A DNA stretch of 64,000 nt from Acidimicrobiaceae bacterium (lineage in GTDB: Bacteria; Actinomycetota; Acidimicrobiia; Acidimicrobiales; Ilumatobacteraceae), in contig BGOG01000004.1 in NCBI GenBank assembly GCA_003569125.1, forward strand, positions 1-64,000. Direction: 5' to 3'. How positions within the stretch are numbered: the first letter of the stretch is position 1; every line of letters starts with the position of its first letter. The translations under genes were made by a program, and so were the position numbers. Below are positions 1 to 64,000 of this stretch, piece by piece. Under the pieces are notes generated by a model that saw nothing but the letters and a program-made list of their open reading frames with translations, was not told where the DNA came from and did no database searches.

Positions 1-169
1 GTCGAAACAATGTCTTAAGTTGAAAAGTTTCATAAGAATCCTGCGAAGCATCAACAGATTACTAGGCTTCGTTTCGTAGTTTGTGGTAATTTCTCTGCGC
101 TACGACTTGACTTCATTCCCCTAAAGTTGAGTAACTGTTTAAACTCTTCATTTGCTGTACCTTTAAAAT

Positions 170-1507
170 GTGCGAATCTACGACTTCGTTAATGAGGGTC
201 TTGGACATTCATCCTATTTAATAGATATCGGCGACGGTACAGTTGCGATCGTTGACCCACCAAGGTTTGCAACTGCCCAAGAAGCACTTGCCAAGCAACT
301 TGAGTCGCAGATCATGTGGACGTTTGATAGCCATTCTCATGCCGATTATGTGACGGGAAGCCCGAGGCTGGCACTGCGAGTCGGTGCTACTTTCATCGCG
401 CCTGCTTCTTCACACCTCGAGACTGCGCATCAACCGATTTCGGATGGTGACTCAATCGATCTTGGAAATGACCTAAGCATGACAGCAATAGCAACAACTG
501 GTCATACTCCCGATCACCACGCCTACATCCTCAAACAATCTGGTGTACCGGTGGCATTATTTTCGGTGGCTCACTAATGGTCGGCACTATCGGCGCACAG
601 ATCTTTGCGGTCCAGAACTCACCGAGTCATTGGCCCACGAAATGTTCTTTCGTTACGTCGTTTCGACGACTTGCCCGACAGCTTGAAAGTTTACCCGACT
701 CACGGCGCCGGTTCGTTTTGTTCAGCACCTGGGTCAACAGAGCGAGTCACCACTCTCGGACATGAACGCATGTCAACTCACTGTTCGCGCTAAAGGATCA
801 GGACTTATTTGTTGAGCAACTAATCAACGGCTTCGGCACCTTTCCTGTTTATTTCGCCCGTCTCCCGAACTCAATCGCCTTGGGCCAAACCACTACGATT
901 CGCTTCCACTTTTAGCACAACTTAATCCTGCCCAAGTCGAAAGTCATATCAAACAAGGTGGTGTCGTAATTGACGTTCGTTCATCTGCGGCATTCGCCGA
1001 TGGACACCTGGCTGGATCGATTTCGATTGCGCTGCGTCCGGCATTGGCAAGCTGGCTTGGTTGGATTGTAAAACCCGATCAGTCAATAGTTTTCGTAATT
1101 GACGACGACCAAGATCGCGCTGAACTGGTTCGTCAATGCTTCGACATCGGTCACGAACGCTTGGTTGCGAACTCACCTTCGGAATCAAGAGCTGGATAAA
1201 TTCAGGTCGACCTGTTGAAAAAATCAAATTTGCTGAAGTCTCCGAAATGGTCGGGCAGATTATTGATGTCCGCCAATCCAACGAATTTAAGTTGGGCCAT
1301 GTACCCACAGCACTGAATATCGAACTCGGCTCAATCAGTCAAAAAGAGATACCTCGTGGCTCAATTACAATTATGTGTGGACACGGTGAGCGCGCAATGA
1401 CTGGTGCCAGCATTCTCGCCAAACATGGCCGCACAGATGTTGCCGTGCTAAATGGTGGACCCGATACGTGGTTTGAAGCCACAGGTATTCAATTAGAGAC
1501 TGCATAA
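170..1507 (+). pseudogene. MBL-fold hydrolase / double rhodanese protein, reading frame broken by indels
   Basis: Stitching three frames together gives a metallo-beta-lactamase domain followed by two rhodanese domains, the layout of persulfide dioxygenase-rhodanese fusion proteins that oxidise or transfer sulfane sulfur. The metal motif reads SHSHADY (HxHxD, with Tyr where many members have His) at about residues 54-60. The last rhodanese domain has a complete active loop, CGHGERA, near 1377-1397; the middle one lacks the cysteine. The start is GTG at 170. About six frame breaks are visible (near 569, 593, 649, 781, 868 and 1167), each explained by one base lost in a short run such as GG or CC. 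Conservation between breaks is excellent, so the gene may be whole in the organism. The stop overlaps the ATG of the next gene. Confidence 0.75.
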
Positions 1508-2759
1508 TGAGCTCGGTACCAACAATAGCCCCGTTGCGACTTGGTGTAAAAGAAAACCTGGCTCAGTTCTCTTTATTGGTCGGCGTCAACGCACTCGTGG
1601 GCGGCATGATCGGACAAGAGCGAACTGTGTTGCCATTGCTCGCAAAAAATGAATTTGGTCTAACAGCATTCACCGCAAGTCTTACTTTCATCGTTGCTTT
1701 TGGCGCAGTAAAGGCGATAACAAACTTTTTCGCTGGCACACTTTCAGATCAATACGGTCGCAAACCTGTACTGATTGCAGGCTGGCTTATCGGTTTGCCT
1801 GTTCCATTACTATTATTTGGGCACCGACATGGGGCTGGATCGTTTTTGCGAATGTGTTACTTGGCATTAATCAAGGTCTCACATGGTCGACAACAGTGAT
1901 AATGAAAATTGATCTTGCTGGACCGAAGCAACGAGGTTTCGCAATGGGATTAAATGAAGCCGCGGGCTATGGTGCAGTCGCAATTACTGCCCTAGCAACG
2001 GGCTACATCGCCGAGCAAGCAGGCCTTCGCCCTGAACCGTTTTTTCTTGGCATCGCTTACGTGGGCTTGGCCTCGGTATTTCTTTTTCTTTGTAGAAGAG
2101 ACGCGCCGCCCATGCCCATCACGAGGGCAAGCAACCGTGCCGCAACTAACGACACGCATAAGCAATCTCTTTCGACAAAAGAAATTTTCATCCTGACGTC
2201 GTTTCGAGACAAAGCATTTCGTCGTGTTCACAAGCTGGCCCCTCGTCAACAATCTGAATGATGGTCTTGCCTGGGGCTTGTTTCCGATATTTTTTCTCTC
2301 TGCTGGCTTTCAATTAGCCAAATCGGAATTCTCACGGCGCTATATCCCGCAATCTGGGGGCTCGGTCAGCTCTATACCGGTGCACTTTCTGACCGCATCG
2401 ACGCAAGCCACTAATCGTCGGGGGCATGATTTTCCAAGCATTGGCGATCGCGTGGATTGGCGCAACTTCTAGTTTTACAACCTGGGCAGTTGGCGCGGTT
2501 CTGCTCGGCGCAGGAACTGCAATGGTATACCCGACACTTCTTGCCGCGATTGGCGATGTTGCGAACCCAACATGGCGTGCTCGCGCCGTTGTTGTTTACA
2601 GACTGTGGCGTGACAGCGGGTTCGCGGTCGGGGCACTGCTAGCTGGAATCCTGGCTGATTTAATCTCAATCACTGCAGCCATCTATGCAGTCGCCGCATT
2701 GACTGCATTATCGGGTGCTGTCGTGGGCAATACGCATGAACGAAACTCATCTGCGATGA
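1507..2759 (+). pseudogene. MFS transporter, reading frame broken by indels
   Basis: Joining fragments in several frames restores a roughly 415-residue major facilitator. The N-terminal half is intact to about 1810 and carries the motif-A segment DQYGRKPVL after the second membrane span. Later pieces give hydrophobic helices such as GLAWGLFPIFFLSAGF and end in RMNETHLR followed by TGA at 2757-2759. Frame breaks occur near 1812, 2090, 2230, 2310, 2410 and 2735. The ATG shares its A with the preceding stop, and the stop overlaps the next ATG, so the three genes look translationally coupled. Its place between two rhodanese-containing genes suggests transport of a sulfur compound or anion. The substrate cannot be read from sequence. 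Confidence 0.7.
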
Positions 2760-3149
2760 ACTCGAACGAATCCAACGAACAAGAGCGAAATTCAATCGCT
2801 AAACATACTCGCCGAAGCAAGACATTCGCTCTTGCGAGTCACACCAGAAATGTTGACTAGCGAACGAGAAAATGGAAGTCTAATTGTAGATATCCGTCCA
2901 GTTGAACAACGTCAGCGCGATGGAGACCTGCCTGGCGCAATCGTGATGACCGCAATGTTCTCGAATGGCGACTCGACCCGAGTAGCGAACATCGAATACC
3001 ACAAGTGACAAGCTACGACATTCGCATCGTGATTGTTTTGTAACGAGGGGTACAGCTCCAGCCTCGCCGCTGCCGTGCTCCAAAAACTCGGGTTGCACCA
3101 AGCCTCAGACATGATTGGTGGATACCAAGCATGGCTCGCCATTAACTAA
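2756..3149 (+). pseudogene. Single-domain rhodanese-like protein, reading frame broken by indels
   Basis: The reconstructed product of about 130 residues runs from ATG 2756 to TAA 3147. It contains VDIRP, then a NVLEWRLDP segment, the active loop CNEGYSSSLAA and a C-terminal GGYQAWLA. This arrangement is typical of actinobacterial rhodanese-like proteins, where the loop Cys carries persulfide. Breaks lie near 2795, 2945 and 3040. Between 2850 and 2945 the frame is clean. It closes an apparent operon with the MBL-rhodanese and MFS genes. Another reading is that it is a true pseudogene, but the intact active site argues against long decay. Confidence 0.7.
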
Positions 3150-3322
3150 GTCCAAGCACATTCGTCAGCGAGCGAATTTTTATCTCCGAAACATCGCTCA
3201 CCCAAATTGAGTCAAACCCAAGCTTTTGGCTTTCTCTACAAGGTCGAATGCGTCGTGATTTAAAATCCGCTAACAAAATGCAACACTCGTGCTGTAACCT
3301 TTGGGAGTTACGTAAGTTCAAA

Positions 3323-3703
3323 GGGGCTGACAGGTTTCGACGTCAGATTCGATGTTCGAGCGTGCGACCCGAGTTGCTCAGACTCGTAAAACGGGGCAAA
3401 AAAATAACTGCCAACAAGCAGTTCGCTCTCGCCGCTTAATTGCGGTAGGAGAGCAACCGTGAGCCGCAAGGTCGCACGGGGCCAATTCACCGCAGCCCGG
3501 CAACAGAAGCGGGGAATGACAGCGAGAAAGAATGCTGACGTCGAGAAAGACCGATGACCGAATGGAAAGACATTCCGCGACTTGAGCACCTAGTGCACTT
3601 TGTAACCGACCCGCCGGTAACGCTGCGTAGCGTTGAAGTGGGAATGGTCGTATCACGGGCGCTCAACGGCTGATGGACGGGGGTTCGATTCCCCCCAGCT
3701 CCA
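3323..3703 (+). ncRNA. ssrA: tmRNA (transfer-messenger RNA)
   Basis: The 5' end GGGGCTG pairs with CAGCTCC at 3696-3702 (one G-U) to form the acceptor stem. A discriminator A follows at 3703, and CCA is not encoded. The T-arm is visible as GGGGGTTCGATTCCCCC at about 3679-3695. The mRNA-like part ends in an open frame whose last residues are ANKQFALAA, stop TAA at 3437-3439. This matches the usual ANxx-ALAA degradation tag. The resume codon is probably GCC at 3410; GGC at 3395 in the same frame would give a longer tag. The tRNA-like half and tag release stalled ribosomes and mark their products for proteolysis. An inverted repeat GTAAC/GTTAC lies just upstream at 3294-3311. Confidence 0.95.
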
Positions 3704-3763
3704 CTTGTCTACAAGAAAAGATTTCTTCAGTAAATTTCTTGGACGTTCTGATATCGTCGCGCG

Positions 3764-4624
3764 ATGATAAAAAAATTAGCGTGGGTAACAACGCGAGATG
3801 CGCACGGCCGAGACGAAGATGAGCCGGCAGTTTTGGCGGCATTGCGAATCAAAGGTGTTTCAGTCGAAGTAACCGACTGGGACGACATATCTGTGAACTG
3901 GTCGCAATTTGATCGTGTCGTGCTTCGATCGGCATGGGATTATCCGAAACGTCTGACTGAATTTCTCTTCTGGCTCGATCACGTTGCTTCAACCACAGAA
4001 GTTGTCAACGCACCAAAGACCGTGCGATGGAACCTGGACAAGCAATATTTAATCGAGTTGGCAAATGCCGGTATCCCAATTACTCCGACTAATTTTGTCA
4101 AGCCCGGATCAGAAACCATATTTCCGAGCGGCGAATTTGTGATCAAACCAGCAATTGGTGCAGGTAGTCGCGACGCCGCATCATACGCAAAAGATCAACA
4201 AGAAATCGCGCGCGCTCATGTTGCGCGACTGCACGCTGCCGGACAAACAGTCTTGGTGCAACCTCTTTTAAAATCAATCGACACGGATGGTGAGTGGCCA
4301 CTTGTTTTTTTTGGCGGCGAGTTCAGCCATGCCGCAAACAAGCGAGTCTCTCTGCCCCGTGCCGGCTCGGTCGAAGACTTGTTCGCGCACGAGACGAACA
4401 CTTCGCATATCGCCACGGCTGATCAAATCAAAATCGCTTCGGCGGCTATCGACATGGTCTCCAAACAACTCGGCACGCCAACATACGGACGAGTGGATTT
4501 AGTTCGTGACAACGAAGGTCAGTTCTGCATCCTTGAACTCGAATTGATAGAGCCGTCACTTTTTTTGCTATGTACCGATCCAAAAGCCATAGACAAATTC
4601 GTCGCAGTGTTAATCAAGAATTAA
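3764..4624 (+). CDS. ATP-grasp family protein (RimK/glutathione-synthetase-like ligase)
   Basis: A 286-residue protein with an N-terminal Rossmann-like segment containing RSAWDY (55-60), seen in ATP-grasp proteins related to the cycloserine-pathway protein DcsG. An ATP-grasp core follows, with nucleotide-binding stretch FVIKPAIGAGS (125-135) and VQPLL (165-169), then the acidic metal-binding end LELELIEPS near 265-273. Such enzymes join a carboxylate to an amine or thiol through an acyl-phosphate. The substrate is unknown here. It starts at ATG 3764 shortly after tmRNA and is followed 32 bases later by the AruH-like aminotransferase, so the three may be co-transcribed. No membrane or signal segment is visible. 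Confidence 0.8.
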   Translation: MIKKLAWVTTRDAHGRDEDEPAVLAALRIKGVSVEVTDWDDISVNWSQFDRVVLRSAWDYPKRLTEFLFWLDHVASTTEVVNAPKTVRWNLDKQYLIELANAGIPITPTNFVKPGSETIFPSGEFVIKPAIGAGSRDAASYAKDQQEIARAHVARLHAAGQTVLVQPLLKSIDTDGEWPLVFFGGEFSHAANKRVSLPRAGSVEDLFAHETNTSHIATADQIKIASAAIDMVSKQLGTPTYGRVDLVRDNEGQFCILELELIEPSLFLLCTDPKAIDKFVAVLIKN

Positions 4625-4656
4625 AGCACTGATTCGCAACGTATATTTGAAGCGTT

Positions 4657-5835
4657 ATGAAGTTTGCGCCAATCTCCGATCGTCTTGCAGGATTAGGCGC
4701 CGCCAAGTGGGCTGTTCACTCAGAAGGTCTGCGTCGCGCAGGTTTGGGACAGCCGATAATACTTTTATCAATTGGTGAACCAGACTTGCCAGCTCCAGCC
4801 AGCGTGCTGAACAAAGCCGTTGATTCGATGCGAGCGGGTCGCACCCGATATGCGCACGGTCAAGGCGAACCTGAAACCTTGATCGCCATTGCCCGGCATT
4901 TGACTGATCGGTCGGGTCATTTGGTCACGCCCGAGCAAGTTCTCTTTACGGCCGGAACGCAAAATGGATTGTGCACAGCGTTGCTGACGCTCGTACAAGT
5001 TGGCGATGAAGTGCTCGTGCCCGATCCGTATTATGCAACTTACGAAGGTTTAGTCGCGGCATCGGGTGCAACTTTTGTTCCAGTTGCCACACTGCCCGAA
5101 AATAATTTTCATGTCACGGCACAAGCAATCGAGAACGCGATAACTTCGCGTACCAAAGTTCTCCTGCTGAACACTCCGAGCAATCCGACTGGCGCCGTGT
5201 TATCGGTTAGCGAGATTGATGCGATCGGCGACGTGTGCAAGCGTCATGACTTGTGGATTATCTGTGACGAGGTCTATGCCGACATGACATACGATGCGCC
5301 ATTTTGCTCGCCGTTTGATCGACCACACTTACGCGATCGCACACTGGCGGTCTCGTCAATTTCTAAATCACATGCGTTGCCCGGTTTTCGAGCGGGGTGG
5401 GTTGCATCTCACCCGGACGTCACCCCTCGCCTGGTGCTTGTCGCCGAAGCGATGTTGTTTGGCTCACAGCCGTTTATCGAAGACGCGCTAGCAGTGGCGT
5501 TAAATGAAAAACATCCCGAAGTTGAACGGTTACGTTTAGCATTTCGTGAGCGTGCGGAAACTTTGATCAAATCATTTGAAGGTTCGCAAGCGATAACTGC
5601 GCGAATGCCTGAAGGTGGAATGTTCATCATGCTTGACGTGCGACGCACAAAACTGTCCGGCGAAGAATTCGCGTGGCAACTTCTCAATGAACACGGCGTC
5701 AGCGTTATGCCCGGCGAAAGTTTTGGCAACGGTGGAGCAGGACATATTCGCATCGCGCTTACAGTTGATTCGATGATTTTGCGCGATGCCTGTGCGCGGA
5801 TTAGATCCTTGGCAGAAAAACTAGTTGCGGCGTGA
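4657..5835 (+). CDS. aruH: PLP-dependent aminotransferase, class I, AruH-like (arginine:pyruvate transaminase candidate)
   Basis: A 392-residue fold-type I aminotransferase. The PLP lysine is K237 in SISKSHALPGFRAGW, and substrate-carboxylate arginine is in HIRIALT near the C terminus. NTPSNPTGAV (about 172-181) and CDEVYADM are the usual cofactor-binding motifs. General sequence and size fit several aspartate-type subfamilies. The specific call rests on the next gene, which overlaps its end and closely resembles AruI, the 2-ketoarginine decarboxylase that partners AruH in Pseudomonas. The proposed reaction is L-arginine + pyruvate to 2-ketoarginine + alanine, in the cytoplasm. If the partner call is wrong, only 'aminotransferase' stands. 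Confidence 0.75.
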   Translation: MKFAPISDRLAGLGAAKWAVHSEGLRRAGLGQPIILLSIGEPDLPAPASVLNKAVDSMRAGRTRYAHGQGEPETLIAIARHLTDRSGHLVTPEQVLFTAGTQNGLCTALLTLVQVGDEVLVPDPYYATYEGLVAASGATFVPVATLPENNFHVTAQAIENAITSRTKVLLLNTPSNPTGAVLSVSEIDAIGDVCKRHDLWIICDEVYADMTYDAPFCSPFDRPHLRDRTLAVSSISKSHALPGFRAGWVASHPDVTPRLVLVAEAMLFGSQPFIEDALAVALNEKHPEVERLRLAFRERAETLIKSFEGSQAITARMPEGGMFIMLDVRRTKLSGEEFAWQLLNEHGVSVMPGESFGNGGAGHIRIALTVDSMILRDACARIRSLAEKLVAA

Positions 5836-5839
5836 ATTA

Positions 5840-7453
5840 ATGGGAGTATCTAATCAGCCCTCTAACCAGCCCCCTGGTACACAACTTCGAGTTGGCGAAG
5901 CAATTATCGATCTGCTCGCGCGCGAATATGGCGTTGATGTCGTGTTTGGCATACCAGGAGTGCACAACATCGAGTTATATCGCGGTCTGCACCGCTCAGG
6001 TGTGCGTGCTATTTCTCCGCGCCACGAACAGGGCGCCGGATTCATGGCTGATGGTTGGTCAATCGTCAATGGTCGACCGGGAGTCTGCGTATTAATCAGT
6101 GGTCCTGGCATCACCAATGTGATGACTCCGATCGCTCAGGCATATCACGACTCACGACCAATGTTCGTGTTGGCTTCGACGACACCAACCAATGCACTCG
6201 GTAAAAGCTTTGGTCCGTTACATGATTTGCCTGATCAAGCAGCACTTGCAAGAAGCGTCTGTGCATTCAGCGAAACGGTCACTGATCCGTTGCAGTTGCC
6301 AGCACTAATCGAGCGTGCGTGGAATATTTTCACGTCTGCTCGACCTCGACCGGTGCATATTGCTATCCCGATGGATGTGCTCGAACAATCTTGTGAACCG
6401 TTCACCCGAGTAAATATTTCCGCAGCCAAGCCAGTTGCCGAGGCGCGCGATATTAATCGCGCCATCGAAATTTTGAATAGTGCGCTCGATCCCGTGATTA
6501 TTGCTGGTGGTGGTGCTATTGCTGCATCAACACAATTGATTGCACTCGCCGAAATTCTCGACGCACCAGTTCTCTTGACGGGCAACGCGAAAGGTGTCGT
6601 GCCATCATCTCATCGATTGTGTGCAGGAAACTGCCTCGTTTTCGGTCGCGTGCAGCGCGACATTGAAGCAGCAGATGTCGTCATCGTCGTTGGCACCGAA
6701 CTCTCAGATACCGATCTATATAACAACGGTCGCGCCTTAAATCTCGCCGGAAAAATAGTGAGAATCGATATTGACCATGAGCAACTGACGCGACGCACTA
6801 CTCCAACCGTTGGGCTTGTCGGTGATGCCGCACAAACGTTGCAAGCGATAATTTCAAGACTCAAACCACGTGCGCAGACTAATGGCGAGACTCGTGCCCG
6901 AACTTGGCGCGAGCATGCACGGGCTAAAACCAATAAAGTTTTTGTGCCATGGCTTACCGCGATCGAGGCCGAGTTGCCGAGCAATGCAATCGTCGCACTT
7001 GACTCAACGCAGTTGGCATACAGCGCGCATTGGTGGCTACCCGCGGTGCAGTCTCGTTCTTGGCTCGCACCATACGGGTTCGGAACTTTGGGATGTGCAT
7101 TACCAATGGCGATCGGTGCAAGCGTGGCTGCACCATCCCGACCAGTTTTGGTTATCGCTGGCGACGGTGGTTGGTTATTTACTGTTGCCGAAATGGCGGC
7201 CGCCAAAGATCTGAATTGCAAAATCGTCTTCGTGCTGTGGGATAACAGCGGCTACGAACAAATTCGTGATTCATTCGATGATGTCAAAGCGCCACAAATG
7301 GGAGTAGATGTTTCATCGCATGATCCATTGATGATCGCCCGCGGTTTTGGCTGGTCTGCTAGCGAAGTAACAACGCCCGAACAATTATCGGTCACGCTTC
7401 GAGATGCATTCGGGCGCACTGGCCCACAATTCATTCGCGTGCAAGTGAAATAG
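5840..7453 (+). CDS. aruI: Thiamine-diphosphate-dependent 2-ketoarginine decarboxylase-like enzyme
   Basis: A ThDP enzyme of about 537 residues, in the order PYR domain, central domain, PP domain. The cofactor-activating Glu sits in RHEQGAGFMADGW near residue 60. The ThDP-Mg motif is GDGGWLFTVAEM... ending WDN near 440-470. The phrases GIPGVHNIELYRGL and RPRPVHIAIPMDVL resemble AruI from memory, more than acetolactate synthase. It would decarboxylate 5-guanidino-2-oxopentanoate to 4-guanidinobutyraldehyde. ATG 5840 is preferred over an upstream TTG at 5825 inside the aminotransferase end. The aminotransferase stop lies 5 bases before this ATG, indicating an operon. Benzoylformate- or other 2-oxoacid decarboxylase activity is the main alternative. 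Confidence 0.75.
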   Translation: MGVSNQPSNQPPGTQLRVGEAIIDLLAREYGVDVVFGIPGVHNIELYRGLHRSGVRAISPRHEQGAGFMADGWSIVNGRPGVCVLISGPGITNVMTPIAQAYHDSRPMFVLASTTPTNALGKSFGPLHDLPDQAALARSVCAFSETVTDPLQLPALIERAWNIFTSARPRPVHIAIPMDVLEQSCEPFTRVNISAAKPVAEARDINRAIEILNSALDPVIIAGGGAIAASTQLIALAEILDAPVLLTGNAKGVVPSSHRLCAGNCLVFGRVQRDIEAADVVIVVGTELSDTDLYNNGRALNLAGKIVRIDIDHEQLTRRTTPTVGLVGDAAQTLQAIISRLKPRAQTNGETRARTWREHARAKTNKVFVPWLTAIEAELPSNAIVALDSTQLAYSAHWWLPAVQSRSWLAPYGFGTLGCALPMAIGASVAAPSRPVLVIAGDGGWLFTVAEMAAAKDLNCKIVFVLWDNSGYEQIRDSFDDVKAPQMGVDVSSHDPLMIARGFGWSASEVTTPEQLSVTLRDAFGRTGPQFIRVQVK

Positions 7454-7467
7454 CTAGTCGACTAGCT
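7452..7467. repeat. Perfect 16-bp palindrome at a convergent gene junction
   Basis: AGCTAGTCGACTAGCT is its own reverse complement. It contains the end of the TAG stop of the plus-strand decarboxylase gene (7451-7453) and the stop of the minus-strand cupin gene (7462-7464). It can fold as a short hairpin but has no U tract, so it is at best a weak terminator. Confidence 0.8.
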
Positions 7468-7821
7468 CGTGCGGTAAACCACGAAAACTTTGCGGAGTTT
7501 TTCGTGAACCGTCCACTTGCCCTTCCAACCAATCGGAAAGATACAACTTGAACCAGCAGTGAGCTCAACGGCTTCGCCGCCATCTTCATGCACGGTCATC
7601 CGACCCGACAAAACATAAATAACTTCACCGCGAGTTGTGAACTCCCAACGTGACGCGCCAACTTCGCATTCCCATGTGCCTGCAGTAACTGTTTCGTTGT
7701 CAAGAAAAACTTTCGCCCGCGTCATTATCTCGCCAGTCAACGGCTCAGCCGATGGCTGACCAAGTGGTTTGGCTGCAAGTTCTGCTGCGGGGATATCGCC
7801 TGCTCTAAATGAAATTGTCAT
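7462..7821 (-). CDS. Small cupin (DUF861 / Cupin_3-type) protein
   Basis: A 119-residue single cupin. The centre reads GTWECEVGASRWEFT followed by GEVIYVLSGRMTVHEDGG and GSSCIFPIGWKGKWTV, the pattern of the Cupin_3 family related to ureidoglycine aminohydrolase C-terminal domains. The metal-ligand set is not obvious: the usual first-motif histidines are absent, so it may bind metal weakly or only a small ligand. It converges on the AruI-like gene and lies 10 bases downstream of the MFS gene stop-side, with which it shares strand but not obvious function. Confidence 0.75.
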   Translation of the reverse strand: MTISFRAGDIPAAELAAKPLGQPSAEPLTGEIMTRAKVFLDNETVTAGTWECEVGASRWEFTTRGEVIYVLSGRMTVHEDGGEAVELTAGSSCIFPIGWKGKWTVHEKLRKVFVVYRTS

Positions 7822-7831
7822 AATTATGAGT

Positions 7832-9069
7832 TTACGACATCGCCCGTAAATTTTTCTTGACGAGCAAAAAATAGAACGCTGTCACGAGCATCAGCAAACC
7901 GGCAACTGAAAACGTCATCGGCGCAGAATCAACTCGACGCGCAATTACGCCCACGAACAACGCCCCGATCGGTGCGAGTCCTGACATCAACAATGAATGC
8001 ACCGCCATCACTCGACCCATCACCTGTGGCGGTGTGTTGTTCTGGATCAATGTCTGGCTCAAGTTCATATAAAAACCACCACCCATCCCCCACGCAAACA
8101 ACAACACGCTCATCATCAAAATTGATCTGGACTGACCGAGCACGATTTGCACCGACCCACCCCAACACAAGCCACACATGAACCACAAACCTTTTTGGAT
8201 CATTTTGTGGTTGTACCGCAAGATTGCGACCGAGGTCACGAATTGACCGATTCCGAGCATCGCAAACATGAAAGTCGTCTGACTACCAGTGGCACCAGCC
8301 TGTTCTTTTGCAATTTGTGGACCCAAAACTATCCACGGTGCCATCATGAACAAAATTGAGCCACTGAGCAGCACATAAAAGGCTCGTACCTCCGCGTGTC
8401 CGCGAATAAAATTAAGTCCACCAAATATTTCTTCGCGCAATCGTCGCCGCTCAGTGTTCAAACTGGCTGGAAGTTCTAATTTAAGCAACACGAAAAATCC
8501 AAAAAGATTCAATAGCGCCTGAATCCAAAAAGCACCTTTGATTCCCCAGATTGCAATTGCTGGTCCTGCGGTTGCCGGACCAATTATGAGTCCGAGATTG
8601 TTACCAATCGTATTGACCGCGATTGCGCCAACAAGTTTGTCTCTTGGCACGACCGAAGGCACAATCGCCGACCGAACTGGCGAACCGATCGCGATAAAAT
8701 GCCGGCAATAAATGATCCGATGATCGCCCAATTGATCGTCATCTGTTTGGTCGTGACCATCACCGCAATCACGGTCGTGATCGCCAACGCACCAAGTTGA
8801 CTGACCATCAGGAGCGTGCGCCGATTCATGTGGTCGCTCATCACGCCAACGGGCAAAGAAATCAGCAAAACCGGAATGCCCATCACGAATAGGATCATTC
8901 CACTGATGTCAGATTTTGCACCTAGTTCGAGTGCCAACCAAACAAACGAAAATCGCTGGGTGCTCATCACGAGTATGAACAAAAAACTGTTTATCCATAA
9001 AAGGCGAAACGGACGGATTGCGAGAAGTTCGCGTGGTTGAATTCCCCGAGTTTTGATTGGTGAATTCAC
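7832..9069 (-). CDS. MFS transporter, DHA3/EntS-like, with one frameshift
   Basis: About 410 residues with roughly 12 hydrophobic helices. The N-terminal part (down to about 8700) has FRLLWINSFLF and the loop SDHMNRRTLL after helix 2. The C-terminal part starts IAIGSPVRSAIVPSVVPR and includes NTIGNNLGLIIGPATAG, phrases typical of the DHA3 drug or siderophore exporters of the MFS_3 type. The two halves are in different frames. The join is restored by adding one T to the run TTTT near 8697, giving GIFIAIGSP. GTG 9069 is a plausible start; an open frame continues upstream to 9162. It is divergent from the SDR gene. Export substrate unknown. Confidence 0.75.
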
Positions 9070-9177
9070 GGATCCGAGTCTCACACGAATTAGATACAAA
9101 CAACGAACTGCAGACTCACCATCAGATCTACGCCGAGAGTATGGTGGCACATATCTGGCCATATACGATTCAAAAGT

Positions 9178-9963
9178 ATGGATCTAAAAAATAAAACAGT
9201 TCTCGTCACTGGCGCTTCACGCGGAATCGGCGAAGCGATCGCTGTCGAACTGTCTCGAGCAGGTGCAAAAATAATTGGTGTCGCCCGCGATATCAAACGA
9301 TTAGAACAAGCCATGAACCCAATTAACGGTGCCTGCGTTTGTTGTGATTTGTCTGATTTGAATGCTGTCTCGTCGTTGATTGAAAAAATTGAATCAGAAC
9401 ATGGGGCAATTGATGTACTCGTAAATAATGCGGGTGTCGACCACACCGGATTATTGAAAGATGCAACGAGCAGCGACGTTCGCCAAGTAATCGTTACCAA
9501 CCAAATCACGCCAATTGATTTGACTCGTCAAGTACTGGTCGGCATGCGCCAACGACAAATTGGCCACGTCGTCAATATTTCTTCTTTGGCTGCGAGCGGT
9601 GGATTTGTTGGTATGACTCTCTACTCGTCCTCGAAGTCGGGGCTCTCGGGTTTTCACCGCGTATTGCGCCACGAACTGCGCGGCACCCCAATTGGCATGA
9701 CGCTCGTTGAGATAGGCCCGATACCGACAGACATGTTGACCGGCGTCTACGAAGTTGAAGCAACATTTAAAATGTTCAAACGACTACAAAAATTACAATT
9801 ATTGCCCGAGGTTTCTCGTGAACGTGTTGCCCGTAATGTTCGTCGTGCGATAGAAAAAAACCGTCGACATGTCTGCCTGCCACTTCGTGGAAAGATCTAT
9901 CCGATTCTCAGCGGGGCGCCACAAAAAATCGTCGACATCGTGATGGCGACGATTCCCCGCTAG
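9178..9963 (+). CDS. Short-chain dehydrogenase/reductase
   Basis: A classical SDR of 261 residues. It has the cofactor motif TGASRGIG (about 11-18), NNAG (about 82-85), catalytic Ser in NISSLAAS and the YSSSK active site (about 149-153). The C terminus is basic and lipophilic, as in SDRs acting on lipids or steroids. NAD versus NADP preference is not certain, although Arg in GVARD after beta-2 is compatible with NADP. It converges on hisA with 18 bases between stops. No functional partner lies beside it, so the substrate is unassigned. Confidence 0.85.
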   Translation: MDLKNKTVLVTGASRGIGEAIAVELSRAGAKIIGVARDIKRLEQAMNPINGACVCCDLSDLNAVSSLIEKIESEHGAIDVLVNNAGVDHTGLLKDATSSDVRQVIVTNQITPIDLTRQVLVGMRQRQIGHVVNISSLAASGGFVGMTLYSSSKSGLSGFHRVLRHELRGTPIGMTLVEIGPIPTDMLTGVYEVEATFKMFKRLQKLQLLPEVSRERVARNVRRAIEKNRRHVCLPLRGKIYPILSGAPQKIVDIVMATIPR

Positions 9964-9981
9964 ATCTTGGGTCAGCAAAAC

Positions 9982-10686
9982 TTACTTTGAACTGATTCTC
10001 AAAAGATCTGCGAGCGAGAGCCCGCCCGTGTAGATCGCCATACCGATAGCCACGTCAATGTCCATCGCCAACAGTGCACGCACATCATCCAGAGTCGTGA
10101 TGCCACCAGCAGCAGTAATCTCAAGTTTTGTTGCGGCTCGCAACTGTGCAAACCAATCCAAATCGGTACCTTGCATCATCCCTTCTTTGTCAACATAGGT
10201 GCAAAGAAACCCGCTGCATAATTCAGAAAATTGTGCCAAAGATTCTTGAGCCGTCGTGTTTAGCGTTGTCGCCCAACCATCCACGACGACTTTTCCAGAC
10301 TTCGAGTCGAGTGCAACGACTAATTTTTGCCGACCAACACTGTCAACAATGTTTTGAATCTCAGGAGTAAACGCCGCGGTGCCGACGATCACGCGGTGTG
10401 CACCTAGGTCGACTAGTTTTTGCGCGCGAAGCGCAGTTCGAACTCCACCACCGACACGACACTTGGCTCGACTCGCCAACATCTCGATGATCGGTGCGTT
10501 ATCGCCAACACCCATTGCCGCATCCAAATCGATTACTTGAATTTCTTCAAATCCCGCGAATTTTTCAAGCATCTCAAGCGGGTCTGGGCCTTCGAGTGCT
10601 TTCGTCTTACCTTGGATCAGCTGAACAACTTTGCCACTTTGAATATCAATACACGGCACAACAATCGGATTGCGACGAATGTTCAT
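9982..10686 (-). CDS. hisA: ProFAR isomerase HisA (histidine biosynthesis)
   Basis: A 234-residue beta/alpha barrel that isomerises ProFAR to PRFAR, the fourth step of the pathway. The first catalytic Asp is in [14 protein letters not shown] (about residue 14), the second in [12 protein letters not shown]. Two phosphate loops are visible: GGGVR (about 78-82) and AAGGITT (about 191-197). The sequence does not look like the bifunctional PriA usual in actinobacteria; it has the CRVGGGVR and [10 protein letters not shown] wording of single-function HisA. It is the last gene of the his operon, and its ATG overlaps the hisF stop by 4 bases. Confidence 0.9.
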
Positions 10687-11432
10687 CGACGAACCGCGAT
10701 TCCTGCATCGGCGACTGACTTTTTGACTTGATCGATAGTCAACGAACCAAAATGAAATACCGATGCTGCAAGTGCCGCATCGGCATCTACAAGAATTCTT
10801 GCAAAATCTTCGACTGCTCCTGCCCCACCCGAAGCGATCACCGGTATTCGAACTGCGTCACGAACTGCTTTCGTAAGTGGTTGATCAAAGCCTGTCTTCA
10901 CGCCATCTGTATCCATTGAAGTCAACAAAATCTCACCAGCACCAAGTTGCTCACCAACAACGGCCCACTCAATAACATCGAGTTGCTCTGGCTGACGACC
11001 ACCTTTGGTGTGCACTCGCCACATTTCTCCGTCGCGTCGTGCATCAATCGCCAGCACCACCGCTTGTGCACCAAATTCGGCGCTCAATTCTTGAATGAGT
11101 TGTGGTCGCCATACCGCTGCGCTATTTATGCTCACCTTGTCGGCACCTGCATGCAAAACTTTTCGTGCATCTTCAACGCTGCGAATGCCTCCACCAACTG
11201 TTAGCGGAATAAACACTTCGCGTGCAGTTCGCGCGACTAAGTCAACCATCGTGTTGCGATTTTCGTTTGTTGCAGCCACATCCAGAAAAACAAGTTCGTC
11301 GACGCCTTCGGCGTTATAGCGCGCAGCAAGTTCAACAGGGTCGCCCGCATCGCGCAGTTCAAGAAAGTTGACGCCCTTGACGACGCGACCATCGGCGACA
11401 TCTAGACAGGCGATTATTCGCTTTGCCAACAT
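10683..11432 (-). CDS. hisF: Imidazole glycerol phosphate synthase cyclase subunit HisF
   Basis: A 249-residue barrel starting [20 protein letters not shown], with catalytic Asp at about 11 and a second Asp in [13 protein letters not shown] near 130. The phosphate loops are VGGGIRS and ASGGAGA. It uses ammonia delivered by HisH to convert PRFAR into imidazole glycerol phosphate and AICAR. The ORF directly abuts hisH upstream (11432/11433) and overlaps hisA downstream, fitting production of the HisH-HisF heterodimer in equal amounts. Confidence 0.95.
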
Positions 11433-12059
11433 TTACAGACTCGCAAAATTCTGCATCACGAGCCGACCGAAATCTCCGGATTTCTCTGGGTGAAACTGCA
11501 CGCCAAAGATATTGTTACTTTCGATAACTGCCGAAAACTGATCGCCATAAGTTGTCGTGAACACGGTTTGGGCAACTACCGGACAAAAATAGCTGTGCGC
11601 ATAATAGGCAAAGAGCTCACAGTAAGTATTTGCATTACTAACCGATGAATTAACGAGTGCTGATTCAATTAAGCGTGATTGCTTGACCTCATCCAGTGTG
11701 TTCCATCCCATATGTGGAATGCGCTCGGATTTTTCGAATTTCATCACACTTCCAGCCATCAACCCGAGACCGATTGCTTGCGGCGCCTCGCAACTATTCT
11801 CGAAAAGAATCTGCATTCCAAGACAAATACCTAGATATGGCACACCAGATTCAATTTGCTCGCGCAGCGAGTCGCGAATTTTTAGTTCGTCCAGTGCGCT
11901 CGACAGTTGACCAAAATGCCCGACCCCCGGCAAAATAATTTTGGTTGCAGTTCTAATCGACTCAGCGTCTTTGATTAGTTTGAAGTCGACATTAAGCAGT
12001 TCTAAAACATTGGTTACTGATCGCAAGTTTCCTGCACCGTAATCAATAACAGAAATCAC
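11433..12059 (-). CDS. hisH: Imidazole glycerol phosphate synthase glutaminase subunit HisH
   Basis: A 208-residue class I glutamine amidotransferase. The nucleophile Cys is in GICLGMQIL (about residue 79), and His-Glu of the triad are in [10 protein letters not shown] near the C terminus. The start [15 protein letters not shown] is the family norm. It hydrolyses glutamine and channels ammonia to HisF. Its ATG overlaps the hisB stop by 4 bases. Between about residues 130 and 150 ([13 protein letters not shown]) it carries the usual HisH loop near the active site. Confidence 0.95.
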
Positions 12060-12643
12060 AGCAACCCTTTGGTGCTTGGTAGTTGATCTTTGAGACGAAC
12101 ATCAGTTGAACACGCATAACGCATCGCCCGAGCGAAACATTTGAAGATCGCTTCAATTTTGTGATGTGTCGAGCGACCATATAAAACCTTGGCGTGAAGA
12201 TTTGCCCCGGCATTATTTACGAACCCACCAAAAAAGTCATGCACGAGTTCGGTTTGCAAATCACCGACCAGGCGCGCACGAATCAGATCACTGTAAATAA
12301 GGGCTGGTCGGCCACTTAAATCTACGGCAACCACAGCAAGGGTTTCATCCATTGGCAAGACGAAATAGCCGGCGCGATTGATGCCAGTTTTTTTACCCAA
12401 AGCCTTTGCAAAAGCCTGACCGATTGCTATGCCAACGTCTTCAACCGTGTGATGTTGATCGATATCCAAATCTCCTCTGGCGACCACCTTGAGATCAAAA
12501 CCTCCATGCTTTGCAAACAACTCAAGCATGTGATCGAAAAACCGAATACCCGTTGAAATCTCGTAACGACCTTTGCCCTCGATCGTTAATTGCACCAAGA
12601 TATTAGTTTCTTTGCTGACCCGCTTAATCGTTGCTTTTCTCAT
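12056..12643 (-). CDS. hisB: Imidazoleglycerol-phosphate dehydratase HisB
   Basis: A 195-residue monofunctional dehydratase with no phosphatase half. The manganese-binding repeats are visible as [16 protein letters not shown] (first half) and the [14 protein letters not shown] motif near residues 61-74. The matching second-half motif is [16 protein letters not shown], with [15 protein letters not shown] towards the end. It removes water from IGP to give imidazole-acetol phosphate. Its ATG overlaps the hisC TGA by 4 bases. Confidence 0.95.
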
Positions 12644-13752
12644 AACAGCCTTTCTAATTCATTGATAAATAGTTTCATCTGTGGTTTTGTTCCGATTGTT
12701 ACACGCACACAACCAGCGATCTCGTAACTCCGATCTCTGACCAAAACACCACGAGTCGCCAGCTGATCACGAACAAATGTTGCTCGCGAACCGACCTCAA
12801 AGAGCAAGAAATTTCCGGTGCTCACAAAATATTTGACACCAAGACGGTCGAATTCGGCTTGGACAAATTTTCTCGACTCACGAACTTCGGCGACATAATT
12901 GGATAAATATTCATGGTCTTGTACCGCTGCAAGCGCCGCCGCTATCGCCACGACATTGACACTGTAGGGCGACTGCGCTTTTTGAACCCACCCGATATTG
13001 CGCGCGTCCGAGAACAAACATCCGAATCTGATTCCTGCCATGCCGTATGCCTTAGAAAAAGTTCGACTGACGAACAGATTTGCGTACTCGTCTATCAAGT
13101 CGAGCACCGATACATCGGCGAACTCAACATACGCTTCGTCAATCAACACAACCGAATTCGGCGCGGCGCGTAGAACTTGAACTATCTCATCACGCGAGAG
13201 CGCTGTACCAGTTGGATTATTCGGGTTGGCGAGAAAAATTGCCGCAGTTTCTCGATTAATCGACGCCAATAATTTCTTCAATGGAAACTTCAGGTCGTCG
13301 GCGATTTCAAACTCAACCTCGGTGATTTTCGCCCCACCCAGTTCGCCATAGAAGCGATACATCGCATAAGACGGATGCACCACCACAAGTTGTTGACCAT
13401 GCTCGACGAATGTATTGACAAGCAACGAGATCGCTTCATCAGTGCCATTTGTAAACACCAACTGCTGGGGGGCGACATTGAAAAACTCGGCGATTTTTAG
13501 TTTTGCTTGCGAATACTCCGGATACATACTCATTGCATTGGCGTCGACTAGTTTCGAAATCGCTTCAATCACTTTCGGCGAGCAACCAATGGTGTTTTCG
13601 TTGAAATCTAAGCGCATCTGGTTGGCACGACCTTGCGATGGCGGCGAATATGGGCGCATATTCTCAACTGCAGCACACGGCACTGCTGGGCTAATTGTCT
13701 CCGCTGGGCTAACTGGCACTGTCGGCGAATCGGCCATCGCCGTTTGATTCAT
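12640..13752 (-). CDS. hisC: Histidinol-phosphate aminotransferase HisC, in frame with upstream hisD
   Basis: A fold-type I aminotransferase. The motif [13 protein letters not shown] marks the true domain start near 13615. NPNNPTGTA and [10 protein letters not shown] follow, and the PLP Lys is in [16 protein letters not shown]. It transaminates imidazole-acetol phosphate with glutamate. No stop codon separates it from hisD. The frame runs from the HisD C terminus (AHARSIEVR) through about 30 Pro/Ala/Thr-rich residues into HisC, so a HisD-HisC fusion is possible. Separate starts at ATG 13752, 13737 or 13659 cannot be excluded. The stop overlaps the hisB start. Confidence 0.85.
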
Positions 13753-14970
13753 TGTGCGCACTTCAATTGATCGGGCATGAGCCTCAAGACCTTCGGCTCG
13801 AGCCAAAGTAGTGACGCTCGGAGAGAGACTTAGCAAGGCTTGTGCCGAAAGTTGTTGCACCGAAATGACTTTCACAAAGTCTGCCGCCGACAACCCGCCG
13901 CGCACGGTGGCGACACCAGATGTTGGCAAGATGTGATTCGGCCCACTTGCGTAGTCACCAGCCGCTTCAGTGCTGTAAGAACCAATAAAAATAGAACCGG
14001 CATTTTGAACTTTGTCGAGCCACTCGCGATCCTTCGATCGATAGATGTTCTGGGGCCAGAGCATTGACGAATTCAAATGCTTGATCGATTGATGGGCAAA
14101 CAACCACGGCACTATTGACGCTTATCGATCTCTCGGCAATTTTGCGTGTCGACAGGCCCTTGAGTTGTTCGGCAACTTCGAGTTGAACCGCCGAGGCAAG
14201 TTGCTGTGAACACGTCAGCAACAACGCCGAAGCATTTACATCGTGCTCACATTGCGCCAACATATCGGCGGCAATCCACTTTGGGTTACCGGTTTGCGAC
14301 ACGATAAGAATTTCTGAAGGCCCAGCCACGAAGTCAATCGCCGTATCCGACGAAACTAATTTTTTTGCCGCCGCTACATATGCGTTGCCCGGCCCAACGA
14401 TTCGTGTAACGCGCGAAATTGACTCTGTGCCATATGCCAAAGCGGCAATCGCTTGGGCTCCACCGATTTTCAAGATTGTTTTTATGCCTAGCCACGAAGC
14501 CAACGCCAACATCTCTGTCGTCGGCTTTGGGCAAACAACCGTGATCGTCTTGACACCAGCGACTTGTGCAGGAATCACGGCCATCATCAGGGTTGAAAGC
14601 AGCGGGTAACTTCCCGCAGGCACGTAGACACCAACCGAATCAAGCGCCCTGACAACTTGCCCAGTGATCGTCCATCACTTGAAGTCAGATTCGTATTTTT
14701 CGGCAACTGCTGTTCGGCAAATGCACGAATATTTTGTGCCGCTACTTGCACCGCCGAGAGCAATTCAGGCGACAACACTCCTGTGGTTGCAATCTCGAAA
14801 CTTGTGCCCTGAAAATTGTCGAATTGTTTCGCATATTCAATCAGCGCGACATCACCACGCGCACGCACATCGGCAATTATCGGTGCCACGACCAGCGAGG
14901 CTTCATCCAGCCGTGCGCTGTTGCGTTTGAGCAAAGATTCGGCGTTCGCTAAATCGATTATTTGCAGCAT
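13753..14970 (-). CDS. hisD: Histidinol dehydrogenase HisD, two apparent single-base frameshifts
   Basis: Joined over three frames, it gives a roughly 406-residue HisD that oxidises histidinol to histidine in two NAD-dependent steps. Visible landmarks are VYVPAGSYPLLSTLMM (once the frame is corrected), GPGNAYVAAAKK, the zinc-ligand region AGPSEILI, QCEHDVNASALL with His, APEHL with catalytic Glu-His, and the C-terminal AHARSIEVR. The breaks are near 14659 (GG shortened, giving GQVVRALDSVG when repaired) and near 14033 (A run shortened, giving IEKDREWL). Its ATG shares one base with the hisG stop. It probably functions in the cell, since the operon is otherwise intact. Confidence 0.85.
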
Positions 14971-15872
14971 CAGACCACAATCTTGTTGAGCGGATATTCA
15001 ACGATGCCATGCGCACCAGCCGCTTTCAATCGCGGGATAATCGTGCGTACGGTCGACTCATCCAGAATCGTGTTCAGCGCCAGCCAGTTCTTGTCGGCCA
15101 GATTCGAAATCGTCGGCGTCTTTAGCGCCGGCAGAACACCGAGAATCGCCTGAAGATTTTTAGTCTCGACGTTGAGCATCAGACCAACCTTGCCCATCGC
15201 GTTGATCGCACCTTCTAGAAGCATCTTGATGTCCAGCATCTGTTCGCGTTTCACCGGGTCGGTCCAAGATTTGGTGTTGGCGATGAACTTTGTGTTCGAC
15301 TCGATGACGGTCTCAACGATGCGCAGATTATTGGCACGCAACGAAGACCCCGTCTCGGTCACTTCGACAATTGCATCAGCCAAAATCGGTGGCTTGACTT
15401 CGGTTGCCCCCCAACTGAACTCGACTTTTGCGTTCACATTATTGGCTTGCAGATAACGCAATGTTGTCTGCACGAGTTCAGTGGCGATCACTTTGCCCTC
15501 AAGATCTTTCACTGATTGAACTGGCGAAGACTCTGGCACCGCAAGCACCCAACGCACACGTCCGAAACTTTGTTTGGCATAAACCAAATCAGCCACCGAC
15601 TCGACATTCGCGCCACTTTCAGATATCCAATCTTGACCCGTCAGACCAGCATCTAAAACACCATCTTCGACATAGCGGGCCATCTCTTGGGCACGAATCA
15701 ACATGCACTCAATATTCGGATCATCAATCGCCGGAAAATATGAACGACTGTTGACTGTTATCTGAAACCCAGCCCGACGAAACAGGTCAATCGTCGCCGC
15801 TTCTAAACTCCCCTTAGGAATACCCAGTTTCAGTATTGGCTTGCTAGTTAACTTGCTAGTTTTATCGCTCAT
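14970..15872 (-). CDS. hisG: ATP phosphoribosyltransferase HisG, long form
   Basis: A 300-residue enzyme of the long, self-contained HisG form. The N-terminal catalytic lobes run from [14 protein letters not shown] to [17 protein letters not shown], the PRPP-binding ETGSS stretch being near residues 172-176. A C-terminal ACT-like regulatory region of about 80 residues starts near [10 protein letters not shown] and is the usual site of histidine feedback inhibition. No HisZ is needed. It carries out the first step, PRPP + ATP to phosphoribosyl-ATP. The ATG overlaps the hisI stop by 4 bases. Confidence 0.95.
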
Positions 15873-16264
15873 GATTTTGCTCCATATACGGTTTCGGGTG
15901 AAAACACTTTCTCTGAATTAATTTTCCATTGATCGTTCTGCCAAGTGCGAAAAAAGCAACTCTCATAACCTTCGTGACATACGCCTGGTCCGAGCGGATC
16001 AACCAAAACTAAAATCGTGTCGCTATCGCAGTCGGTCTTGATTGAAACCACCTGCAACTTGTGACCCGATGACTCGCCTTTGAGCCAAAGCTGATTTCGT
16101 GAACGGCTAAAAAAAACCACGTTGCCAATCTCGAGGGTTTTTGCCAAAGCCTCATCATTCATGAAACCGACCATCAAAACCTCAAGAGTTTTTGAGTCTT
16201 GGATCACTGCCGGCACTAAGCCATTGAGTTTTTTAAAATCTACCAATTGATTTGCGACTGACAT
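15869..16264 (-). CDS. hisI: Phosphoribosyl-AMP cyclohydrolase HisI
   Basis: A 131-residue stand-alone HisI without a HisE pyrophosphatase domain. The family signature is seen as [18 protein letters not shown], followed by the metal-binding [11 protein letters not shown] and [15 protein letters not shown], which carries the zinc Cys residues. It opens the adenine ring of PR-AMP. A strong ribosome site, GGTGGAGAG (16270-16278), lies 6 bases before ATG 16264. It is the first structural gene of the operon, just after the attenuator. No hisE or hisN is in this window. Confidence 0.95.
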
Positions 16265-16323
16265 TTGATCTCTCCACCTTCATTTTTATGATCTTTAATT
16301 GACTTTCTGAACAAACCTGCTAT

Positions 16324-16356
16324 AAACAAAAAACCCGCCGGATAAACCGACGGGTT
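16324..16356 (-). terminator. His operon attenuator terminator
   Basis: On the minus strand AACCCGTCGG (16347-16356), a 5-base loop TTTAT and CCGGCGGGTT (16332-16341) form a 10-bp stem with one G-T pair. The run TTTTTTGTTTATA follows. This is a strong intrinsic terminator. It sits between a His-rich leader peptide and hisI, where it would stop transcription before the structural genes. The 5' arm can instead pair with CGACGGG (plus 16394-16400) inside the leader to form an antiterminator. Confidence 0.9.
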
Positions 16357-16382
16357 GAACTTCGAAAATTAAATTTGAAGCG

Positions 16383-16466
16383 TTACGAATGAGCCCGTCG
16401 TGTCACGTGGTGCACGTGATGATGCTTATGATGGGCGACGATTGCAAAGTTATTCACTTCCTGCAT
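16383..16466 (-). CDS. hisL: His operon leader peptide (HisL-like, 27 residues)
   Basis: A 27-codon frame, ATG at 16466 and TAA at 16383, preceded by GAGGGG (16471-16476) as a ribosome site. Residues 12-20 read HHKHHHVHH, seven His in nine codons, and an eighth His is at 26. Such a run next to a terminator and immediately upstream of hisI-hisG is the hallmark of ribosome-mediated attenuation. Scarce charged tRNA-His stalls the ribosome on these codons and favours the antiterminator. Codons 9-11 contain CGTCG, which can pair with CGACG in codons 22-24, the expected 1:2 hairpin. The peptide itself probably has no further role. It is too short for usual gene callers and lies opposite a plus-strand open frame. 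Confidence 0.9.
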   Translation of the reverse strand: MQEVNNFAIVAHHKHHHVHHVTRRAHS

Positions 16467-18137
16467 GGTACCCCTCGGCTAATCAATCGCCAACTAACTA
16501 GGCTTCGCTGCATAGACATTTTCAACAAAACGACCAGCAATTCAGTTTCGCAAACCGAGACTGACCCATCGGCGCCGCAAAAACATGGCAGCCAGTCACC
16601 AAATTGGACAGCACCAGTTGCGGGTTTGATTTCATCTATTTACGCGGTCTGCATCGCCACTTTGACTGCAGTTTTAATCAATGTCGTGACACCACTGAAT
16701 GCAGTCGGTAGTGAATTCATCGACCACACCCCAAAGTGGCTGAAAAATTTGGCGATACAAACTTTCGGCACAAACAACAAATCGGCGCTGAAAATTGGCA
16801 TGTTGCTGGTTATCTCTTGGCTCGCACTGCTCGCCGGCTCAATCGCGCGACGAAAACTGCTGGCTGGCATCAGCGTGATCGCAGGCTTTGGCATTTTTGG
16901 CGGATTAATTTCTTCGGCTCGACCTTCACAATCTGCACTGGCTGTACTTCCTTGTTTGCTCGGGGCCATATTCGGATCTCGACTTCTCGCAAAATTAATC
17001 AAAATAATCACCCGACATGATTTTCCGATTGAATCACCACGCGAATCACGCGCACCGTTGGGCTGGGACCGTCGTCGGTTTATCGCGACTGCGAGCAAGA
17101 CGGCGCTAATTTCTGCGCTCTTTGGTACCGTCGCAAGCAGGCTCGAAAATAAAAAACTTTCGGAGGTTCGTCAAACAGCGCAAAACTCGTTGCCGAAAAT
17201 CGGTGCGGGCAACGATTCTGTTGCGACGAAGATTCCATCTGGCACGCAAATATTCGCCGAGACACCATTCATCACACCGAATAGAGATTTTTATCGCATC
17301 GATACCGCACTCTCGTTGCCGCGGATCGATATCAAGACCTGGTCGCTTCAAATTGGTGGCATGGTAAAAACACCACTGAAACTTTCGTATGACGACCTGC
17401 TCGCACGACCAATGGTTGAACGCACGATCACAATTTGCTGTGTATCAAATGAAGTCGGTGGACCGTATATCGGTAATGCAGTTTGGCAAGGCGTACTTCT
17501 CGCAGATTTACTCGAGCAAGCAGGTGTTGATCCACGTGCAGAACAAATATTTGGCACGAGTGCCGATGGTTGGACGTGCGGGTTTCCGGTTGCCGCGGCC
17601 CTCGATAAACGAGATGCGATGATCGCAATCGGGATGAACGGAACTGTGTTACCACTCGAACATGGCTACCCCGCTCGTGTGATTATCCCCGGGCTCTACG
17701 GATACGTCAGTGCAACAAAATGGTTGACCAATCTTGACTTAACTACATGGCGTGAGGCAGAAGGATATTGGGTTCCGCTCGGTTGGTCGCGTGATGCGCC
17801 GATAAAAACCCAGTCACGAATTGATGTGCCGCGCCGCGATGAAAACGTGGCGGCAGGACGAATTGCAATTGCTGGTGTGGCGTGGGCGCAACAACACGGC
17901 ATCGAAAAAGTTGAAGTTCGCATCGATTCTGGTGACTGGAAAAAAGCGACGCTTGCGCTCGACTTCAGCGACGACACTTGGCGCCAATGGAAATATGAAT
18001 TTGACGCCAAACCTGGCGAATATCAAATTCAAGTGCGTGCCACCGACAAGACTGGCGAAACACAAACTCAAGAAGTCAGTCGGCCAGACCCAGATGGCGC
18101 GACCGGATATCACACCAGAACAATAAAAGTAATTTAG
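16389..18137 (+). CDS. Membrane-anchored sulfite-oxidase-type molybdopterin oxidoreductase
   Basis: Four or five hydrophobic helices (about residues 75-210) are followed by a DRRRFI-type segment. Next comes an oxidoreductase molybdopterin-binding domain (about 290-460) and a C-terminal Mo-cofactor dimerisation domain (about 470-580). The Mo-ligand Cys is in ITICCVSNEVGG. LPLEHGYPARVIIPGLYGY and SATKWLTNL are family phrases. It probably reduces or oxidises a small sulfur or oxyanion compound outside the membrane. The start is unsure. The ATGs at 16389-16431 are only the antisense of the His codons of the his leader, and no better in-frame ATG/GTG follows before the first helix. It converges on the dehydratase-like gene. 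Confidence 0.8.
   Translation: MSPSCHVVHVMMLMMGDDCKVIHFLHGTPRLINRQLTRLRCIDIFNKTTSNSVSQTETDPSAPQKHGSQSPNWTAPVAGLISSIYAVCIATLTAVLINVVTPLNAVGSEFIDHTPKWLKNLAIQTFGTNNKSALKIGMLLVISWLALLAGSIARRKLLAGISVIAGFGIFGGLISSARPSQSALAVLPCLLGAIFGSRLLAKLIKIITRHDFPIESPRESRAPLGWDRRRFIATASKTALISALFGTVASRLENKKLSEVRQTAQNSLPKIGAGNDSVATKIPSGTQIFAETPFITPNRDFYRIDTALSLPRIDIKTWSLQIGGMVKTPLKLSYDDLLARPMVERTITICCVSNEVGGPYIGNAVWQGVLLADLLEQAGVDPRAEQIFGTSADGWTCGFPVAAALDKRDAMIAIGMNGTVLPLEHGYPARVIIPGLYGYVSATKWLTNLDLTTWREAEGYWVPLGWSRDAPIKTQSRIDVPRRDENVAAGRIAIAGVAWAQQHGIEKVEVRIDSGDWKKATLALDFSDDTWRQWKYEFDAKPGEYQIQVRATDKTGETQTQEVSRPDPDGATGYHTRTIKVI
16495..16525 (-). promoter_or_regulatory. Possible his operon promoter
   Basis: On the minus strand TTGAAA (16525-16520) is followed after 19 bases by TAGTTA (16500-16495), about 30 bases before the leader ATG. 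The spacing is long and the match modest, so this is only a candidate. Confidence 0.3.
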
Positions 18138-18149
18138 CCTTTTATTTTT

Positions 18150-19355
18150 TTAACTCAGGTCGGCTGGGGTTTGGCGTTCGTTGAGATGCAGATCGGTGCC
18201 CGTGTACGGATGAGCGAGAGCGACTTCTTCATTCAACTCGATACCAAGACCTGGTTCTTTAGACGGTATGACATAGCCGCTATCAAATTGAATTGGTTTC
18301 TTCAAAATCTTGGCGTGGAAACCACCCCAGTCTTGAATGCTTTCAAGAATCAAGAAGTTCGGCGTGCAAGTGCTCAACTGAATATTTGCGGCGCCTTCAA
18401 TTGGTCCGCAATAGAGATGTGGCGCGATCTGCGCGTGGTAAGTCTCGGCGATTGAAGCAATTTTTTTGCCTTCGAGAATTCCGCCACAACGACCTGTCGC
18501 CAACTGAATGATCGAGGCACCACCAACGCGCAACAAATGTGCGAACTCGTACTTAGACGTAAGTCGCTCACCAGTGGCGATTGGAATACTCGTGTGCGCG
18601 GCGACCTTGGCCATTTCTTCTGGCGCATCAGGCGGAATCGGCTCTTCAAACCACATCGGGTCGTAAGGCTCTAGTTGTTTTGCCAAACGAATCGCACCTG
18701 ACGCCGTGAACTGACCGTGCGTGCCGAACAAAATATCGGCGCGATTGCCGACAGCCTTGCGAATCGCCGCGACCATTCGCACACTGCGATCGATTGTTGC
18801 CAGCGATGGTTGGCGTCCGTCATAAACCGAATAAGGGCCAGCCGGGTCAAGTTTTACCGCCGTAAAACCGCGCTCGACCTCGCGAACCGCAGCCTCGGCC
18901 GCAAGATCTGGGTCTGTGTAAAGCGGATGATCAGAGTGCGCATCAAACTCATGTGATGGATATAAGTACGTGTAGCAACGCAACCGGTCGTGAACTTGAC
19001 CGCCGAGCAACTCGTAAACAGGTTTGCCCGTATCTTTGCCGCAGATATCCCACATCGCCATTTCAATACCGCTGACGACGCCTGCCGTGCTGAAGTCTGG
19101 GCGATGCGAAAAACCAGAACCATAAGTTCGTCGCCACATTTTTTCGATATGAAACGGGTCGGTACCGAAAACGTAACGGGCAAACATATCTTCGGCGACT
19201 TTGCAAACTATTTGTGGTGAATATGTCGCCGTATAAATTTCGCCGATGCCAGTGACACCCGTATCAGTGGTCAGTTTTACGAAAATAAAATAGCGGCCAC
19301 CCGTGCGCGGTGGTGGATTACCAACAACAAATGTTTGAATCTTTTCAATCTTCAC
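18150..19355 (-). CDS. Enolase-superfamily mandelate racemase / sugar-acid dehydratase-like enzyme
   Basis: A 401-residue protein. The N-terminal capping domain opens MKIEKIQTFVVG. A barrel follows with FTAVKLDPAGP (KxD motif, about 165), a metal Asp in DILFGTHGQ, Glu in WFEEPIPPDA and Glu in ATGERLTSKYEF, then His in IAPHLYCGP. This is the MR-subgroup pattern and resembles galactonate- or mannonate-type dehydratases. It would abstract a proton alpha to a carboxylate and probably eliminate water. It is the last gene of a five-gene minus-strand set with an alcohol dehydrogenase, class II aldolase, hydroxyacid dehydrogenase and aldehyde dehydrogenase, which supports a sugar-acid substrate. Confidence 0.85.
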   Translation of the reverse strand: MKIEKIQTFVVGNPPPRTGGRYFIFVKLTTDTGVTGIGEIYTATYSPQIVCKVAEDMFARYVFGTDPFHIEKMWRRTYGSGFSHRPDFSTAGVVSGIEMAMWDICGKDTGKPVYELLGGQVHDRLRCYTYLYPSHEFDAHSDHPLYTDPDLAAEAAVREVERGFTAVKLDPAGPYSVYDGRQPSLATIDRSVRMVAAIRKAVGNRADILFGTHGQFTASGAIRLAKQLEPYDPMWFEEPIPPDAPEEMAKVAAHTSIPIATGERLTSKYEFAHLLRVGGASIIQLATGRCGGILEGKKIASIAETYHAQIAPHLYCGPIEGAANIQLSTCTPNFLILESIQDWGGFHAKILKKPIQFDSGYVIPSKEPGLGIELNEEVALAHPYTGTDLHLNERQTPADLS

Positions 19356-19430
19356 AACTCCGCCGTTCTGTTTAACTTCAACTAAAACCCAATATCTAAA
19401 TTAGCGCAGTAAGTCGGCGCGGTAATCCAA

Positions 19431-20510
19431 CTAGAAAACAATCACATTTCTCAGAGCATCACCGCGTTTTACAGCGGCAATCGCCTCATTGATTTCTTCC
19501 AACTTATAAGTCTTTGTCACCAGTTCATCTAGTTTCAGACGGCCCTGTTCGTAGAGCGAAATCAAGTTTGGAATATCTACTTGAATTCGCGCCGATCCCA
19601 TCTTTGAACCAAGAATATTCTGGCTATAAGCCGCCATGGTGCCCGGGTCAATCTCCGACATCACGCCATTTGCCGGCATGCCGACAAGAACAACCGTGCC
19701 CGACTTCGCGAGCAAACCGTATGACGAGTCGAATGCCTGCTTGGCGCCGACAGTTACGAATACATAATCTGCACCGCGACCATCGGTGATCGCCTGAACT
19801 TGCTTTGCGACATCTTCTTTGCCCGAGTTGATGCCGTGAGTTGCACCAAAATTTTTTGCCGCTTCAATTTTCGAATCCGAAAGATCAATAGCAATGATCG
19901 ATCGAGCACCACTCACGCGAGCACCTTGAACCGAGTTCAAACCAACACCGCCAGCACCAATTACGACGACATGACTGCCTGCTTCGACTTTGGCGGTGTT
20001 CGTTACTGCACCAAAACCAGTGATCACACCGCACGCCAACAAAGATGCGCTGGCTGCCTTGATGTCTTTCGAAATCACGACAACTTGTGACTCGTGAACG
20101 ACGACATATTCGGCAAAACTGCCGGTGCGCATCGCTTGCACAATCGACTCGCCGGACTTTGAGGTCAGCGGACTCTTGGCGTCAAGCGGAAAAGAAGTTT
20201 CGCAAGTCACTGGCATGCCACGCGAACAACCACGGCAGTGGCCACACGAACGAATCAAAGTCACAACTACGCAATCGCCGACTTTGATTTGAGTTGCACC
20301 TGCGCCGACTTCTTCGACGATGCCGACACTCTCGTGCCCGAAAATCGCCGGCAGGGTGCCGCCCCATGCGCCGTCGGCATAAGAAATATCGCTGTGGCAA
20401 ATCGCCGTCGCAGAAATTTTGACTCGCAATTCTCCGGCTTGAGGTTTTGCCAAAGTAACTTCTTCAATTACAAGTGGTTTACCAAACTCGCGACAGACTG
20501 CAGCTTTCAT
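19431..20510 (-). CDS. Zinc-dependent alcohol dehydrogenase
   Basis: A 359-residue medium-chain dehydrogenase. Catalytic zinc ligands are C38 in ATAICHSDI, the His of GHESVG and a later Cys in LLACGVITGFGAV. The structural-zinc lobe has four Cys in CGHCRGCSRGMPVTC. The NAD motif is GAGGVG followed by AIDLSD, with Asp favouring NAD. The size and lobes match class III-like (formaldehyde/mycothiol type) enzymes, but the substrate is open. It lies 33 bases downstream of the aldolase gene and probably oxidises an alcohol produced in the same route. Confidence 0.9.
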   Translation of the reverse strand: MKAAVCREFGKPLVIEEVTLAKPQAGELRVKISATAICHSDISYADGAWGGTLPAIFGHESVGIVEEVGAGATQIKVGDCVVVTLIRSCGHCRGCSRGMPVTCETSFPLDAKSPLTSKSGESIVQAMRTGSFAEYVVVHESQVVVISKDIKAASASLLACGVITGFGAVTNTAKVEAGSHVVVIGAGGVGLNSVQGARVSGARSIIAIDLSDSKIEAAKNFGATHGINSGKEDVAKQVQAITDGRGADYVFVTVGAKQAFDSSYGLLAKSGTVVLVGMPANGVMSEIDPGTMAAYSQNILGSKMGSARIQVDIPNLISLYEQGRLKLDELVTKTYKLEEINEAIAAVKRGDALRNVIVF

Positions 20511-20542
20511 TTATCTTGCCTTTCAATATGTTTAATAAGTGT

Positions 20543-21277
20543 TCAGTTTTTATATTCAGGGGATTGCTGATCAAGAATCTCAATCAACGCCGCAAAATGA
20601 TGCTCTGCGGACTTCGGATACTCTAGCCATTGTTTGCAAACCAAAGCCGCAGTTTCGTCATCAATAAGCGCCAGGTCACGACCAGTTGAAAGAGCCAACA
20701 CCTGTAGTTGCGCGGCTTTTTCTAGATAGTACAACTCATCAAATGCCTCGGCCACCGAATTGCCGACGACTATCACACCGTGATTCGCAAGAAATAGCAC
20801 GCTCTTGGACTTGCCCAAGACATGTGCGACTCGCTCACCCTCGCTGGCTTCAAGAGCCATTCCCGAGTAGTCGCGGTCATAAGCGATGCGATTGTAAAAA
20901 CGACACGCGTTTTGATCCAACATCAAAAACTCGAAATTTTTGAGACATGCCAACGCGGTCGTGTATGGCATGTGAGTGTGCAAGATGCACTTGGCATGTG
21001 GCAACAGTCGATGCAACTGGCCGTGCAAATTGATTGCTGTCGGGTCGACTATTTGACTTTCGGCGTTGTCAAAGTTTTTTGCGTTCACATCGACCAGCAC
21101 AAGATCACCAGCCCGCACCTGCGAAAAGTGACGGCCAGCAGGATTGATTAAAAAATCTTGCGAGTCTTGAGAAATCGCGCAACTGAAATGATTGGCGGTC
21201 GCTTCGTGCATGTTGAGTCTGGCCGCCCAGCGAAATGCGACGGCCAAATCGCGGCGAGCAGACTGCTCTGTGTTCAT
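20543..21277 (-). CDS. Class II aldolase/adducin family protein
   Basis: A 244-residue class II aldolase domain. ATANHFSCAI corresponds to the GNxS-type phosphate/substrate loop. HTHMPYTTAL supplies two zinc His, and FLANHGVIVVGNSV the third. Enzymes of this fold split or isomerise sugar phosphates (fuculose/ribulose types), and relatives decarboxylate or handle sugar acids. The operon context (dehydratase, ADH, ALDH, hydroxyacid dehydrogenase) fits sugar-acid breakdown yielding an aldehyde. It is separated from the upstream hydroxyacid dehydrogenase by 10 bases. Confidence 0.85.
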   Translation of the reverse strand: MNTEQSARRDLAVAFRWAARLNMHEATANHFSCAISQDSQDFLINPAGRHFSQVRAGDLVLVDVNAKNFDNAESQIVDPTAINLHGQLHRLLPHAKCILHTHMPYTTALACLKNFEFLMLDQNACRFYNRIAYDRDYSGMALEASEGERVAHVLGKSKSVLFLANHGVIVVGNSVAEAFDELYYLEKAAQLQVLALSTGRDLALIDDETAALVCKQWLEYPKSAEHHFAALIEILDQQSPEYKN

Positions 21278-21287
21278 TATTTAAAGA

Positions 21288-22229
21288 CTATTGCAACCTG
21301 GCTGGAAACCCGGGGGCACGCAAATCTGTGCCGAGAGCGTCTTCAAGCAATTTCACCACTTGGGTCGACCACACTTCACCACCGTATTGCGACTTGGCGC
21401 GGACAAATGCTTGTTGCACGGTGCTTGCGACATCAAGTGGCACGCCAAATTTCCGACCATACTCCATCGCAAAGCCCATGTCTTTGAGTGCGAGATCCAT
21501 CGTGAAGCCGATGTCGTAACTTCCGTTGAGAATCACTTGACCTTCGGTTTCATGAACAAAACTATTGCCAGAACTGTTCTTGATCACATCAAATGCAATA
21601 CCCAGATCGATGCCACCTTTTTTCGCCAGCATCAACGCTTCACCGCATGCCACAAGGTGAATAAATGCGAGCATATTGGTTATCACCTTGATCACGGCCG
21701 CGCTGCCGAGTACACCGACATAGATAACCGGCTTGCCCATTGCCTCGAGTAAATCTTTGTGCGCCGCAAAAATTTTTTCGTCGCCACCCACCAACACGGT
21801 GATGTCGCCTTCGGCCGCTTTGTGCACGCCTCCGGTAACGGGCGACTCAAGTGTGTTGAAACCCAACTTTGCGGCGATCTCGCCGAGACGCAACGTTTCG
21901 CTGCGATCGTTGGTGCTCATGTCTATCCATGTTGTTCCTTTGGCAAGACCAGAGAACACGCCATTGTCACCGTTCACAACAACGTCAATCGCGCGCGGCG
22001 ATGGCAAACAAGTGAATACAACTTCAGATGCCTGCGCAACTTCTTTGGCCGAATTGGCCCACTTTGCACCTTTGGCGATTAGCCCATCACCGAGTGATTT
22101 ATTTAAATCGTGAATCGTCACGCTGTGCCCGGCACGAATCAAACTCGCGGCCAAATAAACACCGAGGTGTCCGAGGCCGATGAAACCACAATTGCGTGGC
22201 ATAACTGTGTTGCTCATAATTGAATCCAT
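21288..22229 (-). CDS. 3-hydroxyisobutyrate / tartronate-semialdehyde reductase-type dehydrogenase
   Basis: About 310 residues of the beta-hydroxyacid dehydrogenase family. The Rossmann motif is GFIGLGHLG near residue 15. The substrate loop is SPVTGGVHKAAEGDITVLVGGD (about 117-138), and the catalytic Lys is in IKVITNMLAF. The C-terminal all-alpha domain starts LALKDMGFAME. It reduces or oxidises a 3-hydroxyacid with NAD(P). The frame overlaps the end of the aldehyde dehydrogenase gene by 16 bases. An internal ATG at 22217 (MSNTVMPRN) is an equally likely start. Confidence 0.85.
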   Translation of the reverse strand: MDSIMSNTVMPRNCGFIGLGHLGVYLAASLIRAGHSVTIHDLNKSLGDGLIAKGAKWANSAKEVAQASEVVFTCLPSPRAIDVVVNGDNGVFSGLAKGTTWIDMSTNDRSETLRLGEIAAKLGFNTLESPVTGGVHKAAEGDITVLVGGDEKIFAAHKDLLEAMGKPVIYVGVLGSAAVIKVITNMLAFIHLVACGEALMLAKKGGIDLGIAFDVIKNSSGNSFVHETEGQVILNGSYDIGFTMDLALKDMGFAMEYGRKFGVPLDVASTVQQAFVRAKSQYGGEVWSTQVVKLLEDALGTDLRAPGFPARLQ

Positions 22230-23710
22230 GTCGTCTTGAGGTTTGTGTATCCCTCTATTGAATACATCGAACGATCACGACCAGTACCAGATTGTTTGAA
22301 CCCGCCAAATGGTGTAGTGATCGAACCCTTGTCAAAAGTATTCACCCAAACGGTGCCGGTTCGCAACTTGCGTGCGATTCGATGTGCTTTTGTTATGTCA
22401 CGAGTCCAGATTGAAGACGCCAAACCATACTGGGTGTCGTTGGCTACGTGAACCGCTTCATCGGCGCTCGAGACCGCGACCGATACGAGAACAGGTCCAA
22501 AAATTTCTTCGCGTTCAATTCGCATGCCGGGCTTTACATCTCGAAACACGGTCGGCGGAATAAACACCCCACCTTTGACCGGCTCGACGCGATCGCCGCC
22601 CGAGAAAACTTTCGCGCCTTCTTGCTTGCCGATATCGATGTAGCCGAGCACGCGATCGAACTGTGTCTTGTCGACGATCGTTCCCATCGCAGTTTTTGGA
22701 TCGTATGGATCGCCTGGTTGAATCGACTGACCAACTTTTGTAATTTTTTCAAGCAGTTCATCTTCGACTGATTTTTCTACAACCAGTCGAGTACCGGCAT
22801 GACAAGTTTGACCGGAGTTATAAAACACGCCCCATGCAATTGCCGATGCCGCCGCATCAAGATCAGAGCAGTCGCTCAAAACAATTTGCGGTGTCTTGCC
22901 GCCGAGTTCGAGTGACACAGATTTACCATTGCTCTCAGCCGCATACTTCAAGAAATATCTGCCAACTTCGGTTGAGCCGGTGAACGCGAGTTTGTCGACA
23001 TCCATGTGACGACCGAGTGCAGCACCTGCTGTTGGGCCATAGCCAGGCACGACGTTCAATACTCCCTCGGGTAGACCTGCTTGTACTCCGAGTTCGGCGA
23101 AAAATAGTGCCGACAATGGCGATTGCTCGGCGGGCTTCAAGACAACTGAGTTTCCCCCAGCCAGTGCAGCACCAACCTTCCATGAAGAAATAATCAGCGG
23201 ATAGTTCCACGGCACGACTGCGCCAACGACCCCGAGCGGCTCTCTTTCGATCAATGCCAAGGCGTCACGCGGCACCGGTGCAATTTGTCCGTACATTTTG
23301 TCGATAGTTTCGGCGAACCACTGCAAGTTGCCGGCAGCCGACGCCATGTCGACGTTTACCGAGTCACCGATTGGTTTACCTACATCCATCGTTTCAAGCA
23401 ACGCAAGTTCGTTCACGTTGTCGCGTATTAACTGAGCCCAGCGCAACATAATATTTTTACGATCAACCGGCGCCATCTCGCTCCAGACACCGGATGTGAA
23501 AGACTTTCGGGCTGATGCAACCGCGCGATCAATATCTTCCGAATCACCTTCAGCGACATTCGCCGCAACAGTATTGTCTCTCGGATTAATTGATTCGAAT
23601 GTTTTGCCACTCGCGGCATCAACGAACTTGCCACCAATAAAAAGTTTGGTGCGACTCACTTTTTGGGTTGACCGCTTTGTCCACTCTTCACGGCTAAGTA
23701 GATCAGTCAT
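22214..23710 (-). CDS. NAD-dependent aldehyde dehydrogenase, PuuC/KauB-like
   Basis: A 498-residue ALDH. The general base Glu is in LELGGKTPQIV (about 264-274) and the nucleophile Cys in FYNSGQTCHAGTRL (about 302). The cofactor loop is FTGSTEVG and the anchor VPWNYPL. The wording around the Cys and Glu resembles gamma-glutamylaminobutyraldehyde or betaine-aldehyde-type dehydrogenases. It could serve the local sugar-acid operon, or oxidise the 4-guanidinobutyraldehyde made by the AruH/AruI pair some 15 kb away. It is the first gene of its operon and divergent from the sulfotransferase. Confidence 0.9.
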   Translation of the reverse strand: MTDLLSREEWTKRSTQKVSRTKLFIGGKFVDAASGKTFESINPRDNTVAANVAEGDSEDIDRAVASARKSFTSGVWSEMAPVDRKNIMLRWAQLIRDNVNELALLETMDVGKPIGDSVNVDMASAAGNLQWFAETIDKMYGQIAPVPRDALALIEREPLGVVGAVVPWNYPLIISSWKVGAALAGGNSVVLKPAEQSPLSALFFAELGVQAGLPEGVLNVVPGYGPTAGAALGRHMDVDKLAFTGSTEVGRYFLKYAAESNGKSVSLELGGKTPQIVLSDCSDLDAAASAIAWGVFYNSGQTCHAGTRLVVEKSVEDELLEKITKVGQSIQPGDPYDPKTAMGTIVDKTQFDRVLGYIDIGKQEGAKVFSGGDRVEPVKGGVFIPPTVFRDVKPGMRIEREEIFGPVLVSVAVSSADEAVHVANDTQYGLASSIWTRDITKAHRIARKLRTGTVWVNTFDKGSITTPFGGFKQSGTGRDRSMYSIEGYTNLKTTWIQL

Positions 23711-23789
23711 TATTTTGTCTCCTTGGGGTGTTGATTATTGCGTACGAGCAGACAAAGACGCTACCAGTGCGACCTGCCAGAATATAACC

Positions 23790-24611
23790 GTGCCAGTTTC
23801 GCAGAAGAACCCCACACAGACTTCGTGCTTGTTGGCGATCGCTTCTGTGCATCGAACTGGTTCAACTCTTCTGTGTTCGATTCTTCGCGCCACCGGCATG
23901 GCCGGGATGCCAATGGAGTATCTAAATATTCATACAAAAAACTTCACGAACTTTCGCGACGAAAATAATCTGCCGACCCTGAACATGCTTGGTCAAGTTG
24001 TTGGCGCCATCCGGAAGCTTTCGGGTCGAAATGCCTGGCGCAATATCAACTATTTTTCCGAATCATCTTGGCGCGCTTATCTGAATCGCGCGGCCGAATT
24101 GAACACGACACCAAACGGTGTGTTTGGCATCAAAATGCATTGGAATCAATACGACGAACACATGTTGCAGCGGGGTCTCACAGCCGACCATTGGGGTGCG
24201 CCGATTAAATGGGTGCGCATCACCCGCGACAATGAAGTGCGCCAAGCAATCTCGCTGGTTCGCGCCGAGCAGTCAAACCAATGGAATAGCAACATGTCGG
24301 CGATCACCGAACCGGTGTATGACGAACAAGCAATTGTCGATGCGTTGCAAACAATTTCGGATGCGAACAAGAGTTGGGATCGGTATTTCGCCGAGCACAA
24401 GATAGATCCATTGCATCTGACATACGAGCAGTTGACTCGAGACATGGATGTAACTGTTCGGCGGATAATGGCTCACATCGATACACCCATCCAAGATGTG
24501 CCCGCGCCACAAACGAAACGCCAGTCAGATGGGGCAAGTGCGCAATGGGAGCGTCAATTTTTAGATGCCCGACCCGAATTCAAGTCTCGCGCTGCCACAA
24601 TAGAACGGTGA
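23790..24611 (+). CDS. Stf0-family sulfotransferase
   Basis: 273 residues from GTG 23790. The N-terminal ASVHRTGSTLLCSILRATGMAG region is the PAPS 5'-phosphosulfate loop of Stf0-type enzymes. It is followed by GMPMEYL and, near residue 130, FGIKMHWNQYD. The 3'-phosphate site is seen as WVRITRDNEVRQAISLVRA, with the family-typical QSNQW after it. Stf0 relatives in mycobacteria sulfate trehalose or a menaquinone. Here TGA overlaps the GTG of menB by four bases, so the two are translationally coupled. An open frame extends upstream to 23496 but covers the divergent aldehyde dehydrogenase and is rejected. Confidence 0.85.
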   Translation: MPVSQKNPTQTSCLLAIASVHRTGSTLLCSILRATGMAGMPMEYLNIHTKNFTNFRDENNLPTLNMLGQVVGAIRKLSGRNAWRNINYFSESSWRAYLNRAAELNTTPNGVFGIKMHWNQYDEHMLQRGLTADHWGAPIKWVRITRDNEVRQAISLVRAEQSNQWNSNMSAITEPVYDEQAIVDALQTISDANKSWDRYFAEHKIDPLHLTYEQLTRDMDVTVRRIMAHIDTPIQDVPAPQTKRQSDGASAQWERQFLDARPEFKSRAATIER

Positions 24612-25510
24612 GCGTTTCGGCCATTTTTGACCCGACCCAGTGGACACAAGTTCAGGGGTTCTCATTTCGCGACATCACATATCACCGCGCGAAAAATCAC
24701 GGCACGGTACGAGTTGCATTCAACCGTCCAGAAGTTCGCAACGCATTTAGACCCAGCACGGTCGACGAGTTGTATCGCGCACTGGATCACGCTCGGCAAA
24801 CGACTGATGTCGGATGTGTTTTGTTGACGGGCAACGGTCCTTCACCAAAAGATGGTGGGTGGGCGTTTTGTAGCGGCGGCGACCAGCGAATTCGTGGGAC
24901 CGATGGATACAAATACGAGGACGGTGACGGCGATGAAAATAAAAATAGTGCCAGCACCGGTCGTCTGCACATTCTTGAAGTGCAACGCTTGATTCGATTT
25001 ATGCCCAAGATCGTCATCTGCGTCGTGCCAGGTTGGGCGGCGGGTGGCGGACACAGTTTGCATGTCGTCAGTGATTTAACTTTGGCCAGCAAAGAGCACG
25101 CTCGCTTCAAACAGACCGATGCCGATGTCGCAAGTTTCGACGGTGGTTTTGGTTCGGCCTATCTTGCCCGCCAAGTCGGACAAAAGTTCGCAAGAGAAAT
25201 TTTCTTTCTTGGACGCGAATATTCTGCGGATGACGCCCACCGCATGGGAATGGTCAACGCCGTCGTACCGCACGCCGAATTAGAAAAAGTCGCGCTCGAA
25301 TGGGCCGCCGAAATTAATGCAAAGAGTCCGATGGCTCAACGAATGCTCAAGTTCGCATTTAATGCAATCGATGATGGCCTTGTTGGTCAACAAATATTCG
25401 CGGGTGAAGCAACACGACTCGCATACATGACCAGTGAAGCAACTGAAGGTCGCGACTCGTTTCTAGAAAAACGCGATGCTGACTGGTCAGAATTTCCCTG
25501 GCATTTTTAG
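24608..25510 (+). CDS. menB: 1,4-dihydroxy-2-naphthoyl-CoA synthase MenB
   Basis: 300 residues of the crotonase fold with MenB-specific wording. It shows GWAFCSGGDQRIRG (oxyanion hole), GWAAGGGHSLHVVSDLTLAS and FKQTDADVASFDGGFGSAYLAR, and the diagnostic C terminus GRDSFLEKRDADWSEFPW. It closes the ring of O-succinylbenzoyl-CoA in menaquinone biosynthesis. No other men gene is in the window. GTG 24608 overlaps the sulfotransferase stop. A longer open frame from 24374 overlaps that gene and is not the real start. Confidence 0.93.
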   Translation: MSVSAIFDPTQWTQVQGFSFRDITYHRAKNHGTVRVAFNRPEVRNAFRPSTVDELYRALDHARQTTDVGCVLLTGNGPSPKDGGWAFCSGGDQRIRGTDGYKYEDGDGDENKNSASTGRLHILEVQRLIRFMPKIVICVVPGWAAGGGHSLHVVSDLTLASKEHARFKQTDADVASFDGGFGSAYLARQVGQKFAREIFFLGREYSADDAHRMGMVNAVVPHAELEKVALEWAAEINAKSPMAQRMLKFAFNAIDDGLVGQQIFAGEATRLAYMTSEATEGRDSFLEKRDADWSEFPWHF

Positions 25511-25534
25511 TCTTGCGACTCGTTTTATGTCGCA

Positions 25535-26338
25535 ATGATCACAACTATCACCTCTAGCCAAGATTCGCGGCTCGACCCACTAAGACTTGGCGAACGACAA
25601 CTGACGACGATTGCTCAACGTCGCTCTACGTTGGCAGCCGGTCGATTTATCGCCGAGGGCGATCTGGTGGTTGCCCGTGCCCTTGCCGCTGGATACAAAC
25701 CGGAAGTTGTGTTGTGTGACGACGAACAAGCCACGCGATTCGCCACAAATATCACCGCACTTGGTGGACAATGTTTGACAGCCGACATTGACATTCGTCG
25801 CGAGGCAACAGGTCTCGGCGTTCCACTGAGTGCACTCGGCGTATTTTTTCGGCCGACTCCGTTGACTCAAAATGACGTGCTGGCTGCGGCGAAACGAATC
25901 ATCATCGCCGAAGCGATCGACAACCCGAGCAACCTCGGCGCGATCGTTCGATGTGCAACTGGGCTGGGATGGGATGGTTTGATTTGTGACACCACGAGCG
26001 CCGACCCGTTGTCTCGCCGGGCACTTCGGGTTTCGATGGGCGCCGCATTTAATTTTCGATTCGCGCGAAGCAACAACATCGCCGAAACCTTGCAAGAACT
26101 AAATCAACGTGGATTCGCGGTGCTTGCTCTCACACCGAATAATTCGGCGACCGACTTATCAAAAATAATTCTTGAACCGAATATGCCGCGAGCAATCGTC
26201 TTTGGCTCTGAGCGTGCGGGTCTCAGCGCCGAGGCGTTGGCGAGCGCCAACTACCAAGTGAGAATCGAAATGAACCCGGCGATCGACTCGCTGAATGTTG
26301 CAGCCGCTGCGGCGATTGCTTGTTACGCGCTGCGTTAA
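25535..26338 (+). CDS. TrmH/SpoU-family RNA 2'-O-methyltransferase
   Basis: 267 residues. A short N-terminal substrate-binding domain is followed by the SPOUT core. Motif 1 is IIIAEAIDNPSNLGAIVRCATGLGWDG (about 117-143), motif 2 is PRAIVFGSERAGLS (about 217-230) and motif 3 is IEMNPAIDSLNVAAAAAIACY. This trefoil-knot fold methylates ribose in rRNA or tRNA with S-adenosylmethionine. The target base is not determinable. It follows menB by 24 bases and converges on the globin gene. Confidence 0.9.
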   Translation: MITTITSSQDSRLDPLRLGERQLTTIAQRRSTLAAGRFIAEGDLVVARALAAGYKPEVVLCDDEQATRFATNITALGGQCLTADIDIRREATGLGVPLSALGVFFRPTPLTQNDVLAAAKRIIIAEAIDNPSNLGAIVRCATGLGWDGLICDTTSADPLSRRALRVSMGAAFNFRFARSNNIAETLQELNQRGFAVLALTPNNSATDLSKIILEPNMPRAIVFGSERAGLSAEALASANYQVRIEMNPAIDSLNVAAAAAIACYALR

Positions 26339-26360
26339 CTCGCGCTAACTCGCGCTAGCG
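26336..26360. repeat. 10-bp tandem repeat between convergent stops
   Basis: TAACTCGCGC occurs twice in tandem (26336-26345, 26346-26355) and is followed by the related TAGCGCG. The first copy begins with the TAA stop of the methyltransferase gene; the stop of the minus-strand globin gene lies at the end of the array (26355-26357). Confidence 0.75.
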
Positions 26361-26816
26361 CGGGTAATCGGCCGACGAAATTGGTAACCCAGTGTCGTTT
26401 CGCAAGTGTTCTGCGGCTTTTACAAAATAATCAGTGAGTTCTTGGCGAATTAAATCATCTTGAGACAATTCATTGACTGCACCCAACATATGCAACAACC
26501 ATTGATCGCGTTCTGCTGGTCCAATTCGAAACGGCATGTGACGCATTCGTAATTTTGGATCGCCGCGGTTTTCATTGAACATCGGTGGACCGCCCCAGTA
26601 TTGGGCGAGAAACCAAGTTAAGTGCAGTCGAGCCTTGTCTAAATCATTCGGCTCGGCGTATAAAACTATTAAAACCGGGTCGACAACGACGCCCTGATAG
26701 AACCGTTCAACAAGCCGTTCAAAGAATGGCAGTCCTCCAACGCGGTCAAACAGCGAGTTATTTGAACTCAGGATCTTGCCATTCTGGAAAAATATCTGGC
26801 ATATCGGTTGAAACAT
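26355..26816 (-). CDS. Group II truncated hemoglobin
   Basis: A 2-on-2 globin of about 130-150 residues. LFDRVGGLPFFERLVERFYQGVV opens helices A-B. The proximal His is in LRMRHMPFRIG, Trp in WLLHMLGAVNE (G8 Trp typical of group II) and the end is LPISSADYPR. QYWGGPPMFNENRGDP matches the CD-E region of GlbO-type proteins. It binds oxygen or NO through heme. ATG 26816 overlaps the upstream enoyl-CoA hydratase gene by 59 bases. A start nearer 26765 would need a rare codon. Confidence 0.88.
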   Translation of the reverse strand: MFQPICQIFFQNGKILSSNNSLFDRVGGLPFFERLVERFYQGVVVDPVLIVLYAEPNDLDKARLHLTWFLAQYWGGPPMFNENRGDPKLRMRHMPFRIGPAERDQWLLHMLGAVNELSQDDLIRQELTDYFVKAAEHLRNDTGLPISSADYPR

Positions 26817-27630
26817 TCATCGTGAAATTCGCTGCACGCTTTTCGAGAAAACTCATCACACCCTCACGCGCATCGGCAGAACTTCCGCGTTGCATGATGC
26901 CACGTGACTCTGCACGATGGGCTTCCATTGGGTGCGATGCGCCGAGCATTCGCCACAACATCTGTCGTGACATCGCGACCGAGACGGGCGCCGTGTTCAA
27001 TGCAATCTCGGATGCGATCGCACGGGCGGCCAATAACAGATCTTCTGGGCCGTGAACACTTCGCACCAGACCAGACTCTTTAGCCTCGTCGGGGTCAACC
27101 ATTCTTCCGGTGAAAACCCACTCGGTTGCTCGAGAGATACCTACGACGCGAGGCAGAAACCAAGACGAACAGGCCTCCGTGACGATGCCACGGCGAGTGA
27201 ACACAAAACCAAATTTTGCTGTCGTGCTGGCCAATCGAATATCCATCGGCAAAGTCATCGTCACACCCACACCAACTGCCGGGCCATTGATCGCACCAAT
27301 CACGGGTTTTTTACTATTGAATATTCGCAACGAGACGAGACCACCACCATCTCGCGGTACTCCACGCACACCTTGCACATCACTGCCGCCTCGGCTAAAA
27401 GTTTCGCCACCAGACGAAAGATCTGCCCCTGCGCAAAATGCTCGACCTGCACCTGTGACGATGACCGCGCGAACCGAATCATCCGCGTCGGTCAAATCGA
27501 ACGCCGCGATAATTTCGTGCAACATTTTATTTGTGAACGCGTTTAATTTTTCTGGACGATCGAGAGTGATCGTCGCGATGTTCTCGGCAACACTGAGTTG
27601 AATTTGTGAAAACTCTTGCTTTTCTGACAT
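26758..27630 (-). CDS. Enoyl-CoA hydratase/isomerase family protein
   Basis: 290 residues of the crotonase fold. Oxyanion-hole elements are GAGRAFCAGADLSSGG (about 58-73) and INGPAVGVGVTMTLPMDIRLAS (about 113-134), with FGFVFTRRGIVTEACSSWFLPR following. Glu in this last stretch is a candidate catalytic residue. It hydrates or isomerises enoyl-CoA thioesters, and the physiological acyl chain is unknown. It sits 8 bases downstream of nothing obvious: the neighbouring ftsX ends just after its start side, and the globin gene follows it in the same direction. Confidence 0.88.
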   Translation of the reverse strand: MSEKQEFSQIQLSVAENIATITLDRPEKLNAFTNKMLHEIIAAFDLTDADDSVRAVIVTGAGRAFCAGADLSSGGETFSRGGSDVQGVRGVPRDGGGLVSLRIFNSKKPVIGAINGPAVGVGVTMTLPMDIRLASTTAKFGFVFTRRGIVTEACSSWFLPRVVGISRATEWVFTGRMVDPDEAKESGLVRSVHGPEDLLLAARAIASEIALNTAPVSVAMSRQMLWRMLGASHPMEAHRAESRGIMQRGSSADAREGVMSFLEKRAANFTMNVSTDMPDIFPEWQDPEFK

Positions 27631-27638
27631 CCAGTTAT

Positions 27639-28544
27639 TTAAACATCAAGAAAGCGTGTCGCGGCAATCGCCGAGCCAACCGCACCGACTACCGCACCAA
27701 TACCCAACAAAATCAGCATGACCGACGTCAAATAACTATTCGGCACGATCAACGAACTGATTCCTGTGCCTGGTTTGAAACCGGCAACACCACTTGACCA
27801 TGCAGAATTCAAGGCCCACAATCCGCCACATGATACGACACCACCAAGCAAACCTTGTAGCAAGCCTTCCAACATAAATGGAACACGAATAAACCAGTTC
27901 GTCGCACCCACGAGTTTCATCACTTCAATTTCTCGACGGCGAGCAAACATCGCAGTTCTGATCGTGTTCCAAATTAGGCCGACGGCGACGACCAGAAGAA
28001 CAAGCGACATCACGAGAGTCACGACCCGAATAAAATTTGAAAGCGTCGAGATCACCTGAAACTCGTCTTCGGCAAGGGCTACTGCTTCGACTCCCGGAAG
28101 CGTTCGATACTGATCGCTGAGAGAACGAACGAGCATTGGGTCGTCAGAAAGTGGAACAACTTTAAATTGTGTCGGTATTGATTCGGGGGTCAGCAGACTC
28201 AAAGTTACGGGGTCACCGACAAATATTCGTTTGGCTTCTTCATAACTTTCGGCTTTGTTGAGATATGTCAATTTACTGACATCGATAATTGTCGGTGACG
28301 CCCTGAGCACCGAATCGATCAAAGTAATTTGCTCTGCAGAAGCATCGCTACGCACGAACACAATCATCTCTACGTCGCCGCGCCACTGAACCAGCAAGTT
28401 CTCGAAAGCCCTTTGAATCAAAAATGTAGTTCCGACAAGTAGAAGCGAAACCGCGGACGTCAAAATCGCCGCCGCAGTGAGCGTCAAATTTCTCCTGAAA
28501 CTTGCCCATGTTTCGCGCAGTGCATAACCGATTCGCGAAAACAT
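27639..28544 (-). CDS. ftsX: Cell division protein FtsX
   Basis: 301 residues with an N-terminal cytoplasmic tail (IGYALRETWASFRRNLT) and TM1 near 20-42. An extracellular domain of about 130 residues follows, then three more helices near 170-195, 220-245 and 265-290, the FtsX topology. RRREIEVMKLVGATNWFIR is the conserved loop after TM2. With FtsE it forms the ABC-type complex that activates cell-wall hydrolases at the septum. It directly abuts ftsE (28544/28545), as in most bacteria. Confidence 0.95.
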   Translation of the reverse strand: MFSRIGYALRETWASFRRNLTLTAAAILTSAVSLLLVGTTFLIQRAFENLLVQWRGDVEMIVFVRSDASAEQITLIDSVLRASPTIIDVSKLTYLNKAESYEEAKRIFVGDPVTLSLLTPESIPTQFKVVPLSDDPMLVRSLSDQYRTLPGVEAVALAEDEFQVISTLSNFIRVVTLVMSLVLLVVAVGLIWNTIRTAMFARRREIEVMKLVGATNWFIRVPFMLEGLLQGLLGGVVSCGGLWALNSAWSSGVAGFKPGTGISSLIVPNSYLTSVMLILLGIGAVVGAVGSAIAATRFLDV

Positions 28545-29222
28545 TTATTCGTATACTCCGCGTTCTTGGTCGCGGACTATCACTCCGTTATCGAGTTGAA
28601 TAACCCGGCGTCGCATCGCATTAACGACCCTGTGATCATGGGTTGCCATGACGACTGTCGTGCCCGTTTCGTTGATCTCGTCCAACAGACTCATGATGCC
28701 TTCGCTTGTCGTCGGGTCGAGGTTGCCCGTCGGCTCATCAGCCAACAAAATCAACGGACGGTTGACGAACGCGCGCGCGATCGAAACCCGCTGTTGTTCA
28801 CCGCCCGATAATTGTTCTGGAAACCGCTCGCGCTTACCCGCCAAACCCACGAGCTCGAGAACGGTCGGAACCTGACGCTCAATTACATGGCGTGGTTTTC
28901 CGATCACTTCGAGCGCGAATGCCACGTTTTCAAAAACTGTCTTATTCAACAGCAGTTTGTAATCTTGAAACACATTGCCCATTGTTCTACGCAAATAAGG
29001 CACGCGAGATGCGGGTAGCTCATTGATATTGCGACCCGCAACCCACACATCACCAAATTCTGGTTGCTCTTGGCGGTTCATCAATCTCAGCAACGTTGAT
29101 TTGCCAGAACCAGATGGTCCGACCAAAAACACGAACTGGTTTTTCGGGATATCAAACGAAGCTTCTCTTACGGCAGCAGTATCTTTGCCGTAGATTTTCG
29201 TCACGTTTTCAAGACGAATCAT
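28545..29222 (-). CDS. ftsE: Cell division ATP-binding protein FtsE
   Basis: 225-residue ABC ATPase. Walker A is GPSGSGKST (about 35-43), Q-loop QDYKLL, signature LSGGEQQR (about 140) and Walker [26 protein letters not shown] at the start and the short, single-domain length are typical of FtsE. It is first of the ftsE-ftsX pair and follows prfB by 44 bases, an order conserved in actinobacteria. Confidence 0.95.
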
Positions 29223-29266
29223 TGCAACAAACTTACCATTGCGTGACGGCCAACACCGTTGATTCT

Positions 29267-30385
29267 TTATTTTGCATTGTCGGATATCTCTTTGTCAGAG
29301 CGGCGCCACCGTAAGTAGCCCTCCATGAATTGATCCAGATCACCGTCTAAAACTGCGGTGACATTGCCGGTTTCAACATTGGTTCGAAGATCTTTGACCA
29401 TTTGGTATGGCTGCAAAACATACGAGCGAATTTGACTGCCCCAACCTACTTGTGCTTGCTTGCCGGCAATTTGTGAAAGTGCCGCGGCGCGCTCTTCTTC
29501 GTCTTGAGCGATGATCATCGCTTTTAATCGCTTCAGTGCACTCTCACGGTTTTGCAATTGGCTTCGCTCTTGCTGCGATGAAGCAACGAGCCCGGTTGGC
29601 TCGTGAATTAAACGAACCGCCGACGAAGTTTTGTTGACATGTTGACCGCCTGCGCCCGATGCACGAAATACTTCCATGCGAATATCGCTTTCATTAATTT
29701 CAAGTTCTGCTTGATCTAAAATTGGCCAGATCTGCACCAGTGCAAAGCTTGTTTGCCTTCTACCTTGATTGTCAAACGGGCTGATTCGCACGAGTCGGTG
29801 CGTGCCGCGTTCGCTCGTCAAAAGACCATATACATATCTTCCGCGAATCGTGACATCTGCCGAAAGAATGCCGGCCTCAGTGCCGATCGAAATGTCGCCG
29901 ATTTCAAAACCAAAACTTTTCAACTCGGCCCAACGGCGATACATTCGCAGCAACATTTCGCTCCAGTCTTGGGCGTCAACACCTCCATCTTTGGCGTTGA
30001 TCTGCAAGATCGCATCGCAGTCGTCGTGCTCGCCGGTGAACATGCTGCGCATTTCAAGTAGGTCGAGTTTCGACCGACAAGCAGCCACGCCACTTTCTAG
30101 TTCTGGCTCTTGTGTCGCATCATCTGCATCGCGGGCAAGATCGTGCAACACGAACAAGTCATCGAGCGTGTTTGATAAATGATCGAACTCGTCTAAATCA
30201 GATTTAACAGCAACATACTGCGAGTTAATTTCTTTGGCATGGTCTTGATCGTTCCATAAGTCAGGCTTTGCGACCTCGACTTCTAATTCGGTCAACAATC
30301 CACGCGAAGTTTCGACGTTGAGATATTTTGCGGCTTCACCCACGCGTTTGCGAAGTTCGCCGAGTTCTGTGGAGAAATCTTTCAT
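29267..30385 (-). CDS. prfB: Peptide chain release factor 2
   Basis: 372 residues. The class-specific anticodon motif is [14 protein letters not shown] (SPF, recognising UGA/UAA), and the catalytic loop is [15 protein letters not shown]. The N-terminal coiled-coil region (1-90) is intact. No in-frame UGA or programmed frameshift site is present near codon 25, so the autoregulatory +1 shift found in many bacteria is absent here. It releases finished peptides from the ribosome. It lies between secA and ftsE on the same strand. Confidence 0.95.
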
Positions 30386-30446
30386 AGTTGATATTTGATC
30401 CGATATTTAATGCGACAGTTAGAAACAGTCGATCTTGTCGATCGTG

Positions 30447-33181
30447 TTAGTTCGCGCGACCGTGACACATCTTGTATTTTTTGCCAGAGCCACAAGGGCA
30501 CGGTGAATTGCGCGGGGTTTTTGACCAGTCGGGTGCACCAAAGACGCTGGAGCCCGAATTGGTCTTCGAATTTGTCACCGGCTTGTCATCAACATTCTCG
30601 TCGGATGTCTGTTGAATGTTGCTCAAAGTACCCGACGGCGAACTGTCGTTGACGACTTGAACATGCATCACATATTTGACGAAGTCTTGGGCGATGCCCT
30701 TCATCAAATTGCCGAACATCTCGAAACCTTCACGCTGCCATTCGATCAGCGGATCTTTTTGACCAACTGCGCGCAAGTTGATGCCCTCCTGCAAATAATC
30801 CATTTCTTCCAGATGCTCTCGCCAACGCTGGTCGATGATTCTCAACATCACTTGACGCTCGACTTCTCGCATCACAGACTCGCCCATTTCACTCTCGCGT
30901 TGGGCGTAGAAACCGCTTGCGTCGGCCATCACCAGGTCGTACATCTCGTCCGTCGAATCACAACTCGCAAGATTTGCCGCGGCGATTTTCGTTGGCCAAA
31001 AAGTCACGAGTTCTAGCGCCAAACCAGATACATCCCATTCGTCGTCGACTTCTGCTACACAGTGCGCTTCGATCAAGGCATCTACGGCCTCGGCCAGATA
31101 CTCCATCGCCGCCGCTTTTAGATCAAGCCCTTGCAAAATCTGATCGCGACGCTGATAAATAACTTTGCGTTGCTCGTTCATCACTTCGTCGTATTTCAAA
31201 ACATTTTTTCGAACTTCACCGTTTCGTTGTTCGACGGTCGTTTGCGCACGCTCGATTGCTTTCGTGACCATCTTGGCTTCGATCGCTTCGTCGTCCGGCA
31301 ATGCACGACCCATCACCCAAGACAATGCCCCGGTTGCAAATAGTCGCATCAACTCATCGTCAAGACTTAAATAGAAACGACTTTCGCCCAGATCTCCTTG
31401 ACGCCCGGAACGACCACGCAATTGATTGTCGATTCGGCGACTCTCGTGGCGTTCAGTGCCCAAGACATATAAACCACCGATTGCGCGAACCTTGTCGCCT
31501 TCAATTTTGCACTTCTCGATGTAGTTTTTGAGCAGTTCGTGGTATCGCTTCTGCGCTTTGTCTCGAGCAGTTATGAAATCTGGCGGCATCATTTCAAGTG
31601 CAACTGGCAACGCAAACTCGTCGAGCAAAGTTTCTGGGCTGTGACCCTCTTTAAGAACATCCTGACGCGCAAGACCTTCGGGGTTTCCACCAAGCAAAAT
31701 ATCAACTCCACGACCCGCCATGTTCGTCGCCACGGTAATCGCACCAAGACGACCAGCCTGAGTTACAACCATCGCTTCGCGAGTGTGCTGTTTGGCGTTC
31801 AAAACTTCGTGGGGAATACCGCGCTGTTGAAGTTCTTCGACAACTGCTCGCTCTTTTCGACGCTTATCGTGCCAACAAGAACTGGTTGACCTTTGGCATG
31901 CCGTTCTTCGAGATCTTCTACGACTGCCTCAAATTTCGCGGCTTCTGTTTTGAAAATCAAGTCGGCCTGGTCAACGCGCACCATTTCACGATTTGTCGGG
32001 ATCGGAACCACCTGCAGGTTGTAGGTGTTCATCAACTCTGCGGCTTCGGTCTGCGCGGTGCCGGTCATACCCGAAAGCTTTTCGTACATTCTGAAATAAT
32101 TCTGCAAGGTGATCGTCGCCAAAGTTTGATTCTCTTCTTTGATCTTCACGCCTTCTTTGGCCTCGACCGCCTGATGTATGCCTTCACTCCACCGCCGACC
32201 TTCAAGAATTCGACCCGTGAACTCATCAACAATTTTGATCTCGCCATCTTGGATGATGTAGTCCTTATCGCGGTGATAAAGCACGGCTGCTTTCAGCGCC
32301 ACTTGCAATTGATGCACGAAATTTTGCTGCACTTCGTCGTAAAGGTTTTCGATGCCCAGTTGCTTCTCGACTTTTTCGATACCGACCTCGGTCGGCACGA
32401 CGATTCGTTTGTCTTCTTCGACGTCGTAATCGACGTCGCGAACCATCGTGCGCACAATCGACGCGAATCGGTAATACAACTTTGCCGCGTCAGCAACGCG
32501 ACCTGAAATAATCAGCGGCGTGCGTGCTTCGTCGATCAGAATCGAGTCAACCTCGTCGACGATTGCGAAACTAAAACCACGCTGAACTTTTTCGTCGAGC
32601 GTGCCAGCCATGTTGTCGCGCAAATAATCGAATCCGAACTCGTTGTTCGTGCCATAAGTTATATCCGCCGCATAATCAGCGCGTTTCTCGGCAGAACTTG
32701 CCCGTCGCCCAGAGATGACCAGACCAACTGACAGACCAAGCCAACGATGAATTTGTCCCATCCATTCGGCATCTCGTTGAGCCAAATAGTCGTTCGTCGT
32801 GATTTGGTGAACACCCTTTCCCGAAAGACCGTTGAGATAGGCCGGCAGAGTTGAAACAAGAGTTTTACCTTCACCAGTTTTCATTTCGGCGACCCAACCA
32901 GCGTGCAACGCCGCGCCACCCATAAGTTGAACGTCGTAATGTCGCTGCCCAATTACGCGAGTGGCCGCCTCGCGCACCACGGCGAAAGACTCGATCAACA
33001 AATCATCGAGCGTTTCGCCACGGTCAAGTCGAGATTTGAACTCGCTGGTCTTGCCCCGAAGTTCGGCTTCGCTCATTGCCGACATTTGGGCAGCAAAGGC
33101 ATTGATATCGGGCAAGATATCGGCTAGGGCCTTGACCTTCTTGCCTTCGCCGGCTCGCAGGACTCGATCGAGGATTGCCAT
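30447..33181 (-). CDS. secA: Preprotein translocase ATPase SecA, one apparent frameshift
   Basis: Two frames join into a SecA of about 911 residues. The first frame (33181 to about 31836) has [17 protein letters not shown] (Walker A), [16 protein letters not shown] (Walker B) and GMTGTA. The second has [35 protein letters not shown] and a C-terminal zinc motif [14 protein letters not shown]. At about 31836 the run AAA in TCGAAAGAA has lost one base. Repair gives [20 protein letters not shown], the normal SecA sequence. SecA is essential, so the break is very probably a sequence error. The start overlaps the end of comF by 58 bases. Confidence 0.93.
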
Positions 33182-33873
33182 AAGACAGTAGATGCTACCG
33201 CAGCGCAGATAACCAGTTTGGCCCCTGATTCGTAAAGTGCTTGAGTTGCGCGCCTGAGTGTTGTGCCAGTCGTAACAACGTCGTCAATCACTACGACACT
33301 TTGATTATTTATTGGACGAGAAACAAACCGTGGCCCAATAAGTCGCTGTTGTCGGGTTCGCCCAGTCTGCGGCTGATTAGTCACGCGGCGCAACAAACCT
33401 CGGCATGGAACCTGCAACTCTTTGGCGACAAATCGAGCCAGCATTTCAGCGTGGTCATGGCCGCGTTCTAGTCTGCGCGTGGCTGTTGTCGGCGCCCACG
33501 CAATACAGTCAATAGCTTTTTGCGAATTAATTGTCTCTTGCAAAATTCGATCTGCCAGCGCCGAACCGAGCACCGCGACTGAAGATCTGATGTTGCGGTA
33601 CTTCATGCTCAAAATCATCTGCCGCACGACTTTGTTATAGCCAAACGCGACTATAACTTGGGTACGTAAATCATTGTTGGTTGCATCGCCCGCACTCTTG
33701 CCGACAGTCGCGTGAAACTTCGGCGAACTTAAAGAACTTTCGATTTGCGAAATTTGTCGAAAACAGTTTGCGCAGACCGACACCGAGACTTGACGGCAGC
33801 CGGGGCACGCAGTGCCAAACACTCTGCCGGCGAAATTCGAGAGACTCGTTTTTGAAATTGCGATAATCGCCAT
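33124..33873 (-). CDS. comF: ComF family protein (phosphoribosyltransferase-like)
   Basis: 249 residues. An N-terminal zinc-ribbon ([15 protein letters not shown], about 23-37) is followed by a PRTase-type domain with the PRPP loop [17 protein letters not shown] near 194-210. [16 protein letters not shown] and [16 protein letters not shown] are family-typical. ComF proteins act in DNA uptake in competent species; in most actinobacteria the role is unproven. The gene is upstream of and overlapping secA, as in other actinobacteria. Confidence 0.88.
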
Positions 33874-33924
33874 AATCCAAAGTATGCCGATGGGGTGTCG
33901 CGCGCCAATTAACTATTCATAACC

Positions 33925-33976
33925 AGACTAGCCGGCGACTAGCCAGCGACTAGATAACTAACTTGTCAGCGACTAG
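33925..33976. repeat. Short GCGACTAG repeats in a divergent intergenic region
   Basis: GCGACTAG occurs at 33935-33942, 33946-33953 and 33969-33976, with the related AGACTAG at 33925-33931. They lie in the 112-base gap between the divergent starts of comF and the YczE-like gene. Whether they act as operators or are slippage products is unknown. Confidence 0.6.
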
Positions 33977-33985
33977 CGTGCAAGG

Positions 33986-34603
33986 GTGCAAGGTTTAGAG
34001 TCTCTCGAATTTCGCGACCGACTCGGGCGGCGGCTCGTTCGTTGTCTACTCGGATTATCGCTTTTTGCCGTGGGTATCTCGTTACAGATGAACGCCAACA
34101 TTGGTGCACCACCATGGGATGTGTTTCATCAGGGCATCGCCAAACAAACAGACATTTCAATCGGCAAAATCATCGTGCTCACAGGTTTCGCATTGCTGTT
34201 GCTGTGGATTCCATTAAAGCAAAAACCTGGTATCGGCACAGTTCTTAACGCACTCGAAATCGGATTGGTCGCCGATATCGCCTTGGCAATAATTCCAGAA
34301 CCGACAAATCTTTTGATTCGAGTTCCGATGGCGTTGTTCGGAATCGTCGTAGTAGCAATCGGAACCGGGCTTTACATCGGTAGTTCTCTTGGGCCAGGGC
34401 CACGCGACGGTTTAATGACTGGTCTTGCAAAGCGCGGCATTCCAATTCGCAAAGGACGAACAGCCGTCGAAGTAGTCGTGCTTATTACCGGTTGGCTGCT
34501 TGGGGGCCAAGTAGGTGTCGCAACTTTTGCGTTCGCGTTCGGCGTCGGGCCATTGGTGCATTTTTTCCTGCCGCTACTCGCGGTAAAAAAACCAGCTGTT
34601 TAA
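33986..34603 (+). CDS. YczE/YitT-like integral membrane protein
   Basis: 205 residues with five to six hydrophobic helices. The signature LGPGPRDGLMTGLAKRG (about 131-147) followed by RTAVEVVVLITGWLLGGQVGVATFAFAFGVGPLVHFF is that of the YczE membrane protein family. No catalytic residues are known for the family and its function is not established. The start near 33986 (GTG) is the longest. MNANIGAPPWDVFHQG follows the first helix. The stop is the first base set of a 23-bp tandem repeat shared with the end of ahcY. Confidence 0.8.
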   Translation: MQGLESLEFRDRLGRRLVRCLLGLSLFAVGISLQMNANIGAPPWDVFHQGIAKQTDISIGKIIVLTGFALLLLWIPLKQKPGIGTVLNALEIGLVADIALAIIPEPTNLLIRVPMALFGIVVVAIGTGLYIGSSLGPGPRDGLMTGLAKRGIPIRKGRTAVEVVVLITGWLLGGQVGVATFAFAFGVGPLVHFFLPLLAVKKPAV

Positions 34604-34669
34604 CCAGTAGCGGTAACGCTCGTTAACTAGTAGCGGTAACGCTCGTTAACTAGTAGCGGTAACGCTCTG
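34601..34669. repeat. Three tandem copies of a 23-bp unit at the ahcY 3' end
   Basis: Copies run 34601-34623, 34624-34646 and 34647-34669. On the minus strand the unit contains GAGCGTTACCGCTACTAG, which is the last codons of ahcY (ERYRY-stop). The copy at 34647-34669 is the real gene end; the other two repeat the same codons and stop downstream. The first unit also supplies the TAA of the convergent YczE-like gene. Confidence 0.9.
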
Positions 34670-36104
34670 ATTTAAACGGACCACTTGGCTCAATGCCCAA
34701 ATATTCTGACTGCTCGTCTGACAGTTTCGTAATAATCGCTCCGAGCGCGTCTAAGTGCAACGACGCAACTTTTTCGTCGAGATGTTTTGGCAACACATAA
34801 ACGCCAAGTGGATAATTTTTCGTGTTGTTGAACAACTCGATCTGGGCGATTACTTGGTTAGTAAACGAACAGCTCATCACGAAACTCGGGTGACCAGTTG
34901 CGCATCCAAGGTTTACAAGTCGTCCTTCGGCAAGAACTATCACGGCGTGACCATCCGCGAATGTCCACAAGTCTGTGCCGGTCTTAAGTTCGTCGCGAGT
35001 CGCACCGCTGCGTGACAGACCCGCCATATCAATTTCGTTGTCGAAGTGACCGATATTGCAAACAATTGCATTGTGCTTCATTTTTGACATGTGCTCTGCC
35101 GTAACGATCGCTTCATTGCCGGTTGCCGTCACAAAAATATCCGCTACACCGACGACATTTTCAAGAGTGTTCACGATGTAACCCTCCATCGCCGCCTGTA
35201 ACGCGTTGATCGGATCAATCTCGGTGACTACAACTCGTGCACCTTGACCGCGAAGACTTTGCGCACATCCCTTGCCGACGTCGCCGTATCCACAAACAAC
35301 TGCCATCTTGCCGGCGATCATCACATCAGTCGCACGGTTCAACGCATCAATCAACGAGTGTCGGCAACCATAAAGATTGTCGAACTTGCTTTTAGTAACG
35401 CTGTCATTGACGTTGATCGCAGGAAACAACAGTTCTTTGTCTTGCGCCATTTTGTAAAGACGTTTTACGCCGGTTGTTGTCTCTTCGGTGACGCCTTTGA
35501 TTAGTTTCGACATCTTCGTCCAACGCGAAGGGCTGGTTTTGAGACCGCGTTGCAACAGACCCAGCACGATTGCCAGTTCAGGATTAGACGCCGTCGTCGG
35601 ATCAGGCACCGCGCCAGCCTTTTCGTATTCAACACCCTTGTGCAGCAACATCGTTGCGTCACCACCATCGTCAAGAATCATGTTTGGTCCGTCGCCATCA
35701 GGCCAAGTCATCATCTGATCGGTGGCCCACCAATATTCTTCGAGGGTCTCACCCTTCCACGCGTAAACCGGAACACCCTGTGGGTTTTCAGCAGTTCCAT
35801 TTGGACCGACAACGACTGCGGCGGCGGCGTGATCTTGTGTCGAGAAAATATTGCAACTTGCCCAACGCACTTCTGCTCCGAGTTGAACAAGCGTTTCGAT
35901 CAAAACTGCAGTTTGAATCGTCATGTGCAGCGAGCCCGAAATGCGCGCGCCCTTTAGCGGCTTTGACACACCGAACTCTTTACGCAATGCCCGCAAGCCA
36001 GGCATCTCATGCTCGGCAAGATGAATTTCTTTGCGACCAAACGGAGCCATTGAAAGGTCGGCGACGCGGTAATCTTTTCTTTCGGCAAAACTTGACGATG
36101 ACAT
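34650..36104 (-). CDS. ahcY: S-adenosylhomocysteinase
   Basis: 484 residues from ATG 36104, which has GGAG seven bases upstream; an open frame continues to 36173 but lacks a site. It hydrolyses S-adenosylhomocysteine to adenosine and homocysteine in the methyl cycle. The NAD-binding motif is [20 protein letters not shown] (about 272-291). Substrate residues occur in [13 protein letters not shown] with Lys-Asp. The extra 40-residue insertion near 145-185 ([12 protein letters not shown] region) is the bacterial/plant type. The C terminus KSERYRY carries the conserved Lys and Tyr that reach into the partner subunit. Confidence 0.96.
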
Positions 36105-36150
36105 TTTTACTCCAGTTAATTTTGTTTTATTTTGATTTGGTTTTTGTTTG

Positions 36151-36396
36151 TTAAAAAGTTGGCTTGAGACCAAGTTGTTTGGCCTTGGCGGCTAGTCGCT
36201 CATGCTCGAGTTGGTTAACAGTTTTCGCTTCACCAATCAGCATCACCGGAATGCCGTGGCGAATTTCGTAACACATCTGCAACCGCGGATTGTACAAAAC
36301 TTGCTCATCCTCGTAATAGATCAAACTTCCTTTATCTTTCGGACACGCCAAAATCTCGAGCAGTCGAGGATTTAAGCTAACGGCGCTGTTACTCAC
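36151..36396 (-). CDS. Trm112/UPF0434-like small protein
   Basis: 81 residues from GTG 36396. It has [42 protein letters not shown], the Trm112 pattern. The usual four zinc Cys are reduced to CP..., with a single Cys later, so zinc binding may be lost, as in many bacterial members. These proteins act as partner or chaperone subunits of methyltransferases in eukaryotes; the bacterial role is uncertain. It lies between phosphomannomutase and ahcY, 27 and 46 bases away, matching the actinobacterial order. Confidence 0.85.
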
Positions 36397-36422
36397 GGCT
36401 ATGACTTTAACACTTGCGCGAG

Positions 36423-37775
36423 TTAGCTGGTGATCAGCATCAACAATTCGGCGACATGCTCGTCGCACTCTTCACGGGTTGCGGCCTCAAGATTCAATCG
36501 CAACAACGGCTCAGTGTTTGATGGTCGAACATTAAACCACCACGAACCACAATCAACCGTCAGTCCGTCCAGGTGATCTTGTGGATAAGACGCGAACTTC
36601 TTGGTCACGCGCTCGATAACAACCGAAATGTCCTTGACCTGCGTATTGATTTCACCGCTACCGGCGTATTTTTCGAATGGTGCCCGCAACTCTGACAGCG
36701 ACTTGCCCGTTCGACCCATTTCGCCAAGCACGACCATTGTTGCAATCAGACCACTGTCGGCTCGATAGTTGTCCGCGAAGTAATAGTGACCCGAATGCTC
36801 GCCCGCAAAAACTGCGCCAGTTTGAGCCATCACTTGCTTCATATAACTGTGTCCATTTTTTGTACGAATCGGTTCGCCACCAAGAGCGGTAATCGTTTCT
36901 GGGACAACTCGCGAACAAATCAAGTTATAAAGAATTGTCGACCCTGGATGCGTGCGCAAAAATACCGATGCCAGTAGCGCTGTCGTCGTGCTGCCCGAGA
37001 CGCTTTTACCGAATTCATCCACCAAGAAAACACGATCGGCATCACCGTCAAAAGCCAAGCCCACATCGAACTTGCCCGAGATCACGCGGGCCTGAAGGTC
37101 GCGCTGGTTGGCCGGCTGAATCGGGTCGGCTGGATGGTTCGGAAAAGTACCATCCAATTCGCCGTACATCACCTCGAGTTCAATTTTGCTGAGTCGCTCA
37201 AACACGGCCGGGGCAACAAGACCACCCATGCCGTTCGCTGTGTCGGCGACGATTTTCAAATTACGCAGTGACTTCGTGTCTATGAAACTCACGACATGGT
37301 CGACAAATTCTGCGAGCATATTCTTATTGGTCACTTCACCTTGTTTTTTTGCGATTGCCGGACCCTTGCCGTCCAATACATCTTGGGCAATCGCTTTCAT
37401 TTCGCGCAGACCATTATCAATGCCAATCGATCGCGCACCCGAAAGACAACACTTGATGCCGTTATATTGCGCAGGATTATGCGACGCCGTGAACATTGCA
37501 CCGGGAGCATTCAGTTTCCCTGAGGCAAAATAGAGCAAGTCGGTGCTTGCCAGACCCAGGTTGATCACGTCGACTCCTTGTTCGGTCAAACCTCTTTGAA
37601 AAGCATCCGCCAAATCGGGCCCACTGGGTCGCATGTCGTATGCGACGACTATCAACTTTGCATCTGAAAACTTCGCGAAGGCGACACCGAGTGCATGGGC
37701 AACTTGAGCGTCGAGTTGGTCGGGAACTGTCCCCCGAATGTCATAAGCCTTGACGATTGCTTCTAAGTTTGGCAC
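36423..37775 (-). CDS. manB: Phosphomannomutase/phosphoglucomutase
   Basis: About 450 residues from GTG 37775 (VPNLEAIVKAYDIRGTV). The catalytic phosphoserine is in FTASHNPAQYNG (about 95-106). The magnesium loop is AFDGDADRVFLVD (about 240), the sugar loop GEHSGHYYF and the phosphate loop RPSNTEPLLRLN. It converts mannose-6-phosphate to mannose-1-phosphate, feeding the guanylyltransferase at 53920. The open frame extends upstream over the neighbouring gene end and that part is not used. Context matches the manB gene beside DUF3499 and sahH in mycobacteria. Confidence 0.94.
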   Translation of the reverse strand: MPNLEAIVKAYDIRGTVPDQLDAQVAHALGVAFAKFSDAKLIVVAYDMRPSGPDLADAFQRGLTEQGVDVINLGLASTDLLYFASGKLNAPGAMFTASHNPAQYNGIKCCLSGARSIGIDNGLREMKAIAQDVLDGKGPAIAKKQGEVTNKNMLAEFVDHVVSFIDTKSLRNLKIVADTANGMGGLVAPAVFERLSKIELEVMYGELDGTFPNHPADPIQPANQRDLQARVISGKFDVGLAFDGDADRVFLVDEFGKSVSGSTTTALLASVFLRTHPGSTILYNLICSRVVPETITALGGEPIRTKNGHSYMKQVMAQTGAVFAGEHSGHYYFADNYRADSGLIATMVVLGEMGRTGKSLSELRAPFEKYAGSGEINTQVKDISVVIERVTKKFASYPQDHLDGLTVDCGSWWFNVRPSNTEPLLRLNLEAATREECDEHVAELLMLITS

Positions 37776-37786
37776 GACATTAGAGA

Positions 37787-40199
37787 CTACTTGATAAAAG
37801 TTTTTTGCCTTCTCGACACCCGTATCTCGCGCCAACGAACTACCAATACACCTATTCCAATTAGCGTCAACAAGTAGGCAAAAATATCTAATTTTGTGTA
37901 ACCATAATGCAATCGCACTTCTTTTTGCGTCGGCACCACAACCATCATGTTTGGCGCAACACGAAATGGTCCTTTTGCGCCAGTTACTTTCCAATTCGGA
38001 AAGTAACTCATCCGCACAAGAATTGGTTGACCGATCTGATCGACGCTAAATGAAATCGCCGAATCTTCGAGAACAAAATTCGTGACTTTCGTTGGTTTTG
38101 TTTGAACTACTTTTATCGCCTGAGACGGAGTGACAATATCGACTCGACGACTCGATTTGCCCGGTTCGCCGTCACGACGACTCAGATCAACAGCCACATC
38201 AACTCGTTGCCACGAGTCGGGCCCGCTGGCAACCGGCATCGCCGACCAATCTTCTGGGTGCTGAAACCAACTTGTTCCAATTTCTAACCAGCGCTCTTTG
38301 ACGTCACCGGTTCGACTATTCACGATCACCGGTTGCACATTTAGTGGCACGACCAACTCGCTGTTGACTGCTTGATAAATAACCCATGGTCCACTTCGTT
38401 TCACTTCAATAAGAGAGGCTTGCAGACTGGCTTGCGCAATCGCTTGTTTTGTGAATGCCAGAAAATATTTGACGCCAAGTTCTTGCATGTAGCGAACGCC
38501 AAGACCCGCATTGTTGTCGTCGTAACGCAACTCGCGAACTGGATTGCTGCTTTGCTTTGACATCGCCGCCGAAGTAATGAAGTGATACGGGGTCGTCCCG
38601 GACGCTTCGAAATTCAAACCTTCCATCGACCCGATACAACCTTTTGTCCAATGTGGTAACAGCATCAACGACATCGTCGTTCCGTATTTATTTAATTCTC
38701 CGCTGCTCTCCCAAAGCGCACGACCACAACCGTGCGACTTGTCGTTACCCAGTGCCTTCATTGTTTCGACGAGATCGTGATACTCGGCGTACGCGCTCTT
38801 GCCTTCGTAGCCGGTGAAGTTCCATCGCGCCCAACCGTCGACGAAACCATCGTTTGACGCGTTGGTTGAGATCGGCCCCCACTTGTATTGCACCGCGCCA
38901 GTGGTGTCAGTAACGATTTTTCCGAACGGAAGTTCTTGAAATCTAAAGCCAATTATGCCGACTACCAATATCGTCAGCGCGGTTGCCCACCACATATTGA
39001 ACTGGGCGATGTTTCGCAGCGACACTAATGGCGCCACAGACTCGTAGGTTTCTTTGGCGAGTGCATTCTTTGCGACTCGCAACAACCCAAACACGCGCGC
39101 CAGACCGACGACGAGTTCATATAGCCCGATCATCATCAACATGTAGCGAAGCAAATAAAGAAACGGCAACAGTCGTGGGTTCCATAACATGCCGATGATT
39201 GGCAGACCACCACGACTTACAAAAACACCGATCACGAGTGCGATGCAATAAACCCCCATCCAGATGCCGACACGATTGCGACGCAAAATACATGCGACGA
39301 ACCCGACGACTGCGAACAGTGTGATGAAAATATTCCAATACAAGCGGCAATGGAAAAAACATCTGCCAAAAAGAGTCGGCTGTGCCACTTGGACGAGGTT
39401 CGTATTTCATATCTGTCATGAACGCATGACTTGTCAAAAATGGAACGACCCAGAATGACGACAACAAGATAGATGTACCGATAATCAGGCTTGCAGAGAT
39501 CAAAACTTGACGGCCGGTATTTAGCGCTTTCCACAAAATTGCAATTAATGCAACGCCACCAAAAACAAAAAGCAAAACGATTCCGTGAGAAAGCGCGCTT
39601 AATGCCAGCACACAAGCCGTGATCATTCGACCACGATCTTCGTTCATTGCACGAATGAATAAACCAAATGTCAGCACCGCGAGTGAAAGTGCTATCGAAA
39701 AAGAAAACTCACCCGCCATGGTCGACGCGATGTTTCCGCCGTAGATCGTGAAACTTTCGTCGTATAAAAAAACAACCGAAGCCAGAGCCAGAATCTCTGG
39801 AATCGGAAACAGCAGCCGAGAAAACTTGCCGAATAGCCAGGTGCAGACGGGCAAAGTCAAAATACCGATTACCGCGATCATCTTCAGCGCAATGCCGTAA
39901 GGCGCTATCAAATCAACAACCAATACCAATAAAGCCGGAATCAACATGTAGAACCGATACATCGGAAATCCCGCATACCAGTCGTTGCTCCATCCATTTA
40001 GACGAAAGTGCGGCAACATAAAATCGCGCAGGAAGGCTGGGCCATAGACATGAGCGCCCATGTCACCGCCTGTAGGCGTATTGTTTGCGAAAATCAATTC
40101 TGGTTGCAATGTCAAGAACAGCATCAAAGTTGCACCGCCAACAATCAACGCCGAAATTATTTGCTGAGGGCTCCAGCCACTGAACTTTTTGAGATTCAC
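37787..40199 (-). CDS. Large membrane protein, PTPS-related / glycosyltransferase-C-like, one frameshift
   Basis: About 804 residues. Some 10 hydrophobic helices in the first 450 residues are followed by a soluble, beta-rich extracellular part and one last helix. The phrase TPTGGDMGAHVYGPAFLRD with GWSNDWYAGFPMYRFY is typical of actinobacterial '6-pyruvoyl-tetrahydropterin synthase-related' membrane proteins. The two halves are in different frames. Adding one T near 39342 gives MFFPLPLYWNIFITLFAVVGF. Topology suggests a GT-C-type enzyme or lipid-linked sugar handling. Function is not proven. It lies directly upstream of phosphomannomutase. Confidence 0.8.
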
Positions 40200-40254
40200 T
40201 AGTTAAAAACTCTACTATCTAACTGTTTTTATCCGCCCAGCAAAACCGAGTTGC

Positions 40255-41021
40255 TCAAAGCATTGCAACGAGGATCAACCCAGTCGCATTAAACGCAATA
40301 TGCGAAACAACCGACATGCCAAGACGATTCGTGAAATGAAAGCAGGTTCCAAGCACCAGCGCAAACGCCAATAAACCTGGAAACTCGACAATTTGCAAAT
40401 GGATTCCGGCGAACCAGACCGCGGTAAGCAATAGCGCAGCAATTTTGTTTATTGATTCTCGCAAGTGCCCTTGAATCAAGCCTCTGTAAACCAGTTCTTC
40501 TACTATCGGTGCGCCAAATACAACGACAATCACAAGCACTACCAACCAGATGCCGTTGGCGTTGTCAAAAAGATCGCGTGCCCGCTTCTCGACATTTTTC
40601 GGATCAAATTTTTCTGGAAACAAAAGATGAAATGGCCAAGTAACTAATCCGACGAGAAACACCTGACTTAAAACGCCGATCGGAATGCCCAGTAAATCAA
40701 TGAGCCGAAAACTCACGAAATAATCTTTGACAAATTTCCACTGCCAACTCGTCGCGAGGCAATACTCAACGCCACGACGAACGGCCCCCACAGCGAAATT
40801 GCGGAGACACCCAAAAACCAATTCGGCTCGACGAACTTTTCGCCGAGGTTGCCAGTTGAAGCCAAAACTAGGGTCGTCAGCAGAATTGCGATCACATAAC
40901 ACGCCGTCCAAATCAGCAAAACGACTCGAACCGAGAATTTTTTGGAGGCTCCCGGTGCTATTTGGTCTTGTCCACTCATCGGCTCTTGCCCATAAGGCGG
41001 AGCCCATGGCGACTGACTCAT
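40255..41021 (-). CDS. CPBP (CAAX-type) intramembrane metalloprotease, one frameshift
   Basis: About 255 residues. A Pro/Gln-rich N-terminal tail (WAPPYGQEP) precedes six or more hydrophobic helices. The motif EELVYRGLIQGHL has the EExxxR signature; His residues in FAGIHLQ and SVVSHIAFN complete the metal site. One base lost in an A run near 40720 splits the frame; repair gives NLSKDYFVSFRLIDLLG. Members cleave or process membrane substrates; targets here are unknown. The ATG overlaps the stop of the DUF3499 gene by 4 bases. Confidence 0.85.
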
Positions 41022-41248
41022 CCCGCTAGGCGATTTGGTGTAGCAACTTGAAAACGACTGCGACGATCTTCAAGACGCCAACCAGACGGCGCGCTGATTC
41101 GTGCTCCATGCCGTTCGCACAGGTCGTAAGCGTGAGGATCTCGATCAGCTGTCAAATCATCCACCCAAATCAAGGCGCGACTGTATTGATATGTCAAGGT
41201 AATTGTGGCAACCTCGCTGCAAGTAGAACGAGAACAACGACGAGCCAT
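41018..41248 (-). CDS. DUF3499 family zinc-ribbon-like protein
   Basis: 76 residues starting MARRCSRSTCSEVATITLTY and continuing to YDLCERHGARISAPSGWRLE. The Cys pairs (CSRSTC and CERH) suggest a small metal-binding fold. It is a conserved actinobacterial orphan family with no known activity. In mycobacteria the equivalent gene lies next to manB. Here it is first of a minus-strand set running through the CPBP protease and the PTPS-related membrane protein to phosphomannomutase, and divergent from ftsH. Confidence 0.88.
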   Translation of the reverse strand: MARRCSRSTCSEVATITLTYQYSRALIWVDDLTADRDPHAYDLCERHGARISAPSGWRLEDRRSRFQVATPNRLAG

Positions 41249-41309
41249 ACATCTATACGGTAATTCATTGATGCATATCCACGGTGGATTACCAAAAATG
41301 GCTTGCTAT

Positions 41310-41369
41310 CAAACTCAGTTCCAAACACAGCGTCAAACACAGCATTTAACTCAGTGTCAAAACACACTT
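41310..41369. repeat. 12-bp tandem repeat upstream of ftsH
   Basis: Four to five imperfect copies of CAAACACAGCGT: 41310-41321, 41322-41333, 41334-41345, 41346-41357 and a partial copy after 41358. They lie in the gap between the divergent DUF3499 and ftsH starts. No hairpin is formed. The rest of the 41249-41425 gap shows no further feature I can name. Confidence 0.8.
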
Positions 41370-41425
41370 GACTTTAGAAGATTTGGCTGCGCTTGGTGAT
41401 ACAGGCTGGTCGTATCATTGGATTC

Positions 41426-43453
41426 GTGACAAAACTTCCCCCGCCACCACCACCAGCAAAGCCATCGTCTTCGAAGCGTCCAAATTCGCCGCGTAAAAAA
41501 TCTAAAAACAAATTTGGTTCGTTCATCGGCATCGGCTCGAGCAAGAACTCGCTCAATAAGTCACCCAATGCGACTGGTCCAAAACTTGCCGGCGAGAAGT
41601 CAGGCATGCCTCGTTGGGCGACTTGGGCGATTGTCGCCGTCGTCGTCTTGCTGATTGCGGGCCCCCGAATTTGGCCAGCGTCAAATGCAATCAAACTCAG
41701 TTACACCGAGTTCTTGGTCAGAGTCAAAGACAACCAAGTTTCAAGCATCGAAATCAACAATCTCTCGAATGTGATCAGCGGAAAGCTCAAAGATGGTGGC
41801 ACATTTACGACCACTGGTGCGGTCGCACTTTCGGCAAGCGACGAATCTCTATTGAAAGAAAAAGGCGTCGATTACGACTACTCAACTCCGCAGGGCAACT
41901 TTTTTACGAGCTTGATTCCGCTGTTATTGCCGTTCGTCTTGATCATGGGTTTCTTCTTTTGGATGCAACGACGCGCAATGGGCCAAGCCGGCAGCATCAT
42001 GTCTATCGGTCGAAGTCGCGCGAAAAATTACAACGCAGACAAACCAGCGACAACATTTGCTGACGTCGCCGGATACGACGGCGTGAAACAAGAAATAAAA
42101 GAAGTCGTCGACTTCTTAAAAATGCCCGAGAGTTTCAAAGAAATTGGTGCGCGAGTACCAAAAGGCGTGCTGTTGGTCGGCCCTCCGGGCACCGGTAAAA
42201 CTTTGTTCGCTCGAGCAGTTGCCGGCGAAGCCGGTGTCGGCTTCTTGTCGGTTACAGGTTCGGACTTCATGGAGATGTTCGTCGGCGTTGGTGCAAGTCG
42301 CGTACGCGATCTGTTTCAACAAGCGCGCAAAATGGGACGAGCGATTATTTTCGTCGACGAAATCGATTCAATCGGTCGCAAGCGTGGTGCGGGTCTTGGT
42401 GGTGGCCATGATGAGCGAGAGCAAACATTAAATCAACTGCTCGCCGAGATGGATGGTTTCGAAACTACCGAAGGCGTAATCGTCATGGCGGCGACCAACC
42501 GTCCCGACATTTTGGATGCTGCGTTACTTCGCCCGGGTCGATTTGACCGCCAGGTAACGATGCCATTGCCAGAATACGAAGAGCGTTTGGCGATTCTCAA
42601 TGTCCATTCAAAAGGAAAACGAATGGGCACCGATGTAGTTCTCGAGACAATGGCCAAGGCGACACCAGGCATGAGCGGTGCAGATCTCGCGAATTTGATC
42701 AACGAAGCGGCACTGCTTGCTGTGCGCCGCGGATCAAAAATAATCGAGCACATCGATTTCGAGAACGCTCGTGATCGCGTGATCATGGGTGCGCGCCGAG
42801 AGAGTCTGATTCTCAACGCCGAAGAAAAGCGTGCAACCGCATATCACGAAGGTGGGCATGCCGTGTTGGCGACTGTTTTGCCGAATAGCGATCCACTGCA
42901 CAAAGTAACAATATTGCCGCGCGGAATGGCCCTCGGAATCACCTGGACCCTGCCGGAGGAGCGACACACATATTCGCGTGAATACTTTAAAGACATGATC
43001 TGCAAGGCGATGGGTGGTCGAGTCGCCGAGATGATCGTGTTTGGGCATCTCAATAGCGGTGCCGCCAATGATCTTGAACAAGCAACCTCAATTGCGCGAC
43101 GCATGGTGCGCGAATGGGGCATGAGCGATGCGGTTGGCCCGATGGCCTGGAGCGGTCAACAACAAGTATTTCTCGGTGAAGATCTGATGACTAGCGGTCG
43201 CGAATACTCGGACGAAACGGCTCGCATGATTGATTCTGAAATCGGTCTGATTCTGCGCGAACAAGAAACTCGAGCCAGAGTGCTCATCGAAAAAAATCGT
43301 GCCGGATTAGATCTTGTCGCACAGGCGTTGCTCGATCAAGAAACCATCGACGGAGAAACAGTCGCCAAACTCGTACAACAAGGCTTGGGTCGACCACAAA
43401 TTGTCGAGCCATCGCCAGGAGCAACTCTCAAGCCGGTCGAAAAACCCGAGTAG
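41426..43453 (+). CDS. ftsH: ATP-dependent zinc metalloprotease FtsH
   Basis: About 676 residues. A Pro/Lys-rich N-terminal tail ([15 protein letters not shown]) precedes TM1 ([14 protein letters not shown]) and an extracytoplasmic domain. TM2 is [18 protein letters not shown]. The AAA module has GPPGTGKT (Walker A), [11 protein letters not shown] (Walker B) and the SRH with RPGRFDR. The zinc motif is HEGGH with a third ligand Asp in [12 protein letters not shown]. It degrades membrane and some soluble proteins. The start is uncertain between GTG 41426 and TTG 41393. Other FtsH proteins begin nearer TM1, so the long basic, Pro-rich tail is an actinobacterial trait. Confidence 0.95.
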
Positions 43454-43480
43454 AACTAGTTAAAAAATCTTTAATTAGTT
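43454..43480. terminator. AT-rich bidirectional hairpin between ftsH and the thioredoxin-like gene
   Basis: AACTAGTTAAA (43454-43464) pairs with TTTAATTAGTT (43470-43480) over 11 positions with one G-T, around a 5-base loop. It lies between convergent stops. A/T content makes it weak, but it is symmetric and could end transcription from both sides. Confidence 0.5.
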
Positions 43481-43913
43481 AGCAAAGTTCTATTGAACTT
43501 TTCGGGTCACGACACCGAGCCATGGCAGCCCACAAATCCGTTGCTGTTATTGGCCCAAGAACTCCATATTGCACGACACCGAGATGATCTGCAATAACTG
43601 TCGTCGGCACCGCATCAATCGAGTAACGGGCGTGCAAATCTGGCATTTCTTGAAAATCAATTATTTGTATGGCGACATCTTGACTGGCGAGCACTTTTGC
43701 TTTGGTTGCAACATCTTGACACGCATCACAAGTCGAAGAGGTAAACACGGCAAGTAACCACGGTTTTTCTGCGTGAAAAAAATCATCTCGGCTGAGTTGT
43801 TGCGGCACCGTGTGCGTAGTTTGCGACGGGGCATCTGGCTTGCGCCTGCGCACCAACACGCCGAGCGCCGCCGCAAATAATAAAATTATAGATGCAATGA
43901 TTTTTTGCATCAC
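43479..43913 (-). CDS. Thioredoxin-like membrane-anchored protein
   Basis: 144 residues. An N-terminal helix (IIASIILLFAAALGVLV, about 5-21) is followed by a basic stop, RRRKPD, and a thioredoxin fold with FTSSTCDACQDVATKAK (active CDAC, about 64-67) and cis-Pro in DAVPTTVIADH. The CxxC spacing is that of disulfide-handling proteins. The orientation of the fold is unclear: the basic cluster after the helix suggests the domain may face the cytoplasm, unlike secreted DsbE-like forms. Its ATG overlaps the end of the DUF5719 gene by 4 bases. Confidence 0.85.
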   Translation of the reverse strand: MMQKIIASIILLFAAALGVLVRRRKPDAPSQTTHTVPQQLSRDDFFHAEKPWLLAVFTSSTCDACQDVATKAKVLASQDVAIQIIDFQEMPDLHARYSIDAVPTTVIADHLGVVQYGVLGPITATDLWAAMARCRDPKSSIELC

Positions 43914-45409
43914 TTATTTTCTGTAACTTGTTTCGAACGATATGGCAAGGCAAGAACTCCGCTTAATCCATAGAGCTGATGACCGCGCGAAAATTCGCGT
44001 TGAACAATTATTTCTGTTTCAGATTCGATCAAGATTTGCAACTGGGCAATAGATGGTGGAATCGCTATCGAAATTACCGATGCTGCTTTTAGCTCAACTT
44101 GCTCAAGCCCGACAATCGGTGCCGCACCTGCGGGACCGATGGTCGAAACGCGAACCGTCGTGTCAAGCGAAGTTGTATTCGCAACAACGATCGACCCAAC
44201 TTCGCCGACCGTTAGACCACTCGGCGATGTCCAAATGCGTGAAGGTGAACCCGAAGGCGCACCTAAAATTACCGAGGTACCGGTCTTGTTTTCACGCGTG
44301 CGACTAACAACTTGTTCGACTACGACAGATTCATTGGTCGAAGCATCGTTTGCACTTATGAATTCGTCGGTGACACTTGAGACGAGTATCCCATAACGAC
44401 CATTGGCGATTGCAGGCAAGCTAGATGTCGAGAGTGTCGTCACTCGTCCAGCAGGAATGGTCAAGATAAGTGGCTCACGCAAAAGTGCCTCTGCAGAACC
44501 GGTCAAAAATGCAATGCTCACCGATTGGTCGATCTCTGTTGGATTAAATACAATTAATTCTTCGTTGACTCCTGCACCTTTTTCACCGGACGCAAACCAC
44601 CATTGGCGACTCGTGGTTGGCGCACCAAGTGCAGAGGTGAAACCGAGCCGACCACGACCCAAAAAGTGCTGCAGTTTTCCTGCAACGAACCGACCAGAAG
44701 TTGCGCGCACACTCACGGCCAACACAGCCTCGTTGCGCGCACCCTGTTCACCCATCGAGATTCCGGTTACGCTCTGGCCTCGCAACACAATGCCCTTAAG
44801 AAGTGCTGGTTGACGCTTTCCGTCGGTTGTCACAAAACTCAAATCGACAACAGTCGAATCAGGAAACGGATTCGTCAGCAAGATATCAAAATCGCTTTCT
44901 GCACCTGTGAAACCATCGGCGAAAAACCAACGATCCGAAGTTTCATTCGCACACAATGCAACCGAATCGCCGGCGAGATGAATAATTCTTTGCTCAACGC
45001 TGGCTCGCCCACTATCAAGTTCGATGATTGCACTTATGTATTGGCTTTTGCGTCCACCAGTGGCATCAAACACTCCTCGCGAAAACGGTGCGACGATCAA
45101 TGTTGACGAAGATGCAGGCTCTTCGCTTGACAGCAAAGTGATCGTTCCAGTTATCGGAGTTTGAGTCGGGTTGGCGACAACGATCTCACTTTTCACTTTC
45201 ACATCGCGCCCAAGCACACCCGGACAAAACCAAGTTGATGAAAACGAATCACCAACGACACTGGGCATCGAGAATTTTGAATTTGACTCGGCGATGGGCA
45301 CGACGGCGACATCAGGCGAATAAACCTTGCCGACAAATATCGTTCCGGCGACACCGGTAACGAGTATCAACACGACGAATAATTTTCGAACTCTCTCGAA
45401 CATATTCAT
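43910..45409 (-). CDS. DUF5719-family secreted/membrane-anchored protein
   Basis: About 499 residues from ATG 45409, with a second Met two codons later. It has one N-terminal hydrophobic segment (LFVVLILVTGVAGTIFVG, about 8-26) and then a long beta-rich extracellular part. The middle contains repeated units beginning ...STWFCPG, ...SDRWFFADG, ...SRQWWFASG and ...SRIWTSPSG, each followed by an NP/NT-rich strand. These look like four related beta-sandwich repeats. In actinobacteria such proteins sit beside GT2 glycosyltransferases, as here. Function is unknown; a role in exported glycan or envelope assembly is an inference from context. Confidence 0.8.
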   Translation of the reverse strand: MNMFERVRKLFVVLILVTGVAGTIFVGKVYSPDVAVVPIAESNSKFSMPSVVGDSFSSTWFCPGVLGRDVKVKSEIVVANPTQTPITGTITLLSSEEPASSSTLIVAPFSRGVFDATGGRKSQYISAIIELDSGRASVEQRIIHLAGDSVALCANETSDRWFFADGFTGAESDFDILLTNPFPDSTVVDLSFVTTDGKRQPALLKGIVLRGQSVTGISMGEQGARNEAVLAVSVRATSGRFVAGKLQHFLGRGRLGFTSALGAPTTSRQWWFASGEKGAGVNEELIVFNPTEIDQSVSIAFLTGSAEALLREPLILTIPAGRVTTLSTSSLPAIANGRYGILVSSVTDEFISANDASTNESVVVEQVVSRTRENKTGTSVILGAPSGSPSRIWTSPSGLTVGEVGSIVVANTTSLDTTVRVSTIGPAGAAPIVGLEQVELKAASVISIAIPPSIAQLQILIESETEIIVQREFSRGHQLYGLSGVLALPYRSKQVTENK

Positions 45410-45414
45410 AAAGT

Positions 45415-48400
45415 TCACTTCGTTAATCGATCTGTATTTATTGTCTTTTGTGAGTCGTCGGCGACCAATCTCACATTTTCGCCGGATACGGCACGAACTT
45501 GACGACGAAACCGAGAAAAATTCGCGGCCAAAATCAACAAGCCGAACCAAACCAAAAATTGGACCAACAAATACAGATCTCGTAATTTGGTTGTGCGAAA
45601 ACTTAGTTTCGCGATGCCCTTGATCGGCGCATCAAACGCGGTCGATGAGCCGAACGCAACGCGCGGTTTTAGCCGTGCGCCGTCGATGGTCAGTTGCCAA
45701 TTTTTATCAAACGGCGCCGCAAGGTGCACTGTTCCGCCGTCGAACGAATTAGAAACGGTCTTATTTGAGACGCTTTGATCGTCAATGAACAATGGTTTCA
45801 ACGAGTGAAGTTCTTGCACGATCAACGCTGAATCACCCACTTTTTCGCTGGCTACAGCCGACTCTTCGTCGAGCACACTAACTATCGGTAGCCAAGCCGA
45901 ATTTTCAAATATCACCAGATCTTTGGCGAAATACAAACGGCGCAAGTCGATTTGATTCGAAAGTGAATCAATCAACAACTTCGACGACTCACTGGGCTGA
46001 TCACCGACCGGCACAACTATATATCTGATTGCAAGTGGAGCCATCAGGCGCCCGACCCGCACGGTTTGCCGATTGATCAATGCGGTCAGAGCATGATCTG
46101 AAAGTTTGTTCATCGCCGTGCGCTGGGGGGCCCAGTGCGAAATAATATTTATCGGCCCGTCATCAGAGACTCCGTATGAGACCTTGTTCGTAACTGCATT
46201 CGTCGAAATCGGAAGCAATTCGTTGTCACCAACAAACAAGATTCGATAGTTTCCATCTGCAGGATTATCGGGCATCTGCGCGAAAAGTTGCGACAAAGTT
46301 GAATCCGGCTGGTGCCACCGACCGTCGACAACACTCAGAAGTGTCGGCAAGATCGCTACCGACATCGCAACAGGAACCAATAAACCAACTGACCGTCGCC
46401 AGTCGGAAGTTTTCTTTGCCGAAGTTTCTGAAAATACGCTCGCACAAGTCGCACTGGCCAGAGCCAAACCACACGCAACCAGCGCGAGCAGAATTGTTGG
46501 TTCTGGCATCTGAAACGGCAATAACCCTTGATCATCTAAAACTGCCAACAGCAGCCCGCCGACAACCAGAAACGCCGAGCGCAAAGCCCAAACAAATCGC
46601 CAACTATTGGCGACTAAAAGCGAACACGCGACACAAAAATACGATGCCAGCACCAATGCGCCACCTGTGATGTTGCCAAAGTTCAAACTTGCCAAATTGA
46701 CGAGCCCCAAGTTTCGCTCGCCTATTGACTGGTCACTCGTCAGCAACTCCCACCAACGGCCTGAAACAAAATGCATCGACCACGGCAGATTAATAAAAAG
46801 TGCACCGACCACGCCGATTATCCCGACCCAAAACATCGTGCCGATACTGCGAACCGCCGTTCCACCAAAAAGCGAGGCGGTACTCCACAATCCAACTCCG
46901 ATCAATGCAACCACCAAATCGCGGGAGCAAAGGCGGTTATCAAACCGAGAATCAAAACGAGGGCGCTGATCAGTTGCGTCAAACGAGAAAGACCGACCCC
47001 GATTGATTTTTCTGAGTTTGGTAAAAGTGAATTGGTCGAACTATCCGTGCGTTCGTTGGGTTGAAGCCCACCCACTCTTCGCAGAAGATCAAAAACCCAA
47101 GGCAAAGCGGCAACTGTCAACAACGCCGAGAAACGACCACGAGCAATCGCATCATAAGAAAGTGGTAGAGCCAAATAGATAGTTGCCCCAACTAATCGAG
47201 CGCGAGTGTTATAAAAAGCGCCGCACAATCGCCACATTCCGAAGAAACCAACGAACAACGAACCAACGATCATCAAAGTTTCGAGTGAAGCCAAGTTTCC
47301 GAAAACAAAAAAACCACCGAGCGCGAGAATCCCGAGGCCAGTCGGGTTCGCTGCCGCCTCGCCAAAACCACTTGACCACCAACCTGATCGAAACATTCGC
47401 ATTAGTGAACCTGCCGTGTTCGCGCCGCCTTCAAATGGCAATAGCTCTCCGACAGTTCGGCTTCCACCAAGGATGATTCCGCGACTACCGATGATGATCA
47501 ATGAAAATATAACAAGCAATGCAAACCCGGCTTCTCTTGTCGAACTTTGTCGCCAGAGTTTTTTAGAGTTGGCTGCTGACGCAATCGAGGATGATTCGAG
47601 AGCACGTCGATGTCGAATGAATTTGGTAATTCTTGCCGAACCCTTGACCTGCATTTTGCTGATTTCACTTGCCGGTACTCGTCGCACTTTTCGAACTTCA
47701 CGACGGCGACCCCAAACGTATGCAAAGTCGATGAACACAGAAACGGTCGCGCGTAAATTCGCCAGAGAGCCCCTGAAGTTGCCACTGAAGACCCCAAAGA
47801 TGGTTTCAACAACTGAAGTTACGAACATTTGCAGCCATACGAGTGGAAGTTCAAGTCTCCACGTCAACGTCGTAACTGTTCGCACGCGGTGGCGAGCGCT
47901 CAAAGCATCCTTTGAAATTTCGGGGGCACGCTGTGAGAACATTTCGCGGTGCCGCACAACGGCAGAAGGAGCGATTATTACCCTTGCCCCACCCAAATGA
48001 GCACGCCAACAGAATTCGAGATCTTCACCAAAAAACGAGATCTCTCTACAGAAGCCATTTAACTCTCGAAATACCTCGGCTCTGATCAGCATGCACACCG
48101 AACTGACAAAGAAAACATCCTTTACCGAATCGTGTTGCTCTTGGTCGCGCTCATCTGTTTCAATCAGAGGATCAACCTCGCCACATCGATCAATAAAAGA
48201 ACCAACCGACTTCAAGATCGTGGGGTTATCCCATTGAACGACTTTTGGACCAACAATCGAGGCATTTGATACAAGCATCTCGTGCACCAACATGCTGATC
48301 GTTGACGGTTGCAACAACACGTCGTCATGCATCACACAAAATAGACCCCGATTACCTTCGACGATCCGTTGTGTTTCATTTATCAAGGCGCCAAAGCCGG

Positions 48401-48668
48401 GATTTCCTTCAACAATGCGAACGATCGATTCAGGTAACACGGTCTGTATTTTTTTCATCAGCAACTGCGATGCAACCGTGTCTGGTTTCTGGTTGATCAC
48501 TTGCGAAGTCAGAAAAAATACGTGGCTTAATGCCGAATAGTCTTGATTCGCAAGTGATTGAAGTACTTCATCAAACCATGGCCCTGGCTGATGAACGACC
48601 ATTGCAGTCACCACGGGTGGCGCAGAATTCTCCCCTGGTCTACTTGATCCAAATCTCACCCGACTCAT
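45415..48668 (-). CDS. Large GT2-family glycosyltransferase with multi-pass membrane domain, one frameshift
   Basis: About 1083 residues. The N-terminal GT2 domain (about 15-270) has MHDDVLLQPSTI (DxD-type) and FFGEDLEFCWRAHLGGARV (the ED acceptor-base motif). A basic linker is followed by about a dozen helices, then a mostly extracytoplasmic tail with a final helix near VQFLVWFGLLIL. The frame breaks near 46905; adding one T gives FAPAILVVALIGVGLW. Such proteins in actinobacteria are thought to transfer sugars to lipid-linked or wall polymers. It heads the set GT2-DUF5719-thioredoxin-like on the minus strand. Confidence 0.82.
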
Positions 48669-48748
48669 GCCGATATAAGACTACTTGCGACTAGTTGTGG
48701 CAATTTGATGGCTATCGCTCTATAAACTAAAAGCAGATTGGAGACACA

Positions 48749-48931
48749 GTGCGAGAAATCAATTTGGACGAGTTACGACTAGGGCCAATCAAGGCGCAAG
48801 ATTTGTTGCGCTTGACCAAAGACGCCACGTATATCGCTGTTGGGCTCGGGATATTGACATTTCAAAAAGCACAAGTTTGTCGTCGCGAGGCAATGTCAAA
48901 GTTGCAAGATCAAATCGCAAAACAATTTTAA
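48749..48931 (+). CDS. Small conserved-looking protein of unknown function
   Basis: 60 residues from GTG 48749, with TTGGAGAC just upstream as a good ribosome site. The sequence starts MREINLDELRLGPIKAQDLLRL and contains a weakly hydrophobic stretch YIAVGLGILTFQ (about 28-39), then a basic tail, so it may be membrane-associated. I do not recognise the family. It is divergent from the GT2 gene and 16 bases upstream of the flippase gene, so the two plus-strand genes probably share a transcript. Confidence 0.6.
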   Translation: MREINLDELRLGPIKAQDLLRLTKDATYIAVGLGILTFQKAQVCRREAMSKLQDQIAKQF

Positions 48932-48947
48932 ATATTTCGTTTAACTA

Positions 48948-50249
48948 GTGTCGGACCAAAACGAAAGTTCATTGAGTTCGTCGCTCGCCACCAAAAGAAA
49001 ACGCATTGACCTGCCAGAAGGAACGATTGCGATTTCAATCGGCTTAATAATTGCCGGCTTGACGATCTATGCATTCTTCAAGATCGGTCAACAAGCACTT
49101 GGCCAGGACGGATTTAAACCGCTCGTCTCACTGTGGTTTGTGATGTTTGCTCTCGCACCGGGTTTCTTTTTGCCGGTTGAACAAGAAATCAGCCGGGCGA
49201 TCGCCCATCGTCGTGCACTTGGCCAAGGTGCCGGACCAGTCGTAAAAAAAGTTTTGATTTTATGTTCGCTAATCGTCGTCGGGTTAATCGTCGCGATCGC
49301 CGCACTTGCACCGTTCGTAAATGACAATTTATTCGAAGGTCACGGAATCGTCACCGCCAGTTTGGCAATCGCGATTGCCGTATACGGCATCTTCTATATC
49401 GTCAAGGGTTTGTGCTCAGGACTTGGCAAATTTAATTCGTATGGTTTTATTGTTGGTGCCGACGGGGCAGTACGCGTCATAGTTTGCTTAATTTTGTTAG
49501 TTGCCGGAGTAACTCAACTCGGGCCTTATGCACTAGCAGTCGTGCTCACGCCACTCGTGGGTGTATTGACGATTTTGTTTTCAGGTCAATTAAAAATGCA
49601 AGACGGTCCGCCAGCGACATGGTCTGAAATCACGCCGAATCTCGGGCTCTTGCTCGGTGGATCGATTTTCGCTGCAGCGTTGGTCAATGCCGGCCCGATC
49701 ACAGTTGCTTTGCTCGGCGATACTTCTCCAGCCGAACACGTCACTCTGTTTGGTAACGCAGTGCTGTTAACTCGTGTGCCGTTATTTTTGTTTCAAGCGG
49801 TTCAAGCGGCGCTCCTACCGAGACTCACCAGGCTCGCCGCCCGTGGCGACATCAAAGAATTTCGATCCGGATTCAAACAATTAGTCGTCTTGGTTTTTGG
49901 TGTCGGCATACTTGGCACAGTCGGCGCATTTGCGATCGGTCCCAATGTGCTTGATCTTGTGTATGGCGGAAGTATCGACCGTCGAACGATCACGTTGCTC
50001 GCTCTTGCAAGCGGCATCTACATGATGGCTTTGGCGATCGCCCAGGCGGTGATCGCCCTCAACGGACACAAACATGTCGCAATCGGTTGGTCGCTGGCTT
50101 TTATTGCTTACCTACTCACGGTCTGGCTCGTCAGCGACGATTTATTTTTGCGAGTTGAGATTGCGCTCGTTTCAAGTTCTGCGGTTGGTTTAATTTCGTT
50201 TGCGACGAGTCTGCGATTGCAGTTGCGTTCTCTATCGCCGACGCTTTGA
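48948..50249 (+). CDS. Polysaccharide/lipid-linked oligosaccharide flippase (MOP superfamily)
   Basis: 433 residues with about 12 evenly spaced hydrophobic helices, from GTG 48948 following a Ser-rich tail. LSLV-type segments such as [17 protein letters not shown] and [23 protein letters not shown] match the polysaccharide-biosynthesis (Wzx-like) branch more than MurJ, whose charged cavity residues I cannot locate. Such transporters flip undecaprenyl-linked glycans across the membrane. It fits beside gmd, guanylyltransferase and the three GT4 genes. It converges on gmd with the reading frames overlapping by 18 bases. Confidence 0.78.
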
Positions 50250-51215
50250 CTCGTAATCTAAATCGTTAGCGACCATCATCTGAATTAACGTTTCAAAACC
50301 AACTTTTGGTTGCCAACCGAGTTTTGTCCTTGCTTTTGTCGCATCGCCAATCAATAAATCAACTTCTGCTGGGCGGAAGAATCTCTGATCTTGGCGAACA
50401 AATTGATGCCAGTCACCGAGATCAGCGGCACCAAAAGCAACTTCGAGCAACTGCTCGATTGAATGCGCTTTGCCTGTTGCGATCACGAAATCATCTGGCG
50501 TTGATTGTTGCAACATCATCCACATCGCCTCGACATAATCACCCGCAAAACCCCAATCGCGCTTTGCCTCAAGATTTCCGAGAACGAGTTCAGTTTGCAA
50601 ACCAAGTTTTATGCGAGCCACCGAGTTTGTAATTTTTCGAGTCACGAACTCGAGTCCACGACGAGGCCCCTCGTGATTGAACAAAATGCCCGAGCAAGCG
50701 AACATGTCGTAACTTTCGCGATAGTTCACGGTGATGTCGTGTGCAAAAACTTTTGCCACGCCATACGGAGATCGCGGATGAAACGGCGTCATTTCTGTTT
50801 GCGGGGTCTCGCGCACCTTGCCGAACATCTCAGAAGATGATGCTTGATAAAAACGAATCGGATTTTTTCTTGCCCCACCGACCAGACGAATCGCTTCAAG
50901 CATTCGCAGAACACCGAGCCCGGTTATGTTGCCGGTGAGTTCGGCTTGATTAAAAGACATCGCCACGAACGAAATCGCGCCGAGGTTGTAAACCTCGTCT
51001 GGTTGTGACATTTCAAGGGCACTGACGAGACTCGAAAAATCAGCCAGATCACCAGGCACTAGTTGAACGAACGGAAACTCATCGCGGATCGACTCGGCCT
51101 TGGGATTATTTTGACCCTTGACCAGCCCGAAAACTTCGTATCCCTTGCCATTCAAAAATTCAGCCAAGTGACGACCGTCTTGTCCCGTGATACCAGTGAT
51201 CAGTGCGCGAGTCAT
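50232..51215 (-). CDS. gmd: GDP-mannose 4,6-dehydratase
   Basis: 327 residues of the extended SDR family. It has [21 protein letters not shown] at the start (NADP-binding GxxGxxG). The catalytic Tyr-Lys is in [12 protein letters not shown] (about 153-164), Thr/Ser-Glu in [11 protein letters not shown], and [17 protein letters not shown] is the Gmd signature. [16 protein letters not shown] follows. It makes GDP-4-keto-6-deoxymannose, the substrate of GDP-fucose synthase at 59254. It is divergent from cofD by 40 bases and convergent with the flippase. Confidence 0.95.
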
Positions 51216-51255
51216 AACGAACTATTAATCTACCTGAGCCGTACGCTCAAAGACC

Positions 51256-52251
51256 ATGGTTGTTGGTTCGAAGATCAATTCGGTGATGGTTCTCGCGGGC
51301 GGGGTCGGTGCCGCACGATTTCTTCGCGGACTGGCATTGGTCCACGATCAACGGGCGACCACCGCGTTGGTCAACACCGGTGACGACACCGTCTTGCACG
51401 GATTAAATATTTCGCCCGACATCGACACTGTGATCTACACACTCAGCGAAGCGATCGACCCACAGCGCGGTTGGGGACTTTCAAATGAAACTTGGCGCGC
51501 AATGGAGTCGCTCAAGCGATACGTCGATGTGCGACCAACCGGTTCTATCGCCGCACCAGAGTGGTTCAATCTTGGCGACCAAGATCTTGCTACACATTTT
51601 TATCGAACCGCACGAAAAAGTGAAGGTGCCGATGCATCACAAATCACCAGTGAGATCGCCCGTGCATGGAAAGTTGCCCAACGAATCGTGCCGATGACCA
51701 ATAATGTCGTTGCAACTTTTGTCGAACTCGCACAAGATTGCCAAGCCGGCAAAGCAGGTGAACAAATTAGTTTTCAAGAATATTTCGTGAAATATCAACA
51801 CAGCGTCGCTGTGCGAGCAATTTATTTTCAAGGTGCTGAAACTGCAAAGCCGAACTGCATCGACGAATTGAGCCGAGCCGAAGTCATCGTGATCGCTCCA
51901 TCAAATCCGATTGTTTCAATCGGTCCGATTCGCGCGCTGACTGGCATAGACGAGGTGCTCGTCGCAAACCGCGAGAGAGTGGTTGCAATCTCGCCAATCA
52001 TTGGCGGTCATGCCCTCAAAGGACCAGCCGATCGAATGCTCACCGAATTAGGTCACGAATCTTCTGCTCTCGGTATAGCGCGACTGTATAAGAGCATTGC
52101 TTCGACACTTATTATTGACTCCGTGGATGCAGATCTCAAAGACGCGATTGAACGCGAAGGTTTGCGTTGCATAGTTACAAATACGGTGATGTCAGATTTG
52201 AAAGTCGCCGGCCAACTCGCGCAAACTACCCTCGACAGCGTCGTTAGATAA
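51256..52251 (+). CDS. cofD: 2-phospho-L-lactate transferase CofD/FbiA (coenzyme F420)
   Basis: 331 residues. The N-terminal VLAGGVGAARFLRGLALV binds the nucleotide, NTGDDTVLHGLNISPDIDTVIYTLSE is the CofD signature and APSNPIVSIGPI lies near 215. It transfers the phospho-lactyl (or dehydro-lactyl) group from an activated GDP derivative to Fo, making F420-0. It is three bases upstream of cofE, so one transcript makes both. This pairing is standard in actinobacteria (fbiA-fbiB). A slightly later start at ATG 51286 is possible. Confidence 0.94.
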   Translation: MVVGSKINSVMVLAGGVGAARFLRGLALVHDQRATTALVNTGDDTVLHGLNISPDIDTVIYTLSEAIDPQRGWGLSNETWRAMESLKRYVDVRPTGSIAAPEWFNLGDQDLATHFYRTARKSEGADASQITSEIARAWKVAQRIVPMTNNVVATFVELAQDCQAGKAGEQISFQEYFVKYQHSVAVRAIYFQGAETAKPNCIDELSRAEVIVIAPSNPIVSIGPIRALTGIDEVLVANRERVVAISPIIGGHALKGPADRMLTELGHESSALGIARLYKSIASTLIIDSVDADLKDAIEREGLRCIVTNTVMSDLKVAGQLAQTTLDSVVR

Positions 52252-52254
52252 ATC

Positions 52255-52968
52255 ATGGGTCGACTAACTATTTGGGGTGTAGAAGGAATCGGCGAGATCA
52301 CGCCGCAAGATCAACTCGGAAAAATCATCTCCGACGCATGTCGCCAAGAACCAAACGGACCGCTTCAAAATAATGATGTCCTGGTCGTCACTCAAAAAAT
52401 TGTTTCGAAAGCCGAGGGTCGTTTGGTTGCCATCGACGCCAATGACCCGCTTAGCCACAAGCAACTTGTCGAAGATGAGGCGGTGCGAATCGTGCGCCGT
52501 CGCGGAGATCTGATCATCACCGAAACCAAGCACGGGTTCGTTTGCGCCAACAGCGGGATTGATCTGTCAAATGTCGAACGTGGATACGCGGCCTTGCTGC
52601 CAATCGACAGCGATAAATCTGCGCGACGAATTCGTGACATCATCGGAGCGACACTCGGTGTCAGCGTCGGTGTAATCATCAGCGATACTTTTGGTCGACC
52701 TTGGAGAAAAGGATTGACCGATGTCGCGATTGGCGTCGCAGGTGTTGCCGGTGTTGTAGATCTACGTGGAACCCCCGACTCTCTTGGCAGAATCATGCAA
52801 GTAACCGAAGTTGCGGTCGCCGACGAGTTAGCCAGTGCGGCTGAACTCGTGATGGGAAAATCTTCTGGAGTTCCAGTTGCAATAGTTCGCGGGGTTGACG
52901 AAACTTGGTTTCGCAATTCAGATATTGGCGAGCTTGTCAGACCTCCACAAGAAGATCTCTTTCGCTAA
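52255..52968 (+). CDS. cofE: Coenzyme F420-0:L-glutamate ligase CofE
   Basis: 237 residues with the CofE fold: WGVEGIGEITPQDQLGKII, VVTQKIVSKAEGR (substrate binding), ETKHGFVCANSGIDLSNV, IISDTFGRPWRKGLTDVAIG (metal and GTP) and the tail DETWFRNSDIGELVRPPQEDLFR. It adds gamma-linked glutamates to F420-0. It lacks the C-terminal nitroreductase-like half present in mycobacterial FbiB, so it is the short archaeal-type form. A FbiB-C-like protein might be encoded elsewhere. It converges on the epimerase-like gene. Confidence 0.94.
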   Translation: MGRLTIWGVEGIGEITPQDQLGKIISDACRQEPNGPLQNNDVLVVTQKIVSKAEGRLVAIDANDPLSHKQLVEDEAVRIVRRRGDLIITETKHGFVCANSGIDLSNVERGYAALLPIDSDKSARRIRDIIGATLGVSVGVIISDTFGRPWRKGLTDVAIGVAGVAGVVDLRGTPDSLGRIMQVTEVAVADELASAAELVMGKSSGVPVAIVRGVDETWFRNSDIGELVRPPQEDLFR

Positions 52969-52969
52969 T

Positions 52970-52993
52970 TTGCTAGTTTAAATCAGCTAGCAA
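52970..52993. terminator. Hairpin between cofE and the epimerase-like gene
   Basis: TTGCTAG (52970-52976) and CTAGCAA (52987-52993) form a perfect 7-bp stem around 10 bases. It spans the end of the minus-strand gene. No clear U run follows, so terminator strength is doubtful. Confidence 0.4.
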
Positions 52994-53890
52994 TTCTGCA
53001 ATACCTGCTTTTACTGATGTCCAGTGCGCCCAACCAAGTTGAATCCGCGCACGAGTTGCGTTGACCGAGTTGCGTTGCAACTCTCCGTGCCTCGCAGGCT
53101 CAAATCTTTCTCTCAATGTTGTCGATGCCCCCATCAACTTCCACAAGTCTTGAACTGAAGTTTGAATTCCGGTTCCGATGTTGATTATCAGCCCGCCCCC
53201 CTTGGTCATTGCGCGAGACAGGGCATCGACTGCATCATCAATGAACAAAAAATCTCGGGTTTGACGACCACTTCCAAAAATAACCGGCGAATTATTTGTG
53301 TGCATTGCATCAGCGAATGCCGCAACGACTCCATCACTCGGGCGTTGGCGCTTGCCGTAAACATTTGTCATCGCCAGAGCAGTGAACTCGACATCGTAAC
53401 TTTCGCGATATACAGCCAAGAGATCTACGAGTGCGTTCGCCATTACATAGGCGACGCCCATCGGTTCGGGCTTGCGACCTTCTTTGACGGGCAACTGTCG
53501 TGCCGGGACTTCGCCATACAACAAGTTTGCCGGCAGGGCCACGACTACTTTTTTGATTTTGTGTTTGTGTGCCGCTTCAAGAACCGTCAGTAGCAAACTT
53601 GCCGAAGCCAAGAACTCGCTCGTTGTGGTTTGGCTTGGTGGCAGCAGTGCCAAATGATAAATAACAGACGGTTGACGAATCGAAATCAACTCAGAAAACT
53701 CTGGTGCCAAAATATTCAAATGGTGAAATCGCAACCCGCTTCCGATTGCTCTGGCCTCGCTGAGATTAGCCAAAGACCCAACCGATAAATCGTCGACTAC
53801 TTCAACATTGTGACCGTCAGCCAACAACCGATCAACTAAATGCGAGCCAATGAAACCAGCACCACCACAAACAAGTGCACTGTTTTGCAT
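52973..53890 (-). CDS. Extended SDR, UDP-sugar epimerase/dehydratase-like, active site altered
   Basis: 305 residues. The NAD-binding GGAGFIGSHL opens the chain, with VVDDLSVGSLANL after it, and TNVYGKRQRPSD marks the sugar region. The usual SSS/VYG and YxxxK catalytic signatures are not intact. The Ser position reads VALPANLLYGE and the Tyr-Lys segment reads AYVMANALVDLL, with Asn in place of Lys. It may therefore be inactive as a standard epimerase, or bind sugar nucleotides without chemistry. It sits next to the nucleotidyltransferase gene, 29 bases downstream in the same direction. Confidence 0.8.
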   Translation of the reverse strand: MQNSALVCGGAGFIGSHLVDRLLADGHNVEVVDDLSVGSLANLSEARAIGSGLRFHHLNILAPEFSELISIRQPSVIYHLALLPPSQTTTSEFLASASLLLTVLEAAHKHKIKKVVVALPANLLYGEVPARQLPVKEGRKPEPMGVAYVMANALVDLLAVYRESYDVEFTALAMTNVYGKRQRPSDGVVAAFADAMHTNNSPVIFGSGRQTRDFLFIDDAVDALSRAMTKGGGLIINIGTGIQTSVQDLWKLMGASTTLRERFEPARHGELQRNSVNATRARIQLGWAHWTSVKAGIAELLADLN

Positions 53891-53919
53891 CAGTTATTTT
53901 CTGAAGATTGATTTACTAG

Positions 53920-54942
53920 TCATCTACCCTTGTTCTGACTTGCCGGATCTGGAACTTTGGCATCTCTCAATACGGCACCCGAATTTACCTCGCCTTGTGC
54001 ACCTATTAAGCAAGATGTTACTTGTGCGAACGCACCGATGTGTCCCATTACTGCACTATCTATCACGACTGCATTGGCATCAACTCTCGCGTCGGCGAGC
54101 AACACACTGCGCACAATTTGCGCATTTTCTCCAACCACGCAATTTGCGCCGATTGTGCTTTGAGTAATTACCGCCGTCGGGTCAACGGTTGCGGTCTCAT
54201 CGACTGGCGTAACTTTATAGATGCTTTTTCTCGAGAGAAGTTCAACATTGCTGCGAACATAAGTATCGGGACGACCCGCGTCTATCCAGTAGTCGTCGGT
54301 TGGCAACGCATACAGAACCCCTTCGCGAACCATCTCAGGAAACGTTTCTCGTTCGATCGAAAGTGGCGCCGTGCCGGGCATTCGCTCGAGTGCAGAAGTT
54401 TCGAAAACATATGTTCCGCCATTGACGTGCCGTGACGCAGTTTCGCCGGTCTTCGGTTTTTCAACAAATCTAATCACTTTGCCGTTGGCGTCAGTTTCAA
54501 CGACACCGTATTGAGAAGGGTCTGCGACCGGAGTCAAATGAATCGTGCCTTGGGCATGAGCCGAACGATGAAACTCAACAAGTTTTGCAACATCTAAATC
54601 AGTCAGAATGTCGCCGTTGGCAACGATAAATGTTTCACCACGCTCATAGATTTTCGCATCACGCGCCGCAAACCCGATTGCCCCCGACGTGTCTAGCGGT
54701 CGATCTTCGACCGCATAACTTAGTTCGACACCAGCACAGCGATTATTCGGAAACGCTTTCAAAAACGGCTCGGGTTTAAAGCCGAGTGCCAGCACCGCGT
54801 GAGTCACTCCACCATGCGCAAGCGAAGTCATCAGTCTTTCTAAAAGCGGAATATTGCAGACCGGCAACAACGGTTTGGGAATCTCAAAAGTCAGTGGTCG
54901 AAGCCTTGTGCCAAAACCGCCGACGAGCACTACTGCGTGCAT
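53920..54942 (-). CDS. NDP-sugar pyrophosphorylase, mannose-1-phosphate guanylyltransferase-like
   Basis: 340 residues. The signature GGFGTRLRPLT and PKPLLPVCN occupy about 8-32. The nucleotide/metal region VANGDILTDLD is near 110, FVEKPKTGE near 162 and DYWIDAGRPDTYVRSN near 222. A C-terminal left-handed beta-helix of hexapeptides (ITQSTIGANCVVGENAQIV and later) follows. It makes an activated sugar from sugar-1-phosphate. Its order with cofD/cofE matches mycobacterial Rv3264c, annotated as a mannose-1-phosphate guanylyltransferase. Glucose-1-phosphate uridylyl/thymidylyl activity cannot be excluded by sequence alone. Confidence 0.85.
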   Translation of the reverse strand: MHAVVLVGGFGTRLRPLTFEIPKPLLPVCNIPLLERLMTSLAHGGVTHAVLALGFKPEPFLKAFPNNRCAGVELSYAVEDRPLDTSGAIGFAARDAKIYERGETFIVANGDILTDLDVAKLVEFHRSAHAQGTIHLTPVADPSQYGVVETDANGKVIRFVEKPKTGETASRHVNGGTYVFETSALERMPGTAPLSIERETFPEMVREGVLYALPTDDYWIDAGRPDTYVRSNVELLSRKSIYKVTPVDETATVDPTAVITQSTIGANCVVGENAQIVRSVLLADARVDANAVVIDSAVMGHIGAFAQVTSCLIGAQGEVNSGAVLRDAKVPDPASQNKGR

Positions 54943-54953
54943 GTCAGATCTTC

Positions 54954-55628
54954 CTATGAGTTAAGGGTGAGTAGTTCTAAATCTGATGTTGAAACTGGTT
55001 GTGGTGCTTCGACATCTTTGGCAACGAAGGCGAGCGTTATCGCCATACCGTTACCAGTCAAACGAACTTTGCCGAGATCTGCGATTGAAATCTTTGAAGA
55101 TGAAATCTTGCTATCCCAGACCGAAACTTGCACCGATGCGTCTTTATCGCCACATTTTGTGTCTGTTTCAGAAATTGTTTCGCCGTTATTGATCGACTCT
55201 GGAAACTTGATTGAATCGTTTGTGACTTCGATGCCGTACAAATCAAAGATTGTCTGCAGATTTGCTCGACGCTCACCAGAAAGAACTTGTGGCTCCCAAC
55301 GAATGACGCCGGCCGACTCGATGTAGGCGCCGGCCTTGAGCGTGGCGGCACTCGCGCCGAGGTCTTGGGTTGCTGGCAGGCTCTCAATGAACTGGTCGCA
55401 CTTGTAGATACCAAATGCCGTGTAGTAGTTCTGTTTCGCCGTGTCTAATGCACTGACCTGTTCTTGACTCTGACGGGCATAAGCGATCAGCGCAACGCCG
55501 AGAACGCAGATGACAAATATCATCGTCGGAAACAATGTGCCGCCTTGCAGTCGAATCTTTCGACCCTTTTTGTTTTTGCTGACTGCCGCGAGTCGAGCGA
55601 TTTTTTTAGCAGAAGATGAGGTAGCCAC
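54954..55628 (-). CDS. Single-pass membrane protein of unknown function
   Basis: 224 residues. A basic cytoplasmic tail (KKIARLAAVSKNKKGRKIRL) is followed by one TM helix (LFPTMIFVICVLGVALIAYA, about 31-50) and a soluble extracellular part with two conserved-looking Cys (YKCDQFIESLP and DTKCGDKDAS) that could form a disulfide. I do not recognise the family. It lies between a guanylyltransferase-like gene and a GT4 gene, all on the minus strand with gaps of 11 and 20 bases, so a role in the same envelope glycan is an inference. Confidence 0.6.
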   Translation of the reverse strand: MATSSSAKKIARLAAVSKNKKGRKIRLQGGTLFPTMIFVICVLGVALIAYARQSQEQVSALDTAKQNYYTAFGIYKCDQFIESLPATQDLGASAATLKAGAYIESAGVIRWEPQVLSGERRANLQTIFDLYGIEVTNDSIKFPESINNGETISETDTKCGDKDASVQVSVWDSKISSSKISIADLGKVRLTGNGMAITLAFVAKDVEAPQPVSTSDLELLTLNS

Positions 55629-55648
55629 GAAGAAGAAATGCTACCGCC

Positions 55649-56884
55649 TTATGGCGCATACAAGGCTTCGTACCGTTGTGCAACCGAACCCGCAGAGGCA
55701 TGGCTCTCGACCCAAGTTCTTCCGCGCTCGCCCATTTCGCCGAGCATTTTCGGGTCTTGCGCCATCGTCTTGAGCGCGGAAATAAAAGCCACTTGATCAT
55801 CCGGCGCAACGCAAATTCCGGCCTTGGCAGCCGCCAAGATTCGCGGCACCTCTGTATCTAAATCGACTGCGGCACAAACTGGTCTACCCGCTGCAAGTAC
55901 GGAGTATGTTTTGGATGGAACACTCACCGAACCAAGACCGCGCTTTAACGGCACGACATGAATATCGCCAGTTGCTAAAACTTCACTGAGTCGCGAAATA
56001 TCTTGATAATCGCCAAAACGAATGTTGTCGAGCCCGCGTGCTGCGGCTTGCAAAGATTCACGGGCAGCACCCTCGCCGTTGATAACGAAAATTAGTTGCG
56101 TCAATTCTCGCGCCGCAGCAATCAACATCTCGAGTGATTGCGAAAATCCGACATTGCCGGCATACATCACGACCATCTCTTCACCGATCTCGAGTTCATG
56201 GCGATATTTGGTCATTCGTGACATCGGCGTGATCGCGTGAGTGTCAACGAAGTTCGGGATCACACGAACACGCTTGTGAAACCTCTGATCAAGTTTTCGT
56301 TGCACATTGTTCGCGAGATCATCCGACAACAACACAACCAAATCCGACTTTTGATAGCTGACTCGCTCGAGCCATCTTGCCGCTTTGATAATTTTTTGAT
56401 TCGAAATTGCGCCGGTTTCAATTGCTGCATCAGGGAAAATATCTTGAATATTAAACACAAGTTTTCCGCCACGAAATATTTTCGTCAACCACCCCGTCAG
56501 CCCGAGCGTGAGCGGTGGCGACATCGCCAATACGCCGTCTATGCGACGAGGAAGCCCACCAGCAACCAGACTTCGCAAACCAACGATTGCGCTGAACAAA
56601 ATAAATCCAACTGCGCGGCGCAACAAATTTAATTTGGTCTTGCCGGCAAATGGCTGAACTCGAGTTATTGACCCCCACCGGGTTTTTTCAACTCGCCACA
56701 ACGCGCCCGACCAACCTTGCTCGACTTGATGTTTGCGATACCACGGCAGCGAAGTTACGACATGAAGTTCGTGCCCGCGGTTTGCGAGTTCGTGCACGAT
56801 TCGTGTCATCACCACACCTGTTGGTGCCATATCGGGCTCAAAATGCGGACATAAAACGACCAAACGCAGTTTTTTCTGGCTCAT
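55649..56884 (-). CDS. GT4-family glycosyltransferase, WbuB-like
   Basis: 411 residues with the GT-B layout. The N-terminal domain starts RLVVLCPHFEPDMAPTGVVMTRIVHELANRGH. The C-terminal domain has YAGNVGFSQSLEMLI, DIHVVPLKRGLGSVSVPSKTYSVLAAGRPVCA (the E/S-x7-E-type donor region) and a final AQRYEALY. Such enzymes resemble WbuB, which adds GlcNAc or fucosamine-type sugars. Its start region is a perfect 14-bp tandem duplication, so an ATG lies at 56898 as well as at 56884; only 56884 is in frame. It follows two other GT4 genes. Confidence 0.85.
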   Translation of the reverse strand: MSQKKLRLVVLCPHFEPDMAPTGVVMTRIVHELANRGHELHVVTSLPWYRKHQVEQGWSGALWRVEKTRWGSITRVQPFAGKTKLNLLRRAVGFILFSAIVGLRSLVAGGLPRRIDGVLAMSPPLTLGLTGWLTKIFRGGKLVFNIQDIFPDAAIETGAISNQKIIKAARWLERVSYQKSDLVVLLSDDLANNVQRKLDQRFHKRVRVIPNFVDTHAITPMSRMTKYRHELEIGEEMVVMYAGNVGFSQSLEMLIAAARELTQLIFVINGEGAARESLQAAARGLDNIRFGDYQDISRLSEVLATGDIHVVPLKRGLGSVSVPSKTYSVLAAGRPVCAAVDLDTEVPRILAAAKAGICVAPDDQVAFISALKTMAQDPKMLGEMGERGRTWVESHASAGSVAQRYEALYAP

Positions 56885-56904
56885 GATTTCTGGCTCATGA
56901 TTTC
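56874..56904. repeat. 14-bp tandem duplication of a start codon region
   Basis: TTCTGGCTCATGAT occurs at 56874-56887 and again at 56888-56901. On the minus strand each copy carries ATGAGCCAGAA. The upstream copy reads MSQKS then TGA, and that TGA overlaps the true start codon. Confidence 0.85.
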
Positions 56905-56908
56905 GCGC

Positions 56909-58030
56909 TCACAATAATGCCGCTGAATAGGCTTCGACTAAATCGTTGCCAGAATTTTCAATCGAATAATGTTTCGCACGAAGTTTGCCAGCAGCAACGA
57001 ATTTTTCGCGTTGTGTTTGAACGATTTGCAATGCGTCAGACCATGCATCAAATTCAAGGGGCAAAACCAAACCGGCGTCACCCACAACTTCGGGTAGTGA
57101 CGCGCAGTTGCTGGCAATTACGGGCGTACCGACGATCATTGCTTCGATCACGGGTGCACCGAAACCCTCATACAAACTCGGAAACACCAGTGCAAGCGAA
57201 AGTTTCAGCAAACCATCGCGATCGCCATCGCTGACACGGCCCATGCGCATAACTCTGTCGTCGAGATTGAGTCGGCGAACTTCACGCATGAACTCTTCTT
57301 CGGCTCGACCTTTGCCGCCAGCACAGACCAGCACCAGGTCTTTATCAGTCCAGTGCAGTTTCATTAGTTGCAATAAAAACTTGTGATTTTTGTGCGGATG
57401 AGTGATCGCTGGCAAAAAAATCACTTTTTTAGATTCAAGGCGAAAACGTCGGCGCAACTCTTCTTGGCTTGTTGAATCTTTGCCAAGAACCGAATCTACG
57501 CCGTGTCTGACTACCCGCAGTTTTTCGACGGGCAGATTGAATCCACTAATCAATCGATCGCGCACGTAACCACTTGGAGTCGTTATGACCGTTGCTCGAT
57601 TTAAAGAACTCGGCACGACTTTGCGCAGATACGCCAACCTGACTCGGCTGAAATTCTCGGGAAACGAAAGATACTGCACATCGTGCATCGTTAAAATCGT
57701 TTTTCGCGGACCAAGTCTTGGCATCGTTCCACCGCCGTGGTGAATCGCGTCAAACTTACGAGACTTGATCGCCAGCCAAGTTTGTTCAAGTGCGATTCGT
57801 GCCAACCGAGCACCGCGATGTGCCGGGGCCTCTACACACTCATAGATCGAGGCAAGTTCGGGGTGATGTAGTGCGAAATCTTTCTGAACAAACAATGTGA
57901 CTTGATAATCATGCTTTGCTTTTTCGTTCAATGACAGACCCATCAACTGCCTTAACAAATATTCTTGCGAGCCGCCGACTTGCCCGGTGCGCAACCACAA
58001 TAAGTTCACGGCGATTTGTTTTTTCTTCAC
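56909..58030 (-). CDS. GT4-family glycosyltransferase
   Basis: 373 residues. The N-terminal half has WLRTGQVGGSQEYLLRQL, LTMHDVQYLSFPENFS and TPSGYVRDRLISGFNLP. The C-terminal donor domain has LPAITHPHKNHKFLLQLM, LALVFPSLYEGFGAPVIEAMIVGTPVIASNCASLPEV (the ExFGxxxxE nucleotide-sugar motif) and GLVLPLEFDAW. This wording matches mannosyl/rhamnosyl-type GT4 enzymes. The true acceptor is unknown. It overlaps the upstream GT4 gene by 4 bases and is followed by the WbuB-like gene. Confidence 0.88.
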   Translation of the reverse strand: MKKKQIAVNLLWLRTGQVGGSQEYLLRQLMGLSLNEKAKHDYQVTLFVQKDFALHHPELASIYECVEAPAHRGARLARIALEQTWLAIKSRKFDAIHHGGGTMPRLGPRKTILTMHDVQYLSFPENFSRVRLAYLRKVVPSSLNRATVITTPSGYVRDRLISGFNLPVEKLRVVRHGVDSVLGKDSTSQEELRRRFRLESKKVIFLPAITHPHKNHKFLLQLMKLHWTDKDLVLVCAGGKGRAEEEFMREVRRLNLDDRVMRMGRVSDGDRDGLLKLSLALVFPSLYEGFGAPVIEAMIVGTPVIASNCASLPEVVGDAGLVLPLEFDAWSDALQIVQTQREKFVAAGKLRAKHYSIENSGNDLVEAYSAALL

Positions 58031-59133
58031 CCGACTACCTGATCATAAATAGATGCGGTGCGTAACGCCGATTGATTCCATGTCATTTCTGCAGCGCGCT
58101 TATAGCCGAGCTCAACCAAAGTATTTTTTTGGCTCAAAGCGTTGACAACACCGTCGGCGATACTTGACAAATCGAGCGGATCGACAAGCATCGCGGCGTT
58201 ACCGGCAACTTCTTGGGTCGATGAACCACGACTCGTCACAACTGGCACACCGCAACTCATCGCTTCGAGAATCGGCAAACCAAAACCCTCCATAAGAGAT
58301 GGATAACAAAATGCCTCTGCATTCGAATAGACGACACCCAGATCGCCCGACTCGACAAAACCCAAAAATTTTACGCGCGGAGATTTTTGAGTCGATGTTT
58401 TCGATTTATTGTCGGTCATCGACTCGACTTGTACATCTCCCCAGCCAGCGGCGCCAACGACAACTAGTTGTGGCACCGAGTCACCGAGAGTTTCAAGAGC
58501 GGCCACTAGTCGCGACAGGTTTTTGCGCGGCTCCAGCGTGCCGACGAACAAAAGGTACTCGCCCGACAAACCCAAACGGCTGAGAACTTGTGCCGGGTTT
58601 GGCGCGACAACCGGCGCGTTCACCCCGAGCGGCACATGGCACAAACGATCGGCCGAAAAACCAAATTCAAGACAGTCATCTAGCGTCGCTTGTGACGAAC
58701 ACAACAAAATTTCAGCGTGCTTCAACAATATTTTCAAACTTCGCCGAAACACAGAATTGCCACGACGACTGAAAAATTCTGGATACTTCAAAAATGCCAA
58801 GTCATGTATCGTCGCGATCATTTTTGCACGCGACGCAAACGGAATTATCGATGTGCAGTGCAAAAGATCAACCTCGCCAGTCGCCCGCTCGACGCGTGGG
58901 GCACGAAAACGCAGTGACGTCTCGTAAAGCGCGGCCCCGTGCAATGCGAGTTGTTGAACTTTTATCGGTGGCGCATATGACGAGGCTGGTTCACCTTTGT
59001 TGTTTCCGGCGACACCAATGAGTTGCACATCGGGTCGCGCCACCGACAATGCTTTGGCGATTTCGATTGCCGATGTGGCGGTTCCGCCTGGCACTCGGTG
59101 CCAACATTGCTCCAATGAGTAGGCCACCCGCAC
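58027..59133 (-). CDS. GT4-family glycosyltransferase
   Basis: About 368 residues from GTG 59133 (VRVAYSLEQCWHRVPGGTATSAIE), preferred to the longer frame to 59211, whose first 26 residues look unlike a GT start. IATIHDLAFLKYPEFFSRRG and CSSQATLDDCLEFGFSADRL form the N-terminal domain; LFVGTLEPRKNLSRLVAALE and SLMEGFGLPILEAMSCGVPVVTSRGSSTQEVAGNAAMLVDP form the donor domain with the EGFGLPxLE motif. It is first of three tandem GT4 genes and divergent from GDP-fucose synthase. Confidence 0.87.
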   Translation of the reverse strand: MRVAYSLEQCWHRVPGGTATSAIEIAKALSVARPDVQLIGVAGNNKGEPASSYAPPIKVQQLALHGAALYETSLRFRAPRVERATGEVDLLHCTSIIPFASRAKMIATIHDLAFLKYPEFFSRRGNSVFRRSLKILLKHAEILLCSSQATLDDCLEFGFSADRLCHVPLGVNAPVVAPNPAQVLSRLGLSGEYLLFVGTLEPRKNLSRLVAALETLGDSVPQLVVVGAAGWGDVQVESMTDNKSKTSTQKSPRVKFLGFVESGDLGVVYSNAEAFCYPSLMEGFGLPILEAMSCGVPVVTSRGSSTQEVAGNAAMLVDPLDLSSIADGVVNALSQKNTLVELGYKRAAEMTWNQSALRTASIYDQVVG

Positions 59134-59253
59134 ACCTTCTATTCTGCCCGTCTTGGCTTCGTATCGGGTGAACAGCCAACATTGCCTTGCCGATATTCGC
59201 CAACACAGCATTCATAAGCACAGCATTTTCGGTCGTACGATGTAGATATCCGT

Positions 59254-60231
59254 ATGAGCGAAAAGTCTTCATCGCCGAAATTCTGGAAAGACCGAGTTGT
59301 GGTCGTCACCGGTGGAAACGGGTTTCTCGGTCGCAATGTCGTGGATGCTTTCACCCAGGCTGGCGCAAAAGTCGTCGCACCGCGTCGCACTGAAGCAGAT
59401 CTGACACAACCAGGTGTCGCCCTCGAACTATTCAAAAAACACAAACCGAGCCATGTCGTACATCTCGCGGCGCGAGTCGGTGGCATCGGCTACAACCAGG
59501 TTGCGCCTGCTCCGCTTTATCTCGACAACTTGATGATGGGTACGAATACCATCGAGGCCGCGCGAGCAACCAGCGTTGAAAAAACGATTTTGCTCGGCAC
59601 CGTGTGCAGTTATCCAAAATTTACTCCGGTGCCGTTTCGTGAAGAATCAATTTGGGATGGATACCCCGAAGAAACTAACGCCCCCTACGGCATCGCCAAA
59701 AAGGCGTTGCTGGTTCACGCTCAAGTCAACGCCCAACAATACGGTCAGCGTTTTGCGTTTCTGATCCCGACAAATTTGTTCGGCCCCGGAGACAAGTTTC
59801 ATCCCGATGTATCACATGTGATTCCGGCGCTGATCAAAAAATGTGTCGAGGCCAAGGAGCAAAACCTTGACAAGATTTCTGTGTGGGGAACGGGTTCGGC
59901 AAGTCGAGACTATTTATATGTCAAAGATGCCGCACGCGCAATTCTTTTGGCTGGAGAACTTCACGATTCAAGTGAGCCACTCAATCTTGGCAACAACCGC
60001 GAAATTACGATCCGTGAAACTGCCGAGACGATCGCGCGACTAGTTGGTTTTACCGGCGAACTTGTCTGGGATTCATCTCGACCAGATGGCCAACCTCGTC
60101 GCCGTGTCGATGCGTCTCGGGCCGAGCGCGAACTTGGATGGCACGCCACGATGGATTTCGAAGATGGTTTACGCGAAACAGTGAAGTGGTTTATTGCCAA
60201 TCGTCAAGAAGCGTTGCTTCTACCGTCTTAA
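59254..60231 (+). CDS. fcl: GDP-L-fucose synthase
   Basis: 325 residues. The NADP site is TGGNGFLGRNVVDAF. HLAARVGGIGYNQVAPAPLYLDNLMMGTN is the GDP-fucose synthase signature, with Ser in LLGTVCSYPKF and the catalytic Tyr-Lys in APYGIAKKALLVHAQ. PTNLFGPGDKFHPDVSHVIPALI follows. It epimerises and reduces GDP-4-keto-6-deoxymannose to GDP-L-fucose, completing the route begun by gmd at 50232. The start MSEKSSSPKFW at 59254 precedes the fold by 15 residues. The rhomboid gene begins 6 bases after its stop. Confidence 0.94.
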   Translation: MSEKSSSPKFWKDRVVVVTGGNGFLGRNVVDAFTQAGAKVVAPRRTEADLTQPGVALELFKKHKPSHVVHLAARVGGIGYNQVAPAPLYLDNLMMGTNTIEAARATSVEKTILLGTVCSYPKFTPVPFREESIWDGYPEETNAPYGIAKKALLVHAQVNAQQYGQRFAFLIPTNLFGPGDKFHPDVSHVIPALIKKCVEAKEQNLDKISVWGTGSASRDYLYVKDAARAILLAGELHDSSEPLNLGNNREITIRETAETIARLVGFTGELVWDSSRPDGQPRRRVDASRAERELGWHATMDFEDGLRETVKWFIANRQEALLLPS

Positions 60232-60236
60232 TTGTT

Positions 60237-61028
60237 GTGACTTTTCCTCCACCACAAGTTCCACCGCCACTACCGCGTGCCAATCAGTCGGCACCCAAAA
60301 GTGCAGAGCCACTGCGCGAACAGAATTCTTCAAAGCGCACGAATAATCCACCGCCACCATTTAAAAAATCGTCACGTCAAAGAACACGAGGAAGCGCAAG
60401 AGCTAGTCAAACTAGTTTTACCAATGCGATTGTTTCAATCAATGTCGGTCTGTATTTGTGGATGTCGATATCAAATTTCGGGGCGACATCGAACAATTTC
60501 GTTATTTCAAAATACTTTCTCGAACAAGGTGAGTGGTATCGATTAATTAGTTGTGGGTTTGTGCACTTTGGTTTGTTTCATGTCGCAATGAACATGATGC
60601 TCGCCTATCAACTCGGCCAAATGTTTGAACCAAGAATCGGCTCATTGCGTTTTGGATTGCTTTATTTCACGTCACTTCTAGGTGGATCGGTCGGCGCCCT
60701 TGTGCTGAGCCCGAATGCCATGACTGGCGGAGCATCTGGGGCCGTGTTTGGACTAATGGCAGCAGCGATAGTTGGCATGCGCCACGAAGGTCTCAACCCG
60801 ATGCGCAGTGGCCTTGGTTTGACTTTCGTGATCAACTTGGTGATCACACTCACGATTCCGGGGATATCAATCGGCGGTCACTTTGGTGGTGCCATAACCG
60901 GTGCCATCTGCGGTGCCGTTGTGCTGGCGCCGAATAGTTGGCGATTGCCGAGGTGGCTTGGCATCGTCGTGCCGTGCGCACTCAGTTTGGCTTTGATTTA
61001 TCTCGCAATTAATTTTGTTAACGCGTAA
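60237..61028 (+). CDS. Rhomboid family intramembrane serine protease
   Basis: About 263 residues from GTG 60237. A Pro/Ser-rich cytoplasmic tail of 60 residues precedes six hydrophobic helices. The catalytic Ser is in TGGASGAVFGLMAA, the His in GGHFGGAITGAICG, and the oxyanion HxxxN motif is HFGLFHVAMNMM. WYRLISCGFVHFG is the conserved loop-1 region. It cleaves transmembrane segments of other proteins; targets are not known. An open frame upstream runs through the end of fcl but this start fits the family. Confidence 0.9.
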   Translation: MTFPPPQVPPPLPRANQSAPKSAEPLREQNSSKRTNNPPPPFKKSSRQRTRGSARASQTSFTNAIVSINVGLYLWMSISNFGATSNNFVISKYFLEQGEWYRLISCGFVHFGLFHVAMNMMLAYQLGQMFEPRIGSLRFGLLYFTSLLGGSVGALVLSPNAMTGGASGAVFGLMAAAIVGMRHEGLNPMRSGLGLTFVINLVITLTIPGISIGGHFGGAITGAICGAVVLAPNSWRLPRWLGIVVPCALSLALIYLAINFVNA

Positions 61029-61051
61029 CACCCTGTCGCTACTGTTTGGCA

Positions 61052-61450
61052 ATGCTTGAAACTATTAAACCACCGATCGACGTACCTCGCGCCCATTTAG
61101 ACCCAATCACAACCCTTTCAGAAAAATTGGCGGTATTTTCTTTGGCGTTGATGCGACCGCTGCGTCACGAAACAATTGTTTTATGTTGCGACGCAACTCA
61201 GCGTGGCGTCGGTATTTTTGCTTTTGACACAAAACTAAAAATCACGGAAATTATCGATCGCATAATCGGTTCGGCAATCAACATCGAATCTGTGGCGACA
61301 ATTTCGCTATGCACCTCTCGTGCGGGTGGCGGTCCATTAGCAACTGACAAATCACAATTTTCTGCTGCCAAAACTCGCTGTCAAAATGCAGGCATCGCCC
61401 TTACCGACTGGTTTTTAGTCGCCCGTGGCGACGTTCAAGTGCTTAATTAA
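61052..61450 (+). CDS. Uncharacterised 132-residue protein
   Basis: From ATG 61052 (MLETIKPPIDVPRAHLDP). The fold looks alpha/beta: HETIVLCCDATQRGVGIFAFD, then IDRIIGSAINIESVATISLCTSRAGGGPL, then NAGIALTDWFLVARGDVQVL. The last phrase recalls the end of RadC-type JAB domains, but the catalytic HxH is missing. I do not assign a function. It follows the rhomboid gene by 23 bases and its TAA overlaps the stop of the FmdB-like gene on the other strand. Confidence 0.55.
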   Translation: MLETIKPPIDVPRAHLDPITTLSEKLAVFSLALMRPLRHETIVLCCDATQRGVGIFAFDTKLKITEIIDRIIGSAINIESVATISLCTSRAGGGPLATDKSQFSAAKTRCQNAGIALTDWFLVARGDVQVLN

Positions 61451-61674
61451 CTATGGCAACCGCAGCCAGAACCGCAACCGCCCATTTTTGGCGCTGGCAT
61501 TGAGGGTGCAGCACTGGCGCTAGATCCGCCACCTACCGAGGCAAAAACCGAGAGCAACCGGACAGAATTTTCGTGACCTTGCGAGCATTTGGCTGGTTCG
61601 TTTGCCTGCGACATCGAACGACGTTCTTCAAAAGTTTGATCACATGTTCGGCAACGAAACTCGTAAACGGGCAT
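61447..61674 (-). CDS. FmdB-type zinc-ribbon protein
   Basis: 75 residues. MPVYEFRCRTCDQTFEERRSM is the FmdB family start, with CRTC as the first Cys pair and CSQGHE as the second half, forming a zinc ribbon. A Gly/Ser/Ala linker leads to a Cys-rich tail GGCGSGCGCHS. Such proteins are proposed regulators of formamidase or amide operons, but most members are orphan. Its start lies 88 bases from the divergent DUF3039 gene. Confidence 0.9.
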   Translation of the reverse strand: MPVYEFRCRTCDQTFEERRSMSQANEPAKCSQGHENSVRLLSVFASVGGGSSASAAPSMPAPKMGGCGSGCGCHS

Positions 61675-61762
61675 TGGCTCATTCTAGATGCAGCCGAACA
61701 TGGTTTAATGAATTGTGCGCTTAACAGCAATTTCAAACGTGATACCGGGCGTGATTTAAGTC

Positions 61763-62056
61763 GTGATATCAAATATTGAAACCTTGCCGAGTACGGTCAT
61801 CGAGCAGCAAACAGAACTTGTTCTGCAAACTGGCAAGCCGTTGGTTGCCCATATCGTCAAAACAGAAAAAGACGAATCTGCTGCGGCCAAAGTTTTAGAA
61901 GCCCGAATCAACGGCACACCGATTGAAGCACTGTGTGGCCATGTTTGGGTGCCGTCACGCGACCCGAAACAGTTGCCGATGTGCCAAGCGTGCAAAGAAA
62001 TCTACGAGATGTATCGAGGCTTCAACGACGAACTCAACGAACAGCCCAGCGAATAA
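61763..62056 (+). CDS. DUF3039 family protein
   Basis: 97 residues from GTG 61763. The C-terminal part, INGTPIEALCGHVWVPSRDPKQLPMCQACKEIYEMYRGF, is the DUF3039 signature with CGHVW and CQAC (likely metal-binding Cys/His). It is a conserved actinobacterial orphan of unknown function. It is divergent from the FmdB-type gene and 10 bases upstream of the LysE-type exporter. No catalytic motif is visible. Confidence 0.88.
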   Translation: MISNIETLPSTVIEQQTELVLQTGKPLVAHIVKTEKDESAAAKVLEARINGTPIEALCGHVWVPSRDPKQLPMCQACKEIYEMYRGFNDELNEQPSE

Positions 62057-62066
62057 AATTATCTGA

Positions 62067-62693
62067 ATGCCTGATATCAACTCGCTTATTTCGTTTGCGA
62101 TTGCCTCGGTTGCACTGCTGGTGATTCCGGGCCCTGCTGTTCTATACATCATCAATCGAAGCGTGTCTGATGGGCGAACAATTGGATACGCGGGTGTGGT
62201 TGGCATTGAACTCGGAACATTCATGCATGTTTTGGCCGCGACCGTTGGTTTGTCGGCAATTCTTGCTGCATCACCTAACGCATTCAATGCCGTGAAATAT
62301 TCTGGTGCGGGGTATCTAGTGTTCGTTGGTTTGCGCACACTGTCACGCAAGCCCGCAGCGATTGATTCGTCGGCCATATCTATGACCAGGATCCAAGCAT
62401 TTCGTCAAGGTTTTGTGATCAACACACTCAACCCAAAAATTGCACTTTTCTTTCTGTCATTTTTACCTCAGTTCATTGATCAAGATAAAAAATCAAATGC
62501 AGTTCAATCTTTGACACTTGGCACAGTATTCGTGATCTGTGGCTTCATCACCGACGGAATCTACGCGCTTACTGCAAGCTCACTGCGCGAAGTTCTCGTC
62601 AAAGGCAAAGCGTTGCCATTTGTTCAGCGTTATATCGCCGGAGTTGTATTCATCGGGCTCGGCCTGGTCGCCGCGTTAGCGAAAGTCTCTTGA
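62067..62693 (+). CDS. LysE/RhtB-family amino-acid exporter
   Basis: 208 residues with six hydrophobic helices. IPGPAVLYIINRSVSDGRTIGYAGVVGIELGTF is the LysE/RhtB signature, with GYLVFVGLRTLS and the second-half FRQGFVINTLNPKIALFFLSFLPQF. Such proteins export lysine, homoserine, threonine or related metabolites. Substrate cannot be read here. It follows the DUF3039 gene by 10 bases and converges on dnaE2, the last 18 bases overlapping. Confidence 0.92.
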   Translation: MPDINSLISFAIASVALLVIPGPAVLYIINRSVSDGRTIGYAGVVGIELGTFMHVLAATVGLSAILAASPNAFNAVKYSGAGYLVFVGLRTLSRKPAAIDSSAISMTRIQAFRQGFVINTLNPKIALFFLSFLPQFIDQDKKSNAVQSLTLGTVFVICGFITDGIYALTASSLREVLVKGKALPFVQRYIAGVVFIGLGLVAALAKVS

Positions 62694-64000
62694 ACTAACT
62701 CCATGAAGATTAATTTTCAGTTCGCTCAAGTGCTCGGCGATGATATTTACTACTCCTTGAACTGACTCGATTCGACCTCTGACTACCAAGGCGGATGCAT
62801 TTAACGAAATGTTGCGAAACCGCCTCCAGCAGCCTTGCGAGACAATCACATTTATCAATCCTGTTTCGTCTTCAAGACTTATAAATGTCACACCCCGCGC
62901 CGTTGACGGCCGTTGACGGTGTGTCACAACGCCACCAACAAAAATTCGTGATCCACTCTCGATGCTGGGCAACTCAATTGCAGTAAGAACACCAAGTTTT
63001 GTCAGCTGAGCGCGAACGAACTGAGTCGGGTGACCATCTGGCGAAACACCCGTTGACCATAAATCACAAATAGATTCTTCGATTGGTTGCATGCCCGGCA
63101 GTTGCGGCGACTCACTGCCAGTTGTGACGCCAGCAAGTCTGTCGGGTCGACTCTGAATCACTGCCCCTGCCGACCACAAAGCATCTCGACGAGATATGTC
63201 AAAACATTGCGTATAGACACCCGCTGTTGCCAATGTTTCGATCTGTGAAAGATTCAGTTGTGGCACACGACGAACTAGGTCTTCCATGCTCGTGAATGGC
63301 CGCGCTGTCTCTATTGCTTGTGCCAGTTCACTACCGATACCACGCACACTAGAAATGCCGAGTCGCAAAGCAAACCCACCGGTTGACTCGTGGCATGGTT
63401 CTAAAGTCGCGTCGGCTTTTGATGCATTCAAATCTGGACTATGTACGACCACTCCGTGCCGACGAGCATCACGCACAAGTGAATGTGGCGACCAAAAACC
63501 CATCGGCTGTGCGTTTAACAACGCCGCATAAAACGCCGCTGGCTCGTGATATTTGATCCATGATGAGGCATAGACAAGATACGCAAAAGAAACAGAATGA
63601 CTTTCTGGAAACCCATAATTCGAAAACGCCTGCATCTTTTCGAAAATCTCATCAGCCACCGGGCCGACAACTCCACGCTGCGACATGCCATCATAAAGTC
63701 GTTGACGAAGCCGCTCCATTCTCAGGTGCGAACGCTTCGAGCCCATTGCCTGACGCAATTCGTCGGCTTGCGTTGCGGTGAACCCTGCAACATCAATCGC
63801 CATTTGCATCAACTGTTCTTGAAACAGTGGTATGCCCAAAGTTTTGCCCAGACTATTTTCTAATAGTGGATGTAAATATGTAACTGGTTCTTCACCGTTG
63901 CGCCGACGAATATATGGATGTACTGATCCACCTTGAATCGGCCCGGGTCGAATCAATGCGACTTCAACGACTAGATCATAAAATCTTCGTGGCTTGAGCC
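62676..64000 (-). CDS. dnaE2: Error-prone DNA polymerase DnaE2 (ImuC), C-terminal part, runs off the window
   Basis: The frame is open from the window edge to the stop at 62676. VVEVALIRPGPIQGGSVHPYIRRRNGEEPVTY and GIPLFQEQLMQMAIDVAGFTATQADELRQAMGSKRS are specific to the DnaE2/ImuC branch. YGFPESHSVSFAYLVYASSW and GFWSPHSLVRDARRHGVVV follow. A helix-hairpin-helix region, then an OB domain near SRIFVGGVVTHRQRPSTARG, complete the C terminus. It performs mutagenic translesion synthesis, usually with ImuA/ImuB. The N-terminal PHP and palm catalytic parts lie beyond the window. Confidence 0.93.
   Translation of the reverse strand, partial: LKPRRFYDLVVEVALIRPGPIQGGSVHPYIRRRNGEEPVTYLHPLLENSLGKTLGIPLFQEQLMQMAIDVAGFTATQADELRQAMGSKRSHLRMERLRQRLYDGMSQRGVVGPVADEIFEKMQAFSNYGFPESHSVSFAYLVYASSWIKYHEPAAFYAALLNAQPMGFWSPHSLVRDARRHGVVVHSPDLNASKADATLEPCHESTGGFALRLGISSVRGIGSELAQAIETARPFTSMEDLVRRVPQLNLSQIETLATAGVYTQCFDISRRDALWSAGAVIQSRPDRLAGVTTGSESPQLPGMQPIEESICDLWSTGVSPDGHPTQFVRAQLTKLGVLTAIELPSIESGSRIFVGGVVTHRQRPSTARGVTFISLEDETGLINVIVSQGCWRRFRNISLNASALVVRGRIESVQGVVNIIAEHLSELKINLHGVSSRDFR

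Follow-up and report, generated by a model that had tools for sequence, protein, structure and literature searches.

A likely his-operon attenuator of acidobacterial origin in a freshwater actinobacterium

In a stretch of 64,000 nucleotides (hereafter the window) from the 1.78-Mb, 78% complete genome of a freshwater actinobacterium, the minus-strand his operon is preceded by an element that we regard, with high confidence, as a ribosome-mediated transcription attenuator that came with the operon from Acidobacteriota (Table 1). An initial annotation of this DNA had proposed that a His-codon leader, an antiterminator and a terminator together control hisI, and this core claim was strongly supported by the comparative evidence. 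The operon has the order hisI-G-D-C-B-H-F-A; hisI starts at 16264 and, as first described, has its own ribosome site (here GGTGGAG). With NCBIfam profiles, hisI, hisG, hisC, hisB, hisH, hisF and hisA were identified, HisA scoring below its model cut-off, and hisD was recovered in pieces.

Table 1. Features of the his attenuator and its operon in the window
Feature	Coordinates	Strand	Basis and details
Candidate -35 (TTGGCG)	16488..16493	-	Predicted; 17 bp from candidate -10; TTGGNG kept in same-genus relatives, 17-18 bp spacing
Candidate -10 (TACCAT)	16465..16470	-	Predicted; overlaps the first-read ATG; all same-genus relatives have TANNNT at this position
Leader ORF as first read	16383..16466	-	27 codons from ATG plus stop; peptide MQEVNNFAIVAHHKHHHVHHVTRRAHS*
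Likelier leader ORF from GTG	16383..16457	-	VNNFAIVAHHKHHHVHHVTRRAHS*; GTG kept throughout close-group same-genus relatives
Regulatory His run, codons 12-20 (HHKHHHVHH)	16407..16433	-	His codons vary at third positions only
Strand 2 (CGACGGGCT), antiterminator 5' arm, within leader codons RRA	16392..16400	-	Pairing tests, folding
Strand 3 (AACCCGTCGG), common to antiterminator and terminator	16347..16356	-	Pairing tests, covariation, folding
Strand 4 (CCGGCGGGTT), terminator 3' arm; U-rich tail from 16331	16332..16341	-	Terminator scan, covariation
hisI, first gene of controlled operon	15869..16264	-	NCBIfam PRK00051 above cut-off
hisG, hisD (frame-broken), hisC, hisB, hisH, hisF, hisA	9982..15872	-	NCBIfam profiles

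Several genes of the window are split over frames, namely hisD (13967-14970), secA (30447-33181) and those at 7832-9162 and 37787-40199; in the relatives L002 and L003 the pieces of hisD share a single frame, and these breaks are probably assembly or sequencing indels. The plus strand carries a tmRNA gene (Rfam RF00023) at 3323-3706. A second pair of HisF-like proteins (G000:C1:26541-29423), 33-44% identical to HisF, is perhaps of the glycan-modifying type (WbuZ/AglZ).

The 27-codon leader with HHKHHHVHH at residues 12-20 was found at the minus-strand place first given for it, running from an ATG at 16466-16464 to a TAA stop at 16385-16383 and holding seven His residues within nine codons, a run that is also present in relatives. 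It was the sole His-rich short ORF (7 or more His residues and a His share of 25% or higher) of the 64-kb window, and 60 random first-order Markov windows yielded one comparable ORF in total. In five relatives of equal length, the codons that encode His in all of them differ at the third position only. At 16420-16404 the His codons also form a nearly perfect inverted repeat, reading TCACGTGCATCACGTGA in relatives; most relatives in both genera that carry the operon keep it, and it is perhaps a pause hairpin.

The 10-bp terminator with a T run at 16356-16332 was present as described, with 7 G-C pairs among its 10, a TTTAT loop and then TTTTGTTT, and so was the complementarity to its 5' arm, in which CGACGGG (16400-16394) matches CCCGTCG (16354-16348) exactly over 7 nt. 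By simple scan, such a terminator was not rarer than chance (1 found, 2.9 expected in 2 kb), and the fold z-score was modest (-2.0); the hairpin alone is not significant, and the proof is carried by conservation. The leader, its His run and the terminator were present in 7/7 same-genus genomes with hisI, so that the conservation of run and hairpin that the initial annotation had called for was found in the alignment. Close same-genus relatives kept strand 2 and shared 90-94% identity in the leader and 88-97% in the terminator, while drift left the DNA upstream 28-70% and the gap between terminator and hisI 23-47% identical. The leader of one relative (L006) has an additional HHV repeat. Another relative (L008), whose HisI is only 60% identical, has the leader MFVIHHAAHHHMTHRALV* and replaces the pair CGACGGGCT:AGCCCGTCG by AGGGCTCT:AGAGCCC, keeping the pairing through a shift.

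In an eighth same-genus genome (G025), leader, His run and terminator lie beside a truncated hisI. Here the whole attenuator and the first hisI codons (L009:1280-1580) are followed directly by an SDR gene, which in the window lies beyond hisA; deletion of the his operon has left the switch behind as a scar. An operon-type HisF occurred in only 9/29 genomes of the window's genus and was absent also from three genomes that are 90-91% complete. Several species of this genus are probably histidine auxotrophs.

The competition between the 2:3 (antiterminator) and 3:4 (terminator) pairings, likewise part of the initial annotation, was borne out by recoding, covariation and folding. Compared with synonymous recoding of the leader based on his-gene codon usage, the 2:3 duplex was stronger over 79 loci (Wilcoxon p=3.8e-14), in the window (p=0.02) and at all 13 Acidimicrobiia loci (p <= 0.056), and it was also stronger with its own strand 3 than with the strand 3 of other loci (p=2e-6), although these p-values overstate independence, the loci being related. 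Near the stop, strand 2 takes the form CGNCGGGC (RRA), GGGCGGGC (GMGG) or GCGGGTCCT (VRVL), in different codons and frames. The terminator pairs covary, with 13 double-changed cells vs 3.6 in shuffles, and covariation of 2:3 alone was modest, with fewer compensatory changes than in the terminator. When folding was computed for the RNA before strand 4 exists, with ribosome footprint sizes that are textbook approximations, 2:3 formed at 77/79 loci with the ribosome on the first His run and was absent at 78/79 loci with the ribosome at the stop.

The antiterminator also formed in such folding without any ribosome, and the proposed 1:2 protector therefore does little here. For this third pairing of the initial annotation, CGTCG:CGACG, the CGTCG in codons 9-11 is in place but is weak evidence: neither in the window (p=0.24) nor at any of the 13 Acidimicrobiia loci did the duplex exceed synonymous recoding, and a weak excess appeared over all 79. 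A protector pairing is usual, but not essential, in ribosome-mediated attenuators. When the full element was folded to equilibrium under ribosome footprints, the terminator won almost everywhere, with 10/77 loci switching, and in the window it always won, even with a stalled ribosome; this approach was discarded as a measure of switching. The mechanism therefore depends on kinetics, as in classical attenuators. Since strand 3 of the window has AACCC, not AGCCC, its antiterminator is weaker (-10.9 kcal/mol) than those of close relatives (about -15 to -17 kcal/mol).

In the mechanism that we propose, the transcript would begin at the leader start codon or no more than a few bases from it, and the mRNA on which the leader is translated would be leaderless or nearly so. 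Under a shortage of charged tRNA-His, a ribosome would stall in the His run, leaving strand 2 (16400-16392) free to pair with strand 3 (16356-16347) ahead of the synthesis of strand 4; with 2:3 formed, no terminator would arise, and hisI-G-D-C-B-H-F-A would be transcribed. When histidine is ample, the ribosome would reach the stop codon ending at 16383 and cover strand 2, strands 3 and 4 would then pair, and transcription would stop near 16331-16322.

The operon itself is foreign to its host. This operon type was present in only two of the 27 genera of the family, and across the family the HisI scores formed two groups: full-length matches in the window's genus and a second genus (g5) gave 189-269 bits, and the other genera about 64-111 bits. 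A His leader was found near 0/49 native-type hisI loci and near 0/28 native hisG loci, an absence that is qualified by the different arrangement of native operons, which may start elsewhere. The order hisI-hisG-hisD is common to the two genera and Acidobacteriota, whereas many native operons have hisI after hisF; HisG of the two genera is mostly 73-82% identical to Bryobacterales, vs 39-48% to the best native Acidimicrobiia matches. A HisG tree placed the two genera inside Bryobacterales, its exact nodes being moderately supported. Grouping them with the natives of their own order cost 280 log units and was rejected in an AU test (p-AU 1e-64), in which the control, with the natives alone as a clade, was not rejected. 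An earlier test, with the two genera and the natives on one side of a branch, gave no rejection (p=0.44), the attachment point of the long native branch being uncertain, and was replaced by this sharper one. Exclusive monophyly of Bryobacterales was not rejected either (p=0.47), and distribution is therefore the main basis for the direction of transfer, the operon type being widespread in Acidobacteriota and confined to two genera in Acidimicrobiia. To judge from these comparisons, operon and attenuator were very probably acquired together from Acidobacteriota. Of the initial view of an enterobacterial-type attenuator in an actinobacterium, the attenuator logic thus stands, but the element is not natively actinobacterial: it is a member of a distinct family, frequent in Acidobacteriota, and would have arrived with the operon.

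A scan of named genomes with the HisI alignment, whose matches were mostly Bryobacterales and related Acidobacteriota, revealed a His-rich leader before hisI in 76/80 loci, and the same layout as in the window in 70/74 loci of Acidobacteriota type. Typically, the leader is followed by a gap of 23-35 nt and then by a GCCCGCC hairpin with a U-run. Beyond Bryobacterales, a His-rich leader was found at 17/23 further Acidobacteriota hisG loci, a few of which are doubtful, the ORF criterion being lenient; three hisG-first operons had leaders of the MVIATVSRHHHHHH type. Among 296 Actinomycetota genomes, a covariance model of the element (R1) exceeded 33 bits only in the window's genome (67) and in one genome of the second genus (62), scores in the two Acidimicrobiia genera being 62-68 bits, and those elsewhere in the phylum sample at most 33 bits. 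Among 247 Acidobacteriota genomes, two scored above 50 bits, because the motif diverges outside Bryobacterales, and the His leaders beyond that order were found directly, not by R1. The model offers a means of annotating this his attenuator family. Three loci titled Bordetella, Arcobacter and Chthoniobacterales (L036, L068 and L081) have HisG sequences that all fall among Bryobacterales, and the first two carry the attenuator too; their titles or binning are probably wrong.

These data bear on several other readings of the element. In one of them, the His-rich ORF would be the gene of a functional small protein, such as a metal binder, with the hairpin as a plain terminator of its transcript and a separate promoter for hisI. 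This would suit a conserved, His-rich ORF that a terminator follows, but is very unlikely: apart from the His run, the ORF varies freely in length and sequence, its end is preserved across reading frames through RNA complementarity and not as peptide, it always lies upstream of his genes, and the 2:3 pairing exceeds synonymous recoding. Direct sensing of uncharged tRNA-His or histidine by the RNA, with the leader ORF as incidental, has a parallel in the T-box-like his control proposed for Corynebacterium (PMC3896937); it is barely conceivable here, since an Rfam search of the window and 13 related loci gave no riboswitch or T-box match at cut-off and the conserved RNA is only about 80 nt long, consisting mostly of leader codons, strand 2 and terminator. 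Likewise, His leaders have evolved more than once elsewhere (PMC9413887), yet an independent origin of the attenuator in these Acidimicrobiia, rather than inheritance with the foreign operon, is highly improbable in view of the shared operon start, the HisG identity of up to 82% to Bryobacterales, the leader end RRAHS/RRAHL and the terminator common to both groups, and the rejection of vertical descent with the natives of the order.

The start of the leader is the point at which an alternative weighs more. The initial annotation had placed the start at the ATG at 16466 and read GAGGGG as its ribosome site, which would make the mRNA not leaderless; in the window GAGGGG lies 4 nt before this ATG, and most same-genus relatives have in-frame upstream starts. 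We nevertheless regard this start as doubtful and as the less likely one, since ATG and GAGGGG both overlap the conserved promoter-like block of TTGGNG, 17-18 bp and TANNNT (in the window, TTGGCG, 17 nt and then TACCATGCAGGAAGTGAATAAC), with the ATG on the TANNNT at the -10 position, and since an indel in the relative L004 puts the upstream start out of frame, so that only the GTG corresponding to 16457 remains. In 57/66 Acidobacteriota loci, 8-10 nt separate the end of a TATACT-like -10 box from the leader ATG that follows; this distance leaves no room for a ribosome site, and the mRNA should therefore begin at or next to the AUG, the leader mRNA being probably leaderless. In the window's genus, the distance from TANNNT to the GTG AAT AAC that follows is 7-8 nt, and the leader of the window probably starts at the GTG at 16457, as the first codon of a leaderless mRNA. 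The position of the -10 box thus suggests a leaderless start strongly in Acidobacteriota and less strongly in the window. A simple promoter scan was not discriminating.

Taken together, we lean, with modest confidence, towards a broader reading, in which an undescribed his attenuator family, widespread in Acidobacteriota, has leaderless leaders and, in some lineages, lacks the protector hairpin, so that untranslated transcripts would read through, and in which it passed to Actinomycetota complete, together with its operon, and has since been maintained there by selection. A complete his attenuator case is now found in both phyla. It would appear that a switch coupled to translation, which relies on the host for codon reading, promoter recognition and termination, can move between phyla with its operon and be kept, and the probable leaderless starts represent a testable variant of the textbook mechanism.

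With regard to earlier work, a survey of amino-acid operons in actinobacteria reported no RNA structures before his operons (Seliverstov et al. 2005; PMC1262725), and, according to a 2010 survey, almost none of the attenuators predicted in Acidobacteria had assigned functions (PMC2965389). A literature search, with subscription journals largely outside its reach, found no his attenuator described for Acidobacteriota or Actinomycetota, and priority is uncertain. In Rfam, no family matched the attenuator at cut-off in the window and 13 related loci, RF00514 (His_leader) remaining below its gathering cut-off; near-matches to sroD and anti-hemB, at about half of their cut-offs or less, were judged to be chance, driven by the terminator hairpin. 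The enterobacterial his leader (RF00514) likewise has a leader peptide with His codons, an antiterminator and an intrinsic terminator before the his operon; it differs from the present element, which is probably leaderless, in which 2:3 and 3:4 are supported but the 1:2 protector is not, and which has no Rfam match. The candidates described in Firmicutes, in the Bacillus cereus group, Peptostreptococcaceae and Erysipelotrichales, are similarly predicted His leader peptides with terminator and antiterminator found by comparison, but belong to another phylum and have 3-5 His codons in a row (Ashniev et al. 2022; PMC9413887). Leaderless attenuator leader peptides are known in Streptomyces lividans (trpL, leuL, ilvL, thrL and metL; PMC8079986), at the 5' end of the mRNA and in several cases followed by a terminator; these serve other amino acids and genes, with no His leader among them. 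The T-box-like hisD 5' UTR of Corynebacterium glutamicum is also an RNA-level his control in an actinobacterium, but lacks a His-rich leader peptide, and a mechanism based on uncharged tRNA has been proposed for it (PMC3896937). Compared with these systems, the mechanism is of a known kind; what is new is the family, together with its hosts, its probable leaderless start and its transfer as one unit.
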